Source: Ignavibacteriota bacterium (GTDB lineage Bacteria > Bacteroidota > Ignavibacteria > Tepidaquicellales > Tepidaquicellaceae). Taken from it: 52,479 nt of DNA. The first letter of the stretch is position 1; every line of letters starts with the position of its first letter. A program made the translations under genes and the position numbers. The DNA lies in assembly GCA_020437545.1 (NCBI GenBank), contig JAGQWH010000007.1, forward strand, positions 1 through 52,479. Direction: 5' to 3'. Shown piece by piece: positions 1 to 52,479 of this stretch. A model generated the notes under the pieces. It ran no database searches and had not been told where the DNA came from. It was given only the letters and a program-made list of their open reading frames with translations.

Positions 1-875
1 TAAATATCCGGAACACGGTAATAAATGCTATAAAAAATATTTCCGGTAAATTATCAGAAAATAATATTCCTGATGCCAGACTGAATGCTGAGTTGTTTTT
101 ATGTCATGTATTGAATTGTGATCGCGTTGGTTTATATCTGAATTTTGATAAACCACTTAATAAAGATGAAACTGAACTTTTAAAAAATTTTCTTGAAAGA
201 AGGATCTCTCACGAACCGCTTCAGTATATAATTGGCACAACTTCTTTTTTTGGATATGATATAAAAGTAAATAAAAATGTTCTGATTCCACGACCGGAAA
301 CCGAATTGCTTGCTGAAAGAATAATTGATGACATTAAAGACAGCAATAAAAAAAAGGTATTCATTTTTGAAATTGGAACAGGATCAGCATGCATTCCTAT
401 TGCAATAGCAAAATCTTTACAAAAAGAAGAGATAAGTTTTGAAATGTTTTCCATTGACATATCCGAAGCAGCAATAAAAACTGCAACCGAAAATCTGGAG
501 TTAAACGGACTGAGTCCGGTGGATATCAGACTTGTTGTAAAAGATGTTTTTCAAATTGATAAGTTAAAAAAAGATTTTGATTATATTGTTTCAAACCCGC
601 CTTATATTTCTGAAAAAGATTATAATTTACTCGATGAAGATGTTCTTCTTTCGGAGCCGAAGATCGCATTGACGGATTCGGGCGACGGTCTGAATTTTTA
701 TAAAAGGATTTTTAAGATCGCTTCTGACGATGGTTTTACAGGCAGGTTGTTTCTTGAAACAGGATTCGGACAGACAGAAGATCTCCGGAAAATTTTGATT
801 GAATATAAATTCAGTGATTATGTGTTTCATAAAGATTATAATGGAATAGACAGGATACTTGAGGTAAGAAAATGA
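1..875 (+). CDS. prmC: Peptide chain release factor N5-glutamine methyltransferase PrmC (5' end cut by window)
   Basis: SAM-dependent methyltransferase that modifies the Gln of the GGQ motif in release factors RF1/RF2, in the cytoplasm. Seen: a helical N-terminal domain with the family pattern DARLNAELFLCHVL, a SAM-binding motif I (FEIGTGSACIPIAIA) and the substrate-binding SNPPYIS motif. The frame is open to the first base of the window, and the family-conserved N-terminus continues upstream of the TTG at 93 (IRNTVINAIKN...). The true start is therefore outside the window, and 93 is not the start. It overlaps dtd by 4 nt (ATGA), so the two are probably translationally coupled. The identity is secure from the paired motifs. 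Confidence 0.95.
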   Translation, partial: NIRNTVINAIKNISGKLSENNIPDARLNAELFLCHVLNCDRVGLYLNFDKPLNKDETELLKNFLERRISHEPLQYIIGTTSFFGYDIKVNKNVLIPRPETELLAERIIDDIKDSNKKKVFIFEIGTGSACIPIAIAKSLQKEEISFEMFSIDISEAAIKTATENLELNGLSPVDIRLVVKDVFQIDKLKKDFDYIVSNPPYISEKDYNLLDEDVLLSEPKIALTDSGDGLNFYKRIFKIASDDGFTGRLFLETGFGQTEDLRKILIEYKFSDYVFHKDYNGIDRILEVRK

Positions 876-1318
876 AAGCAGTCATCCAAAGAGTAAAAAA
901 AGCAAGTGTAAGTATAGACGGAGAAGTATATAGCAAAATAGGATCCGGACTTTTAATTTTACTCGGCGTCTGCAAAGATGACAAAGATGAATATGCGCAG
1001 TTCATTGCAAAAAAAATTGCAGATCTCAGGATCTTCTCTGACGACGAAGGAAAGATGAACCTGAGCGTAAAAGATATCAAAGGCGAGTTACTTGTGATCT
1101 CACAGTTTACATTATGCTCAGATAAGGATAAAAGCGGTAACAGACCAAGCTTTATGAAAGCTGAACTACCGGAAAGAGCTGACAGGATCTACAGAGATGT
1201 AGTGAATGAACTTTCAGTTTATTATGATAAAGATAAGGTCAGGACAGGTGTATTTGCAGCATGTATGGAAGTTGAGCTGGTAAATGACGGACCTGTTACA
1301 ATTATTCTTGAAAAATAG
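872..1318 (+). CDS. dtd: D-aminoacyl-tRNA deacylase
   Basis: Hydrolyses D-aminoacyl-tRNAs (and glycyl-tRNA-Ala), keeping D-amino acids out of translation. At 148 aa it is the usual size for bacterial DTD. Seen: the N-terminal MKAVIQRVKKASVSIDGE, the SQFTL motif near residue 77 that forms the active site, and the NDGPVT motif near the C-terminus whose Gly-Pro element gives chiral proofreading across the dimer. The ATG start overlaps the prmC stop by 4 nt. Both are translation-quality genes, so an operon is likely. Confidence 0.96.
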   Translation: MKAVIQRVKKASVSIDGEVYSKIGSGLLILLGVCKDDKDEYAQFIAKKIADLRIFSDDEGKMNLSVKDIKGELLVISQFTLCSDKDKSGNRPSFMKAELPERADRIYRDVVNELSVYYDKDKVRTGVFAACMEVELVNDGPVTIILEK

Positions 1319-1347
1319 ATAGTATCGTTTCAAAAAATTTTAGAGAT

Positions 1348-2274
1348 TTGAATAAAAAAGTTTACATTATCGGTGCCGGAAAAGTAGGATCTTCTCTTGC
1401 TTTCGAACTCAAAGATAAAGGCTATAGTATAGATTTCATTACTGACAGAAATCCGGATAAACTAAAGAGAATATCTTCATCTGTACATCCAATCTCATAT
1501 TCAGAAAAGATTGATAAGGATTTTATTTCAGGATCTCAAATTATTTTTATCTGTGTTCAGGACAGATATATTAAAGATATAATAAGTGAGATCTCTAAAT
1601 TTGAAATTGATTTTTCTGATATATTTTTTATTCTTACATCCGGCTCTGAGTCATCTTTATTATTCAATAATGATCCCAAAGTCTTCAACAAAGAAAAAAC
1701 AGGGTCAATGCATCCAGTACAGACTTTTAATAAAATTAGTTATGACAATCAGCATCTGCTGGAAAAAATATATTTTGGAATAGAAGGAGGTATAGAATCT
1801 GTAGATTTGATGAAACAGATCATAGGTGCACTCGGATCTGAATTCATTCTGATACCTGCTGAAAAAAAATATCTTTATCATTCTGCCTGTGTTATTTCTT
1901 CAAATTTCCTTGTCACACTTCTCAATATTTCTTCCGAAGTAATGGGAAATCTTGGGATAGATAAGGCAAAGACTTTTGAAATATTCAAACCTATTATTGA
2001 AAACACACTGAAGAATATCGGATCGGACGGTTTAATAAATTCTCTTACAGGACCATTTGACAGAAATGATACCGGGACAATATCCAATCATTTAAAAATA
2101 ATCAATACTGAGCTTCCTTCGCTTATCCCCTTTTATACTTTGCTGGGCATGGAAACCGTTAAAGTTGCATTCAAAAAAGAAAGTCTGAGTATGAAGAATG
2201 TGATAGCATTGCTTGACCTGATGAATGAATATATTGTTAAAGAATCAGACATAACAAATCAAACGAACAGCTGA
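1348..2274 (+). CDS. Rossmann-like / DUF2520 domain protein
   Basis: This 308-aa cytoplasmic protein has an N-terminal Rossmann fold (VYIIGAGKVGSSLA, residues about 5-17) followed by a helical DUF2520-type domain containing MHPVQTF. The architecture recalls the 6-phosphogluconate dehydrogenase/ketopantoate reductase superfamily, so an NAD(P)-dependent oxidoreductase is plausible, but the substrate of this family is not established. The only usable start is TTG at 1348, placed 29 nt after dtd. No ATG or GTG lies near the conserved N-terminus. The same strand and short spacing suggest co-transcription with prmC-dtd. Confidence 0.85.
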   Translation: MNKKVYIIGAGKVGSSLAFELKDKGYSIDFITDRNPDKLKRISSSVHPISYSEKIDKDFISGSQIIFICVQDRYIKDIISEISKFEIDFSDIFFILTSGSESSLLFNNDPKVFNKEKTGSMHPVQTFNKISYDNQHLLEKIYFGIEGGIESVDLMKQIIGALGSEFILIPAEKKYLYHSACVISSNFLVTLLNISSEVMGNLGIDKAKTFEIFKPIIENTLKNIGSDGLINSLTGPFDRNDTGTISNHLKIINTELPSLIPFYTLLGMETVKVAFKKESLSMKNVIALLDLMNEYIVKESDITNQTNS

Positions 2275-2310
2275 CGAAAAAATTTACTGTTTAATTTACT
2301 ATTTATTGAA

Positions 2311-3033
2311 ATGACAAAAACAATTTTACCGGTTCTGATAATAATTCTACTTACATCTGCTGATTTATTCAGTCAGGATCTTTATAATAACTCTTATCCC
2401 GATCTCAAAAGTGAATCAAGGTCATTAAAAAGATATTCTTATTCGCTTAAAGATGGTCTTACCGTTAATTATGCCGGTGATGATTCTGCGCAAGTCTCGA
2501 ATGGAAAAAGCACGGTTCAGAAAATAAGTTTAGGCGGATTATTTCTTGCTCCAAATATCGGGATCACATATCCTTTAGGCACTTTTGCTTCTAATTCAGG
2601 AGTAGGGTTTGTATGGGGAGCAAAACTGGAATTTGCATTCAGCAAACTTTATCCATTTGTACCCGGAATTGTTTTTGAATCACAGGACTATAAAGGAGCT
2701 GCAGGTTTTATCAGCAATAATCTTCTTACCGGTTTCAGTACGGATGTAATTTATTACGGCGGAAGTATTGATATTATACTTAACAAGTTCATAAAATCCG
2801 ATTTTACAACGCCTGTCTTTACCGGTGAGGTAAAATATGCTTCCGTAACCAGAAATATTTCTCCCGATGTGACCATTGAAGGAATCCCTGATAATGAAAG
2901 TCTTCTGACATTTTCAACCGGACTTGTTTTTACACTATATGTTTTTGACCTTGGAATAAAATATACCTACGCAGATGTTTATTCAAATTTAAATCTTCAG
3001 CTTAAAGTACATTTCCCTGTTGTGAAATTTTAA
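2311..3033 (+). CDS. Exported protein, probable outer-membrane beta-barrel
   Basis: A 240-aa protein with a Sec signal peptide (MTKTILPVLIIILLTSADLFSQ, cleavage probably after FSQ). After a short charged segment come alternating hydrophobic/polar strands rich in Gly, Phe and Tyr (GLFLAPNIGITYPLG, GVGFVWGAKLEFAF). It ends in VHFPVVKF, a terminal aromatic strand as in barrel proteins. I do not recognise a family. It lies 36 nt after the DUF2520 gene. Its stop overlaps by 4 nt the stop of the convergent glycosyltransferase gene, leaving no room for a separate terminator. Confidence 0.75.
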   Translation: MTKTILPVLIIILLTSADLFSQDLYNNSYPDLKSESRSLKRYSYSLKDGLTVNYAGDDSAQVSNGKSTVQKISLGGLFLAPNIGITYPLGTFASNSGVGFVWGAKLEFAFSKLYPFVPGIVFESQDYKGAAGFISNNLLTGFSTDVIYYGGSIDIILNKFIKSDFTTPVFTGEVKYASVTRNISPDVTIEGIPDNESLLTFSTGLVFTLYVFDLGIKYTYADVYSNLNLQLKVHFPVVKF

Positions 3034-4139
3034 AACTCTCTTCCCTTCCACTTTATCTTTTTACCTGTAATAAAGCTCAAAGGCAAAAACAATCCGTAAG
3101 CTGCAAAATAAAATATAAAAATTATATAGTACTTATATAAATACTGAAGTTTAAATGTAAAAAGAACTTTATTTATCAGCAGCAATTCTGAAAGTGTCTT
3201 CAGAATTATTAACAACAGATATATTTTCAGATCAAGAAAAATAAATCCAGAAAGCAAAAGAAAATTAACCGAGAATAATTCAAACCCGATCAGATAGCCA
3301 AGTAAATTTATCCCCGTTCCGCCTCTGAACCATCTTCTTTTCTGACTCATTAATTCCGGAATACTTCTGCATGGTAATGTCTCAACTATACAATGATTAT
3401 TAACAGGGTAGACCACTTTAAATCGTTTATCTGAATTTAATTTTCTCATAAGCGCAAGATCTTCAGTTACGGAAAAATTTATTCCCGTATATCCGCCAAT
3501 TTCCATATATGCTTTTTTGGAATATGAAAGATTATTTCCAAGACAGCTAAGAATCATATTCAGACCGGAGCTTGCAGAAGCCAGAGTCAGAAGATACATC
3601 CAGTCAAGATTCTGAAGTTTGGAGAAGATCCCCTTTTCCGGTTTTATCTTAGTGAATCCGCATACCATTGCAGTATTTTCAATAAAATATTTAACAGTTT
3701 CTCTTACCCAGTAAGGACCTACTTCACAGTCTGCATCAGTGGAAACAATATAGTCACCTGTGCATATTTTAATAGCCATATCAAGAGCATTGGCTTTTCC
3801 TTTTAAATTCCCGGATTCCTTAGCTTCAGTATTTATAATTTTAAATACCGGATTACCTTTTGCAGCTAAAGACATTTTTTCTAAAGTATCATCAGTGGAA
3901 TTATCATTGACAAGAATGATTTCCAGAAGTCCGGCAGGATATTCAGTTTTTGCAAGTGCATTTATACAGCGCTCAATATTTTCCGATTCATTTCTGCATG
4001 CGACAATTACACTCACTTTAGGATATTCAGCGGATTTGTTTTTTTTCAGACGCATTGATCTGTTAAGTCCGAAGAAAAGCAAAAAGTGAGTAAAAAAATA
4101 AAGTACCGTTACTGATGTAAAGAAAAATTCTGCTGTCAA
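3030..4139 (-). CDS. Membrane-associated family 2 glycosyltransferase
   Basis: Transfers a sugar from a nucleotide-sugar donor; the acceptor is unknown. Seen in the 369 aa: an N-terminal membrane segment (about 5-25), a GT-A domain starting KVSVIVACRNESENIERCI (41-59), the VNDNS loop, the metal-binding DAD at 135-137, TED at 225-227 (probable catalytic base region), and QKRRW at 266-270, the Q(x)xRW motif of processive or lipid-linked GT2 enzymes. About three membrane segments close the C-terminus (about 283-310, 310-330, 335-360). The start is TTG at 4139. It lies downstream of the M6-like gene but is separated from it by a strong hairpin, so it may have its own promoter. Confidence 0.9.
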   Translation of the reverse strand: MTAEFFFTSVTVLYFFTHFLLFFGLNRSMRLKKNKSAEYPKVSVIVACRNESENIERCINALAKTEYPAGLLEIILVNDNSTDDTLEKMSLAAKGNPVFKIINTEAKESGNLKGKANALDMAIKICTGDYIVSTDADCEVGPYWVRETVKYFIENTAMVCGFTKIKPEKGIFSKLQNLDWMYLLTLASASSGLNMILSCLGNNLSYSKKAYMEIGGYTGINFSVTEDLALMRKLNSDKRFKVVYPVNNHCIVETLPCRSIPELMSQKRRWFRGGTGINLLGYLIGFELFSVNFLLLSGFIFLDLKIYLLLIILKTLSELLLINKVLFTFKLQYLYKYYIIFIFYFAAYGLFLPLSFITGKKIKWKGREF

Positions 4140-4144
4140 ATTAA

Positions 4145-4179
4145 AAAGGTGATTATCTTTTTATAAGATAATCACCTTT
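4145..4179 (-). terminator. Rho-independent terminator after the M6-like gene
   Basis: A perfect 15-bp inverted repeat (4145-4159 with 4165-4179) has a 5-nt loop. Read on the minus strand, the A-run at 4143-4147 becomes a U-run at the 3' end of the stem. It lies between the stop of the M6-like gene (4205) and the start of the glycosyltransferase (4139). Confidence 0.8.
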
Positions 4180-4204
4180 ACTTAAATTTAATATTTTAAA
4201 ATAA

Positions 4205-7200
4205 TTATTTAACCACTGCGATCTTGATGATCTCAGTTTCAGTACTGCCGTCAATATCTGCAGAGACAACTCCATAGTAAATTCCGCTTTGTACGTTTGA
4301 TACATCCCACTTAACCTCATTGTCAGCATTCGAATTTACAGTTGCTGTCAAAGTAGTAATCAGCTCACCTGAAAGATCAAGTATTTTTACACTTGCCGTA
4401 GATGCATTTCCGTTAATGTAATATCTGATAAATGTCTGATTATCATAAACAGGATTAGGCCAGTTATATACTTTATCCGAAGGAAGCTTGCCTGAATAAT
4501 TTACAGGGATATTACCTGTCTGGAAATTATTATTTGACAGATATTTATCTTTGAGAAAATTTTTCCATAGTACTTTTCCTGCATTATATTCAACACCTGT
4601 TTTGAAACCATAAAGATATCCGTCTCCGCTCAGCACGACAATTCCAAGACTGTCATTCAAATTAACAATAGCAGGAGTTGAGGTCGTTTTAGGTCCGACA
4701 AGCACAGGGAATCCGGAAAGTATAACACCATTTACACCGTAAGCATATAGGTCTCCGTTTTCAGTCACAAAGATCACATCGTATATATTATCATTATTGA
4801 CATCTGCAACAGAAATACCCGAGGTAATATTTTCATTAAAATCTGCAGGAAAGTTTTCCAGCAATACCCCGGCAAAATTTATGGCAAACACTCTGTCACC
4901 GTCACTGAATAATATTTCCTGTTTACCGTCATTATTTACATCCGCAAGTACAGGAGAATTTGTAATCTCATTAAAATTATAATTAACAATTATTCTCTTG
5001 CCGTTAAGATAAAGTTCGTTATTATTATTGACAATCAACACATCTACAGATGCAGGTGATGTAATATTTCCGGTTACTATAAACTTATTTGTTTCAGTGA
5101 TGAAATTAAAAGTATCACCGGCTGTTTTAGAAAATTGCTGTATTTTTCCGGAAGCAGAATCTACATTAAAGAAAACTCCGTCTGCATTATATTTAATTAT
5201 TTTTCCGTTATTCTTTCCTGCATATACAAAATCAGTCGCTTCGATGGCAAACTGCGGGCAGCTTGACATACCGCTTCCCAGTGAAAAAGCATTTACACCC
5301 AGATTGTTTTTGAATGCAATTCCCGTATCTGATAAAGCGATTACATATTTATGATTTGTCGTAGTATTTGTAGCAGGTATATATTTTCCGTAATTACTGA
5401 GAAACAATCCGTCTGAAGAAGTGGAATCAACAGGATCTCCATTTGCTTTAAATCCATATACATTACCGTTTGAATTGACAAATATTTCTTCACCTGTATC
5501 ACCTGAGTAATCAATACCAATAGGCTGTGAATTTCCGCTTGTGTCCACACCAATATTCTTTGGGAAATTTTTTATCGGACTGAGCTGCGGAATTCCTATG
5601 GATACTCTGAAAGTCATGAGGGTATCTATAACTGAAAAACTGTCTATTGTTATATTGTTATTTGCATTTGAATAACTTAATGAACTCGGATAAGTGGTTG
5701 GACCAAATGAGTTTTGATAGATCGAAGATGGTACTTCATGATATCCCCTGAACCAGTAATCGACCGGTGAACCGTCAGGAGTGATGCTTCCAAACGGTGT
5801 AGAGAAAGTAACTCCGATATCCTGAGCGCCTTTAGCTTCTTCAAGATCCACACCTCTGTGATTAATGTCATTATTAATAGTATTGGAAGAAATTCTTGCA
5901 TCAATTACATTTTCATCTATATGCCAGATAAGAATACCGCCTTTATAATTATTATTTGCATTTATAAGTCCGGGTAAGCTCCAGTCAAATGTTTCAACAT
6001 CAGTAATGTTACCGCTTAATCTGTAAAGACTTGTATAAGAATTCGAATAATAAAATCCGTCTTCAAGATCCTGAGGATAATTTGTCGAATCGAAGAAATT
6101 CCTGTTGTGAGAGTAAATCCTAACACCATTGTTTTCCGGATCGCGATTTCTGTTTTCTATCAGGAAGTATTCCTGACTGCTCATGAGAACTTTGAAAATT
6201 GTTGAATCCCTGCTAATATCTTTTGAGCTTGTAGGAATTTTGAAATTATTAACACCTGTTGAAACTACAACCGGATCAATCCATCCGAGATATATCTTTT
6301 CCCAAGCTGATGGTTCCGGAGGAAAGAATCCATTATAACTGAAAAGAGATTGTCCGTCCATTAATCCAAAACGACCTATAGCTGTTACACCTGTAGAAGT
6401 ATTAAACAGATCAGGAAGTCCGAGATAACTTCCAAAATTTGCAGCAAGTATACCGTTCATTCCAAGTTCAATTAAAAATGTACCTGCAGTAAGATTAAGT
6501 GTCCTGATTTCAGTAGAAGGAATAATCAGAGAATTCTGAATTTCAAATCCATCCTGTGTCTGAAAACCTTCATAAGAGCTTCCGTAAAATTCCTGTAAGT
6601 TTTTTAATCCGAGATAGACGGATGGAATGTCAAATGGCGTCGGATCAAAACCGAATATGGAAGTAAGATCAACATCTCTTCCTACTCCTGCATGAAAAAT
6701 AACAAATGCGGTATTTTCCTTATTGTATCCCGAGAAATTTATAAAACTGTCCGCCCTTGCCCATGAGTCATTGAAAAGTTCACCAAGTTTTATATTTCCT
6801 TCTGTCCTCTGAGGCGAATACTGTTCCATTTTTTTGGGAAGATTGATAACTTCTCCAAAGAGGTCATAGGTTATGTTTGCTTTACCTTTTGAAGCTTTAC
6901 TAAAATAATTCTTCAGAAACTCAAGATGATCAGCAAAATAAGAACTGTCATAAGGAGGAGAATCCACGACCGTATCTTTTCCTGTAGACGGGTCATAATA
7001 AGGACTGCTCAGATCAAACAAACCGTTGCCGCTTGTTCTGGGATCATTATCCTCAACAAACTGTACCATTATTGCAACGACTCTGAATGTATCATTTGTA
7101 TTATCAAATTTTGCCGGTTTCAGGACAGAATTTTCTTTTCCGAATTTTATGGGGTGAGAAAGTTTGTATTGAATATTTTTATCCTGTGAGAATAAAAACC

Positions 7201-7252
7201 CGGAATAAATTGAAATAAATAAAACCAGTAAACATATTTTTTTAAAATCCAT
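4205..7252 (-). CDS. M6-family (immune inhibitor A-like) exported protein, metal site lost, with T9SS sorting domain
   Basis: A 1015-aa secreted protein with a signal peptide (MDFKKICLLVLFISIYSGFLFSQ) and an N-terminal M6-type peptidase domain (about 55-480). FG-GAP/VCBS-like repeats follow (VLADVNNDGKQEILF, VADVNNDNIYDVIFV), then a type A T9SS C-terminal domain beginning NWPNPVYDNQT. The M6 hallmark HExxHxxGxxD is present only as ANFGSYLGLPD at residues 271-281. Both zinc His and the catalytic Glu are replaced, while the Gly, the Asp and the flanking GLPDLF and GRFGLMDGQ are kept. I see no other HExxH in the protein. I infer a secreted pseudoprotease, perhaps binding or structural. It lies downstream of porV after a terminator. 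Confidence 0.85.
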   Translation of the reverse strand: MDFKKICLLVLFISIYSGFLFSQDKNIQYKLSHPIKFGKENSVLKPAKFDNTNDTFRVVAIMVQFVEDNDPRTSGNGLFDLSSPYYDPSTGKDTVVDSPPYDSSYFADHLEFLKNYFSKASKGKANITYDLFGEVINLPKKMEQYSPQRTEGNIKLGELFNDSWARADSFINFSGYNKENTAFVIFHAGVGRDVDLTSIFGFDPTPFDIPSVYLGLKNLQEFYGSSYEGFQTQDGFEIQNSLIIPSTEIRTLNLTAGTFLIELGMNGILAANFGSYLGLPDLFNTSTGVTAIGRFGLMDGQSLFSYNGFFPPEPSAWEKIYLGWIDPVVVSTGVNNFKIPTSSKDISRDSTIFKVLMSSQEYFLIENRNRDPENNGVRIYSHNRNFFDSTNYPQDLEDGFYYSNSYTSLYRLSGNITDVETFDWSLPGLINANNNYKGGILIWHIDENVIDARISSNTINNDINHRGVDLEEAKGAQDIGVTFSTPFGSITPDGSPVDYWFRGYHEVPSSIYQNSFGPTTYPSSLSYSNANNNITIDSFSVIDTLMTFRVSIGIPQLSPIKNFPKNIGVDTSGNSQPIGIDYSGDTGEEIFVNSNGNVYGFKANGDPVDSTSSDGLFLSNYGKYIPATNTTTNHKYVIALSDTGIAFKNNLGVNAFSLGSGMSSCPQFAIEATDFVYAGKNNGKIIKYNADGVFFNVDSASGKIQQFSKTAGDTFNFITETNKFIVTGNITSPASVDVLIVNNNNELYLNGKRIIVNYNFNEITNSPVLADVNNDGKQEILFSDGDRVFAINFAGVLLENFPADFNENITSGISVADVNNDNIYDVIFVTENGDLYAYGVNGVILSGFPVLVGPKTTSTPAIVNLNDSLGIVVLSGDGYLYGFKTGVEYNAGKVLWKNFLKDKYLSNNNFQTGNIPVNYSGKLPSDKVYNWPNPVYDNQTFIRYYINGNASTASVKILDLSGELITTLTATVNSNADNEVKWDVSNVQSGIYYGVVSADIDGSTETEIIKIAVVK

Positions 7253-7271
7253 GCTAAAAATTACATAATAA

Positions 7272-7303
7272 AAACCATAGTTTATAAAAATAAACTATGG
7301 TTT
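7272..7303 (-). terminator. Rho-independent terminator after porV
   Basis: A perfect 13-bp stem (7272-7284 with 7291-7303) has a 6-nt loop. On the minus strand it is followed by a U-rich run (the complement of 7266-7274). It separates the porU-porV unit from the M6-like gene. Confidence 0.8.
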
Positions 7304-7325
7304 GATTTATAAATAAAAATTATTA

Positions 7326-8483
7326 TCAGAAACTAACAAGTAATCCGAATCTTAATGTATTGGCAAGAGGATGTGATTCCTCAATCGTACTAATGTAAGC
7401 AAAATCAAATCCATAAAGATCATATCTGATACCTGCTCCGAGTGTAAAGAAATTCCTGTTACCATATGCAGGATCCTCATAGAAATAACCGCCTCTTAGT
7501 GCAATAAGTCTAGGACTTCCGTACCAGTATTCAGCTCCTATCGAGGTCTGAATAGCGTTTAAACCTCCACCCCATGATGTGAACATTGCTTCATAAAAAG
7601 GATCAACCGAACCCGGAGTACCCGGTACAATAATTACACCGTTACTGTCTACCACATCCGGAGTTGCAAGAGTTCTGTTTACAAGTAGTTTAGCAAAATC
7701 AACTGTAAGTGTAAGTGTATTGAATTGTGATTGAACAACATCATATGCAACACCTGTTCTTAACTGAAACGGAAGCGGATCTGCCTGATCAGCATCTACA
7801 TAGGAAATATTTGGTCCCATGTTAGCTAGCATTGCTCCGAAAGAGAATCTCTTCTGGAAAGTGTTTTTACCTTTGAGAGGTTTGTAAATTGTTGAAAGTC
7901 CAAAGGCAGCTGATATTCCTGTTCCTGTTCCTTTTTCATTTCCAACCGTAAAATCATTTGGGGACAATCTACTGTAAATAAAAGTACCCGTTACTCCGCC
8001 TGACCAGCCTTTTCCTAACTCGGTTGCATATCCTACAGAAAATGCCATCTCATATGCCTTATAATTTCTATCCGGCTGAGCATTACCAAATTCATCAGTA
8101 ACAATAACTTCACCGATATTAAGGTAAGTTAATGAAGCGCCGATAGTTCCGTCAATACTCTTTATATAGGAACGACCTGCTATGTAATCATAAAAAAGAT
8201 CACCGATATTAAGACCTGACAACCAGGGAGAGTGAGTAAAATTGATTTCAGTATATTTTTGCTGATTAGCAAGACCTGCAGGATTCCAGAACATAGCAGT
8301 TGCATCATCTGCAATAGCTGTTCCTGTTTCACCCATGGATCCGAATCTTGAATTTGGACCGATTAATAGGAATGGTACTCCTGTTGACACCGTACTTTGT
8401 GAATAAACATCATTTTTTGATGATGATAACAAAGTTAATAAAACTAAACTTACGCAAAAATATGCGAATGACTTATTGAACAT
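7326..8483 (-). CDS. porV: Type IX secretion outer-membrane protein PorV (PorV/PorQ family)
   Basis: A 385-aa FadL-like outer-membrane barrel. In characterised T9SS, PorV binds the C-terminal signal of cargo and shuttles it from the translocon to the PorU attachment complex. Seen: a signal peptide (MFNKSFAYFCVSLVLLTLLSSSK..YSQ), the family-typical start PFLLIGPNSRFGSMGETGTA with ADDATAMFWNPAGLA, many barrel strands, and an aromatic C-terminus (GLLVSF). It lies 19 nt downstream of porU on the same strand, the order seen in Porphyromonas gingivalis, which strongly supports PorV over the paralogue PorQ. Confidence 0.92.
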   Translation of the reverse strand: MFNKSFAYFCVSLVLLTLLSSSKNDVYSQSTVSTGVPFLLIGPNSRFGSMGETGTAIADDATAMFWNPAGLANQQKYTEINFTHSPWLSGLNIGDLFYDYIAGRSYIKSIDGTIGASLTYLNIGEVIVTDEFGNAQPDRNYKAYEMAFSVGYATELGKGWSGGVTGTFIYSRLSPNDFTVGNEKGTGTGISAAFGLSTIYKPLKGKNTFQKRFSFGAMLANMGPNISYVDADQADPLPFQLRTGVAYDVVQSQFNTLTLTVDFAKLLVNRTLATPDVVDSNGVIIVPGTPGSVDPFYEAMFTSWGGGLNAIQTSIGAEYWYGSPRLIALRGGYFYEDPAYGNRNFFTLGAGIRYDLYGFDFAYISTIEESHPLANTLRFGLLVSF

Positions 8484-8502
8484 TAAATGATTTCCCTTCT
8501 TT

Positions 8503-11500
8503 TTATTTTAATTTTGCTAATTTCCCGGTTGTAGTTTTAGTATAATTACCGTCTTCTGAATTTAATATTAATTTGTATATGTATGTTCCGTTTGCAATAT
8601 AATCGCCGTCATTATCCCTTCCATCCCAATCCAAAGTGACAAATTTATCTCTAATATTGCTTTTATTCAATTCTTTAATTAATCTTCCGGTCACTGTATA
8701 TATGTTAATGGTTGCATTTAGTGTTTCATCAAGATTATGCTCAAATATAAAACTGGTCTGATCCTTCATTGGGTTAGGATAATTATAAACATTTTCCAGT
8801 GCCAGATCATTACTGTTTCTTACATCAAATTCAATGAACGAAGAATTGAAGTTGTTATATGTATCCCAGGCTTTAACTTCGATCTTATAATGTCCATCAG
8901 ATAAATTTGGCAGATCATATTCGACTGAACCATTCTGATAACTGTTACTGCTTTGATAAAATGGCGTTAGATCAATTTTGTTGTTCTGATCTTCATTTAT
9001 AATGGCTTCAATCTTATGACCTATAGTACCGGTAAGATTTAGTCCATTCTCATCACTAAAGTCTGCAATTAATTTTGAGCTTTGATTCACAAGATCACCG
9101 GATCTGAAATTTCTGCTGCCCATATAAATTGTAACGCTTGGTCCTGTAGAATCCGGTACTGCATTTGTATCGATACCGTTCATTATGAAATTATTTGAAT
9201 AACCAATTCCGTCTGACATATTATTCTTAAAGTATGAGAATATTTTCCCTCTGCCCGGACTGTAAGAAATGTCTCTCGGTACTACAAATTCTATTTGCCA
9301 GTTACCGTTTGTAACATTAGTTTTACCGTTATAAATTATACCGCCTAATGTTTTCCAGTTAAATGTGTAACCGAAATCTACATAAGTAATATTCTTATCA
9401 ACATCGTGTATCTGAAGATCAATTGTACCATTATAATCTGACCAGAAAGTAGAATCAGTTCTTAAAACACTTCCCGAGATTTTAACTTTCTGCAATGACT
9501 TCATTTCAAAAAGACTGTCACCCGGGGTACTGTTAATACTGTCTACTTTAGTTCTGTACTGAGGAACTCCAAGTCTTAATGTCGGATCTCCCAGATAAGA
9601 GAATTTGAGATCATTGTCCAGATGTAACTGCTGTTTTACATTAAATATAGCTTTACCCATTCTCAATCTTAATCCAAGTGTATCTGTAAGAAACAGATTA
9701 TCATATAATCTGTTGTTATAAATGGCATTCGGAATACTGTAAACCGGTCTGACTGCTGCAGATATGGCAATTGCACCTTTATCTTTAATTGAAACCAGTT
9801 GTTCGGCAGCGCTTAAATTATAAGGATCATCCCATCTAGCAAGATCACAACTGGCAATGGTTATAAATGGATATTTATCTTTATTGGTTAATTGAGGTAT
9901 AGAAACCTGTCTTTCAAAAATGTGCTCATGTGCCCAGAGGTCAGTACTACCGTGACCTGTATAATTTATTACAAGTCTTCCTTCATTCCAGCTTTTTACA
10001 ATATCTTTATTTACTTCAGGTTTTCTTCTTCCCTGAGGCGTAATTTCCGAAGGATAATTTACGATATATATCTTCTGTTTTTTAATGTAGTCAGGAGAAT
10101 GATTCTGAGAAACATCTTCACACTGGTCTGTGTGAAGACTGCCTTCCTGACCGTTTGCCTGCTCGGTTGTCCAGCCGTCATCAGCTATGTAAGTAGCCAC
10201 CTGTCTCCATTTATCAAAGTTAGCAGGGTTTTCATAGCTTATAACTTTTTCGATATAGTTGTTTGCTTCTTCCAGTGTATTTACTGGCATTCTTCCGGTT
10301 GCAAAGTCAGAAACACTGGAACCGCCCGGAGCTTCATAGCTTTCATTGATCTCAACAAGGAAATCATCAGAACAATAACTGTCTACATCATTTGAATAAG
10401 GGGAATTTTTTTCAACGGGTAGTATCCAGTTTTTTACAGCACCGTTATAAAGATTATATATGTTCTTATAATCATAACTTCCGTCTCCCATAAATGCTAC
10501 ATAAACAGGTCTTTCTTCAAAATTTTCATAAGCATATTTCAAAAAATTCCTTACAGCAAGAGGATCCTGCATTCCGTTGGAGAATTCATTGTAAATTTCT
10601 TCAATATCAATAACAGATGTCTTTATATAATTCTGACCCGGTTTTTCTCTTTGCGCCTTAAGGTTATTTGAGGCAGACATGAATTCTTTCGGAGAAATTA
10701 TAAAGAAACTGCCTCCCTGAGCAAGTTCACCTTTTAAATTCTGGTTAGGCACTCTTCCCGAAATTGACACAGGTGAGAAATAATTATTACTTCCTATTGC
10801 GTAAAATTCTTTTGGATCACCGGCAATTATTTCTGATTGAAATTTAACTGTTCCGTTGGAATATGAAATTGGGTTGATAATATTTACATTTGTCTGATCC
10901 GATACATCAAATATTTTTAAATCCTGCGAATTAAAATTATTTATCTGAAACTCAACGGTACCGTTGGTATCAGGTGAGTTGAATCTAAGCAGGTTATTGT
11001 CTGCTGAAAAATTTCTGTCATAAAGTAATTCCATGTAATCATAATATCCTGCAACATTTGGTGAATTTCCATCCTGTGATCTTAGAGACGCCCTGAAATT
11101 AATGCTGCTTTTTCCGGGAGTCAGAGGATAATTTACCCCATTAATATTTTCATTCATATGTACCAGATTAATATGAGAAAATCCGTCATAGATCTGAGAG
11201 ACATACTGATTCATAATAAATCCTGAGTTCAGGTCTTCGAGCCGCCATGTTTCAGGAAAGAATGATCCGTTACCAAACCTGAATCTGAGGTTAACATTGC
11301 TTCCGCTTATGTAACCTTTCAATTCTTTATTAAAACTAAAACTTTCATTAACACTGATCCTCTGGCTTACCCACAACAATCCGGTAGATCCGAGATTATT
11401 GACTTCCGGCTCTTCATAAAGTCTGTCTTTGAATTTACTTACAGGGTTAAGTCCCTGAATATTCGGAGAATTCTGAAGCTCCATCCTCAAACCATCGGCC

Positions 11501-12591
11501 CCTCCATATGTGATCCAGTAATAATTTACTTTTGAATAATGATTTATTACATGTCTGTATGTTTTACTAATTGAATCATATTCCCAGTCATTAGGGCTTC
11601 TTCCATAGAAAAGGATATAATCATTATCATTGAATTGACCATCATTTTCACCTTCTACAAAGATCCTGTTTTCAAGAAGATCAACAGGTGCAAATTTCAT
11701 ATTATCATATGGAAGTTCAGCTCCGCCGTTTCCATAAATTTTAATTGTTTTGGGATTTATACCGGCGGTATTTATACCTGCATTCTGAAGGATATTCCTG
11801 TCAAGTTTATATATTCCTGATTCTTTAACTTCTATTTTATAAAAATCACCGCTTTGCAATACACTGTTCATAACGCCTCTGTCCTTTACGGAATTGAACT
11901 CAATTGTTGACCAATTCTCTGCCTGAGGTGAATTTATTGCAATATTATGGAAATAGGATCTCTCTTCACCGCTGAGTGACTTGTTGAGATAAATTGGATT
12001 ACTGCCGAATTTCACTCTTACTTTAAGATATGAATACTTTTTCAATGTCCTTGTAACAGGGTTGTATTGTAAGGGATAAATATTAAGATTACCAATATAT
12101 CTGTTTCTTAACGCACCGATAGTATTGATAGCGGCTAAATATCCGGGGAAAACTTTATTTGTGCTGTATACTTTCTGGTTTTCTGTAAAAACCGGAATAT
12201 ATCCTTCTTTATCTTTTGAATTTTTAATGGTAGGGACAGGTAGAACATCAACATTCTGAACTTCAACATACCTTGAATCAATAACTTCTGCAGAATTTCC
12301 GTTGGTTCCGGGAAAGAAAACAGGAAAAGTTCTGAATAATATATCCGGATCTCCGTAATTACTTACATTTGAAACTGAATTATTAAAATCAAGATCACCT
12401 TTATAGTCAGGTGTAAATTCAATTTCAATATAGGATTCGTTCGAAGACAGAATAGTATAATCAGACAGTACTTTAGTTTCCTTTTTTTCAACTCTTTGTG
12501 CAAATCCGGAAGTTACAAACAAAAAAACGAGAATGAGGTTAAATAGAATTACCCTTATATTTTTTTGTTTATTTATAATGTTTTTATTCAT
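8503..12591 (-). CDS. porU: Type IX secretion signal peptidase PorU (C25 gingipain-like)
   Basis: A 1362-aa cell-surface cysteine peptidase. PorU removes the C-terminal sorting signal from T9SS cargo and transfers cargo to the surface anchor. Seen: a signal peptide (about 1-32, ending SGFAQ), a long N-terminal beta region, and a C25 domain with both catalytic residues: His880 in NYTGHGS and Cys915 in ASCDLARWDDP. Their 35-residue spacing is close to that of gingipain R. A type A sorting-like C-terminal domain (YNYPNPMKDQTSF...) ends the protein, as in known PorU. The length is typical for the family. It heads a two-gene unit with porV, and the 288 nt upstream is non-coding and probably holds its promoter. 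Confidence 0.94.
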   Translation of the reverse strand: MNKNIINKQKNIRVILFNLILVFLFVTSGFAQRVEKKETKVLSDYTILSSNESYIEIEFTPDYKGDLDFNNSVSNVSNYGDPDILFRTFPVFFPGTNGNSAEVIDSRYVEVQNVDVLPVPTIKNSKDKEGYIPVFTENQKVYSTNKVFPGYLAAINTIGALRNRYIGNLNIYPLQYNPVTRTLKKYSYLKVRVKFGSNPIYLNKSLSGEERSYFHNIAINSPQAENWSTIEFNSVKDRGVMNSVLQSGDFYKIEVKESGIYKLDRNILQNAGINTAGINPKTIKIYGNGGAELPYDNMKFAPVDLLENRIFVEGENDGQFNDNDYILFYGRSPNDWEYDSISKTYRHVINHYSKVNYYWITYGGADGLRMELQNSPNIQGLNPVSKFKDRLYEEPEVNNLGSTGLLWVSQRISVNESFSFNKELKGYISGSNVNLRFRFGNGSFFPETWRLEDLNSGFIMNQYVSQIYDGFSHINLVHMNENINGVNYPLTPGKSSINFRASLRSQDGNSPNVAGYYDYMELLYDRNFSADNNLLRFNSPDTNGTVEFQINNFNSQDLKIFDVSDQTNVNIINPISYSNGTVKFQSEIIAGDPKEFYAIGSNNYFSPVSISGRVPNQNLKGELAQGGSFFIISPKEFMSASNNLKAQREKPGQNYIKTSVIDIEEIYNEFSNGMQDPLAVRNFLKYAYENFEERPVYVAFMGDGSYDYKNIYNLYNGAVKNWILPVEKNSPYSNDVDSYCSDDFLVEINESYEAPGGSSVSDFATGRMPVNTLEEANNYIEKVISYENPANFDKWRQVATYIADDGWTTEQANGQEGSLHTDQCEDVSQNHSPDYIKKQKIYIVNYPSEITPQGRRKPEVNKDIVKSWNEGRLVINYTGHGSTDLWAHEHIFERQVSIPQLTNKDKYPFITIASCDLARWDDPYNLSAAEQLVSIKDKGAIAISAAVRPVYSIPNAIYNNRLYDNLFLTDTLGLRLRMGKAIFNVKQQLHLDNDLKFSYLGDPTLRLGVPQYRTKVDSINSTPGDSLFEMKSLQKVKISGSVLRTDSTFWSDYNGTIDLQIHDVDKNITYVDFGYTFNWKTLGGIIYNGKTNVTNGNWQIEFVVPRDISYSPGRGKIFSYFKNNMSDGIGYSNNFIMNGIDTNAVPDSTGPSVTIYMGSRNFRSGDLVNQSSKLIADFSDENGLNLTGTIGHKIEAIINEDQNNKIDLTPFYQSSNSYQNGSVEYDLPNLSDGHYKIEVKAWDTYNNFNSSFIEFDVRNSNDLALENVYNYPNPMKDQTSFIFEHNLDETLNATINIYTVTGRLIKELNKSNIRDKFVTLDWDGRDNDGDYIANGTYIYKLILNSEDGNYTKTTTGKLAKLK

Positions 12592-12691
12592 GAATGATTT
12601 ATGGATTTAGTTAAACTGGTAAATTGTACATTGATTAACAATAATAAGTCAAAAAAATTACATATGTTAACTAAATTTTTTAAAAATAAAA

Positions 12692-12739
12692 AAACCAATT
12701 CTCAAAGATATACATGAATGTATCTTTAAAAAATGGTTT
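12692..12739 (-). terminator. Imperfect hairpin, possible terminator of the acpP-fabF-rnc unit
   Basis: Nested inverted repeats: AAACCA at 12692-12697 pairs with TGGTTT at 12734-12739, and AAAGATA at 12704-12710 pairs with TATCTTT at 12721-12727. An A-rich tract on the plus strand (12682-12692) would give a U-run on the minus strand. It lies in the 288-nt gap (12592-12879) between rnc and porU. A nearby AATTGGTT at 12770-12777 could pair alternatively with AACCAATT. Nothing else is recognisable in this gap. Confidence 0.45.
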
Positions 12740-12879
12740 CATTAAATACATAATAGAGTTTATAAATTGGTTATGAAATTAATATCAATTCTCTATATGT
12801 ATTTTTTTAGTTTTAATGAAAAATTTTACTTACAAATATAATGTTAGTAATTTCTAATGTCAATACTCACCAGTTTATT

Positions 12880-13710
12880 TTAACTGACCGGTTTATTCTT
12901 GGTTAGACCCATTTTTTCCAGAACGTCAAGATGTTTAAGTGCATTTTTGGCTGCTTCCTGTTCGGCTTGTTTTTTTGATTTACCTTTTCCGATACCCAGA
13001 CTTCTTTTATTTACAAATACCTCCACTGTAAATAATTTATTATGTTCGGGTCCTTCCTCTTTTATTATGGAATACTCAGGAATAAAATCAGTATGCGCCT
13101 GTACGTATTCCAGAAACTTGCTTTTATGATTTTCATCAAACTGATTCAGCCATTTTACATCAAGCTTTTTAAAGATCTCTTCATTTAAAAATTCCTTAGC
13201 GGCATCATATCCTGAATCCATAAAAATTGCACCAATAAGTGATTCATAAGCATCAGAAAGAATTGTATCATATCCTTCTTCTATTGATTTTTTGGCAGTA
13301 AATGAAGCCAGAATGAAATCACCGAGATTAATATTTTTAGCTCTTTCGGCTAGAAATCTTTTATTAACAAGTATAGATCTGAATTTAGTGAGATCACCTT
13401 CTTCATTAAGAGGAAAATTCTTATAAAGATATTCTGCAACGATCAGGTCAAGAACCGCATCACCAAGGAATTCAAGTCTTTCATTTGATATAATCCCTAT
13501 CTTCATCGGATTACTCTTTATCTTCAGAAATGACCGGTGAGTCAGCGCTGTTATAAAATACCTTTTATCAATTATTTTATAATGAATGGCTTTCTGAAGA
13601 TTTTCAAAATCAACCTGAAAAATAGAATTATACTTGGAATCAATTCCTGATATACTCTCTTTACCAAAAGGCAAGAATTTTCTTAGATTCTTTTTTAGTA
13701 TTTCTAGCAT
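12880..13710 (-). CDS. rnc: Ribonuclease III
   Basis: A double-strand-specific endoribonuclease for rRNA processing and RNA turnover. The 276 aa are somewhat longer than E. coli RNase III because of an N-terminal extension of about 35 residues. Seen: the catalytic signature ERLEFLGDAVLD at 78-89, a second acidic cluster (SDAYESLIGAIFMDSGYD), and a C-terminal dsRNA-binding domain (FTVEVFVNKRSLGIGKGKSK..QEAAKNAL). It follows fabF by 30 nt in the common order acpP-fabF-rnc, which suggests one transcript. Confidence 0.97.
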   Translation of the reverse strand: MLEILKKNLRKFLPFGKESISGIDSKYNSIFQVDFENLQKAIHYKIIDKRYFITALTHRSFLKIKSNPMKIGIISNERLEFLGDAVLDLIVAEYLYKNFPLNEEGDLTKFRSILVNKRFLAERAKNINLGDFILASFTAKKSIEEGYDTILSDAYESLIGAIFMDSGYDAAKEFLNEEIFKKLDVKWLNQFDENHKSKFLEYVQAHTDFIPEYSIIKEEGPEHNKLFTVEVFVNKRSLGIGKGKSKKQAEQEAAKNALKHLDVLEKMGLTKNKPVS

Positions 13711-13740
13711 TATATATATTAAGATCTGATATGATTTGCT

Positions 13741-14988
13741 TTAATCTTCGAATTTTTTGAAGACTATGGCAGTGTTATGTCCGCCAAAACCTGAGTTTTC
13801 TGATAATACTGTCTTAACATCTTTTTTCATAGCTGTATTGACAACATAATTCAGATCACATTCAGGATCTTTTTCTTCGTAGTTGATTGTTGGAGGAATA
13901 ATTCCGTCACGAATCGTTAGTATAGCAGCAATTGCTTCAATAGCACCTGCGGCTCCGAGTAAATGACCAATCATTGATTTCACGGAATGAACCGGGACAT
14001 CAAATGCTTTTTCCCCGAATATATTTTTAATGGCAAGTGATTCGTTCTTATCATTATAGTATGTTGAAGTACCATGGGCATTTATCACATCTATTTCATT
14101 TACAGTCATACCGGAATTTTGAATAGCAAGTCTTATTGCTCTTCCAATCCCTTCACCTTCAGGAGCTGGTTCGGTAATATGGAAAGCGTCAGCAGTAAGC
14201 CCGAATCCGGTTATCTCTGCATAAATATTAGCACCTCTTGCTTTAGCATGTTCAAGATCTTCAAGAATTAAGGTCGCTCCGCCTTCCCCCATTACGAATC
14301 CGTCTCTGTTCTTCTCAAATGGTCTTGAAGCTTTCTGAGGATCGTCATTTCTTGTTGATAATGCCTTCATAGCATTGAATCCTGCGACTCCCATAGGACA
14401 AATCACAGCTTCAGAACCACCTGTAACCATAATATCCGCATCCCCTCTTTCAATTAACATGACAGAATCTGCGATCGAATGAGCTGAAGTAGTACATGCA
14501 GATATCGTAGCGTAATTAGGTCCTTTCAAACCATAAGCCATGGAAATTCTGCCTGCTGCTATATCCGCGATAAGCATTGGAATGAAAAAAGGACTGACTC
14601 TGTCAGGATTACCGTCTCGTTTATATAGATTGTTTTGCTGATTATGGTAGGTCCACATTCCTCCTATTCCCGAACCGAATACTACACCTGCTCTTTCATG
14701 ATCAATCTTTTCCAGATCCAGACCTGAGTCTTTCATTGCTTCCTGAGAAGATGCAAGTGCATACTGTGTGAAAGGATCAACCCTTTGTGACAGTTTTCTG
14801 TCCATATAATTAAGCGGGTCAAAGCCTTTAAGCTCTGCTGCAAATTTTGTATCAAAATTTGATGTATCAAAATATGTAATATTATCAACACCGCTTTTAC
14901 CTGCGATCAAATTTGTCCAGAAATCCGGGACATTTAAACCAACAGGACTTACAACACCTATACCGGTTACTACAACTCTTCGCTTCAT
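13741..14988 (-). CDS. fabF: Beta-ketoacyl-ACP synthase II
   Basis: Condenses malonyl-ACP with acyl-ACP in fatty acid elongation, in the cytoplasm. The 415 aa are the normal length. The Cys-His-His triad is visible: Cys164 (ISACTTSAHS), His305 (NAHGTST) and His342 (SMIGHLLGAAG). The start MKRRVVVTGIGVVSPVG is typical, with ATG at 14988. It lies 30 nt downstream of acpP, its carrier-protein partner, and upstream of rnc. Confidence 0.97.
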   Translation of the reverse strand: MKRRVVVTGIGVVSPVGLNVPDFWTNLIAGKSGVDNITYFDTSNFDTKFAAELKGFDPLNYMDRKLSQRVDPFTQYALASSQEAMKDSGLDLEKIDHERAGVVFGSGIGGMWTYHNQQNNLYKRDGNPDRVSPFFIPMLIADIAAGRISMAYGLKGPNYATISACTTSAHSIADSVMLIERGDADIMVTGGSEAVICPMGVAGFNAMKALSTRNDDPQKASRPFEKNRDGFVMGEGGATLILEDLEHAKARGANIYAEITGFGLTADAFHITEPAPEGEGIGRAIRLAIQNSGMTVNEIDVINAHGTSTYYNDKNESLAIKNIFGEKAFDVPVHSVKSMIGHLLGAAGAIEAIAAILTIRDGIIPPTINYEEKDPECDLNYVVNTAMKKDVKTVLSENSGFGGHNTAIVFKKFED

Positions 14989-15018
14989 CTGATTATATTA
15001 AGGAGAATGTTATCTGTT

Positions 15019-15267
15019 TTATTTTGATTCAATTTTTGCTGCAATGTAAGTTACTGCATCTCCGACTTTCTGGATCTTTTCAGCATCTTCATCCGGGATC
15101 TTAATCTCAAATTCTTCTTCAAATTTCATTACTAACTCTACTGTATCCAGAGAGTCTGCTCCCAGGTCATTGATAAAAGAAGCGTCTGTTGTTACTTTTG
15201 ATTCTTCAACTCCGAGTTTATCTACTACTGCCTGTTTTACTTTTGTTTCAATTTCTGCGTTTGTCAT
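15019..15267 (-). CDS. acpP: Acyl carrier protein
   Basis: Carries fatty-acyl intermediates on a 4'-phosphopantetheine arm. An 82-aa acidic helical protein with the attachment motif GADSLD; Ser39 is the modified residue. It is the first gene of the acpP-fabF-rnc unit. The 103 nt upstream (15268-15370) is AT-rich and non-coding and would hold the promoter. Confidence 0.98.
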
Positions 15268-15370
15268 TTAATGATTTATTTTTGGTTTATAAAAATTAAT
15301 TTGCAATATAACTATTATTTAAAAGTTATTAAAGTTATAAAACTTAATAATACAATTTTTCTTTTCAGAT

Positions 15371-16468
15371 TTATTTTACTATACCTTTTTCTTCCTCTTT
15401 TATATGAAGACTGTCAAGTTTTTGATTTAATACATTTCTGATACTGTCAAGTTTGATCTGATATTCCCTTAGTTTAACCTCCTGTGTATTAAGATCATTC
15501 TCTTTATTAAGGATCCTTTCTTCTCTTGATTCAAGAGTCAGGTCAAACTGGGATTTATCCCAATAACCGATATCTTCAAAATATCCTTTAAACAAGAAAT
15601 TATGCTTAAGCGCTTCCATGTTCTGATAAAAACTAAACGATCCCATTTCAAGATTAGCTGTCGTCTGATCCGCATTTTTTATCATGGCCTTTATATTATT
15701 TGCAAAGACTGTGTCTGTCAGCAATGTACCTACAAGACTCTGGCTTGAATTTATTTTACCCGTAATGTCAGAAATATTATATACTATAGTATCAATACTT
15801 CCCTGCATTCTTTTAATATCATCTGTAACAAGATTGACCGCAACGGATGCTGTCGCAAGAATGCTGTTTATATTCGAAGTGGAATTTGCAAAGCTTCTCA
15901 TAAGTGAATCAAGATTATCGTATATACTGCTTTCATTGACGAGTTTTCCCAGTGTGCCTTCTCCGTCATTTACTTTTTGCATAATGGATCCAAGACTCCT
16001 TGTTATTCCTTCAGCTTCTTTGGTTGTTTCATTAAGATTATTAATAATATCCCCGAAACTTACCGGCTGAACAGAATGAAGAGAATCTCCTGATTCAATT
16101 GAAGATGCATTAATGCTTCCGGAACTTATCACAAGTATCTTATTCCCTACTAGTCCGTCAGAATTAATAGTAGCATCAGAATCTTTTTTTATGAATTTTT
16201 TTACATCACTTACTATACTTATATTTACTTTAACCTTATTCGATTCTATTATTTCAATTGATTTGATTGTACCGACATTAATACCTGCAAACTGAACAGA
16301 ACTGCCCTGTGAAAGTCCGCTTACATTTTGAAAAATCGTATATACGTCAAAAGTTTTTGTAAACAAATTTGCCTGACTTCCTATATAGAAAATGGCAATA
16401 ATAAACAGCGCTATCCCTGTTGCTATAAATATACCAAGCTTAATAATTCTAGATTTACTCTGACCCAT
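15371..16468 (-). CDS. MCE/MlaD-family lipid transport protein
   Basis: Periplasmic substrate-binding component of an Mla/Mce-type ABC system that moves phospholipid between membranes. Seen in the 365 aa: one N-terminal membrane anchor (about 11-28), an MCE domain (about 37-118: DVYTIFQNVSGLSQGSSVQF, VGTIKSI, INSDGLVGNKIL), then a long predicted helical region (about 140-270), and a charged coiled-coil tail (about 315-365). It lies 54 nt downstream of its ATPase gene. The MlaE-type permease that normally completes the set is not in this cluster. Confidence 0.9.
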   Translation of the reverse strand: MGQSKSRIIKLGIFIATGIALFIIAIFYIGSQANLFTKTFDVYTIFQNVSGLSQGSSVQFAGINVGTIKSIEIIESNKVKVNISIVSDVKKFIKKDSDATINSDGLVGNKILVISSGSINASSIESGDSLHSVQPVSFGDIINNLNETTKEAEGITRSLGSIMQKVNDGEGTLGKLVNESSIYDNLDSLMRSFANSTSNINSILATASVAVNLVTDDIKRMQGSIDTIVYNISDITGKINSSQSLVGTLLTDTVFANNIKAMIKNADQTTANLEMGSFSFYQNMEALKHNFLFKGYFEDIGYWDKSQFDLTLESREERILNKENDLNTQEVKLREYQIKLDSIRNVLNQKLDSLHIKEEEKGIVK

Positions 16469-16522
16469 ATAATAACTTTTTGAAATTTATAAGTTCAATA
16501 AAATTAATTTCATTTTTTCATA

Positions 16523-17278
16523 TTAACTGAATTCGAAAAAACCCTTGACAAATTCATCTTCAGATTTCTCAAGCTCTTCATAAGTTCCCTCTGCTGCAAA
16601 TTTTCCGTCCTTAAGAACTACAATTCTGTCGGCTACCAGCTTTGCACATGCCATATCGTGTGTAACTATAAGAGAACTTACATTATACTTATTCTGCATA
16701 CTAAGTATAAGATGACTTATCTCATTTGAAGTGAACGGATCAAGCCCTGTAGTAGGTTCATCATATAATATTATCTGCGGATCCAGCATCAAAGTCCGGG
16801 CAAGCCCGATCCTCTTCTGCATTCCTCCGGATAATTCTGAAGGAACTTTGTCTATTGATTCCTCAAGTCCTACATTCTTCAATTGCTCAATAACTTTTGG
16901 ACTCAGATCACTCTTCTTATAATCAGGCTGTCTAATAATCGGAAATTCAAGATTCTGCCTGACTGTCATAGAATCATACAGAGCACCGCTTTGAAAAAGA
17001 AATCCGATCTTTATCCTTAATTTATTTTCTTCCTTCTCTGAAAGATTTAAAAATTGCTGACCGAATAATTCAACACTTCCCGAATCTGGTCTCAGAAGAC
17101 CTATTATACATTTTAATATTACTGACTTACCCGTACCCGAACGGCCAAGTATTACAACTGTCTCTCCTTTTACTATACTCAGATTTACATCACTGAGTAT
17201 TGTAACACTTCCGAAAGATTTTTGTATGTCATTAAGCCTTAATACTATGTCCTTTTTATCGGTGTCTGATGAATTCAT
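16523..17278 (-). CDS. ABC transporter ATP-binding protein, MlaF/Mkl type
   Basis: The ATPase that powers the lipid-transport complex with the downstream MCE protein. The 251 aa contain Walker A GRSGTGKS at 45-52, FQSGALYDSMTV (the segment typical of MlaF/Mkl-type ATPases), the signature LSGGMQ at 149-154, and Walker B with its Glu in ILYDEPTTGLD (about 170-180), followed by the switch His in VTHD. ATG start at 17278. It is paired with the MCE gene, and no permease is adjacent on either side. Confidence 0.93.
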   Translation of the reverse strand: MNSSDTDKKDIVLRLNDIQKSFGSVTILSDVNLSIVKGETVVILGRSGTGKSVILKCIIGLLRPDSGSVELFGQQFLNLSEKEENKLRIKIGFLFQSGALYDSMTVRQNLEFPIIRQPDYKKSDLSPKVIEQLKNVGLEESIDKVPSELSGGMQKRIGLARTLMLDPQIILYDEPTTGLDPFTSNEISHLILSMQNKYNVSSLIVTHDMACAKLVADRIVVLKDGKFAAEGTYEELEKSEDEFVKGFFEFS

Positions 17279-17399
17279 TTAGTCATTAAAATAAATTAAT
17301 ATTATGTTTGTATCTATGTATTTTTTTATTAATTTTTTTTCAGGATAATGAATAAGTTACATCATTAAATATGAATTACATAATATCAAGATTCAAAAT

Positions 17400-18392
17400 C
17401 TAATAGTCATCACAAAAATTTTTCAACTCAATTTTGAGATCGCTTAAGTTTTCCAAAAATTCATCTGGTTTACAATGTAAACTGTCATTTACTATTAAAT
17501 TCAATCTCCAGAACAAATTATACAAACCACCCGGCATTATTTTTTCAAACGCTGCAGATCTTCTTGCTGTAATCTCCGCTGCTTTCCAGATAAATACGGC
17601 CAATTTTATTTTTTTGTATTCAACATTATTCTTTCTGTGTATCACTTCAGATATTCTTGCCAAAGTTAAACTCTCATGTGATAGAATATTTACAGAAAAG
17701 TCTTTTTCCGGTTTGTAATTGGAAGCTGATACAAGAATATCAGAAACATTATCAACGTTTATTAAACCTGTCATCCCTTTCCAGTCAAATCTCGGAATTA
17801 ATGATCCGGTCTTTACAAGCTTGTTTATCTTATCAAATAACCCGTCTTTCCTTGTACCGTCGCCCCACACTGTCGAAAGTCTGAACACCATACACTGAAT
17901 ACCTGATCTTTCAGAATATTCAGAAAGGATATTTTCAGCAGCAAGTTTTGTTCTGCCGTATTCATTGGAAGGGGAAGGAGCTGAGTATTTTGTAAGGGGC
18001 TGATCAAGATCTTTTCTCCCCGAAAATATTGCAGTAGTGGATGTAAAAATAAATTTTGTGTCTTTATTCAGCCCGGGAAATGCATTCAATAAATTTTTCG
18101 TTCCCTTATCATTGCATCTGTGATCTTTTTCCCCTGACTCAGTACTTGCAGCAAGATGAAAAATTATTTTCGGGTTTTTCGGAAGATCTTCCAAACCTTT
18201 TCCGCTAACCAGATCTATGGGTTTAGTTTTAACATTTAATTCATTCAGAATTTTTCTGCCAGATAACTCAAGTTCATTGGTCTCATCTCTTATCAGACAA
18301 AGTATCCTGTCTGTTTCATAAACATTTAATAAATCCCTGATGAGTCTTCTTCCTATAAATCCTGTTGAACCTGTAACTATGATATCTTCCAT
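17400..18392 (-). CDS. NAD(P)-dependent extended SDR (epimerase/dehydratase-like)
   Basis: A 330-aa cytoplasmic extended short-chain dehydrogenase/reductase. Seen: the nucleotide-binding GSTGFIG at 8-14, HLAAST near 79-84, Ser/Thr at 118-120, and the catalytic YxxxK as Y145-GRT-K149. The fold family covers nucleotide-sugar epimerases, dehydratases and related reductases. The substrate cannot be assigned from sequence alone, and no other sugar-nucleotide genes lie beside it. Separate intergenic gaps on both sides (17279-17399 and 18393-18509) suggest it may be transcribed on its own. Confidence 0.85.
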   Translation of the reverse strand: MEDIIVTGSTGFIGRRLIRDLLNVYETDRILCLIRDETNELELSGRKILNELNVKTKPIDLVSGKGLEDLPKNPKIIFHLAASTESGEKDHRCNDKGTKNLLNAFPGLNKDTKFIFTSTTAIFSGRKDLDQPLTKYSAPSPSNEYGRTKLAAENILSEYSERSGIQCMVFRLSTVWGDGTRKDGLFDKINKLVKTGSLIPRFDWKGMTGLINVDNVSDILVSASNYKPEKDFSVNILSHESLTLARISEVIHRKNNVEYKKIKLAVFIWKAAEITARRSAAFEKIMPGGLYNLFWRLNLIVNDSLHCKPDEFLENLSDLKIELKNFCDDY

Positions 18393-18428
18393 AACTTAAA
18401 GGAATGAAATTTCTAAATTAAGAAAAAA

Positions 18429-18445
18429 TATTTCAATTTGAAATA
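18429..18445. other. Perfect 8-bp palindrome between nuoM and the SDR gene
   Basis: TATTTCAA at 18429-18436 and TTGAAATA at 18438-18445 flank one base. The site lies 37 nt upstream of the SDR start codon (18392). The size and position fit an operator or the base of a short hairpin. In such AT-rich DNA a chance palindrome is possible, so this is tentative. Confidence 0.25.
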
Positions 18446-18509
18446 AAAGACTGGATTTATTATTAAAAGGTAATAAAAGAAGAGAAAATATTAAAAAGTC
18501 AGTGATGAA

Positions 18510-20057
18510 TTATTTTTTTTCTGTAATATTGCTTTCTATTGTTCCGTTCAAAGTCAGTTTTGTTTTTACCGCCTGAAAATTTTCAACGATCTTTTTTACG
18601 CTTGTCTCAGTTTTCGACAGAAATGTATTTGGATAAACTCCGATCCAGACTATGAAAAATATTATCGGTAAAAAAGATACAAGTTCGACTTTGGACAGGT
18701 CCTTCAGATCTTTATTTTCCTCTTTATCGATTGGTCCCAGCATTACCCTCTGAAACATCCATAATAAATAAACTGCTGCCAGTATTACTGCTGTAGTGGA
18801 AACTATCACATAAACGTGACTGCCTAAATTTGAAGAATAAAATGATCCGAGCAAAATGAGGAATTCTCCTACAAAGCCATTAAGCCCCGGAAGTCCTATG
18901 GAAGAAAATACTATTATCATAAAGACTACTGAGAATACTGGCATGACCTTCATTATTCCTCCAAAGTCCGCAATTTTCTTAGTATGTCTTCTTTCATATA
19001 AAACTCCGACAAGCATAAAGAGAGCGCCTGTAGATAGTCCGTGATTGATCATTTGTATAATGCTTCCCTGAAGAGAAATATCCGTGATTGCAAATGTACC
19101 AAGTACTATGAATCCAAGATGGCTGACAGACGAATATGCAACAAGTTTTTTAATATCTTTCTGAACTATAGATAACAATGCTCCATACACGATTCCTATA
19201 ACTGCAAGGGTCGCTATATAAGGTGTCAGTTCAATGAAAGCAGCCGGAAACAACGGAAGTGAAAACCTGATAAGTCCGTATGTTCCCATTTTCAACAATA
19301 CAGCAGCAAGTATTACACTTCCAGCAGTTGGTGCCTGAACGTGCGCATCAGGCAGCCATGTATGAAATGGAAATAACGGTACCTTTATTAAAAAACTCAA
19401 AGTAAATAATATGAAAAGATATATCTGCTTGTTAAGAGGTAACTGATATGCAAACTGTGTCAGATTGGTAAGATCCGTTGAGAATGTGCCTGTATAAGGC
19501 AGACATAAAAAGCTAAGCCATATAATACCGATAAGCATCAGCAGACTTCCGAACATTGTATAAAGGAAAAACTTTACCGTAGCGTAAATTCTGTCTTCCG
19601 AACCCCAGATACCGATTATGAAATACATTGGAATAAGAATGAACTCCCAGAATACATAAAACAATATAAGATCCAGAGAAGCAAAAACTCCTATCAGACA
19701 TGCATCGAGAAGGATAAGCAAAAAGTAAAATCCGTTGAGATTTTTTTTGATCCCGTTCCAAGAAGCTAAAATTGCCAGCGGGAATATAAAAGTAGACATC
19801 AGTATCAGAAGCATGGAAATTCCGTCTATACCAAGAAAATAATAAGTGTTTGTAATTTCCACCCATTTGAATTTTTCTACAAACTGATAGCCCGGGTTCG
19901 ATGGATCGAATGCAAAGAATAAGTATACGGCTATACTAAGCGGTATCAGAGAAACTATTAATGAGTATACTTTTATTAATGAATCTTTTTTGAAAAAAAT
20001 AATTGGTATGGAAAGTATTAATGGTACAAATATCAGAAGAGATAAAATGTTATTCAA
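18510..20057 (-). CDS. nuoM: NADH-quinone oxidoreductase subunit M (NuoM-type)
   Basis: An antiporter-like membrane subunit of respiratory complex I, with proton translocation. The 515 aa and about 14 hydrophobic segments match NuoM. The key charged residues are present: Glu138 in FYVFWEFILIPMYF, Lys225 in FLIKVPLFPFHTWLPDAH and Lys256 in AAVLLKMGTYGLIRF. The start is TTG at 20057 (MNNILSLL). No other nuo gene lies on either side: the neighbours are a GNAT and an SDR. It could serve the main complex from a separate locus, or be a paralogue of a modified complex. Confidence 0.93.
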   Translation of the reverse strand: MNNILSLLIFVPLILSIPIIFFKKDSLIKVYSLIVSLIPLSIAVYLFFAFDPSNPGYQFVEKFKWVEITNTYYFLGIDGISMLLILMSTFIFPLAILASWNGIKKNLNGFYFLLILLDACLIGVFASLDLILFYVFWEFILIPMYFIIGIWGSEDRIYATVKFFLYTMFGSLLMLIGIIWLSFLCLPYTGTFSTDLTNLTQFAYQLPLNKQIYLFILFTLSFLIKVPLFPFHTWLPDAHVQAPTAGSVILAAVLLKMGTYGLIRFSLPLFPAAFIELTPYIATLAVIGIVYGALLSIVQKDIKKLVAYSSVSHLGFIVLGTFAITDISLQGSIIQMINHGLSTGALFMLVGVLYERRHTKKIADFGGIMKVMPVFSVVFMIIVFSSIGLPGLNGFVGEFLILLGSFYSSNLGSHVYVIVSTTAVILAAVYLLWMFQRVMLGPIDKEENKDLKDLSKVELVSFLPIIFFIVWIGVYPNTFLSKTETSVKKIVENFQAVKTKLTLNGTIESNITEKK

Positions 20058-20159
20058 TTTATATGATAGTTATATAATTTTCTGTTGGATAGACCTTTGT
20101 TATATTAATATCTGCAAATATAGTTATTGAAAAATTTATATATAAGTCCAAATATTATT

Positions 20160-20729
20160 TTACTTATTATATTTTGGATAGATAGCATATAGTCTGTATT
20201 TTCTTCCGGTGCAGCTTGTACCGTCATCATTATAAAATTGTCTGGTTACTGTCTTCTGTAACCGTTGAGCTTTACGGAAACCGATCTTTCTGAGATTATT
20301 CTGAGCTTTGAAATTCTCAGTATGAATGTATGCAACTATGTATCTGAATTTATGCAGACTCAATATGTAATCAATCAGAATCCTTGATGATTCGAAACCA
20401 AGTTTTAATCCCCTGTATTCTTTCTGAATCGCAGTTGATATCTCACAGGCTTCATCATAGTGTTTTCTCCATTTAAAGCAGACATAACCAATATATTTCC
20501 TGCCGGATCTAACTGCATACCAGACTTCAACCGGGTGAACGGATTTTTTCTTTATCCAGCTCCGTATCTTTGGTCTGGTTCTGTAATTAAGATAATCCGG
20601 ATTCAGAAATTCTTCAGTTTCTTTCTCAGTGAAAATATTATAGATGAGTTCAGTAAGCCTTTCATCACCTTTTTTAAATTCAAATTTTACCAAAGAACAG
20701 CCATTACCTTTTAAGAGCTTCTTATACAA
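20160..20729 (-). CDS. GNAT-family N-acetyltransferase
   Basis: A 189-aa probable acetyl-CoA-dependent acyltransferase, substrate unknown. The GNAT core is recognisable: VEVWYAVRSGRKYIGYV (strands 2-3), the acetyl-CoA-binding segment QKEYRGLKLGFESSRIL (a slightly degenerate R/QxxGxG/A), and AYIHTENFKAQNNLRKIGF (the RimJ/RimL-like motif B region). The C-terminus is very basic. The indicated start is TTG at 20729, and a later TTG near residue 13 is also possible. It is separated from nuoM by about 100 nt. Confidence 0.75.
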   Translation of the reverse strand: MYKKLLKGNGCSLVKFEFKKGDERLTELIYNIFTEKETEEFLNPDYLNYRTRPKIRSWIKKKSVHPVEVWYAVRSGRKYIGYVCFKWRKHYDEACEISTAIQKEYRGLKLGFESSRILIDYILSLHKFRYIVAYIHTENFKAQNNLRKIGFRKAQRLQKTVTRQFYNDDGTSCTGRKYRLYAIYPKYNK

Positions 20730-20771
20730 AAATCAGTTTGATTTAAATTATTTAAATTAAATTTCAGATAA

Positions 20772-22262
20772 TCAGTCTTTAGGTACGACAGTTCCATACC
20801 AGAATTTCTTCGTCCTGTCCTTTATTTCATCAATGTGAATGTGTTTGGTTTCAGTGTATTCCTTAAGCCCGTCCATTCCGAACTCTCTACCGATCCCGCT
20901 TTGCTTGTATCCGCCAAACGGTGCTCTGTCACTTAAAAGGTGATATTCATTTATCCAGACAGTTCCGGTTCTTAATCTCTTTGCTATCTTTAGTGCTCTT
21001 TCATCACTTCCGGACCATACAGCTCCGCCAAGTCCGTAGATAGAATCATTTGCTATTTCTACTGCTTCATCTTCATCCTTGAATTTTATAAGAACAACAA
21101 CCGGTCCGAATATTTCTTCCTGAGATATCTTCATTTTATTATTGCAGTTCACAAATACGGTCGGCTCTATAAAATATCCTTTATCCCCCACTTTGTTACC
21201 GCCTGTTAATATCTCAGCTCCTTCTTCTTTTCCGGTTTTAATATAGTCCATTATAATATTAAACTGTTTCTCATTTATGATCGGACCAACTTCCGTCTTT
21301 TTATCCATTGGATCTCCAATGGTCATTTTTTCAATTTTCTCTTTGAGCTTTTTAGTGAATTCATCATAGATCTTTTCATGAACAAGCAGACGAGTTCCGC
21401 CTTCGCAGCATTGTCCCTGATGATAGAATCCTGCATAGATAGCGCCGTCAACGCTCATTTCCATATCGGCGTCATCAAGTACTATATTAGCTGATTTCCC
21501 TCCGCATTCAAGTGTAATCTTCTTCAGGTTATCGGCTGCATTTCTCATGATTATTTTTCCGACTTCAGTCGAACCTGTAAAACCAACTTTATCAACCTTC
21601 GGATTCTTTACAAGCTCTGTTCCAATAATACTTCCTGGTCCAGTGATTATGTTCACGACTCCTTTCGGCATATCGGTTTCGCTGATTATCCTTGCAAGCT
21701 CGCATGCTGTAACAGAGGTTTCCATAGCAGGTTTTAATACAACCGTATTACCGGCAGCAAGCGCTGGTCCGAGTTTCCAAATAGCCATCTTCAAAGGGAA
21801 ATTCCACGGCGTGATCAATGCGCAGACGCCTAAAGGTTCTCTCCTGAGAATATTTTTACTTACTCCTTCCTTTGAAAGACCGGCAATATCTTCGTTCAGA
21901 TCCACGGAAGCCATTTTTGAAAAAAAGTTGAGACTTTTTGCTGACAGAAAAACATCTTCCCCCGCTTTCCTGATTGTCGATCCTGAATCAAGGACTTCAA
22001 GCTCCGTTAGCTTTTTTGCATTCTCGTTAATTTTATCGACTATCTGTTTAATTATTCTGCTTCTTTCTTCACCGGGCAAATTACTCCAGACCCCGCTGTC
22101 AAATGCCTTTCTGGCAGCATCAACAGCTGCATCAGCATCTTTTACTGTTGCACTGGAAATTTTAGCAATGACTTCCCCGTTAGCCGGATTTACTGCATCA
22201 AATGTTTGTTTATCTTCTGATTCACGGAACTCTCCGTTTATGTATAGCAAATAGTTTTCCAT
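20772..22262 (-). CDS. NAD(P)-dependent aldehyde dehydrogenase
   Basis: Oxidises an aldehyde to its carboxylic acid. The 496 aa are typical of the ALDH superfamily. Seen: the oxyanion Asn154 in ITPWNFPL, the cofactor-binding GFTGSTEVG (about 228-236), the general base Glu252 in TLECGGKSAN, and the nucleophile Cys286 in GQCCEGGTR. Overall it is closest to the broad-range/betaine-aldehyde-type group (DRAPFGGYKQSGIGRE near the C-terminus), but the substrate is not predictable. It is the only obvious member of its pathway here. ATG start at 22262. Confidence 0.93.
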   Translation of the reverse strand: MENYLLYINGEFRESEDKQTFDAVNPANGEVIAKISSATVKDADAAVDAARKAFDSGVWSNLPGEERSRIIKQIVDKINENAKKLTELEVLDSGSTIRKAGEDVFLSAKSLNFFSKMASVDLNEDIAGLSKEGVSKNILRREPLGVCALITPWNFPLKMAIWKLGPALAAGNTVVLKPAMETSVTACELARIISETDMPKGVVNIITGPGSIIGTELVKNPKVDKVGFTGSTEVGKIIMRNAADNLKKITLECGGKSANIVLDDADMEMSVDGAIYAGFYHQGQCCEGGTRLLVHEKIYDEFTKKLKEKIEKMTIGDPMDKKTEVGPIINEKQFNIIMDYIKTGKEEGAEILTGGNKVGDKGYFIEPTVFVNCNNKMKISQEEIFGPVVVLIKFKDEDEAVEIANDSIYGLGGAVWSGSDERALKIAKRLRTGTVWINEYHLLSDRAPFGGYKQSGIGREFGMDGLKEYTETKHIHIDEIKDRTKKFWYGTVVPKD

Positions 22263-22393
22263 ATATGAATTATTTTTTATTAATTAAAATTTAGTTTTTA
22301 AAATTTACAAAAGACAGGAAGCTGATATCGGATACAACTTAAAAAAGAAGATATGAAAAAAGAGGATGTTTATTCCCCATTTTCAAATCTTAA

Positions 22394-22891
22394 TTACATA
22401 TAAAGGTAAGGTTTCCATTCTTCATCAATCCTTCCGGCAAAATTTTTTATAAACGTAATATGCGAAGGTCTTTTAGGCGGATTCATTATCTTCATCTTGG
22501 ATTCTTCCGGAGTCCTGTTCCCTTTTTTATTATTACATTTAATACAAGCCGTGGTCAGATTTTCCCAGCTGTCCTCACCGCCTCTGGATTTGGGCATTAC
22601 ATGATCAACCGTTAAATTGGAAGTCGTACCGCAATACTGGCACCTGTGTTCATCCCTTCTTAATATATTCTTCCTGGATAAAATTATCTTCTTGAAAGGA
22701 ACTCTTACAAAAAATACCAGTCTGACAATACTCGGATAATCAAAGCTTCTGTGAACGCTGCATATTTTCTTTTCCGCTAAGCAATAAATTGCCTCGGCTT
22801 TTCCCAGATAAATCAATACGATCGCTCTTTTAACATTACATATAGTGAGAGGTTCATAGCTTTGATTTAAAACTAGAACCTTTCCGTTCAG
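22394..22891 (-). CDS. HNH endonuclease (start unresolved; apparent frame break at N-terminus)
   Basis: A small cytoplasmic HNH-type nuclease. Seen: two CxxC zinc knuckles (CQYCG and CIKCNN) around the HNH core [18 protein letters not shown]. The only standard in-frame start, TTG at 22816, lies inside the conserved domain. The family N-terminus continues upstream in frame as [20 protein letters not shown], and the frame stays open to 22964, but without ATG, GTG or TTG. The end given here is the CTG at 22889-22891. A strong Shine-Dalgarno at 22945-22951 and ATGs at 22944 and 22929 are one frame away. A one-base loss, a sequencing error, programmed frameshifting or a non-AUG start could each explain this. 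Confidence 0.8.
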
Positions 22892-22944
22892 ATAATTTAT
22901 CTGATTTTTGATTTTATGTTTATTGTCATGTTCGTAGAAGACAT

Positions 22945-22951
22945 CCTCCTT
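22945..22951 (-). promoter_or_regulatory. Strong Shine-Dalgarno upstream of the HNH gene
   Basis: AAGGAGG on the minus strand, one of the best ribosome-binding sites in the window. It directs ribosomes to an ATG (22944, or 22929 after a longer spacer) in a frame that ends at TAA 22897-22899. That frame is one base out of register with the HNH frame. It is evidence that the HNH gene begins here and that its frame is interrupted. Confidence 0.5.
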
Positions 22952-23065
22952 GTATTTATCTTGTGTTTATATATCTGTTAAATTAAAGATATTAAAAGGA
23001 ATAATCAATTTTAATTTGAAAACATCTGAAAATTTCACAAATGCTTAACCTTGAAAATTTATTCT

Positions 23066-23452
23066 TCATTTTCTTATAATTTCACCGAATGCTATATCAT
23101 ATCCATCAGGATCATTTATGCCGAATTCCTTTACTCCATAAGGCTGAATGCACAGATCCCAGTCAATAGTTGCTCCGGATTCCCTGAACTCTTTATATAA
23201 CTCTTCAGCATTATCAGTCCAGAAATATACATTTGAGGTTTTTTCAACCAGCTTCCAGTTAGGAACGATCTTGTTTTCATCACATTGAGCAAACATCAGA
23301 TGGTTACCATCCCTTTGAATTATTGCAAAGTTAGGAGGTTCACCATAAATTGATTCATCGCCGAATCCGCATTTCTCACTGTACCATTTTACGGACTCCA
23401 TAACATCTTTTACTAAAAGTATGGGGGAATGTGAAGTTATATTTGCTTTCAT
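23066..23452 (-). CDS. VOC-family (glyoxalase/bleomycin-resistance-like) protein
   Basis: A 128-aa single-domain vicinal-oxygen-chelate fold protein. Seen: the N-terminal SPILLVKDVMESVKWYSEKCGF, the central VYFWTDNAEELYKEFRESGA, and the C-terminal GVKEFGINDPDGYDIAFGE, the usual betaalphabetabetabeta repeats. The retained DPDGY and terminal Glu fit a member that may bind metal or a hydrophobic ligand. The specific substrate (glyoxal, antibiotic or other) cannot be told. ATG start at 23452, divergent from the serine hydrolase gene. Confidence 0.85.
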   Translation of the reverse strand: MKANITSHSPILLVKDVMESVKWYSEKCGFGDESIYGEPPNFAIIQRDGNHLMFAQCDENKIVPNWKLVEKTSNVYFWTDNAEELYKEFRESGATIDWDLCIQPYGVKEFGINDPDGYDIAFGEIIRK

Positions 23453-23511
23453 AAATTTTTTGAAACCTTTGATTAAAAAATTTAGTCTATACCTGTAATT
23501 AGAATTAAAAT

Positions 23512-23535
23512 TTTTTAATCCCGGCGGATTAAAAA
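23512..23535. other. Hairpin in the divergent intergenic region, GC core CGGC
   Basis: A 10-bp stem, TTTTTAATCC at 23512-23521 with GGATTAAAAA at 23526-23535, has loop CGGC. It sits 25 nt upstream of the serine hydrolase ATG (23561), so it would be in its leader or overlap its promoter. It may be an operator or 5' stem-loop. Its GGCGGATT edge recurs in other palindromes in the window. Confidence 0.4.
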
Positions 23536-23560
23536 TTAACCCTCAAAATTAAATAAAAAT

Positions 23561-25282
23561 ATGAAAATTGTAAAACTATTTACGCTGACTTTTATTTTTA
23601 ACATTCTTATCAGTTTTAACATCAGATCTCAGGGTTTTAATGAAAATAGCGAAAGCACCATTCAATTCATTGACAGTCTGGCTAATGCCCAATATCCTGC
23701 TACAGAACCCGGTTTGACGTTACTGATATCAAGAAACGGAATTCCGCTATTTGTTAAATCTTATGGACTTTCGGATATTCTGGAGCAGTATCCGCTCACT
23801 GAAAATAATGTTTTTGCAATTGGAAGCATGTCAAAGCAGTTTACAGCTGTTGGAATTCTTCTGCTTGCAAATGAAGGCAAATTAAATCTCAGTGATAATA
23901 TTAAAAAATATTTACCCCAATATAATACACACGGTAAAGATATCACTGTTAAGCAATGTCTCACACATTCCAGCGGCATCTTAAGTTTTACCGAAAAGGA
24001 AGGCTTTGATTCTTTATTCACTTTGACATTATCAAAAGATAAAATGATAGAATTCTTTGAGAATGATGATTTGTTGTTTGAACCCGGAAGTGATTTCAGT
24101 TATTCAAACTCCGGTTATTTAATTCTCGGAATGATAATTGAAAAGGTCAGCGGTATGGATTACAATCAATTCATTAGGAAAAATATATTTGAAAAGGCCG
24201 GTATGACAAATACCTATTTTTATGGTGAAGAAAATATAATACCGGTAAAAGCGATTGGATATGATGGCAGAGGCATCTCCACTTATAAGGAAACAAGTCA
24301 ATTTTTTAGCGGATGGACTGAGGGAGCTGGTAATATTAAAAGTTGTGTCAATGATCTTTTGTCATGGAACAATTTTCTCATAAGCGGAAAGTTGATTCCT
24401 GAAGATCTGATTCAGGAAGCATTTAAGCCAAATATTCTTCCCGGTGGATTAAATTCTAATTACGGTTATGGCTGGAATGTCACTATGCTTGAAGATAAAA
24501 AAATAATAAGACACGGCGGAGCTATAAATGGTTTTCTTTCCGATGCCGTTTATCTGCCGGAGGATAAAATATTCATAGTTGCTTTATCAAATAACACGGG
24601 TAAATCCCCTGATAAACTTACAGATAAGATTGTTTTAAAGATCTTAAATTTGAATAGCGCAGACCCAGACCGCATTGCTTATGACAAAAATTCATTTGAT
24701 CTGTATGAAGGCTCCTATGAAGTCCAGAGAGACGGCGGTCGTCTATTGAAGAATTACACTAATGACAAACAATGCAGATTCATATTTGTAGAGAATGACA
24801 GTCTAAAATTACAAAGAACCGGCGGAGGTCTTTTTACACTATTGCAATATGACAAAGATAAATTTTTCATAGAATCATCGGACAAAAGATTTGAATTTGT
24901 ACGGGATGGTGATGGGAAAGTAAGCGCTCTGGATGTTTCAAGCTATCCTGTAACTTTCGGTCTGACAGACTTATGTATAAGATCAGACGCCGAAAGACCA
25001 AAAGAAAGGGAAATTATCACAGTAAGCCAAGAATCATTGAAAAATTTTGAAGGAGAGTTTGAGTTACAGCCGGGATTCAATCTGAAAATATTTACCGAAA
25101 ATGGTGAACTGTTTGTTCAGGCAACTGGTCAGGAAAAACTAAAACTATATGCAGAAAGCAACAATAAGTTTTTTCTTAAAGAAGTTGATGCTCAGGTGGA
25201 ATTCATTCAGGATAAAGACAACAGTGTCAATAAGCTCATATTTACACAGGGGCAGCAGATGGAATGTATAAGAATTAAATAA
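23561..25282 (+). CDS. Exported serine hydrolase, beta-lactamase/PBP4*-like
   Basis: A 573-aa protein with a signal peptide (about 1-24, ending RSQ) and a class C beta-lactamase-like (S12) domain. The active-site set is visible: SMSK (Ser89, Lys92), Tyr181-Ser-Asn183 in DFSYSNSGYLILG, and HGGAINGF as the third box. The 230-residue C-terminal extension looks like two beta-rich lipocalin-like modules (YEGSYEVQ... and FEGEFELQPG...), common in S12 hydrolases of this phylum. A peptidase, esterase or D-aminopeptidase role is likelier than antibiotic resistance. It stands alone, divergent from the VOC gene. Confidence 0.92.
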   Translation: MKIVKLFTLTFIFNILISFNIRSQGFNENSESTIQFIDSLANAQYPATEPGLTLLISRNGIPLFVKSYGLSDILEQYPLTENNVFAIGSMSKQFTAVGILLLANEGKLNLSDNIKKYLPQYNTHGKDITVKQCLTHSSGILSFTEKEGFDSLFTLTLSKDKMIEFFENDDLLFEPGSDFSYSNSGYLILGMIIEKVSGMDYNQFIRKNIFEKAGMTNTYFYGEENIIPVKAIGYDGRGISTYKETSQFFSGWTEGAGNIKSCVNDLLSWNNFLISGKLIPEDLIQEAFKPNILPGGLNSNYGYGWNVTMLEDKKIIRHGGAINGFLSDAVYLPEDKIFIVALSNNTGKSPDKLTDKIVLKILNLNSADPDRIAYDKNSFDLYEGSYEVQRDGGRLLKNYTNDKQCRFIFVENDSLKLQRTGGGLFTLLQYDKDKFFIESSDKRFEFVRDGDGKVSALDVSSYPVTFGLTDLCIRSDAERPKEREIITVSQESLKNFEGEFELQPGFNLKIFTENGELFVQATGQEKLKLYAESNNKFFLKEVDAQVEFIQDKDNSVNKLIFTQGQQMECIRIK

Positions 25283-25290
25283 ATTGTATA

Positions 25291-25330
25291 ATAAAAAAAA
25301 CTGCCCGTGAACAAATTCTTTCCCGGGCAG
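25291..25330 (-). terminator. Terminator between convergent serine hydrolase and lipoprotein genes
   Basis: CTGCCCG at 25301-25307 pairs with CGGGCAG at 25324-25330, with a 16-nt loop. An A-run at 25293-25300 gives a U-run for minus-strand transcripts. It best terminates the minus-strand lipoprotein gene (stop at 25355). A weaker role for the plus-strand gene (stop at 25282) is possible. Confidence 0.7.
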
Positions 25331-25354
25331 CTTTCAAATATGACTGAATATTTA

Positions 25355-26128
25355 TTATTTTGTAAATTTTAAAACAGTTTTACCTGCCGCTTTAAGACTT
25401 AAAATTCCGTTTTCTAAAGTAAAAGAATCTGCAGATTTCATTGCAGAAAGATATTCGCTTTCCGCAGTCCCCTCACAAGGCATATTCGAAGACATGAATT
25501 TTGAGAATGATATCAGATCGTCTTTAATCTGAACAGCTCCTTTGGATGTATTACATCCCGACATTGTTGTAAATTTATTATCCGATTCAGTAATATTCAG
25601 GTAAGGCAATCCGTTTTGATATTTGCTTTCATCAGGTTTCTGACCGTTCATTTCAGTGAGAGCCCATATTCCGGTTAAAGAATTCGGGTCTTTTGTAAGT
25701 GTAGTATCAACCAGCATAAATTCCGGGATCTGAATCGAACCCGGTTTAAGAAGATATTTATCTGCATCTTCTCCCGTAAATTTTTTACCATTACTGTCGA
25801 GCATGATAAGACCTTCCTTTGTTATCAGGAAAAGACTCATCGCTTTTGTATCTTTTTTAAATAATCTTATTTTTGTATTGTCGTCTTCAAACTGCCAGGT
25901 TCCGTTATTGAAGATCGGCTGAATATTTTCGTTAATATAGATAAGTCTTTCATTGAATTTCAGATCTTCATTAAGGCTGAGCTCATAACTTAATCCTTTG
26001 CAACCGTTACAAGGAAGGAAACTGCTGTATGCTCCGGTCATTTTTATGATCGCCCCTTTTTCAAATCTGTCTTCCTTACATCCTGAAATTAATGTGAACA
26101 GTATAACCGCAAATAATAGTTTTTTCAT
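25355..26128 (-). CDS. Lipoprotein with NlpE-like and META domains
   Basis: A 257-aa envelope lipoprotein. Seen: a signal peptide ending in the lipobox LISGC (lipidated Cys near residue 17), then an NlpE N-terminal-like domain (GAYSSFLPCNGCKGLSYELS, keeping the CxxC-like Cys pair). The C-terminal META/HslJ-like domain (about 145-257) has LTGIWALTEMNGQ, the SGCNT turn and MPCEG. Proteins with these domains are linked to envelope stress, copper or outer-membrane surveillance, but the role here is inferred only. ATG start at 26128. Confidence 0.85.
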   Translation of the reverse strand: MKKLLFAVILFTLISGCKEDRFEKGAIIKMTGAYSSFLPCNGCKGLSYELSLNEDLKFNERLIYINENIQPIFNNGTWQFEDDNTKIRLFKKDTKAMSLFLITKEGLIMLDSNGKKFTGEDADKYLLKPGSIQIPEFMLVDTTLTKDPNSLTGIWALTEMNGQKPDESKYQNGLPYLNITESDNKFTTMSGCNTSKGAVQIKDDLISFSKFMSSNMPCEGTAESEYLSAMKSADSFTLENGILSLKAAGKTVLKFTK

Positions 26129-26344
26129 TTATGATATTTAATTTCAGCAAAAATAATTCATTTAAAATTTAAATGAAATTTAAAACAATTTTTTCCGCCT
26201 CGAAGACTCTAAGACTCAAAGTATTTAAATCTTTAACTCTACAAGTCTATATATTATAACATAATCCATAGATGATGAACGGAGAAAATAGAATTGGAAT
26301 AAATTGAAGTATAATAAATTGAATAAATATTAAAATATTTTACC

Positions 26345-26406
26345 TAATATCTAATACTTAATACCTAATACCTAATACTTAATACCTAATACTTAATACC
26401 TAATAA
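26345..26406. repeat. Heptamer tandem array, words TAATACT/TAATACC
   Basis: Eight uninterrupted 7-bp units run from 26345 to 26400 (one TAATATC, then a mix of TAATACT and TAATACC), with a partial ninth unit after. The stop codon of the minus-strand gene at 26400-26402 lies at the edge of the array. On the other strand the words read GTATTAG-like, matching the array at 27054. It is non-coding: stops occur in all frames. Confidence 0.9.
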
Positions 26407-26963
26407 TCCGGAAATTCCTTTATCAAAGTATAGATCAGACTCCTTTTTTTTATAAAACTGTAATCTCCCATATCATATAAGTGATCATTTGCAAGTAAAG
26501 AACCAACTCCGCCGCCAATCAGTCCAAACGGTATTGCTATAATTATACCTCCCACAAAGCCTGCACCGAATGAACCGGTATGACTTGAACTGCCGCCAAC
26601 GTTATAATCAAACCCTCCCGAAATACCTATTATTAATCCTGTCAGAAAACCTGCTCCGGCTCCGTATAACGCACCTTTCCAGAAACCCTTTGCATTGAAT
26701 TTAATTTTTCTGATATCGCTTACTTTCAGCCTGCCTGATTTTTCATCCTTGAAAAAACCAACCGTAGAATCTTTCAGCCCGAACATCTGTACATCTTTAT
26801 AAACACTTCTTGAATTCATTGTAATAGTGCAGGTGTTTGAAGTGTCTTTTGTATTCAGTGATTTTAAATTTAAGTTTATTGATGAAATGATTGTATCAGC
26901 TGTCTGAGAAAAAACTTCAGTAAAGAAAACCAAAAATACAATAATCAGTTTTATTGATCTCAT
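26400..26963 (-). CDS. Exported protein with glycine-zipper membrane segments
   Basis: 187 aa, family not recognised. It has a signal peptide (MRSIKLIIVFLVFFTEVFSQ) and a short polar domain (about 21-95) with a KDVQMFGLKDSTVGFFKDEK-type strand pattern, similar in feel to small beta-rich exported domains. Two Gly-rich hydrophobic stretches follow (about 100-118 GALYGAGAGFLTGLIIGISG and about 132-157 GAGFVGGIIIAIPFGLIGGG), which look like glycine-zipper segments that pack in membranes. Heptamer arrays of related sequence flank the gene on both sides. The next gene upstream also encodes an exported protein. Confidence 0.65.
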   Translation of the reverse strand: MRSIKLIIVFLVFFTEVFSQTADTIISSINLNLKSLNTKDTSNTCTITMNSRSVYKDVQMFGLKDSTVGFFKDEKSGRLKVSDIRKIKFNAKGFWKGALYGAGAGFLTGLIIGISGGFDYNVGGSSSHTGSFGAGFVGGIIIAIPFGLIGGGVGSLLANDHLYDMGDYSFIKKRSLIYTLIKEFPDY

Positions 26964-27053
26964 AAATTATAAATTATTTAAACATCTGCTTCTGAAAATT
27001 ATAAATTCCTTTTCTTTTTTATAAAAAAAATTACATAGTTTTATAAAAGTGTT

Positions 27054-27090
27054 ACCCAATACTCAATACCCAATACCCAATACCCAATAC
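27054..27090. repeat. Heptamer tandem array, word ACCCAAT
   Basis: Five 7-bp units run from 27054 to 27088 (four ACCCAAT and one ACTCAAT). The complement reads ATTGGGT, and in another register GTATTGG, so it is related to the GTATTAG words at 26345. It lies between two minus-strand exported-protein genes, about 90 nt upstream of the glycine-zipper gene start and just after the stop of the barrel-like gene. Confidence 0.88.
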
Positions 27091-27112
27091 TTTTTAATTC
27101 TCAGACATCTGA

Positions 27113-27943
27113 CTAAAATAAAAAATAAGAAACTCCAAGCTTAAAAGGCACATAGCCTTCCGTCGGAACTATCACATAATCGAAAGAATAAAACTTAAGA
27201 TCCATCTCAACATTTATTCCGAGATATTTTGAAGGTTTCACTAAAAACCCTCCGCCAATCTGAAACAAAGGATACACTGTAAAAGAGGAAGGAGTGGTTG
27301 AATATATTAAACCTGTATCGATATATGAATAATAAATACTTGTATAAGAGCTTAGATACTGAGTATGAATTCCAAAACCCAGATTCAGATAAACTTCAAT
27401 ATTGTTTCTCACATTGAAAGTACCTAACTGGGCATTTGCCAGCAGATCTACGTAAGTCTGATTTTGATATGATTCATTTCCGGCATTTTCTATATATCCA
27501 TTATAGCCATAATATCCATTACTGTAAGCTTTTTTCAGAAATATAACGGAAAGATCACCTCCAATATTTTTTTTATCGGAATAAAAGTATGAAAATCTGC
27601 CATTTAGTAAAAAGTTGGAAGAGTTTCCGGAATTGGGATTACCGGCAAGTGTACCTATATTCAAAGTTGCAAGAAATTTATACTCTGAAGGAGATGTGTC
27701 TGTTGAGATCTCAAAAATGTTTTCCTTTTCAATTGTGATGCTTTTGTTTCCTGATTTGATTGTAATTTCCTTTTCGGTCTGTGAAACCAATACTCCGATA
27801 TATTCCTTTTCACTGAATAAATATATCTTATAACTTTTACCGATTTTCAAATTTTTAAATATATCATCAGTTTGTGAATATGAATTACTCAGCAATATAA
27901 AAAAAATGAGGGTAGGTAAAATTAATTTCAAACGACTCTTCAT
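27113..27943 (-). CDS. Exported outer-membrane beta-barrel-like protein
   Basis: 276 aa with a signal peptide (MKSRLKLILPTLIFFILLSNSYSQ). A short N-terminal module (about 30-85: IGKSYKIYLFSEKEYIGVLV..KEITIKSGNKSITIEKENI) looks like a small beta-barrel regulatory or Sm-like fold. A series of amphipathic Tyr/Gly-rich strands follows (FSYFYSDKKNIGGDLSVIF, VYLNLGFGIHTQYLSSY), ending in the aromatic LGVSYFLF, as expected for an 8- to 10-stranded outer-membrane barrel. Its function is unknown. It is divergent from the large propeller cargo gene. Confidence 0.7.
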   Translation of the reverse strand: MKSRLKLILPTLIFFILLSNSYSQTDDIFKNLKIGKSYKIYLFSEKEYIGVLVSQTEKEITIKSGNKSITIEKENIFEISTDTSPSEYKFLATLNIGTLAGNPNSGNSSNFLLNGRFSYFYSDKKNIGGDLSVIFLKKAYSNGYYGYNGYIENAGNESYQNQTYVDLLANAQLGTFNVRNNIEVYLNLGFGIHTQYLSSYTSIYYSYIDTGLIYSTTPSSFTVYPLFQIGGGFLVKPSKYLGINVEMDLKFYSFDYVIVPTEGYVPFKLGVSYFLF

Positions 27944-28031
27944 ATAATTGCGTTAAGTTAATGTAGAAATTGAAAACCAAACGAGAATAATATTAAGAAT
28001 AATTTAAGCAAATAATATACAGATAGGTATC

Positions 28032-28070
28032 GCAATTGAACTCATCCCCATAGTGGGTTTCAATTGCTTT
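28032..28070 (+). other. Stem-loop in the divergent region (solitary CRISPR-repeat-like palindrome)
   Basis: GCAATTGAA at 28032-28040 pairs with TTCAATTGC at 28059-28067; an inner CCC/GGG may add pairs, and TTT follows. It lies about 80 nt upstream of the cargo gene ATG (28149), so it could act as a leader hairpin or early terminator. Its size and TTCAATTGC/ATTGAAAC-like ends resemble some CRISPR repeats, but only one copy exists in the window. Confidence 0.4.
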
Positions 28071-28148
28071 ATTACTTTATTTACATTGTAATTATAACAG
28101 AATAATTTAAAATTAATAAAAATTAACTTTAACTATATCAACAAATAA

Positions 28149-30728
28149 ATGAAACGATTAACCACCCTTTTTATTTCAATCGCAGTGCTGGCATTTATTT
28201 TTTTTAATAAGGATAAATTCAGTGTGACCGATTCCGATATACAGGAAAAAAATTCAACTGAAAAAAGTGAAGAACTGAAATATCCAAATGATATCGAATA
28301 TATAAAAAGAACCTTTCCTTTCTATAATGCAGATCCACAAGCGCATATCGAAGCTTTGAAAACCGGACAAAGAATGAGACGCGAGAATGAACTGAGGAGT
28401 TCTGTCAGTTACGTTCCTGTTTGGGAATTTGCCGGTCCTACAAATGTAGGTGGCAGGATCTCAGATCTCGAATACGATCCGAATAATACTGACATTATCT
28501 ATGCAGGCGCTTCGACCGGTGGTGTATTCAAATCCACTGACGGCGGTATAAGTTTCTTTTCAGTATTTGATGATCTTGCTGTTCTGCCTATTGGTGATAT
28601 TGCAGTTGATCCTGTAAATTCAAATATAGTGTATGCAGGTACAGGCGAAGCAAACGGCGGACATAATAATTTTGCCGGTGCCGGAATATATAAATCTACA
28701 AACGGCGGGCAGACATGGAATCAGTCGGGATTACAGAGTACCGTTACTATTGGTAGAATTGTCATTAATCCTTTAAATCCGCTTCGTATCTATGCAGCAG
28801 CTGCGGGATCCTATTTTGCTCCAAATCCTGAAAGAGGCGTTTACAGAAGTGATGACGGCGGAGCTACATGGACTAATGTTTTATTTGTGAATGATTCGAC
28901 AGGAGCAATAGATATTGCTATGGATCAGAGCAATCCGGATAATTTACTTGCAGCAATGTGGAAAAGGACAAGATATCCTAACGGCGGTTCGTTGACAGGT
29001 GAGACCAGTCAGTTACACAGATCAACTGACGGCGGTAATTCATGGACAGTGCTTGGTCCTTCTAACGGGCTTCCAAATTCTTCAACTCAGACAGTCGGAA
29101 GAATTGGCGTCAGTATTTCCAGATCAAACCCGAATGTAGCTTACGCTTTATATACCAATACATCACTTGTCGGTTTTTTTAAGACAACAAATGGCGGACT
29201 CAACTGGACAGACGCAGATCCGGGTAATACGCTTGATAACGGCTTTTCCACTTTCAGCTGGTATTTCGGAAATGTAAGAATTCACCCTACAAATCCTGAC
29301 ATTGTATATGTACTCGATTATGAAATAATGAGATCGACAAATTCCGGGAATACCTGGAATGATCTGTCAAACAGCAACATTCATGTTGACAATCACGCTT
29401 TAGCATTCAAACCCGGTGACCCGAATATCATAATAGAAGGAAATGACGGAGGTATTTATAATACTTCAAATAGCGGTACTACATGGACGAAAGTCGAAGT
29501 TCTGCCGGTAACACAATTTTATGAGATCGGAATTGATGCCAACAATCCACAGAGACTCTACGGCGGAACTCAGGACAACGGGACAAACAGAACCACCACC
29601 GGAGCTCTTGATGACTGGGATCATATTTATGGCGGAGATGGATTTTATGTTATAGTAGATCATACAAATCCAAATGTTATATACGCCGAATCTCAGAATG
29701 GCGGACTTGGAAAATCAACTAATGGCGGAGCAACATTCAGTAACGCTACTTCAGGTATCAGCAATTCGGAAAAAAAGAACTGGTCTACACCGGTTATTAT
29801 GGACCCGAATAATAACAGTGTTTTATATTACGGTACAAATAAAGTTTACAGAACCACTAATGCCGCATCGAGCTGGTCAGCCATAAGTCCTGATCTTACA
29901 AACGGTAATCAGGCGAGATTAGGAACCGTGACGACAATAGCCGTTGCGCCGACTAATTCCAGTGTCATAATTGCCGGAACCGATGATGCTAATGTCTGGA
30001 TCACTTCAAATAACGGCGCTAACTGGACAAAAGTAAACACTGGGCTTCCTTACAGATGGGTTACAAGAGTTGCAATCGATCCCAATAATGAAGATATAGC
30101 TTATGTAACATTTAACGGACTCAAATGGGTAGATCCGCAGCCGCATGTATTCCGCACTACAAATAAAGGTGCAAGCTGGAGTGACATCAGCAGTAATCTT
30201 CCGGATGCCCCTGTAAACGCATTTGCTGTAGATCCTCTTAGATCTAATGTTTTATTTGTCGGCTCGGATGTAGGCGCATATGTAAGTTTCAATACCGGCG
30301 GAAACTGGCAGTTCCTGGGTCAGGGACTTCCTATGGTGTCAGTTTATGATCTTAAAGTTCATCCCACAGCAAATTATCTTGTAGCCGGTACACACGGCAG
30401 GTCAATGTACAAGATAGATCTTGCACAGGTTGTAGGCATAAATGAGAATGGGATCAGCACTGCGGATAATTTCAGACTGGATCAGAATTATCCGAATCCG
30501 TTCAATCCTGTAACTAATTTGGGATTTGGAATTTCGGAATTGGGATTTGTATCTTTAAAAGTTTATGATATTGAAGGAAAAGAAGTAGTAACTCTGGTAA
30601 ATGAAAACAAACAGCCGGGATATTACAATGTTCAGTTTGATGGAAGCAAACTCTCTTCCGGTGTTTACTTTTACAGGCTTGAAACTAAAGGTTTTGTTCA
30701 GACAAAACGTATGATGCTGATTAAATAA
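28149..30728 (+). CDS. Large T9SS-exported Asp-box (BNR) propeller protein
   Basis: An 859-aa secreted protein. Seen: an N-terminal hydrophobic signal (MKRLTTLFISIAVLAFIFF), then about ten Asp-box repeats of the S/T-x-D/N-G-G-x-T/S-W type (STDGGISF, STNGGQTW, SDDGGATW, TTNGGLNW) predicting one or two sialidase/VPS10-like beta-propellers. The type A T9SS sorting domain starts NYPNPFNPVTNLGFG near residue 780. Propellers of this type are usually glycan-binding or structural. The catalytic Arg triad of true sialidases cannot be judged by eye. The last about 250 nt and the 3' flank are duplicated at 32739-33083. Confidence 0.88.
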   Translation: MKRLTTLFISIAVLAFIFFNKDKFSVTDSDIQEKNSTEKSEELKYPNDIEYIKRTFPFYNADPQAHIEALKTGQRMRRENELRSSVSYVPVWEFAGPTNVGGRISDLEYDPNNTDIIYAGASTGGVFKSTDGGISFFSVFDDLAVLPIGDIAVDPVNSNIVYAGTGEANGGHNNFAGAGIYKSTNGGQTWNQSGLQSTVTIGRIVINPLNPLRIYAAAAGSYFAPNPERGVYRSDDGGATWTNVLFVNDSTGAIDIAMDQSNPDNLLAAMWKRTRYPNGGSLTGETSQLHRSTDGGNSWTVLGPSNGLPNSSTQTVGRIGVSISRSNPNVAYALYTNTSLVGFFKTTNGGLNWTDADPGNTLDNGFSTFSWYFGNVRIHPTNPDIVYVLDYEIMRSTNSGNTWNDLSNSNIHVDNHALAFKPGDPNIIIEGNDGGIYNTSNSGTTWTKVEVLPVTQFYEIGIDANNPQRLYGGTQDNGTNRTTTGALDDWDHIYGGDGFYVIVDHTNPNVIYAESQNGGLGKSTNGGATFSNATSGISNSEKKNWSTPVIMDPNNNSVLYYGTNKVYRTTNAASSWSAISPDLTNGNQARLGTVTTIAVAPTNSSVIIAGTDDANVWITSNNGANWTKVNTGLPYRWVTRVAIDPNNEDIAYVTFNGLKWVDPQPHVFRTTNKGASWSDISSNLPDAPVNAFAVDPLRSNVLFVGSDVGAYVSFNTGGNWQFLGQGLPMVSVYDLKVHPTANYLVAGTHGRSMYKIDLAQVVGINENGISTADNFRLDQNYPNPFNPVTNLGFGISELGFVSLKVYDIEGKEVVTLVNENKQPGYYNVQFDGSKLSSGVYFYRLETKGFVQTKRMMLIK

Positions 30729-30802
30729 CATCAGAGGTCAGACGTCAAAGGTCAGGGGGATAAATTTGGATGCTATATTCTTAAACTATCCAAACTTACT
30801 TT
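30483..30802. repeat. Direct repeat copy 1: sorting domain end plus 3' flank
   Basis: It covers the last about 245 nt of the propeller gene and about 74 nt beyond its stop. It is nearly identical to 32739-33083. The shared flank has a GAGGTCA heptamer run followed by GATAAATTTGGATGCTATAT. Identity carries through the stop codon into non-coding DNA, which implies recent duplication or gene conversion rather than protein-level selection alone. Confidence 0.85.
30727..30754. repeat. Heptamer run, word GAGGTCA
   Basis: Four degenerate 7-bp units (AACATCA, GAGGTCA, GACGTCA, AAGGTCA) begin at the stop codon of the propeller gene. A longer relative lies at the same place after the second cargo gene (32995-33036). 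Confidence 0.7.
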
Positions 30803-30962
30803 TATAGCACTTTCCCAAACTCCCAGACTGTCTGTTTAGGAGCTCAAATGATTTTGAAACTATGTATTAAAAATCCCATCTCCGCTGAGAATACGCAGAT
30901 TTTATATTGTTAATTGACAGAGATTAGTTTAGTTTAGTATGGATTTAATTTGAGGTGTCAGG

Positions 30963-31382
30963 ATGAGAATATATTTGGATAATTGTTGTTTTAACCGGCC
31001 GTTTGATGATCAAAACCAAAATAAAGTAAGAACTGAAACAATAAGTATAATTACTATTCTTGAAAAGATTAAGAAAAAAGAAATTGATCTTGTATGGTCA
31101 TATATTCTGGATTATGAAAATTATTTCAATCCTTTCCCTGAAAGATTTGAAGCTGTCAAAAATTGGAAAGAATATACTGTAATTTATATTGAGGAGTCGG
31201 AAAATATTTTAAAAGAATCTCTTGAGTTATTTAAAAAAGGAATTTGCGCAAAAGATTCGCTGCACATTGCCTCAGCCATTGAAGCTAATTGTGATTATTT
31301 TATTACAACTGACGCAAGATTGATTAAAAAATTATCAGGATTCAATAAAATCAAAATTGTAAATCCTGTAGATTTTAAATAA
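30963..31382 (+). CDS. PIN-domain protein, candidate toxin RNase
   Basis: A 139-aa PIN-fold protein. Seen: the opening strand MRIYLDNCCFNRPFDDQ with the first acidic ligand Asp6, a central conserved Asp98 in CAKDSLHIASAI, and a final Asp117 in YFITTDARL, the acidic cluster that holds Mg/Mn in PIN nucleases. VapC-type PIN proteins cleave RNA and are neutralised by a small partner. A 65-aa gene follows 12 nt downstream, so a type II toxin-antitoxin-like pair is likely, with the unusual order nuclease first. A purifying-selection role other than a toxin cannot be excluded. Confidence 0.82.
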   Translation: MRIYLDNCCFNRPFDDQNQNKVRTETISIITILEKIKKKEIDLVWSYILDYENYFNPFPERFEAVKNWKEYTVIYIEESENILKESLELFKKGICAKDSLHIASAIEANCDYFITTDARLIKKLSGFNKIKIVNPVDFK

Positions 31383-31394
31383 GAAAAATTTAAA

Positions 31395-31592
31395 ATGGCA
31401 ACAGATTCTGAAATAAAAGAAAAAGGATTTAAAGCATTAATGAATGAATTAGGAATTCATGATATGGAAAGATTTATTTCCCTTATCATAAAGGATCCTT
31501 TTGATTATACAAAATGGCAAAGAAATTTATTTAAAGATAAAGATCCTGAAGACCTGAGTAAAGAAGCCATGTTGCTCAGAGATAAGAAATAG
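31395..31592 (+). CDS. Small partner of the PIN protein, candidate antitoxin
   Basis: A 65-aa charged helical protein starting ATG at 31395, 12 nt after the PIN gene. Visible features: a helix-rich first half (KEKGFKALMNELGIHDMERF) and a short DYTKWQRNLF segment. This resembles small proteins that often sit beside PIN genes of this type and contain a GDYT-like motif. No clear DNA-binding fold is recognisable by eye. The antitoxin role is inferred from pairing and size only. Confidence 0.65.
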   Translation: MATDSEIKEKGFKALMNELGIHDMERFISLIIKDPFDYTKWQRNLFKDKDPEDLSKEAMLLRDKK

Positions 31593-31691
31593 ACTTTTCC
31601 CATTTCTCTTCTTCTGATAAGACAACAGGAAGTTGAAAAACTTCAAAGAACATTATTTCTTCTATAGATTTTCTAAAAATTGGAAATCAAT

Positions 31692-32996
31692 ATGAAAAAA
31701 AATATTGTGTTATACATTTTCCTGTTATTTTATACAAATGCTTATGGTCAATCCGGTTGGATCGGACAGTACAGCAATACAAATTCAGACTTATATTCTG
31801 TACAATTTATTAATAGTTCATCAGGATATTGCTCCGGAAGTAATGGTATGATTTTAAAGACAATTAATGGCGGATCAAACTGGACAGAACAGTATAGCGG
31901 ATTCAATCATACCTTAAGATCTCTTTATTTCACATTTTACAATACCGGCTATATTGCCGGTGATTCAGGATTACTGATTAAGACTACAAATGGCGGAAAT
32001 AATTGGTTCAGGATAAATATTGGTTCCACAAATAATTTCACTTCAGTAAATTTTGTAAATGATTCTACCGGATATACTGGTGGAAGTTACTATTTCATAT
32101 CGGATAATGAATTAACTGAAGGTACTGAAAGAAATCATTATTATAAAACAACTGATTACGGAAACAGCTGGGATTCAATAGAAATTATTAATGCTTTCTG
32201 GGTAAGTTATGTTTATTTCTGCAGTCCTGAATTTGGATGGAGTATTAACATTCCCGGCGTAATAGGAGGTTCGAATCTCTATAAAACTACAGATTCCGGA
32301 CAATCCTGGAATTCTTCTTTCTTTACTTCACGAGGTATATATTCAATTTTTTTTATTGATACACTATACGGATGGGTTTCAAGTGTTTTTCAGCTTGGAG
32401 TTTACTCAACTATCCGTACTACAAATGGAGGTCTTAACTGGTCTTCTGTATTTCCGGGTACAGGGGTTCTGATAAATTCTCTTTATTTTACCAACAGGAA
32501 TAAAGGATGGGGTGCAGGTGATAACAGTATTATTCAGGCAACAACAGACGGAGGAGTTAACTGGTTTAGTCAAATAATTGCTCAGCAAGGGATAAATTAT
32601 AATTCAGTTTACTTTATTGACTCATTAACAGGCTGGGTAACCGGAGACAATGGAACTATATTAAAAACCACCACGGGCGGCGTTCTTACAGGAATTACAA
32701 ACACTTCTACGGAAATTCCTGATATTTTTATTCTTTTACAGAATTACCCGAATCCTTTCAATCCGGTTACGAATTTGGGATTTGGGATATCGTCCGCCGC
32801 AGGCGGATTGGGATTTGTAAGTTTAAGAGTTTATGATATTAAGGGAAAGGAAGTTGTCACTTTGGTAAATGAAAACAAACAGCCGGGATATTACAATGTT
32901 CAGTTTGACGGAAGCAAACTCTCTTCCGGAGTTTACTTTTACAGGCTTGAAACTAAAGGTTTTGTTCAGACAAAACGTATGATGCTGGTTAAATAA
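31692..32996 (+). CDS. T9SS-exported YCF48/Asp-box propeller protein
   Basis: A 434-aa secreted protein if started at ATG 31692 (MKKNIVLYIFLLFYTNAYGQ, a good signal peptide). An upstream in-frame TTG at 31680 adds four residues and is less likely. It has about six repeats of the type SVQFINSSSGYCSG...ILKTINGGSNW, typical of YCF48/photosynthesis-assembly-like beta-propellers, then a T9SS type A sorting domain (NYPNPFNPVTNLGFG...). The sorting domain and flank duplicate those of the 859-aa gene, apart from an in-frame palindromic insertion at 32793-32807. Confidence 0.87.
   Translation: MKKNIVLYIFLLFYTNAYGQSGWIGQYSNTNSDLYSVQFINSSSGYCSGSNGMILKTINGGSNWTEQYSGFNHTLRSLYFTFYNTGYIAGDSGLLIKTTNGGNNWFRINIGSTNNFTSVNFVNDSTGYTGGSYYFISDNELTEGTERNHYYKTTDYGNSWDSIEIINAFWVSYVYFCSPEFGWSINIPGVIGGSNLYKTTDSGQSWNSSFFTSRGIYSIFFIDTLYGWVSSVFQLGVYSTIRTTNGGLNWSSVFPGTGVLINSLYFTNRNKGWGAGDNSIIQATTDGGVNWFSQIIAQQGINYNSVYFIDSLTGWVTGDNGTILKTTTGGVLTGITNTSTEIPDIFILLQNYPNPFNPVTNLGFGISSAAGGLGFVSLRVYDIKGKEVVTLVNENKQPGYYNVQFDGSKLSSGVYFYRLETKGFVQTKRMMLVK
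32793..32807. repeat. In-frame 15-bp palindrome in the sorting-domain linker
   Basis: TCCGCC and GGCGGA arms around GCA encode Ser-Ala-Ala-Gly-Gly in the linker of the sorting domain. It is absent from the otherwise near-identical copy 1. GC-rich in an AT-rich background, it looks like a tiny inserted palindromic unit. Confidence 0.65.
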
Positions 32997-33036
32997 CGTC
33001 AGGGGTCAGAGGTCAGACGTCTGAGGTCAGACAGCG
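32995..33036. repeat. Heptamer array, word GAGGTCA
   Basis: Six degenerate 7-bp units (AACGTCA, GGGGTCA, GAGGTCA, GACGTCT, GAGGTCA, GACAGCG) start at the stop codon of the second cargo gene. It is homologous to the shorter run at 30727. Confidence 0.78.
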
Positions 33037-33213
33037 GGGGATAAATTTGGATGCTATATTCTTAAACTATTCAAACTTACTTTACAGACTTTACAAATGT
33101 ACAAACATGTCAGAGAGATTTAATAATTTAAAATTTGCTTGTTTCCCCTTTTTATGCTTATATTAATTAGTATCAATTTAAAAATATTTATTAATTAAAC
33201 CAAAATAATCATT

Positions 33214-33774
33214 ATGTTCTCATTAATTTCCCGTTTAGTAAACGGAGTTCAGGGTGGAGTAACATCCAGTTTAAAAGGCGTTTCTGATATTGCAGGAACT
33301 GTTTTAGATGTTGTAAAAAAGATCACGGTCAGTGCTGTAAAAGAAACTGCTGATCTGGTAAAAGAAGGAATAAAACTTCCTGCTTCAATAGTTCAGGGAG
33401 CATTATCGGGTGTTGCTGAGATAGGTTCATCAGTTATCTCATCTGTAAAAGGTGTTGTAAAAGGAACAGTTGAAGGAGTAATGGAATCCGGCGGAACACA
33501 GGACGACGCAGTAAAAGGTGCAGTCGGACAGGCAGTTCACAGCGCAAAAGAGCTCGGAGTAGATATCGGTGATGCGGCTTTGGAATCAGTTAAAGGAAGC
33601 ATCGAAGCTGTAAAATCTGTTGGAGGCAACACTGCAGAAGCTACCAAATCTGCTATAATGGCTGCTCTGGAAGCTGCACAGGGAATTGGAACAGAAGCAG
33701 TTGATTCTGTAAAGAATACCCTTACTTCGGGAGTGGATGGAGCAAAGCAGATCATTGATTCAATAAAAAAATAA
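33214..33774 (+). CDS. Repetitive amphipathic-helix protein of unknown function
   Basis: A 186-aa protein with no signal peptide, Cys or Trp. It consists almost wholly of Ala/Val/Lys/Gly-rich amphipathic helices. At least two imperfect repeats of about 43 residues are visible (KGTVEGVMESGGTQDDAVKG... and KGSIEAVKSVGGNTAEATKS...). The pattern resembles phasin-, LEA- or apolipoprotein-like proteins that coat surfaces, but I cannot name a family. It is followed by a strong terminator and so is probably monocistronic. It sits two genes before a histone H1-like gene. Confidence 0.75.
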   Translation: MFSLISRLVNGVQGGVTSSLKGVSDIAGTVLDVVKKITVSAVKETADLVKEGIKLPASIVQGALSGVAEIGSSVISSVKGVVKGTVEGVMESGGTQDDAVKGAVGQAVHSAKELGVDIGDAALESVKGSIEAVKSVGGNTAEATKSAIMAALEAAQGIGTEAVDSVKNTLTSGVDGAKQIIDSIKK

Positions 33775-33799
33775 TTTTTTATATTCATTAGATCTTATA

Positions 33800-33830
33800 G
33801 GCAGTTCATTTTAAATGAGCTGCCTTTTTT
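33800..33830 (+). terminator. Rho-independent terminator
   Basis: GGCAGTTCATTT at 33800-33811 pairs with AAATGAGCTGCC at 33813-33824 (one G-U pair), followed by TTTTTT at 33825-33830. It ends the repetitive-helix gene. It is one of the clearest terminators in the window. Confidence 0.88.
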
Positions 33831-34334
33831 ATTGTAAATAATCTTACATTATTATTTTAAAAAATAAGCAATTGAACATTATTGGCAATATCTTAAAACG
33901 AAAATCATTAATAAATCTATCTCAATCAATTTAAGAGAACAGGATTACTTAATTTATGCCTTAAATTATTTAAATTGTAAATATGAAGTAAAATCTTTAA
34001 TTTAGCAGTGAATTTAAACTATTAATTAATTAAGTAGTTATTACCATAAATTTGGAATCATACTCAAAATCCGCTCTCATTGTACCTAATGAAATATCTT
34101 ACAGAAAATTTAAAAATATACTCATACAAAAAGGATAACCGGATTGCTTATATTTCACATGATTTCAATATTATATTCTTTATCCCTTAATTGAATGAAT
34201 TTAAAGCCGGGAATTAATTAGTCAAAATCCTATGGTTTTAGTGTATTTAATAATATAACTTACAATATATATATTTTTTTTATACTTTTAAAAAATCTTT
34301 ATTAAACTAAAAATCAAAACAAGGAGAACTTAAA
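33831..34334. other. 504-nt non-coding gap
   Basis: AT-rich DNA between a terminator and the histone H1-like gene. It must contain that gene's promoter. I see no tRNA, long ORF or tandem array. A 33-codon ATG frame at about 34089 lacks a ribosome-binding site and is not supported. The leader of the next gene has an AAGGAG at 34321-34326. Confidence 0.5.
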
Positions 34335-34526
34335 ATGAGTAACTTAGACCAACTTAATGAGATCCTCGAAGGCATGAAAGTCGACGCAGAAAAGTTTTAC
34401 GAAAAAGGTCAGAATGCCGCAGGTACAAGACTGAGAAAATCTTTAAATGAACTCAGAAAAAAAGCTGCTGAGATCAGAAAAGAAATTCAGGACGAAAGAG
34501 CTAAAAGAAAAGAAGAAGGGAAATAA
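34335..34526 (+). CDS. Histone H1-like (Hc1-type) small DNA-associated protein
   Basis: A 63-aa basic helical protein. The N-terminal half is acidic or neutral (MSNLDQLNEILEGMKVDAEKF). The second half is Lys/Arg-rich (GTRLRKSLNELRKKAAEIRK...), with the motif FYEKGQNAAGTRLRKSL seen in short histone H1-like proteins of Bacteroidota and relatives. It probably binds DNA and compacts the nucleoid. It has an ideal ribosome-binding site (AAGGAG, 8 nt spacer) and its own branched terminator, as expected for a highly expressed single gene. Confidence 0.82.
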   Translation: MSNLDQLNEILEGMKVDAEKFYEKGQNAAGTRLRKSLNELRKKAAEIRKEIQDERAKRKEEGK

Positions 34527-34547
34527 GTTGTTGAATTTCCGGTTTTT

Positions 34548-34610
34548 AAAAGTGGAATCTAATAAAGTTATTCCATTCACTATAACTTTAATTTAGATTC
34601 CGCTTTTTTT
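34548..34610 (+). terminator. Branched terminator after the histone-like gene
   Basis: AAAGTGGAATCTAA at 34548-34561 pairs with TTAGATTCCGCTTT at 34593-34606 (one G-U pair), and a T-run follows. The loop contains a second 7-bp hairpin (AAAGTTA with TAACTTT). Confidence 0.82.
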
Positions 34611-34725
34611 ATTTGATTTGGATGATACATTTTTAGTTTATGCAGATTTAAGATATTGAGATTGAAATCTTAATATTAAATAAAGTTTTTATTTATTTAT
34701 AAGAATTTAACATTAAAAAAATTAA

Positions 34726-36528
34726 TTGAGCAGTAATAAACAAAATATAAGAAATTTTTGCATCATTGCGCATATAGATCACGGTAAGTCAACACTGGCT
34801 GACAGATTATTGGAGAAGACAGGCACTATTGAAAAGCGGAATATGATGAAACAGGTTTTGGATGACATGGATCTTGAACAGGAACGCGGCATCACAATTA
34901 AGCTTCATGCAATACAGATGAAATATAAGGATAAATCTGGTGAAGATTATATATTTAATTTAATTGATACTCCCGGTCATGTGGATTTTTCTTATGAGGT
35001 TTCACGTTCACTTGCAGCATGCGAAGGCGCTCTGCTTGTAGTAGACGCCACTCAGGGCGTTGAAGCTCAGACAATCAGCAATCTGTATCTCGCTATAGAC
35101 AACGGTCTTGAGATAATTCCTGTAATAAATAAGATCGATCTGCAGAATTCAATGGTGGATGAAGTAACGGCTCAGATTATTGAACTGATAGGATGTAAAA
35201 AAGAAGATATAATACTTGCCAGCGCTAAAGCTGATATTGGTACGGAAGACATTCTCGAAGCAATTGTGAAAAGAATTCCACCTGCAAAAATAGAAAAGGA
35301 AAAGCCTCTCAGAGCTTTGGTCTTTGATTCAAAATTTGATATTTACAGAGGTGTGATAGTTTATGTAAGAGTTTATGACGGTAGCATTAAACCTGGTGAT
35401 AAGATCAAATTGTATTTTACGGATAAGAAATTCGAGGCAGAGGAAGTCGGTGTCTTAAAAATGGGAAGAGTAAAGACCAGTGAACTGAATTCCGGTGATG
35501 TAGGATATATTATTGCAGGGATCAAAGATGTAAATGATTCAAAAGTCGGAGATACAATATTTAATATAGCCGAACCTGTGACCGAACCGTTGCCGGGTTA
35601 CAAAGAAGTCAAATCAATGGTTTTCAGTGGAATATATCCGACTTCGACAGAAGATTTTGAAGCACTGAGAGATTCGCTTTCCAAATTAAGATTAAATGAC
35701 GCAGCTCTGACTTTCCAGCCTGAAACATCTGTTGCTCTCGGTTTCGGATTCAGATGCGGCTTTCTCGGTATGCTTCATATGGAGATCGTTCAGGAAAGAC
35801 TTGACCGGGAGTACGGATTGAACATTATCACAACCGTTCCGAGTGTTGAATATAAAGTTTTTAAGACAAACGGAGATATGATACTTGTAGAGAATCCTTC
35901 ACTTATGCCGGATACAGGACTTATAGATTATATTGAAGAACCTTATATCAGAGCTAATATCATTACACCAACAGAATATATAGGTAATCTGATGAAACTG
36001 GCAAATGAGCGTCGCGGAATATTTGTTACAACCAATTATGTTGATGCTAAAAGAGTTGACATGCATTTTGAATTTCCATTAAGTGAGATAGTATTTGATT
36101 TTTATGATAAACTTAAGTCTTATTCAAGAGGATATGCTTCGTTTGATTATGATTTTAAGGAATATAAGAAGTCGGAACTTGTTAAACTTGATATTCTATT
36201 GAACGGTGAACCAGTGGATGCACTATCAGTAATTGTTCACAGAGACAAAGCATTTGAATGGGGCAAAAAACTCTGTACAAAATTGAGACAGTTGATTCCC
36301 AGACAGATGTTCGAAGTTGCCATACAGGCAGCAATAGGAGCAAAAATTGTATCCCGTGAAACAATAAGCGCTATCAGAAAAAATGTTATAGCCAAATGTT
36401 ACGGCGGAGACATTTCACGTAAGAGAAAACTCCTTGAAAAACAAAAGGAAGGTAAGAAGCGTATGAAACAGGTCGGTTCGGTAGAAATACCACAGGAAGC
36501 CTTCCATGCAGTACTTTCACTTGACTAG
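34726..36528 (+). CDS. lepA: Elongation factor 4 (LepA)
   Basis: A ribosome-associated translational GTPase that back-translocates stalled ribosomes or aids assembly. The 600 aa match the family length. Seen: G1 AHIDHGKST at 15-23, G2 RGIT, G3 DTPGH, G4 NKID and G5 SAK, plus the LepA-specific C-terminal domain ending [20 protein letters not shown]. The only start is TTG at 34726, directly before the conserved N-terminus [13 protein letters not shown] long 9-bp tandem array begins two bases after its stop. Confidence 0.97.
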
Positions 36529-36529
36529 A

Positions 36530-36691
36530 GAGTGTTTGGAGTGTTTAGAGTGTTTAGAGTGTGTGGAGTTTGTGGAGTGTTTGGAGTTTGTGGAGTGTTT
36601 GGAGTTTGTGGAGTGTTTGGAGTTTGTGGAGTGTTTGGAGTTTGTGGAGAGTGTGGAGAGTGTGGAGTTTTAGGAGTTTGTGGAGTGTGTA
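36530..36691. repeat. 9-bp tandem array, 18 units
   Basis: Eighteen contiguous 9-mers, mostly GAGTGTTTG and GAGTTTGTG in alternation, with edge variants (GAGTGTTTA, GAGAGTGTG, GAGTTTTAG). The array starts right after the lepA stop. It is strongly G/T-skewed on the plus strand (A/C-skewed on the other) and has no hairpin. It fills most of the lepA to BadF-fusion gap. Confidence 0.93.
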
Positions 36692-36735
36692 AGTTACATT
36701 GAAATATACAAACTCTTCAGAAAGAAGTAATTTTT

Positions 36736-36770
36736 AAATCAAAAATCGTAAATCAAAAATCTAAAATCAT
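36736..36770. repeat. Heptamer array abutting the next start codon, word AAATCAA
   Basis: Five 7-bp units (AAATCAA, AAATCGT, AAATCAA, AAATCTA, AAATCAT) end 3 nt before the ATG at 36774. The array therefore occupies the place of the ribosome-binding site. Its complement contains TTTTGAT, the word of the array at 51213, and aligns to it without gaps. Confidence 0.85.
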
Positions 36771-36773
36771 ATT

Positions 36774-39700
36774 ATGTCCCAAAGAAGAAATCTTTCCATC
36801 GGTTTTGATGTAGGTTCCACAACCGTAAAAGCTGTAGTAATTGATACAGAAAAGGATGAAATAATCTGGTCTGATTATCAGAGACATGACACAAAGCAGC
36901 CGGAGAAGTCTCTCGAACTTTTAAAGAAGATCGAGGATGATTGTGATATTGACGATCCGTCACAGGTAAGATGTTTCATTACCGGTTCGGGCGGAGGAAA
37001 TATCGGAAAGCTTATTGGCGGAAAGTTTGTACAGGAAGTGAACGCAGTATCACTTGCAGTTGAGAAACTTTACCCTGCTACTCATTCTGTGATTGAACTT
37101 GGCGGTCAGGATGCCAAGATCATCATTTTTAAACCGGATGAAGAAACGGGCAAAAAGAAAAAGATCCCGTCAATGAATGATAAATGTGCAGGAGGAACCG
37201 GTGCAGTTATTGACAAAATAAATGCCAAGCTAAAAATACCTGCTGATAAATTATGCAACATGGGATATTATGATCTCAGATTACATCCTGTTGCCGGTAA
37301 GTGTGGGGTGTTTGCCGAGACAGATATTAACGGTTTACAAAAATCCGGTGTTCCGGCTGATCAGCTCATGGCTTCGTTGTTTGAATCCATCATACAACAG
37401 AATATTTCAGTTCTTACAAGAGGTCATACATTAATGCCTGAAGTATTATTACTTGGCGGACCGAATTTTTATATCAAGGGAATGAAAGATTGCTGGAAGT
37501 TCAATATTCCAAAGATCTGGGAAGAAAGAAAAATTGCTCTCCCTCAGGGTGTAGCTCCGGAAGATCTGATCAAGGTGCCTGATAATGCTCAATACTTTGC
37601 TGCAATTGGAGCAGTGGAATACGGTAAAGATGAAGAGGATCATATCGGAGTCTATAAAGGCTGGAAAGATCTTGAGCATTATATACTTGTCGGAAGGGAA
37701 GAAGAAAAGAAAAAGCTGAGCGGAGGAAATGTTACAGGACTTTCTAAAGATGATAAGGAATTAAGTGAGTTCAAGGAAAAGTACAAAGTTGAAAAATTCA
37801 TACCTGCTACATTCAAGCCGGGAGAAGTTGTAAAAGGATTTATAGGTATTGATGGTGGTTCCACTTCGACAAAAGCAGCACTTGTTTCACTCGATAAGGA
37901 AGTTCTTGTAAAAGCCTATCAGCTTTCAAAAGGAAATCCTATTGAAGATACAATAGAGATACTTGCAAAGATAAAGGAGCAGATCGAAGAGCAGGGCGCG
38001 ACACTAGAAATACTTGGTGTCGGAACCACTGGTTATGCAAAGGATATACTGAAAGATGTATTGCATGCAGATGTTGCTCTTGTGGAAACAGTAGCTCACA
38101 CTCAGGCAGGTCTTCATTATTATCCTGATACTGATGTGATCTGTGATGTAGGCGGACAGGATATTAAAATAATCATTCTGAATCAGGGCAGAGTCGTAGA
38201 TTTTAAATTAAATACACAATGCTCTGCAGGTAACGGATATTTCCTTCAGTCAACCGCACAGGGATTTGGATATACTGTAGAAGAATTTGCAGATAAAGCA
38301 TTCGAAGCAAAGACCTATCCGACATTCGGTTACGGATGTGCGGTATTCATGCAATCCGATATTGTGGATTTTCAGAGACAGGGATGGAAAGCCGAAGAGA
38401 TAATGGCGGGACTCGCAAACGTATTGCCGAAGAATATCTGGCTTTATGTTTCGCAGATACCGAATCTTGCAAAGCTTGGTTCTACTTTTGTATTACAGGG
38501 AGGAACACAGCATAATCTCGCTGCTGTAAAGACACAGGTGGATTTTATTGAGGAAAGATTTAAAGGAAGCGGTGTAGAGCCGCAGGTTTTTGTTCATAAA
38601 CACACAGGTGAAGCCGGCGCGATCGGTTGCGGTATAGAAGCTGCAAGACTTTATCATAATGGAAAAAGGACAGAGTTCATAGGTCTTGACAGAGTTTCTA
38701 AAATAATTTTCAAGACTACAAGGGAAGAAACTACAAGATGTTACTTTTGCAAAAATAAGTGTCTGAGGACATTCATAGATGTGAAGACTGAAAATATTCC
38801 GGATGACAAGCTTGAGGAAGAAAGACAGAAGTTCATTGATCTGAAGGAATTTAAACCTGAGGAAATTGTAAATCCGAAATCCAAGGTTCCGCTTGTGGAA
38901 GGCACTCAGAGACTCATCATTGCGACCTGTGAAAAAGGAACAGTAGAAGACATTGCTGACATGAGAGGCATAAAGCAAGGGCTTGACGATATTAAAAAAG
39001 TCAATCCTAACATGATCGAAGAAGCAGCAAAGAAAGCCTGGGTTTCCTATAAGCCAAAAGTGGTTTTGGAAGAGATCAAAGAACCTAAAGGATTACTGGT
39101 CAGTAAAAAAGATAAGGCAGAATATGCTCACAAGATCGGACTAAGGGAAAGAAGAAAGAAAATTGTAATAGGTATTCCGAGGGTATTGAATATGTATCAG
39201 CATACTCCTTTCTTTACCGCTTATCTGGAAGCGCTTGGAATAATGCCCGGAAATTTTGTTTATTCAGAATTCACCTCAGAAGAGATGTACAAAGCCGGCG
39301 CAAAGCGAGGAAGTATTGATCCGTGTTTCCCGTCTAAAGTTGCAATTCCGCATATACATAATCTTCTTTATGTTCAGAACAAGAAAAAGAAAATAGACTT
39401 CCTGTTCTCACCAATAGTTGATAATATGCCTTCGGATCTGGAGTTTGCTCAGGCTCACAATGCATGTCCGACCATTACCGCGACCATTGAAGCAGCCAAA
39501 GCAGCATTCACAAAAGAAGGCGATCTGTTCAAGGAATTTGAGATTGAATATCTGTGCCCGTTTGTACAGTTATTCAATGAACAGTTAACTATCAAGCAGA
39601 TGTATGATTGTTTCAAAGACATACTTGGAGTCAGCATGGAAGAGAATATACAGGCTGTAAAGGAAGGATACATTGCTTATTATAAATTCATGGATGGATT

Positions 39701-40418
39701 GAAGGAAGATTCAAAAAATATTCTTGATACGCTTGAAAAAGAAAACAGGGTAGGATTGGTAGTACTTGCCAGACCTTATCACAATGATCCGGGAATCAAT
39801 CATGAAATTCTTGAAGAGTTTCAGAAACTCGGTTATCCTGTATTTTATCAGGATACTCTACCTACAGATGAAGAGACACTTGATAAGTTGTTTGGTGATG
39901 AGATAAAAGCCGGACTCATCAGGTCGCCATTCGACATAGAAGATGTATGGAAAAATTCCTATTCGGAAAATACTTCGAGAAAAGTATGGGCGGCTAAATA
40001 TGCTGCGCGTCATCCGAATTTAGTTGCTCTCGAGTTATCATCATTCAAGTGCGGACATGATGCGCCTATCTATTCTGTGATACAGGAGATAGTCGAAAGT
40101 TCGGGTACTCCTTATTTTTCATTCAAAGATATAGATGAAAATAAACCAACAGGATCAATAAAGATCAGAGTTGAGACTATTGGATATTTCTTAAAGAGAT
40201 ACAGGGAAGATATGGTTGCAAAGAAGAAAACAGTAATGACAATCGAAGAGAAGCTTAAAGAATTTGAAGAGAAGATCAGAAAAAATCTGGAACTGCAGGA
40301 AACACTCAAAGACAAGCAGACCAAGGAATCATTTGATCTTTCCGGAACCCGAAAAGATCCGGTCATCATTCCGGTCGGAGATGTAAAAATAAGAACATCT
40401 GAACCGGCTGAGGCTTAA
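36774..40418 (+). CDS. Fused BadF/HgdC-type activase pair with dehydratase-like domain
   Basis: A 1214-aa cytoplasmic protein. Two ASKHA ATPase halves of the BcrAD/BadFG type lie in tandem (about 5-290, FDVGSTTVKAV; about 355-625, GIDGGSTSTKAAL). Each keeps the two Cys that in HgdC-type activators hold an Fe-S cluster: Cys138/Cys177 and Cys483/Cys522. Next is a Cys cluster (Cys656, Cys659, Cys663), then a DUF2229 / 2-hydroxyacyl-CoA dehydratase-like C-terminal part (about 785-1150). Such fusions are common in anaerobes. Their reaction is not firmly known, and an ATP-driven low-potential electron transfer is inferred. Confidence 0.9.
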   Translation: MSQRRNLSIGFDVGSTTVKAVVIDTEKDEIIWSDYQRHDTKQPEKSLELLKKIEDDCDIDDPSQVRCFITGSGGGNIGKLIGGKFVQEVNAVSLAVEKLYPATHSVIELGGQDAKIIIFKPDEETGKKKKIPSMNDKCAGGTGAVIDKINAKLKIPADKLCNMGYYDLRLHPVAGKCGVFAETDINGLQKSGVPADQLMASLFESIIQQNISVLTRGHTLMPEVLLLGGPNFYIKGMKDCWKFNIPKIWEERKIALPQGVAPEDLIKVPDNAQYFAAIGAVEYGKDEEDHIGVYKGWKDLEHYILVGREEEKKKLSGGNVTGLSKDDKELSEFKEKYKVEKFIPATFKPGEVVKGFIGIDGGSTSTKAALVSLDKEVLVKAYQLSKGNPIEDTIEILAKIKEQIEEQGATLEILGVGTTGYAKDILKDVLHADVALVETVAHTQAGLHYYPDTDVICDVGGQDIKIIILNQGRVVDFKLNTQCSAGNGYFLQSTAQGFGYTVEEFADKAFEAKTYPTFGYGCAVFMQSDIVDFQRQGWKAEEIMAGLANVLPKNIWLYVSQIPNLAKLGSTFVLQGGTQHNLAAVKTQVDFIEERFKGSGVEPQVFVHKHTGEAGAIGCGIEAARLYHNGKRTEFIGLDRVSKIIFKTTREETTRCYFCKNKCLRTFIDVKTENIPDDKLEEERQKFIDLKEFKPEEIVNPKSKVPLVEGTQRLIIATCEKGTVEDIADMRGIKQGLDDIKKVNPNMIEEAAKKAWVSYKPKVVLEEIKEPKGLLVSKKDKAEYAHKIGLRERRKKIVIGIPRVLNMYQHTPFFTAYLEALGIMPGNFVYSEFTSEEMYKAGAKRGSIDPCFPSKVAIPHIHNLLYVQNKKKKIDFLFSPIVDNMPSDLEFAQAHNACPTITATIEAAKAAFTKEGDLFKEFEIEYLCPFVQLFNEQLTIKQMYDCFKDILGVSMEENIQAVKEGYIAYYKFMDGLKEDSKNILDTLEKENRVGLVVLARPYHNDPGINHEILEEFQKLGYPVFYQDTLPTDEETLDKLFGDEIKAGLIRSPFDIEDVWKNSYSENTSRKVWAAKYAARHPNLVALELSSFKCGHDAPIYSVIQEIVESSGTPYFSFKDIDENKPTGSIKIRVETIGYFLKRYREDMVAKKKTVMTIEEKLKEFEEKIRKNLELQETLKDKQTKESFDLSGTRKDPVIIPVGDVKIRTSEPAEA

Positions 40419-40438
40419 AAATCTCTGTATATAAAATT

Positions 40439-40480
40439 AAGGCAATAATTTATTTACCAAAATATGATTATTGCCTTTAT
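40439..40480 (+). terminator. Terminator after the BadF-type fusion gene
   Basis: An 11-bp perfect stem, AAGGCAATAAT at 40439-40449 with ATTATTGCCTT at 40467-40477, has a 17-nt loop. The T-tail is short (TTTATT). It lies 21 nt after the stop and before the STAND regulator gene, so the two are probably separate transcripts. Confidence 0.6.
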
Positions 40481-40532
40481 TAATTATGTTTGATAGTTTG
40501 TTGATTATAGAAAATTATCCGGAGAAATTACT

Positions 40533-43500
40533 TTGGTTCTGAAAATAGAGCACACACAAAAGATCATCACGCCTGAAATACCCGGATATTATTATTCAAG
40601 AGAAAAACTTATTGATAAGATCTCTTCTTATGAATCCAAAAGATTAATCCTTATCACTGCTCCCGCAGGTTACGGTAAGACCTCATTCTCGGTAGAATAT
40701 TTCCATAAACTGAAAAAAGATCTTAAACTCTGGATCAGTCTCAGTCCGTATGATAACTCCATAGAAAATTTTTTTCTGTTACTGGCAATTGCTTTTGAAA
40801 AGAACTTTACCGATTCAAAATTCGGTAAAAATTTAAAAAAGGTTATTTCCGGATCGCAGAATGTTTCACTTGACGAAAAGATCAATAATGTGATCTCTTC
40901 ATTTTCAAGTGATCTGTTTCAGTATTTAAAGAAAAAAAATAAGAGGCTGTACATATTCCTTGATGATTTTCACAATATAGATTCAAGTAACGAGGTTTGT
41001 ACTGCATTGAATTATTTCCTCGAATACCTTCCTTCAAATGTAAACATAGTATTTGTATCAAGAAGAGATCCTAAAAAGATCAACTATCCTAAATTCCTTG
41101 CAAAAAACTGGCTTGGAAGAATTACAAAGGAAGATCTTTCATTTACTTTACAGGATATTGAAAATTTCCTTAAAGCTTACACTAAAAAAACGGAACAGAT
41201 AGACAAGGTTCAGCTTGAAGAATTTTTAAAAACCACTGAAGGTTGGGTAACTGCAATTCAGCTTTTTCTTATGTCTGATGACAGGGATCTTCTTAAAGAA
41301 AGGAATCACAGTTTCAGCAGAAATGAAATTTTCGATTATTTTACCAATGAGATCTATGAAGAATTTACAGATAACGAAAAGAATCTGCTTTTAAAATTAT
41401 CATTTCCCGAATCATTTTCCAAACACATTATAGAGAATGTCATGAAGATCAAAACAGGATATTCCATGCTTACAAAGCTTTATGAGAGGAATGTTTTTAT
41501 TAACCGTGAAGATGAGACATACAAATTTCATGAATTACTCAGGGAATATCTGAATAAAATTGCAATAGAACAATTTACCGAAAAAGAGATCAGAGACATA
41601 TATAATCAGCTTGGGATCTATTATCTGAAGAATAAAGAATGGAGAGAAGTATACATAGCACTTAACTATCTGATAAAAGCTGAAAATCATGAAACACTGA
41701 GAAACTGGATAAGAATGAATGCTTCAGATAAATTACTTCTCATTCATTCAAGCGGACTTTATACTAAAATTGAGGAAATTCAGGAAAAAAAATTTAAAGA
41801 ATCTCTTGAATATATTTTACTGAAAATCAGTACCCTAATTTATAAAGATAAAAATATTGATAAAGCAATTACATATCTTAAGAATATAATTTATTCAAGA
41901 TTATCTTCAGGTAAAAGTAAGAATTATCTTATTCCTGTTAATAAAATTAAACCGGGAGATGTAAATTATTATATAGAATTACTTATGCTGATATGTAACT
42001 GTAATTTTTATAAAGAAGGTATAGGTAAGGCGAACATAGAAATTTCGGAACACATTCTGAAATTCAAATTAAAGACTGAGCAGGAAATTCAATTCATAGT
42101 TTCTCTTATAAAATCATATATTACAACCGGGGAAAACCGGAAAAGTAAGAAATACATAGACAGACTGAAGGAAATATTCAATAAAATCGCTCTGAAGAAA
42201 AAGGGTGATATTTCCGAGGAAGAAGAAAACAGTCTCGTCGAAAGTGCTTTTTCACTTTTGATATTTTTTGATTATGGCGATTATAAGACCGGAAATAAAG
42301 TGGTTGAATACATTCTCAATAATTTTGATCTGAAAAATTTTGATCTTTCAAACTACAGCCAGATGTGTTTTGCTTTATTCGCCAGCTATAATTTTTCTCA
42401 ATATGAAAATTTTTATAATCTTCTCGAAAAAAGAAATAACGAAAAAAACAGAACAATATTCTCAACTTATAAAAACCAGTTTGAATTTCAGAGCATTCTC
42501 AGAATGTTTTTGAATTATGAATTCAAAAAAGTTATTTCCGAACTCGAAGTGCTTAAGAAAAGTACTTTCCAGAAAAACTACATATACTTTATCGATTCGC
42601 TGATCTTATATTGTTATAACCTTATGGGCGAAGGACAGAAAGTGATCAGTATACTTGACGAAAATATTTTCAATATCTCCTCCACCCGGAAACTTATACT
42701 TAGCCTGGAAGCTTCATTGCTTACGAATGACAAAAAAATGTATAAAAACATTTTAAAAGAGATAAACTCCCTGAAAAAAATAAATTTCACGCTTTTCAAT
42801 CAGGCAGTAATTTGCTTTTGCGAATCATATATGCATGCAAAAAACAGAGAAACTTCAAAATTTAAAATTTCATATATGAAATTTCTTGGGTTATGTGAAG
42901 AATATGAATTTGATAATTATATACATTTCAGGTCTAATGCAGGAAAGTTAAAGAAAGTATTTATGTATGCTTATGAAAACGGAATCACAAACAAGTATAT
43001 TGAGAAGGTCTTACCTTTAAAAAGACTTAAAGAAACAAGTAATAAAGTACTGTTGAAAATATCAATAGAGTTCCTTAATGGAAACAGAATTTTTATCAAC
43101 AATAATGAACTTACAGACAATTTCTGGCACAGACCAAAATCAAAGTCCATATTTCTTTATATTGCTTATAACACTGTAATGAATATTGATGTATCAAAAG
43201 AATCACTTATCGATGATATGCTATACAGTTCAAAAGACGTAAAATATGATGCGATCGCAGATGTTGAAATAAATAAAGTCCGTAAGACTCTTCAGACCTT
43301 TATATCCGAACTGCTAAACGAAAGGATAATTAAAGACATTTTGATCATCAAAGGAAAAAAATACCAGTTAACTTCGGAAAATATTGAAGTTGAGATAGAA
43401 ACTGACATTGAAAAATTCAAATCATTGAGCAGCAGCAGTAATTATTCGGATAAGTATTCAGCAATAGATCTGTATAAAACTGATTTCGGCGAAGGGCTGT

Positions 43501-43814
43501 ATCAGAACTGGGCTGAGGATATTCGGGAAAATCTGAGATACATATATTCGGAAACCATACATAAACTTATTGCATATTACGAAGATATGCAGGAAACGGA
43601 TATTGTTACCAGGCTTTTAGAGAGGTTGGTTGAATCGGAATTCAGTGATGATGATATTATGCTTAAACTTTTTTCTATTTACAGTGATGAAAAAGATTAC
43701 AGGAAGATAAAATATATGTATAAGCTTTATGAAAAAAGGCTTAAGAATGAATTTAACGCTCAGCCTTCCGTGGAATTGAAAAAGATCTATCAGGATCTGA
43801 TCCCGGGTTCCTGA
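40533..43814 (+). CDS. STAND ATPase transcriptional regulator, MalT-like with BTAD domain
   Basis: A 1093-aa probable signal-responsive transcription activator. Seen: a MalT-like NTPase with Walker A APAGYGKT at 43-50 and Walker B YIFLDDFH at 140-147, a winged-helix-like region (to about 350), and a long TPR-like helical sensor (about 360-830). A trans_reg_C-like winged helix follows (about 850-960: ISIEFLNGNRIFINNNELT...), then a bacterial transcriptional activator domain (about 970-1090). There is no C-terminal LuxR helix-turn-helix as in MalT. The start is TTG at 40533 with a GGAG about 8 nt before it. Its last 25 nt overlap the convergent 43790 gene. Confidence 0.85.
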   Translation: MVLKIEHTQKIITPEIPGYYYSREKLIDKISSYESKRLILITAPAGYGKTSFSVEYFHKLKKDLKLWISLSPYDNSIENFFLLLAIAFEKNFTDSKFGKNLKKVISGSQNVSLDEKINNVISSFSSDLFQYLKKKNKRLYIFLDDFHNIDSSNEVCTALNYFLEYLPSNVNIVFVSRRDPKKINYPKFLAKNWLGRITKEDLSFTLQDIENFLKAYTKKTEQIDKVQLEEFLKTTEGWVTAIQLFLMSDDRDLLKERNHSFSRNEIFDYFTNEIYEEFTDNEKNLLLKLSFPESFSKHIIENVMKIKTGYSMLTKLYERNVFINREDETYKFHELLREYLNKIAIEQFTEKEIRDIYNQLGIYYLKNKEWREVYIALNYLIKAENHETLRNWIRMNASDKLLLIHSSGLYTKIEEIQEKKFKESLEYILLKISTLIYKDKNIDKAITYLKNIIYSRLSSGKSKNYLIPVNKIKPGDVNYYIELLMLICNCNFYKEGIGKANIEISEHILKFKLKTEQEIQFIVSLIKSYITTGENRKSKKYIDRLKEIFNKIALKKKGDISEEEENSLVESAFSLLIFFDYGDYKTGNKVVEYILNNFDLKNFDLSNYSQMCFALFASYNFSQYENFYNLLEKRNNEKNRTIFSTYKNQFEFQSILRMFLNYEFKKVISELEVLKKSTFQKNYIYFIDSLILYCYNLMGEGQKVISILDENIFNISSTRKLILSLEASLLTNDKKMYKNILKEINSLKKINFTLFNQAVICFCESYMHAKNRETSKFKISYMKFLGLCEEYEFDNYIHFRSNAGKLKKVFMYAYENGITNKYIEKVLPLKRLKETSNKVLLKISIEFLNGNRIFINNNELTDNFWHRPKSKSIFLYIAYNTVMNIDVSKESLIDDMLYSSKDVKYDAIADVEINKVRKTLQTFISELLNERIIKDILIIKGKKYQLTSENIEVEIETDIEKFKSLSSSSNYSDKYSAIDLYKTDFGEGLYQNWAEDIRENLRYIYSETIHKLIAYYEDMQETDIVTRLLERLVESEFSDDDIMLKLFSIYSDEKDYRKIKYMYKLYEKRLKNEFNAQPSVELKKIYQDLIPGS

Positions 43815-44245
43815 AGTCTGTCCAGATATTCAGGATTAGCATTAAAAAATTCTTTACATAAGCTCAGATCTTCAATCAGTTCCATTGTATTTATAAGACA
43901 TTCATGGTTCAGTTCAAAATACTTTCTGTTAAAATGTATTTTGATTTTTTCATCAGAAGATTCAACTGAATCTTTAAGGAAAACTGAAAATTTTTGCACA
44001 TTCTTATTAAACTCTTCAAACATCCTTTCCATAAAATCATCTTTGTTTACTATCTGATTTGATAAAACACTCTTCAGACCTTTCACATATTTTGCAGTAA
44101 ATATCAGATCTTTGAAAAGTTGAATATTTTTTTCATTTCCGGTATTCTCAATAATGACAGAAACCTCATAAATGTTTTTAAGAGGTTTCTGTGTTTTATC
44201 GTTAATTTCTTCAATGAATGATTTAGTATTCTCAGAAATATTCAT
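43790..44245 (-). CDS. Small helical protein downstream of secA, unknown function
   Basis: 151 aa, predicted soluble and all-helical (MNISENTKSFIEEINDKTQ..., KKSFIE-type heptads), with no signal peptide or membrane segment. I recognise no family. Its ATG lies 3 nt after the secA stop, so translation is probably coupled to secA. Its 3' end overlaps the STAND regulator by 25 nt tail-to-tail, so the two transcripts would be complementary at their ends. The tight pairing suggests a role linked to SecA or its expression, but that is inference. Confidence 0.7.
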   Translation of the reverse strand: MNISENTKSFIEEINDKTQKPLKNIYEVSVIIENTGNEKNIQLFKDLIFTAKYVKGLKSVLSNQIVNKDDFMERMFEEFNKNVQKFSVFLKDSVESSDEKIKIHFNRKYFELNHECLINTMELIEDLSLCKEFFNANPEYLDRLQEPGIRS

Positions 44246-44248
44246 ATA

Positions 44249-47200
44249 TTATCTGACAGCTTCTTTACTTGATCTGCCGTGACAATTTTTATACTTCTTT
44301 CCGCTGCCGCAATGACAGGGATCATTCCTTCCTATCTTTTCACCGACTTTTACGGGCTGGATCTTAGCATTCGGATCTTTATTATCTGTTTCACTGCTTC
44401 CGCCTATGTATCCCATACCTTCTGTAGACTGATGATATGTTCTCAATCTTGACTGATTTGTCTGCGTTGGTGTTTTAATATTTTGTGCTTCTTCCGGAGT
44501 CTGTGTTGTGAATTTAAAAATAAAGTTGATCAGACTTACGGATAAAGAATCAAGCATATCAACAAAAAGTTTAAATCCGTCAGTTTTATATTCAAGTAAA
44601 GGATCTTTCTGACCGTAAGCTCTGAAATTAATACCTTCCTTAAGATCATCCATTTCGCGTAAATGCTCTTTCCATTTCTCATCAATTATGCTCAGTGTTG
44701 CAAATCTTTCTACCTGTCCCATCAGATCAGAACCGTATCTTTCTTCCTTCCTGTTATAAAATTCTTTTGCAGCATCCAGGATTTTTTCTTTTAATCCTGT
44801 ATCACCCAATTTCTGGAATTCATCCGGAGTAAGTTCTATTCTTACCAGGAATGTTCTCTGAACCTCATCTATCAATCCTTCGAGATTTCCTTCTTCATAA
44901 TATTTTTTCACCATATTTTCAACGGCACCGTCTACCATGTCAAATATTTCATCTTTCAGTCTTTCACCCATGAGTGCCTGTCTTCTCTTTGAATAAATGA
45001 CTTCACGCTGCTGATTCATAACGTTGTCATATTCAAGAAGTCTTTTTCTTATGGCAAAATTATTTTCTTCAACTTTTTTCTGTGCTCTTTCTACGGAATT
45101 AGTGATCATCGTATGCTCAATGGCTTCACCTTCCTTAATACCGAGCTTTTGCATTACATTGGCTATCCTGTCACTTCCGAATAATCTCATAAGATCATCT
45201 TCGAGTGATAAATAAAATTTGGATGATCCCGGATCTCCCTGTCTACCGGCTCTTCCCCTCAGCTGCCTGTCAATTCTTCTTGATTCGTGACGTTCTGTAC
45301 CAATAATATGAAGACCGCCTGCTTCGGCGACACCGGGTCCCAGCTTAATATCAGTTCCTCTACCTGCCATGTTAGTGGCAATTGTTACAGCCCCCGGCAA
45401 TCCTGCATTCTCAACTATGCTTGCTTCTCTTGCATGCTGCTTTGCATTAAGGACTTCGTGAGGAATTGATTTTCTTTTCAGTAATCTGGAGATAGTCTCG
45501 GATACTTCAACACTGGTAGTTCCTACCAAAGTTGGTCTTCTTTCACTTCTCATTTTCACGATCTCATCGAGTACAGCATTATATTTTTCACGTCTTGTTT
45601 TATAAATAAGATCATTCATGTCATCTCTTACACAATCCCTGTTGGTCGGAATTACCGTTACATCAAGCTTGTAAATATCAAAAAACTCTGCTGACTCAGT
45701 TTCGGCTGTCCCTGTCATTCCGCCAAGTTTTTTGTATAATCTGAAATAATTCTGAAGTGTAATCGTAGCAAGTGTCTGGGAATCTTTTTCTACATGAACT
45801 CCTTCCTTTGCTTCAATTGCCTGATGCAGTCCGTCAGAATATCTTCTACCGGATAAAATCCTTCCTGTGAACTCATCCACGATCATAACTTTACCATCCT
45901 GAATTACATATTCAACATCTTTTTCATATAAGGCATGTGCTTTTAATAACTGCTGAACTGTATGAAGTCTGTCACTTCTTTCAGCATATATTTTTGTAAG
46001 TTCATCCTTTTTTAATTCTTTTTCTTCAATTGATAAATCCGGATCATTTTCAAGCTGAGCAAATTCGCTTCCAAGATCGGGAAGTGTAAAAAAGTCTTTT
46101 TCTTCACTGCTCGGCGCAAGAAATTCTCTTCCTTTTTCTGTGAGATCTGCAATATGAGATTTTTCTTCAACAACAAAATACAGTTCATCATCGACTATAT
46201 ACATTTGTTTTGAATTATCCCTCATATATTCAGCTTCTGTCTGAAGAAGTAACTTCTTGTTTGACGGATCACTGAATAGTTTCTGAAGTTTTTTATGTTT
46301 TGGAAGTGCATGATTTGCCCTGAGCAAAGCAAGACCTGCTGCTGCAATGTCTTCTTTGGTCATATCTTCTTTAGCTGTAAGTGCTTCAGCTTCTCCGGTC
46401 AGTTTATTTACAAGATTTCTCTGAGCTTCTACAAGTCTTTTAATTTTAACATTAAGGTCATTGTATTTATGAGTAGGCGCTTCTACAGGACCTGAAATTA
46501 TCAATGGAGTTCTTGCTTCATCAATTAAAACAGAGTCCACTTCGTCAACAATTGCATAATAGTGTTCACGCTGAACAAGATAGCTTTTATCAACTACCAT
46601 ATTATCTCTCAGATAATCAAAGCCGAATTCATTATTTGTTCCGTAAGTGATATCTGAATTATACATTTCACGTCTTTTGTTCGGCTCCATATCATTAAGT
46701 ATAACACCGACAGAAAGACCGAGAAATTTAAAAATTTCACCCATCCATTCGCTGTCTCTTTTTGCCAGATAATCATTAACTGTGATCAGATGTACGCCTC
46801 TGCCTGCAAGAGCATTAAGATACATCGGAAGAGTTGCAACTAGAGTTTTACCTTCACCGGTTGCCATCTCAGCGATCTTTCCCTGATGAAGGACTATTCC
46901 GCCGATAAGCTGAACATCATAAGGGATCATGTTCCATGTTATCTTGTTACCTGCAGCTTCCCATTCTTTTCCGCAAAGCCTTTTACAGGTTTGCTTAACA
47001 ACTGCGAATGCTTCAGGCAGAATATCATCAAGAACTGCTGAGATCATATCATAATTGTCTTTATTGAGTTTGTCAAGTTCATCATGAAGATCCATTCTTT
47101 CATCATGAGATACGTCTTTCGTAAGCTCTTCTCTTATGGATGAAATTCTGTTGCGGATCTCTTCAGTCTCTGATTCGATTCTGTTTTTGAATTCAATTGT

Positions 47201-47335
47201 CTTTTCTTTTAACTGTTCATCGGAAAGACTGTCAAATTCTTCGTAAAATTTATTTATTTCGTCTACGATAGGAAGTATTGAATTAACATCTTTTTCGTGT
47301 TTAGATGGGAATATCTTTTTTAAAAAGTTTAACAT
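44249..47335 (-). CDS. secA: Preprotein translocase ATPase SecA
   Basis: Motor of the Sec pathway at the inner membrane, needed before T9SS export. The 1028 aa are longer than E. coli SecA (about 900) because of an insertion of about 100 residues near 290-430, common in Bacteroidota-type SecA. Seen: Walker A ATGEGKT at 158-164, Walker B DEVDSVLIDEART, the helicase motif GTSVE..GRGTDIKLG, QLRGRAGRQGDPG, and the C-terminal SEC-C zinc motif RNDPCHCGSGKKYKNCHG. ATG start at 47335. The 294 nt upstream holds its promoter and a small hairpin. Confidence 0.97.
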   Translation of the reverse strand: MLNFLKKIFPSKHEKDVNSILPIVDEINKFYEEFDSLSDEQLKEKTIEFKNRIESETEEIRNRISSIREELTKDVSHDERMDLHDELDKLNKDNYDMISAVLDDILPEAFAVVKQTCKRLCGKEWEAAGNKITWNMIPYDVQLIGGIVLHQGKIAEMATGEGKTLVATLPMYLNALAGRGVHLITVNDYLAKRDSEWMGEIFKFLGLSVGVILNDMEPNKRREMYNSDITYGTNNEFGFDYLRDNMVVDKSYLVQREHYYAIVDEVDSVLIDEARTPLIISGPVEAPTHKYNDLNVKIKRLVEAQRNLVNKLTGEAEALTAKEDMTKEDIAAAGLALLRANHALPKHKKLQKLFSDPSNKKLLLQTEAEYMRDNSKQMYIVDDELYFVVEEKSHIADLTEKGREFLAPSSEEKDFFTLPDLGSEFAQLENDPDLSIEEKELKKDELTKIYAERSDRLHTVQQLLKAHALYEKDVEYVIQDGKVMIVDEFTGRILSGRRYSDGLHQAIEAKEGVHVEKDSQTLATITLQNYFRLYKKLGGMTGTAETESAEFFDIYKLDVTVIPTNRDCVRDDMNDLIYKTRREKYNAVLDEIVKMRSERRPTLVGTTSVEVSETISRLLKRKSIPHEVLNAKQHAREASIVENAGLPGAVTIATNMAGRGTDIKLGPGVAEAGGLHIIGTERHESRRIDRQLRGRAGRQGDPGSSKFYLSLEDDLMRLFGSDRIANVMQKLGIKEGEAIEHTMITNSVERAQKKVEENNFAIRKRLLEYDNVMNQQREVIYSKRRQALMGERLKDEIFDMVDGAVENMVKKYYEEGNLEGLIDEVQRTFLVRIELTPDEFQKLGDTGLKEKILDAAKEFYNRKEERYGSDLMGQVERFATLSIIDEKWKEHLREMDDLKEGINFRAYGQKDPLLEYKTDGFKLFVDMLDSLSVSLINFIFKFTTQTPEEAQNIKTPTQTNQSRLRTYHQSTEGMGYIGGSSETDNKDPNAKIQPVKVGEKIGRNDPCHCGSGKKYKNCHGRSSKEAVR

Positions 47336-47472
47336 TTATTCTTATTCTGTTTATTAAGTTGTATTTTTTTATATTTAATCTGTAAATTTACCATTTTCAA
47401 TAACCAAAAGAAAAATAAAAAGTTTTATCTAAATAAACTTTTCATTTTACGCCGGCAATATAATGCATAAAT

Positions 47473-47486
47473 CGCCATTTTTGGCG
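47473..47486. other. Short hairpin upstream of secA
   Basis: CGCCA at 47473-47477 pairs with TGGCG at 47482-47486 around TTTT. It lies 138 nt upstream of the secA ATG, in the 294-nt gap 47336-47629. It could be a regulatory leader element or the terminator of neighbouring transcription on the plus strand. Nothing else is recognisable in this gap. Confidence 0.3.
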
Positions 47487-47629
47487 GAATAGATGTAAAT
47501 AAATTATTGTAAAATAATAAAATACGGAAGCAGATTGAAGTGTATTTATTTAATGGTAAGGATATTATTGGAAACCTGATTAATTATATTATTATCTAAA
47601 ACGCAGTAAAGGAAGTTCAGTCAGTTTTT

Positions 47630-48085
47630 TTAATTTCTATTTCCATTTCTATTCTTTTTAAGTCTTTTTCTGAATTCTTTCGAAAAATCATTCATGAAAA
47701 CAATTGTACCCGCTATCTGCTGGGGAGTCATAAAATTGTTCAGATCTTCCATAAAAGCCTTACGGTTTTTAAAAATTTCATAATCCAGATCGATAAGTTT
47801 ATCAAGTTTGGTTCCTACATCCAGAGCCGAAGGATCAGCTTTTATTAATTTCATTACTTCTTTTTTTTCCTTTTTAAGCTCTCTTATCTGTTTATTGTTT
47901 TCTTTATATTTTTCAATAAATTTATCAGCGGTTGTCTGATCAATTCCAGTCTCGGAGATCAGTTTGCTGTTCATTAAGCTGTCTATCTGACCTTTCATCT
48001 GCAACTTGTTTTTATCATACTGTGCGTATGAAAAATTAGCTGTTATGATCAGACAGGAAATCAATATGATTTTAAAAATATTCAT
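47630..48085 (-). CDS. Spy/CpxP-like periplasmic protein
   Basis: 151 aa with a signal peptide (MNIFKIILISCLIITANFSYAQ) and a mature, highly charged all-helical protein. It ends in a LTxxQ-like segment (FMTPQQIAGTIVFMNDF) and a basic tail (RKRLKKNRNGNRN). Spy/CpxP-type proteins are periplasmic chaperones or stress sensors. Its position as third gene after an ECF sigma factor and a membrane protein supports that reading. It lies 22 nt downstream of the anti-sigma-like gene. The assignment is by pattern, not by a strong motif. Confidence 0.7.
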   Translation of the reverse strand: MNIFKIILISCLIITANFSYAQYDKNKLQMKGQIDSLMNSKLISETGIDQTTADKFIEKYKENNKQIRELKKEKKEVMKLIKADPSALDVGTKLDKLIDLDYEIFKNRKAFMEDLNNFMTPQQIAGTIVFMNDFSKEFRKRLKKNRNGNRN

Positions 48086-48107
48086 AATTTTGTCAGTTAT
48101 ATTTTTC

Positions 48108-49022
48108 TTAAGATTGTTTTAAATATTTTACTATTTCCAGTTGTTCTTCGGGAGTCAGATCAAAAATATCTTCCTCCAGAAAATCATCATCCGAATCTCC
48201 GGAAATAAGAACATCATCATTCTGCTCGAGTTCAGATTCAGAACTTTCAGTATTATCAGAATTATCACTAAGATCCGGACTATTTTTATTTGCACCTGTA
48301 TTATCCGCAAATGCAAGTTCATCAAAAGCACTGGCTTTAAAAGGAACGGAAGTTATCTCGTCCTCTTTTGAAAAGACAGAACTATTTTCATTTAAAGTAT
48401 TTGCAACTTCTTTTTTCTGAATATCAGATTTGTTTTCAGAAAGCCGGTTATTTCTTTTAGTATTTTCGCTTTTATTATCAATTAATTCAGTTTTTTTAAT
48501 CCCATCATTTTTCATTTCAGATTCAGGATCATTTGCAACCGACATGTCAGGAATAGTATGTGATTGCCCGTTATTTCCTGATTCATTGATCTTCAGGCTA
48601 TCATTTTTATCAGTACTGACATTAGTCTGATCAGATGTAATTAAATTCTTATCAGTTTCGGAATTATAAAAATAGAAAACAGCGGATGTAATTACAAATA
48701 AAACAACAAATGCAGATAATGCAAACTTCAGAGAAATTCCGAAACGTTTAAAGAAAGGATCAGTCTGCGTTTCTTTATGAATTGATTCGTTTATTCTGAC
48801 GGATAGATTATTAAAATATGCATCAGAAGGTGATTCCATATTGTATGATTCGAATAAATTTAAAGTTTCCGATAAATTTAAGTATTCCATTTTAAACTCC
48901 GGATCAGAGCTGATCTTAGATTCAATGGCTTTTACTAATTCCGGGTCAGTTATATTTTTCGAAATGTAATCCGGAAGACTGTGGAGAAGATCTTCAGTAT
49001 TATAGTTAATATTTGTATTCAT
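48108..49022 (-). CDS. Single-pass membrane protein, probable anti-sigma factor
   Basis: 304 aa. The N-terminal about 95 residues are predicted cytoplasmic and helical (the sigma-binding position), one membrane segment covers about 97-118 (ISLKFALSAFVVLFVITSAV), and an about 185-residue low-complexity periplasmic tail is rich in Asn, Ser, Asp, Glu and Lys. It ends in LTPEEQLEIVKYLKQS. The zinc-binding HxxxCxxC of ZAS anti-sigma factors is absent: the protein has no Cys. The anti-sigma role is inferred from being encoded 15 nt downstream of the ECF sigma gene and from the topology. Confidence 0.72.
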   Translation of the reverse strand: MNTNINYNTEDLLHSLPDYISKNITDPELVKAIESKISSDPEFKMEYLNLSETLNLFESYNMESPSDAYFNNLSVRINESIHKETQTDPFFKRFGISLKFALSAFVVLFVITSAVFYFYNSETDKNLITSDQTNVSTDKNDSLKINESGNNGQSHTIPDMSVANDPESEMKNDGIKKTELIDNKSENTKRNNRLSENKSDIQKKEVANTLNENSSVFSKEDEITSVPFKASAFDELAFADNTGANKNSPDLSDNSDNTESSESELEQNDDVLISGDSDDDFLEEDIFDLTPEEQLEIVKYLKQS

Positions 49023-49037
49023 TTTATTTAAATAATT

Positions 49038-49628
49038 TCAATTAGATTCTGTTAGTTCTGATTTTTTATGACATTTAAGAAACTTTTCCAGTCGTTTTAT
49101 TGCATGAAAGTAATTTGCTTTCATTCCTCCTGCTGATTTATTGAGAATATTTGCGATGTCTTCATAAGTGAGGTTGTCATAATATCTCATATTAAAAACC
49201 GCTCTCTGCTGAGCCGGCAAAGTTTCAATCGCTTCTTCAAGAAGTTCAGTTCTGTCCCTGGAGATCATGATCTCATCAGCTATCTTATCTTCAGACAGGA
49301 TAAGAGAATTATCAATGTCTGACTTTCTTGAATTGATTTTCTTATTCCTGTTGAGATGATTTATTGAGTAATTTACTGCGATCTTATACAGATATGTAAA
49401 AAATTTTGAATCACCTCTGAAATCATTCAGCGATCTGTATAATTTTATAAAAACTTCCTGTGTAATATCGTCTGCATCATCATGATCCAGGACCATTTTT
49501 CTGATGATCCAGTATACCTTTTTTTGATATTTTCTGACAATATAATTAAAAGCGCTTTGATCACCTTTATTAAAAGAACTGATCAGCTCTTCATCAGAAC
49601 TGGCGATATTTAATTTTTTGTCAGACAA
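49038..49628 (-). CDS. ECF-type RNA polymerase sigma factor
   Basis: A 196-aa sigma-70 family member with only regions 2 and 4. Region 2: FNYIVRKYQKKVYWIIRKM, DDADDITQEVFIKLYRSL, FFTYLYKIAVNYSINHLNR. Region 4: LPAQQRAVFNMRYYDNLTYEDIANILNKSAG...HAIKRLEKFLK. It would direct RNA polymerase to a small envelope-related regulon and is encoded with its probable anti-sigma and a Spy-like protein. The start is TTG at 49628; a later start would cut into the N-terminal region. Autoregulation of the operon is typical for the family but cannot be shown here. Confidence 0.93.
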   Translation of the reverse strand: MSDKKLNIASSDEELISSFNKGDQSAFNYIVRKYQKKVYWIIRKMVLDHDDADDITQEVFIKLYRSLNDFRGDSKFFTYLYKIAVNYSINHLNRNKKINSRKSDIDNSLILSEDKIADEIMISRDRTELLEEAIETLPAQQRAVFNMRYYDNLTYEDIANILNKSAGGMKANYFHAIKRLEKFLKCHKKSELTESN

Positions 49629-49679
49629 ATTTACACTTAAAAGACAATTTACTTAACTAAAAGGTTTAACGGGTATGTA

Positions 49680-49713
49680 AAGTTTATAATACACCGCGGC
49701 GGATTATAAACTT
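49680..49713 (-). terminator. Terminator-like hairpin over the GNAT stop codon
   Basis: An 11-bp stem (49680-49690 with 49703-49713) has a GC-rich loop (ACACCGCGGCGG). The right arm contains the stop codon of the minus-strand GNAT gene (49704-49706). An A/T-rich tract follows on the minus strand. It separates the GNAT gene from the sigma-factor gene. Confidence 0.55.
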
Positions 49714-50168
49714 ATCCTGTACGTTTTCCAGTCATGAAGATGCTGAGCGCCAAGTTTATCATAAAAGCTGATTGCATTTTGATTCCAGTCGAGTACTATC
49801 CATTCAATTCTTCCGCAATCATTCTTCTTTGCTATTTTCATTAATTTCTTAAATACAGCTTTTCCAATTCCCTTACCCCGAAAATCTTCTGAAACAAATA
49901 TATCTTCAAGATAAAGTGATCTTTTTGCAAGGAATGAAGAATAAGTATAATAATATATTACATATCCGGCTATTTTATTTTCATATTCAATTGTAAGTAA
50001 CCGAAACAAAGGATCTTTTGAAAATGCATCTTTTATAAGACGCTTTGCTGCATTCTTATCAGGAAATTCAAGCTTTTCAAAAATGGCAAGTTCTTTTATC
50101 AACTTTAAGATCTTTTTCGAATCCTTCTTTTTTGCTTTTCTGATTTTAATAACACTTTTATCTGACAT
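49704..50168 (-). CDS. GNAT N-acetyltransferase, SSAT-like
   Basis: A 154-aa single-domain acetyltransferase. Seen: the acetyl-CoA-binding segment VSEDFRGKGIGKAVFKKLM (RxxGxG), preceded by YLEDIFV, and the C-terminal VLDWNQNAISFYDKLGAQ. This arrangement matches the spermidine/diamine acetyltransferase-like branch (WNQ..AI.FY..LGA), so a polyamine or small-amine substrate is plausible but unproven. ATG start at 50168, divergent from the DUF1460 gene. Confidence 0.88.
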   Translation of the reverse strand: MSDKSVIKIRKAKKKDSKKILKLIKELAIFEKLEFPDKNAAKRLIKDAFSKDPLFRLLTIEYENKIAGYVIYYYTYSSFLAKRSLYLEDIFVSEDFRGKGIGKAVFKKLMKIAKKNDCGRIEWIVLDWNQNAISFYDKLGAQHLHDWKTYRISL

Positions 50169-50240
50169 ATAATTATTGGTTAATTAGTTTTTCGTTTAAA
50201 TTAAAATTAATAATGTTTAAATTAATAAAAATCTAAAAAT

Positions 50241-51209
50241 ATGAACTCAAAGAAAAAGTTTAAACTTTTTTATATACTTACAATATTTTCTTACTTTATA
50301 ATTTTTATAGCTTCAGGTTCAGCAAAATCTCTGAAAAATTCTTCCGATCAATATAAATTATCCAATTCATATAATTCCGGTTCTTCTGAAAATTCTGAAA
50401 TTAAAATACCTTCAGATATTGCAGATGATTATGAAAAAATGAAATGCAATAAGAAGATAAAGTCTTTTGATGCATCTCTGAAGTCATTACCAATGAATGA
50501 ACTGATAATTGAAGTTGGAAAAACATTTATCGGCACTCCTTATGTCGGAGGTACATTGGATGAAAATCCCAATACTGAAGAAGTTGTGATCAAAATTACA
50601 GGTCTTGATTGTGTTACTTTTGTAGAAAATGCTTTGACTTTTTCGATCATGATAAAGGAAGGAAAGAATACAATTGAAGATTACAGGGAAGTACTGGAAA
50701 GAGTGCGTTACAGAGACGGTAAAAATACAGGTTATCCCTCACGCCTTCATTACTTCAGTGACTGGATCTACAATAACGAACAGAAAGGTTTAGTAAAAGA
50801 TATTACTAAGGAAATTGGCGGAGTACCATATAATAAGACCATAGATTTTATGACAACTCATACTAATTCCTATAAACAGCTGGCAAATGATCCGGGTGCT
50901 GTGAATGAAATGATCGGGGTAGAAGACAATATTAACAGCAGGGAAATCTATTATATCCCGAAAGAGGATATTTCGTTAATTTACGATAAACTTGAAAATG
51001 GCGATATAATAGGAATTACTTCAACCATAGACGGACTAGATGTAGCACATACCGGTTATGTTTACAAAGAAAACGGTATAGCATATTTGCTGAACGCATC
51101 ATTGAAAGATAAACAGGTTGAGATCTCTCCGATGGATCTGCAGGATTATTTAATGGGGAATTCAAAACAAGGTGGAATTATTGTGGCGAGAGTTGCAGAT
51201 ATTAAATAA
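50241..51209 (+). CDS. DUF1460 exported N-acetylmuramoyl-L-alanine amidase-like protein
   Basis: A 322-aa exported protein of the DUF1460 family, which has an NlpC/P60-like fold and probably cuts peptidoglycan or its fragments. Seen: an N-terminal hydrophobic signal (about 9-28, FYILTIFSYFIIFIASGSAK), the family motif GTPYVGGTLDE, the probable nucleophile Cys124 in ITGLDCVTFVENAL, and His270 in DVAHTGYVYKENG. A Ser/Asn-rich linker (about 30-55) precedes the domain. ATG start at 50241. A heptamer run begins within 4 nt of its stop. Confidence 0.88.
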   Translation: MNSKKKFKLFYILTIFSYFIIFIASGSAKSLKNSSDQYKLSNSYNSGSSENSEIKIPSDIADDYEKMKCNKKIKSFDASLKSLPMNELIIEVGKTFIGTPYVGGTLDENPNTEEVVIKITGLDCVTFVENALTFSIMIKEGKNTIEDYREVLERVRYRDGKNTGYPSRLHYFSDWIYNNEQKGLVKDITKEIGGVPYNKTIDFMTTHTNSYKQLANDPGAVNEMIGVEDNINSREIYYIPKEDISLIYDKLENGDIIGITSTIDGLDVAHTGYVYKENGIAYLLNASLKDKQVEISPMDLQDYLMGNSKQGGIIVARVADIK

Positions 51210-51212
51210 AAT

Positions 51213-51240
51213 TTTAGAATTTTGATCTTTGACTTTTGAT
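51213..51240. repeat. Heptamer array, word TTTTGAT
   Basis: Four 7-bp units (TTTAGAA, TTTTGAT, CTTTGAC, TTTTGAT) start 4 nt after the DUF1460 stop. The same word occurs once in the array on the other side of plsY (51974-51980). The complement of the array at 36736 aligns with it (27 of 32 bases by eye). Confidence 0.75.
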
Positions 51241-51323
51241 TTGTTATGCTGTAAATATTTAACTTTAGAAATTATGGAAAGAGTTAGATATTGCAAATAA
51301 ATGATTATTTTTAAATCTAAAAG

Positions 51324-51959
51324 ATGTCTTATTTTATTGTTTGTCTGGTTTTTTATCTGATCGGTTCTTTTCCAACGGCGTATATACTGGTAAAACTAAA
51401 ATACAAAAAAAGAATTACAGACCTTGGTTCAGGTAATGTAGGCGCACGTAATACTTTAGATGTTACAAATTCAAAGACAGATGGAATAATAGTTCTGCTT
51501 ACAGATTTTCTTAAGGGAGCTTTACCTGTAACATGGTTTCTTTATTATTCATCATTCGAACCTGAACTTATAATGATACCCGCAATACTTTTACTGGCGG
51601 GACATAATTTTTCTGTATGGTTAAAATTCAAAGGAGGAAGAGGTCTTTCAACAGCAGCAGGGATCATGGCTGTAATTAATTTTACTCTGGTGATAATATG
51701 GCTTATACTTTATTTTATTATGTATAAACTTGCAAAAAATGTTCACATTGCAACTGTTATTGCCATTATAATGCTGCCTTTGTCTGTAATTGTTTTACAA
51801 TCAATAATATTAAGATTCAATAATCCGGTCCTGGCCGGTATAGAGGACCAGTTCAGATTTTTATTTTCATTTATATCGGCAATCTGTATTGTAATTCTTT
51901 TAAAACATATATCACCCATACTTGATCTTCTTAAAGCAAAGAATGAACTGAAAAATTGA
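51324..51959 (+). CDS. plsY: Glycerol-3-phosphate acyltransferase PlsY
   Basis: An integral membrane enzyme that acylates glycerol-3-phosphate from acyl-phosphate, the first step of phospholipid synthesis. The 211 aa have about five or six membrane segments. The three family motifs are visible: GSFPTAYILVK near the N-terminus, LGSGNVGARNTLDV, and GHNFSVWLKFKGGRGLSTAAG. ATG start at 51324. It is bracketed by heptamer arrays on both sides. Confidence 0.96.
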   Translation: MSYFIVCLVFYLIGSFPTAYILVKLKYKKRITDLGSGNVGARNTLDVTNSKTDGIIVLLTDFLKGALPVTWFLYYSSFEPELIMIPAILLLAGHNFSVWLKFKGGRGLSTAAGIMAVINFTLVIIWLILYFIMYKLAKNVHIATVIAIIMLPLSVIVLQSIILRFNNPVLAGIEDQFRFLFSFISAICIVILLKHISPILDLLKAKNELKN

Positions 51960-52072
51960 TTTAAACTTTAAACTTTTGATCCACCATGGCGAATTAACTT
52001 TCAACTTTTTCCGCCACGTCGGATTTCAACTTTTAACTTTAAACTTTTAACTTTAAACTTTAAACTTTTAAC
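51960..52072. repeat. Interrupted heptamer array (TTTAAAC/TTTTAAC) with two GC-rich palindromic inserts
   Basis: The array starts right after the plsY stop. Units: TTTAAAC, TTTAAAC, TTTTGAT (51960-51980); TTTCAAC-type units around 51992-52009; then seven units TTTCAAC, TTTTAAC and TTTAAAC (52024-52072). Two GC-rich interruptions, 51981-51991 (CCACCATGGCG) and 52010-52023 (TCCG...CGGA ends), look like degenerate copies of the TCCGCC..GGCGGA palindrome found at 32793. Confidence 0.85.
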
Positions 52073-52086
52073 TAATTAATAAATAA

Positions 52087-52479
52087 ATGAGCAAAAATCC
52101 TAATTTAGAAACAATCGAAGATCTTAATGAAATGGCGCGCCAGATCAGAAGAGACATTATCAACATGCTTGTAATTGCAAACACGGGTCACTCCGGCGGT
52201 CCGCTAGGAATGGCTGATATTTTCACAGCATTATATTTTAATAAATTAAAACTTGACAGCGCTGATCCCGGAATGACAGATAGAGATTATTTCTTCGTTT
52301 CTATAGGTCACATAGCACCTGTATGGTATGCAACTCTTGCCAGAAGAGGTTATTTTCCTTTGGAAGAATTGAAGACATTAAGAAGGATCAACGGAAGATT
52401 ACAGGGACATCCTGCGCCGGCAAGTACACACGGCGTACCGGGAGTTGAGATTGCTTCAGGTTCGCTGGGACAAGGTCTG
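52087..52479 (+). CDS. Transketolase, N-terminal (TPP-binding) part, cut by window end
   Basis: 131 codons from ATG 52087, with the frame open at the window end. Seen: the TPP enzyme signature HSGGPLGMADIFTALYF, then DRDYFFVSIGHIAPVWYATL, LKTLRRINGRLQGHPAP, and the catalytic-loop start GVEIASGSLGQGL. The short lead-in and this pattern match the split, archaeal-type transketolase N-terminal subunit better than the long fused enzyme, but the C-terminal part is outside the window. It transfers two-carbon units in the pentose phosphate pathway. Confidence 0.92.
   Translation, partial: MSKNPNLETIEDLNEMARQIRRDIINMLVIANTGHSGGPLGMADIFTALYFNKLKLDSADPGMTDRDYFFVSIGHIAPVWYATLARRGYFPLEELKTLRRINGRLQGHPAPASTHGVPGVEIASGSLGQGL

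Follow-up and report, generated by a model that had tools for sequence, protein, structure and literature searches.

An M6-like protein with an erased metal site, encoded beside porU and porV in Ignavibacteria, as a candidate non-catalytic partner of T9SS sorting

What is known of the type IX secretion system (T9SS) comes almost entirely from Porphyromonas and Flavobacterium. As members of the attachment complex, PorQ and PorZ have been characterized in Bacteroidia, which are distant from Ignavibacteria. In P. gingivalis, PorU and PorV form a complex, and PorU, PorV, PorQ, and PorZ constitute the attachment complex; PorV recognizes or receives type A CTD substrates in species other than the present one (PMC5562754, PMC12618676). 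PorZ of P. gingivalis (PDB 5m11) is a surface protein that features propellers and a CTD and is functionally tied to PorU/PorV (PMC5562754). Immune inhibitor A (family M6; PF05547, structures 4yu5/4yu6) is among the known proteins closest to the one described here. A family of inactivated M6 homologues is already catalogued as NCBIfam NF052323 (T9SSA_dep_M6i, “T9SS-dependent M6-like inactivated metalloprotease”). An earlier note on the present DNA, made from the sequence alone, had implied that its pseudoprotease was novel; that implication does not hold, because NCBI curators had already recognized the inactivation. The entry gives no function, and a literature search found no paper on the family or its function. 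Gene order and structure come from the present analysis, which adds the depth of the link to porU-porV and the identification of the former catalytic face as the most constrained part of the protein.

The DNA analyzed (“the window”, 52,479 nucleotides of contig JAGQWH010000007.1) belongs to a 4.29-Mb genome whose closest named relatives are uncultured Ignavibacteria. The coordinates of the locus are collected in Table 1. The genes run on the minus strand in the order porU, porV, M6i, with intergenic gaps of 19 bases (porU-porV) and 73 bases (porV-M6i). PorU retains TGHG (His880) and ASC (Cys915), i.e. the expected His and Cys.

Table 1. Features of the M6i locus, in window coordinates
Feature	Coordinates	Strand	Basis or remark
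M6i gene	4205..7252	-	1015 aa; NCBIfam NF052323, 822 bits vs. cut-off 600
Signal peptide, M6i residues about 1-23	7184..7252	-	hydrophobic helix 3-20 in model; sequence
M6-like (pseudo)catalytic domain, residues about 51-480	5813..7102	-	InhA2 4yu5, Z 22.0
Erased metal site, M6i residues 271-281, ANFGSYLGLPD replacing HExxHxxGxxD	6410..6442	-	alignment
Met-turn-like segment RFGLMDG, M6i residues 294-300, retained	6353..6373	-	alignment
8-bladed beta-propeller (predicted), M6i residues 554-886	4595..5593	-	Cake8 propeller Z 27.0; BamB about Z 24
T9SS type A sorting domain (CTD), M6i residues 924-1015	4208..4483	-	PF18962 E 8.3e-9; TIGR04183 E 2.8e-6
porV, T9SS outer-membrane shuttle, directly upstream of M6i	7326..8483	-	NF033710, 265.8 bits vs. 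cut-off 250
porU, T9SS sortase	8503..12591	-	NF033707, 928.8 bits vs. cut-off 420

M6i was matched to NF052323 over residues 18-1015 (profile positions 11-1043 of 1043; 822.3 bits against a cut-off of 600; E 6.5e-247). It has lost HExxH and ends in a C-terminal type A sorting domain (TIGR04183, 27.2 bits against a cut-off of 23), and it shares the domain plan, the inactivation, and the T9SS tail of that family with no difference in kind. The signal peptide, propeller, and T9SS tail described in the earlier note were all present. The M6-domain profile TIGR03296 matched residues 273-370 (E 8.5e-20) at 71.8 bits, below its cut-off of 110.8, and PF05547 gave no match to the protein at E 0.1. Judged by the E values of NF052323 and TIGR03296, the kinship with M6 is not fortuitous. 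A whole-protein PDB profile search returned weak propeller matches only. The M6 domain was folded alone because a fold search with the whole model was filled by propellers. The resulting model (residues 48-550, 503 aa; pLDDT 91.1, pTM 0.93), a check that had been proposed with the original claim, superposed on the InhA2 zymogen 4yu5 with a Z of 22.0 over 377 residues (rmsd 3.6 Å), and the next entry had a Z of 9.6. The erased motif forms part of helix 266-276 in the full-length model (pLDDT 88.2).

M6i therefore has the predicted fold of an active, InhA-type M6 protease without the HExxHxxGxxD site. Its likeness to Immune inhibitor A comprises the catalytic-domain fold, the GxxD, and the Met-turn-like segment; it differs in lacking both zinc histidines, the Glu, and the part of the zymogen that precedes residue 156, and in having a propeller and a T9SS tail in addition. 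The alignment to the InhA2 zymogen starts at InhA2 residue 156, and nothing in M6i matches the earlier part, which we take to be an inhibitory propeptide. Residues 26-50, between the signal peptide and the domain, are short (~25 residues), variable, and poorly modelled. Where there is no activity to inhibit, a propeptide would be superfluous, and this arrangement lends support to an inactive M6i.

The earlier note had placed an erased metal site at 6412-6442. The substitution itself was borne out, as was the upper coordinate; the lower one was two bases off (Table 1). In an alignment with intact-site M6 proteins of the same class, which read HEYGHIFGLPDLYD, HEMGHSVFGLPDVYD, and HEFGHIFGLPDLYD, the M6i row reads ANFGS-YLGLPDLFN. 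The Met-turn-like segment and the EYFLIENR segment of M6i also align with those three proteins; RFGLMDG falls opposite WCLMAGG/WSLMAGG of active M6, and M298 is nearly invariant. Among the 110 class orthologues with data, position 271 (the first His) was occupied by A in 81, S in 15, G in 12, and N in 2, position 272 (the Glu) by S in 56, N in 31, T in 17, M in 4, A in 1, and C in 1, and position 275 (the second His) by S in 103 and N in 7. G278 and D281 were present in 110/110. In 42 more proteins from outside the class, read off alignments, the first position was Ala, the second S/N/Q/T, and the third S/N/G. The pattern first described for one protein, i.e. loss of His, Glu, and His with retention of Gly278 and Asp281, thus recurred in every one of the 152 relatives read, whether or not they belong to the class, and the suggested check for a clade-wide change in Ignavibacteria revealed a loss common to relatives in the class and the phylum. 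An intact HExxH elsewhere in the fold, which would have spoken against the claim, was sought in 114 aligned proteins; none was found, be it in M6i itself or in the 110 aligned class orthologues. A stray HEMAH in L150 is most likely due to chance; the site position is erased there as well.

A tree of the M6 domain was calculated with the three catalytic columns masked. It separated all 38 M6i proteins from 6 paralogues with an HE-type site at 100% support, which applies to the unrooted split; long branches limit statements on which active M6 is closest. The split is consistent with one ancestral inactivation. M6i almost certainly does not act as an M6-type zinc protease, and we regard the pseudo-enzyme part of the reading as firm. 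Enzymatic activity by other chemistry, or a metal held by other residues, is very improbable. His187, Asp281, Glu366, and Asp446, the residues that might serve such a site, vary little or not at all within the class. However, the counterparts of His187, Asp281, and mostly Glu366 occur in intact-site M6 proteins too, where they may be structural, and the first His and the Glu positions vary among small residues, unlike those of a working site.

The close relative L062, a 97%-identical protein from another genome, was used to examine selection. At a dS of about 0.7, dN/dS (omega) was 0.022 overall, and residues 250-330 differed by 34 synonymous changes and 0 amino-acid changes. This comparison excludes a sequencing error in the stretch, the other outcome that would have undone the claim. 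A decaying pseudogene was likewise ruled out by it, together with the intact frames and the erased site in relatives. Split M6i frames (several frames, or stop codons) were observed in two relatives, G004 (contig C47, 127589-130587) and G005 (contig C250); these represent assembly error or decay.

The mean majority share was highest at residues 255-330 (0.73), followed by the CTD (0.61) and residues 51-250 (0.54), and was lowest in the propeller (0.35). The strongest constraint thus lies on the former active-site face, in agreement with a binding or structural task that has been kept. Over the same 31 loci, the mean conservation of M6i was 0.459 vs. 0.469 for PorU (CTDs, 0.589 vs. 0.630); this nearness is weakly in keeping with a part of the machine, the sortase being the one protein compared.

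The operon-like neighborhood of M6i was conserved to a considerable depth. Of the named Ignavibacteria loci, those with 700 or more bases upstream had porV there on the same strand in 70/70 cases, and those with 2500 or more had porU there in 63/63; the loci were found via M6i, and the counts describe the neighbors of M6i, not how often porU-porV is accompanied by M6i. In 20 loci from outside the class, porV adjoined M6i in 19, and porU-porV-M6i was contiguous in 14. Tandem PorU genes (two) were observed upstream of porV-M6i in some relatives: G092 (contig C140), G256 (contig C47), and L117.

M6i exceeded its cut-off in 194/294 class genomes and in 90/247 from a phylum-wide draw, with families outside the class represented. 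PorU was found at E <= 1e-60 in 193 of the 194 class genomes with M6i over cut-off, the exception being 67% complete. PorU exceeded its own cut-off in 281/294 class genomes vs. 194 for M6i, and M6i is accordingly not present wherever PorU is: it was under cut-off or absent in approximately one third of class genomes, most of which still had PorU. Thirteen M6i-less class loci were examined; all had porV, 12 had porU beside it, and the M6i slot was empty. An obligate core part of the T9SS is ruled out by these loci. In a PorU tree, 11 of 12 PorU sequences from M6i-less genomes grouped together and one lay elsewhere, and, judged from these sequences, the presence of M6i follows lineage, M6i having been lost or being absent at least twice. 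In one class genome (G182, 96% complete), PorU, PorV, and M6i were all below the thresholds used, and genomes of the same family have PorU and M6i; G182 has probably lost the whole sorting module.

The best explanation of these data, and one that we favor slightly, is that M6i, rather than being a protease, serves T9SS sorting at the surface without catalysis, as a component of the machinery or as its partner. That it acts with PorU/PorV, as gene order and conservation suggest, we consider an even proposition. More tentatively, M6i may be a subunit of the PorU-PorV sorting complex that has no catalytic activity and occurs lineage-wide, both in Ignavibacteria and in other lineages of the phylum that are not models; an ancient secreted protease would then have been converted into a scaffold, or into a part that guides substrates, within a secretion machine. 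Linkage to porU and porV was found, and linkage alone does not define membership in the attachment complex. The earlier note had proposed a selected pseudoprotease encoded beside porU-porV, and the class- and phylum-wide loss of the site, the strong purifying selection, and the conserved gene order all agree with it. It had left adhesin, inhibitor, and scaffold unseparated; of these, a T9SS-associated structural or binding role appears to be favored, and a free adhesin or inhibitor less so.

Under the favored explanation, M6i would be a pseudopeptidase in which an M6 fold that cannot bind catalytic zinc in the customary manner is combined with a propeller and a type A tail. It would be produced along with PorU and PorV. 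From what is known of these families, it would cross the inner membrane via its signal peptide and the outer membrane through the T9SS, whereupon PorV would receive it. It would then remain on the cell surface and bind proteins there without catalysis, either as a component of the PorU-PorV sorting machinery or as its dedicated partner, with the propeller and the pseudo-active-site face as binding surfaces. A pseudoprotease fixed beside sortase and shuttle genes in lineages other than the two model genera points to a component missing from T9SS models, and M6i offers a clear example of how a protease fold can be retained over a very long evolutionary span for work other than catalysis.

The main rival to a machinery role is that M6i is plain T9SS cargo, i.e. 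a surface adhesin or polymer-binding protein carried by PorV and anchored by PorU, with the gene order reflecting co-expression only. We deem this possible and rather unlikely. M6i does carry the type A CTD and signal peptide of a cargo protein, and its propeller is a common binding fold and its least conserved domain, as expected for variable binding. Related lineages manage without M6i; most of the class genomes with M6i absent or under cut-off keep PorU, so M6i is not needed for the T9SS in general, and the gene order may reflect nothing beyond co-regulation of an abundant cargo. However, that order was kept across the phylum and in 63/63 loci, M6i was conserved to the same degree as the sortase, with the conservation concentrated at the former active site, and there was no sign of expansion (one place over cut-off per genome, among the matches listed).

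M6i resembles PorZ in combining a propeller with a CTD. The Foldseek match of M6i to 5m11 was poor (TM 0.19), and to our knowledge PorZ has no M6 domain. Replacement of PorZ by M6i was ruled out, since the host genome has a separate PorZ-type protein (PF21544, 53.7 bits).

Alternatively, the pseudo-active site could bind a peptide (e.g. a CTD or an M6 propeptide) and thereby tune PorU or an active M6 protease, or report secretion status. A precedent for such reporting is described for PorA in P. gingivalis, which is reported to signal secretion status to PorXY-SigP (PMC7712824). The conservation of the cleft region points to a binding face, and M6 paralogues that have HExxH and T9SS-type tails are encoded in the host genome. 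The linkage seen was to porU-porV, however, with none to M6 protease genes, and we consider a regulator or inhibitor improbable.

Among the M6 paralogues of the host, L141, L145, and L146 keep HExxH. L143 (host contig C73, about 7255-7959) is an M6-type paralogue with a T9SS-type tail and has HEFGEHYTYGAG at the HExxH place; it may be altered at the metal site, too.

In the CTD of M6i, the motif around residue 931 (window 4460-4462) is usually YNWPNP, with Trp in 84 and Tyr in 24 class rows and Trp in 19/21 phylum rows. PorU and other T9SS tails at the same loci mostly have Tyr at the matching position. The Trp could mark special handling of the M6i tail.

Four PorU2-like proteins (L199-L202) are encoded on host contigs C1, C288, C45, and C321. 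They scored 369-392 bits, under the NF052324 cut-off of 450; in addition to PorU, several sortase-like C25 proteins seem to be encoded by the host.
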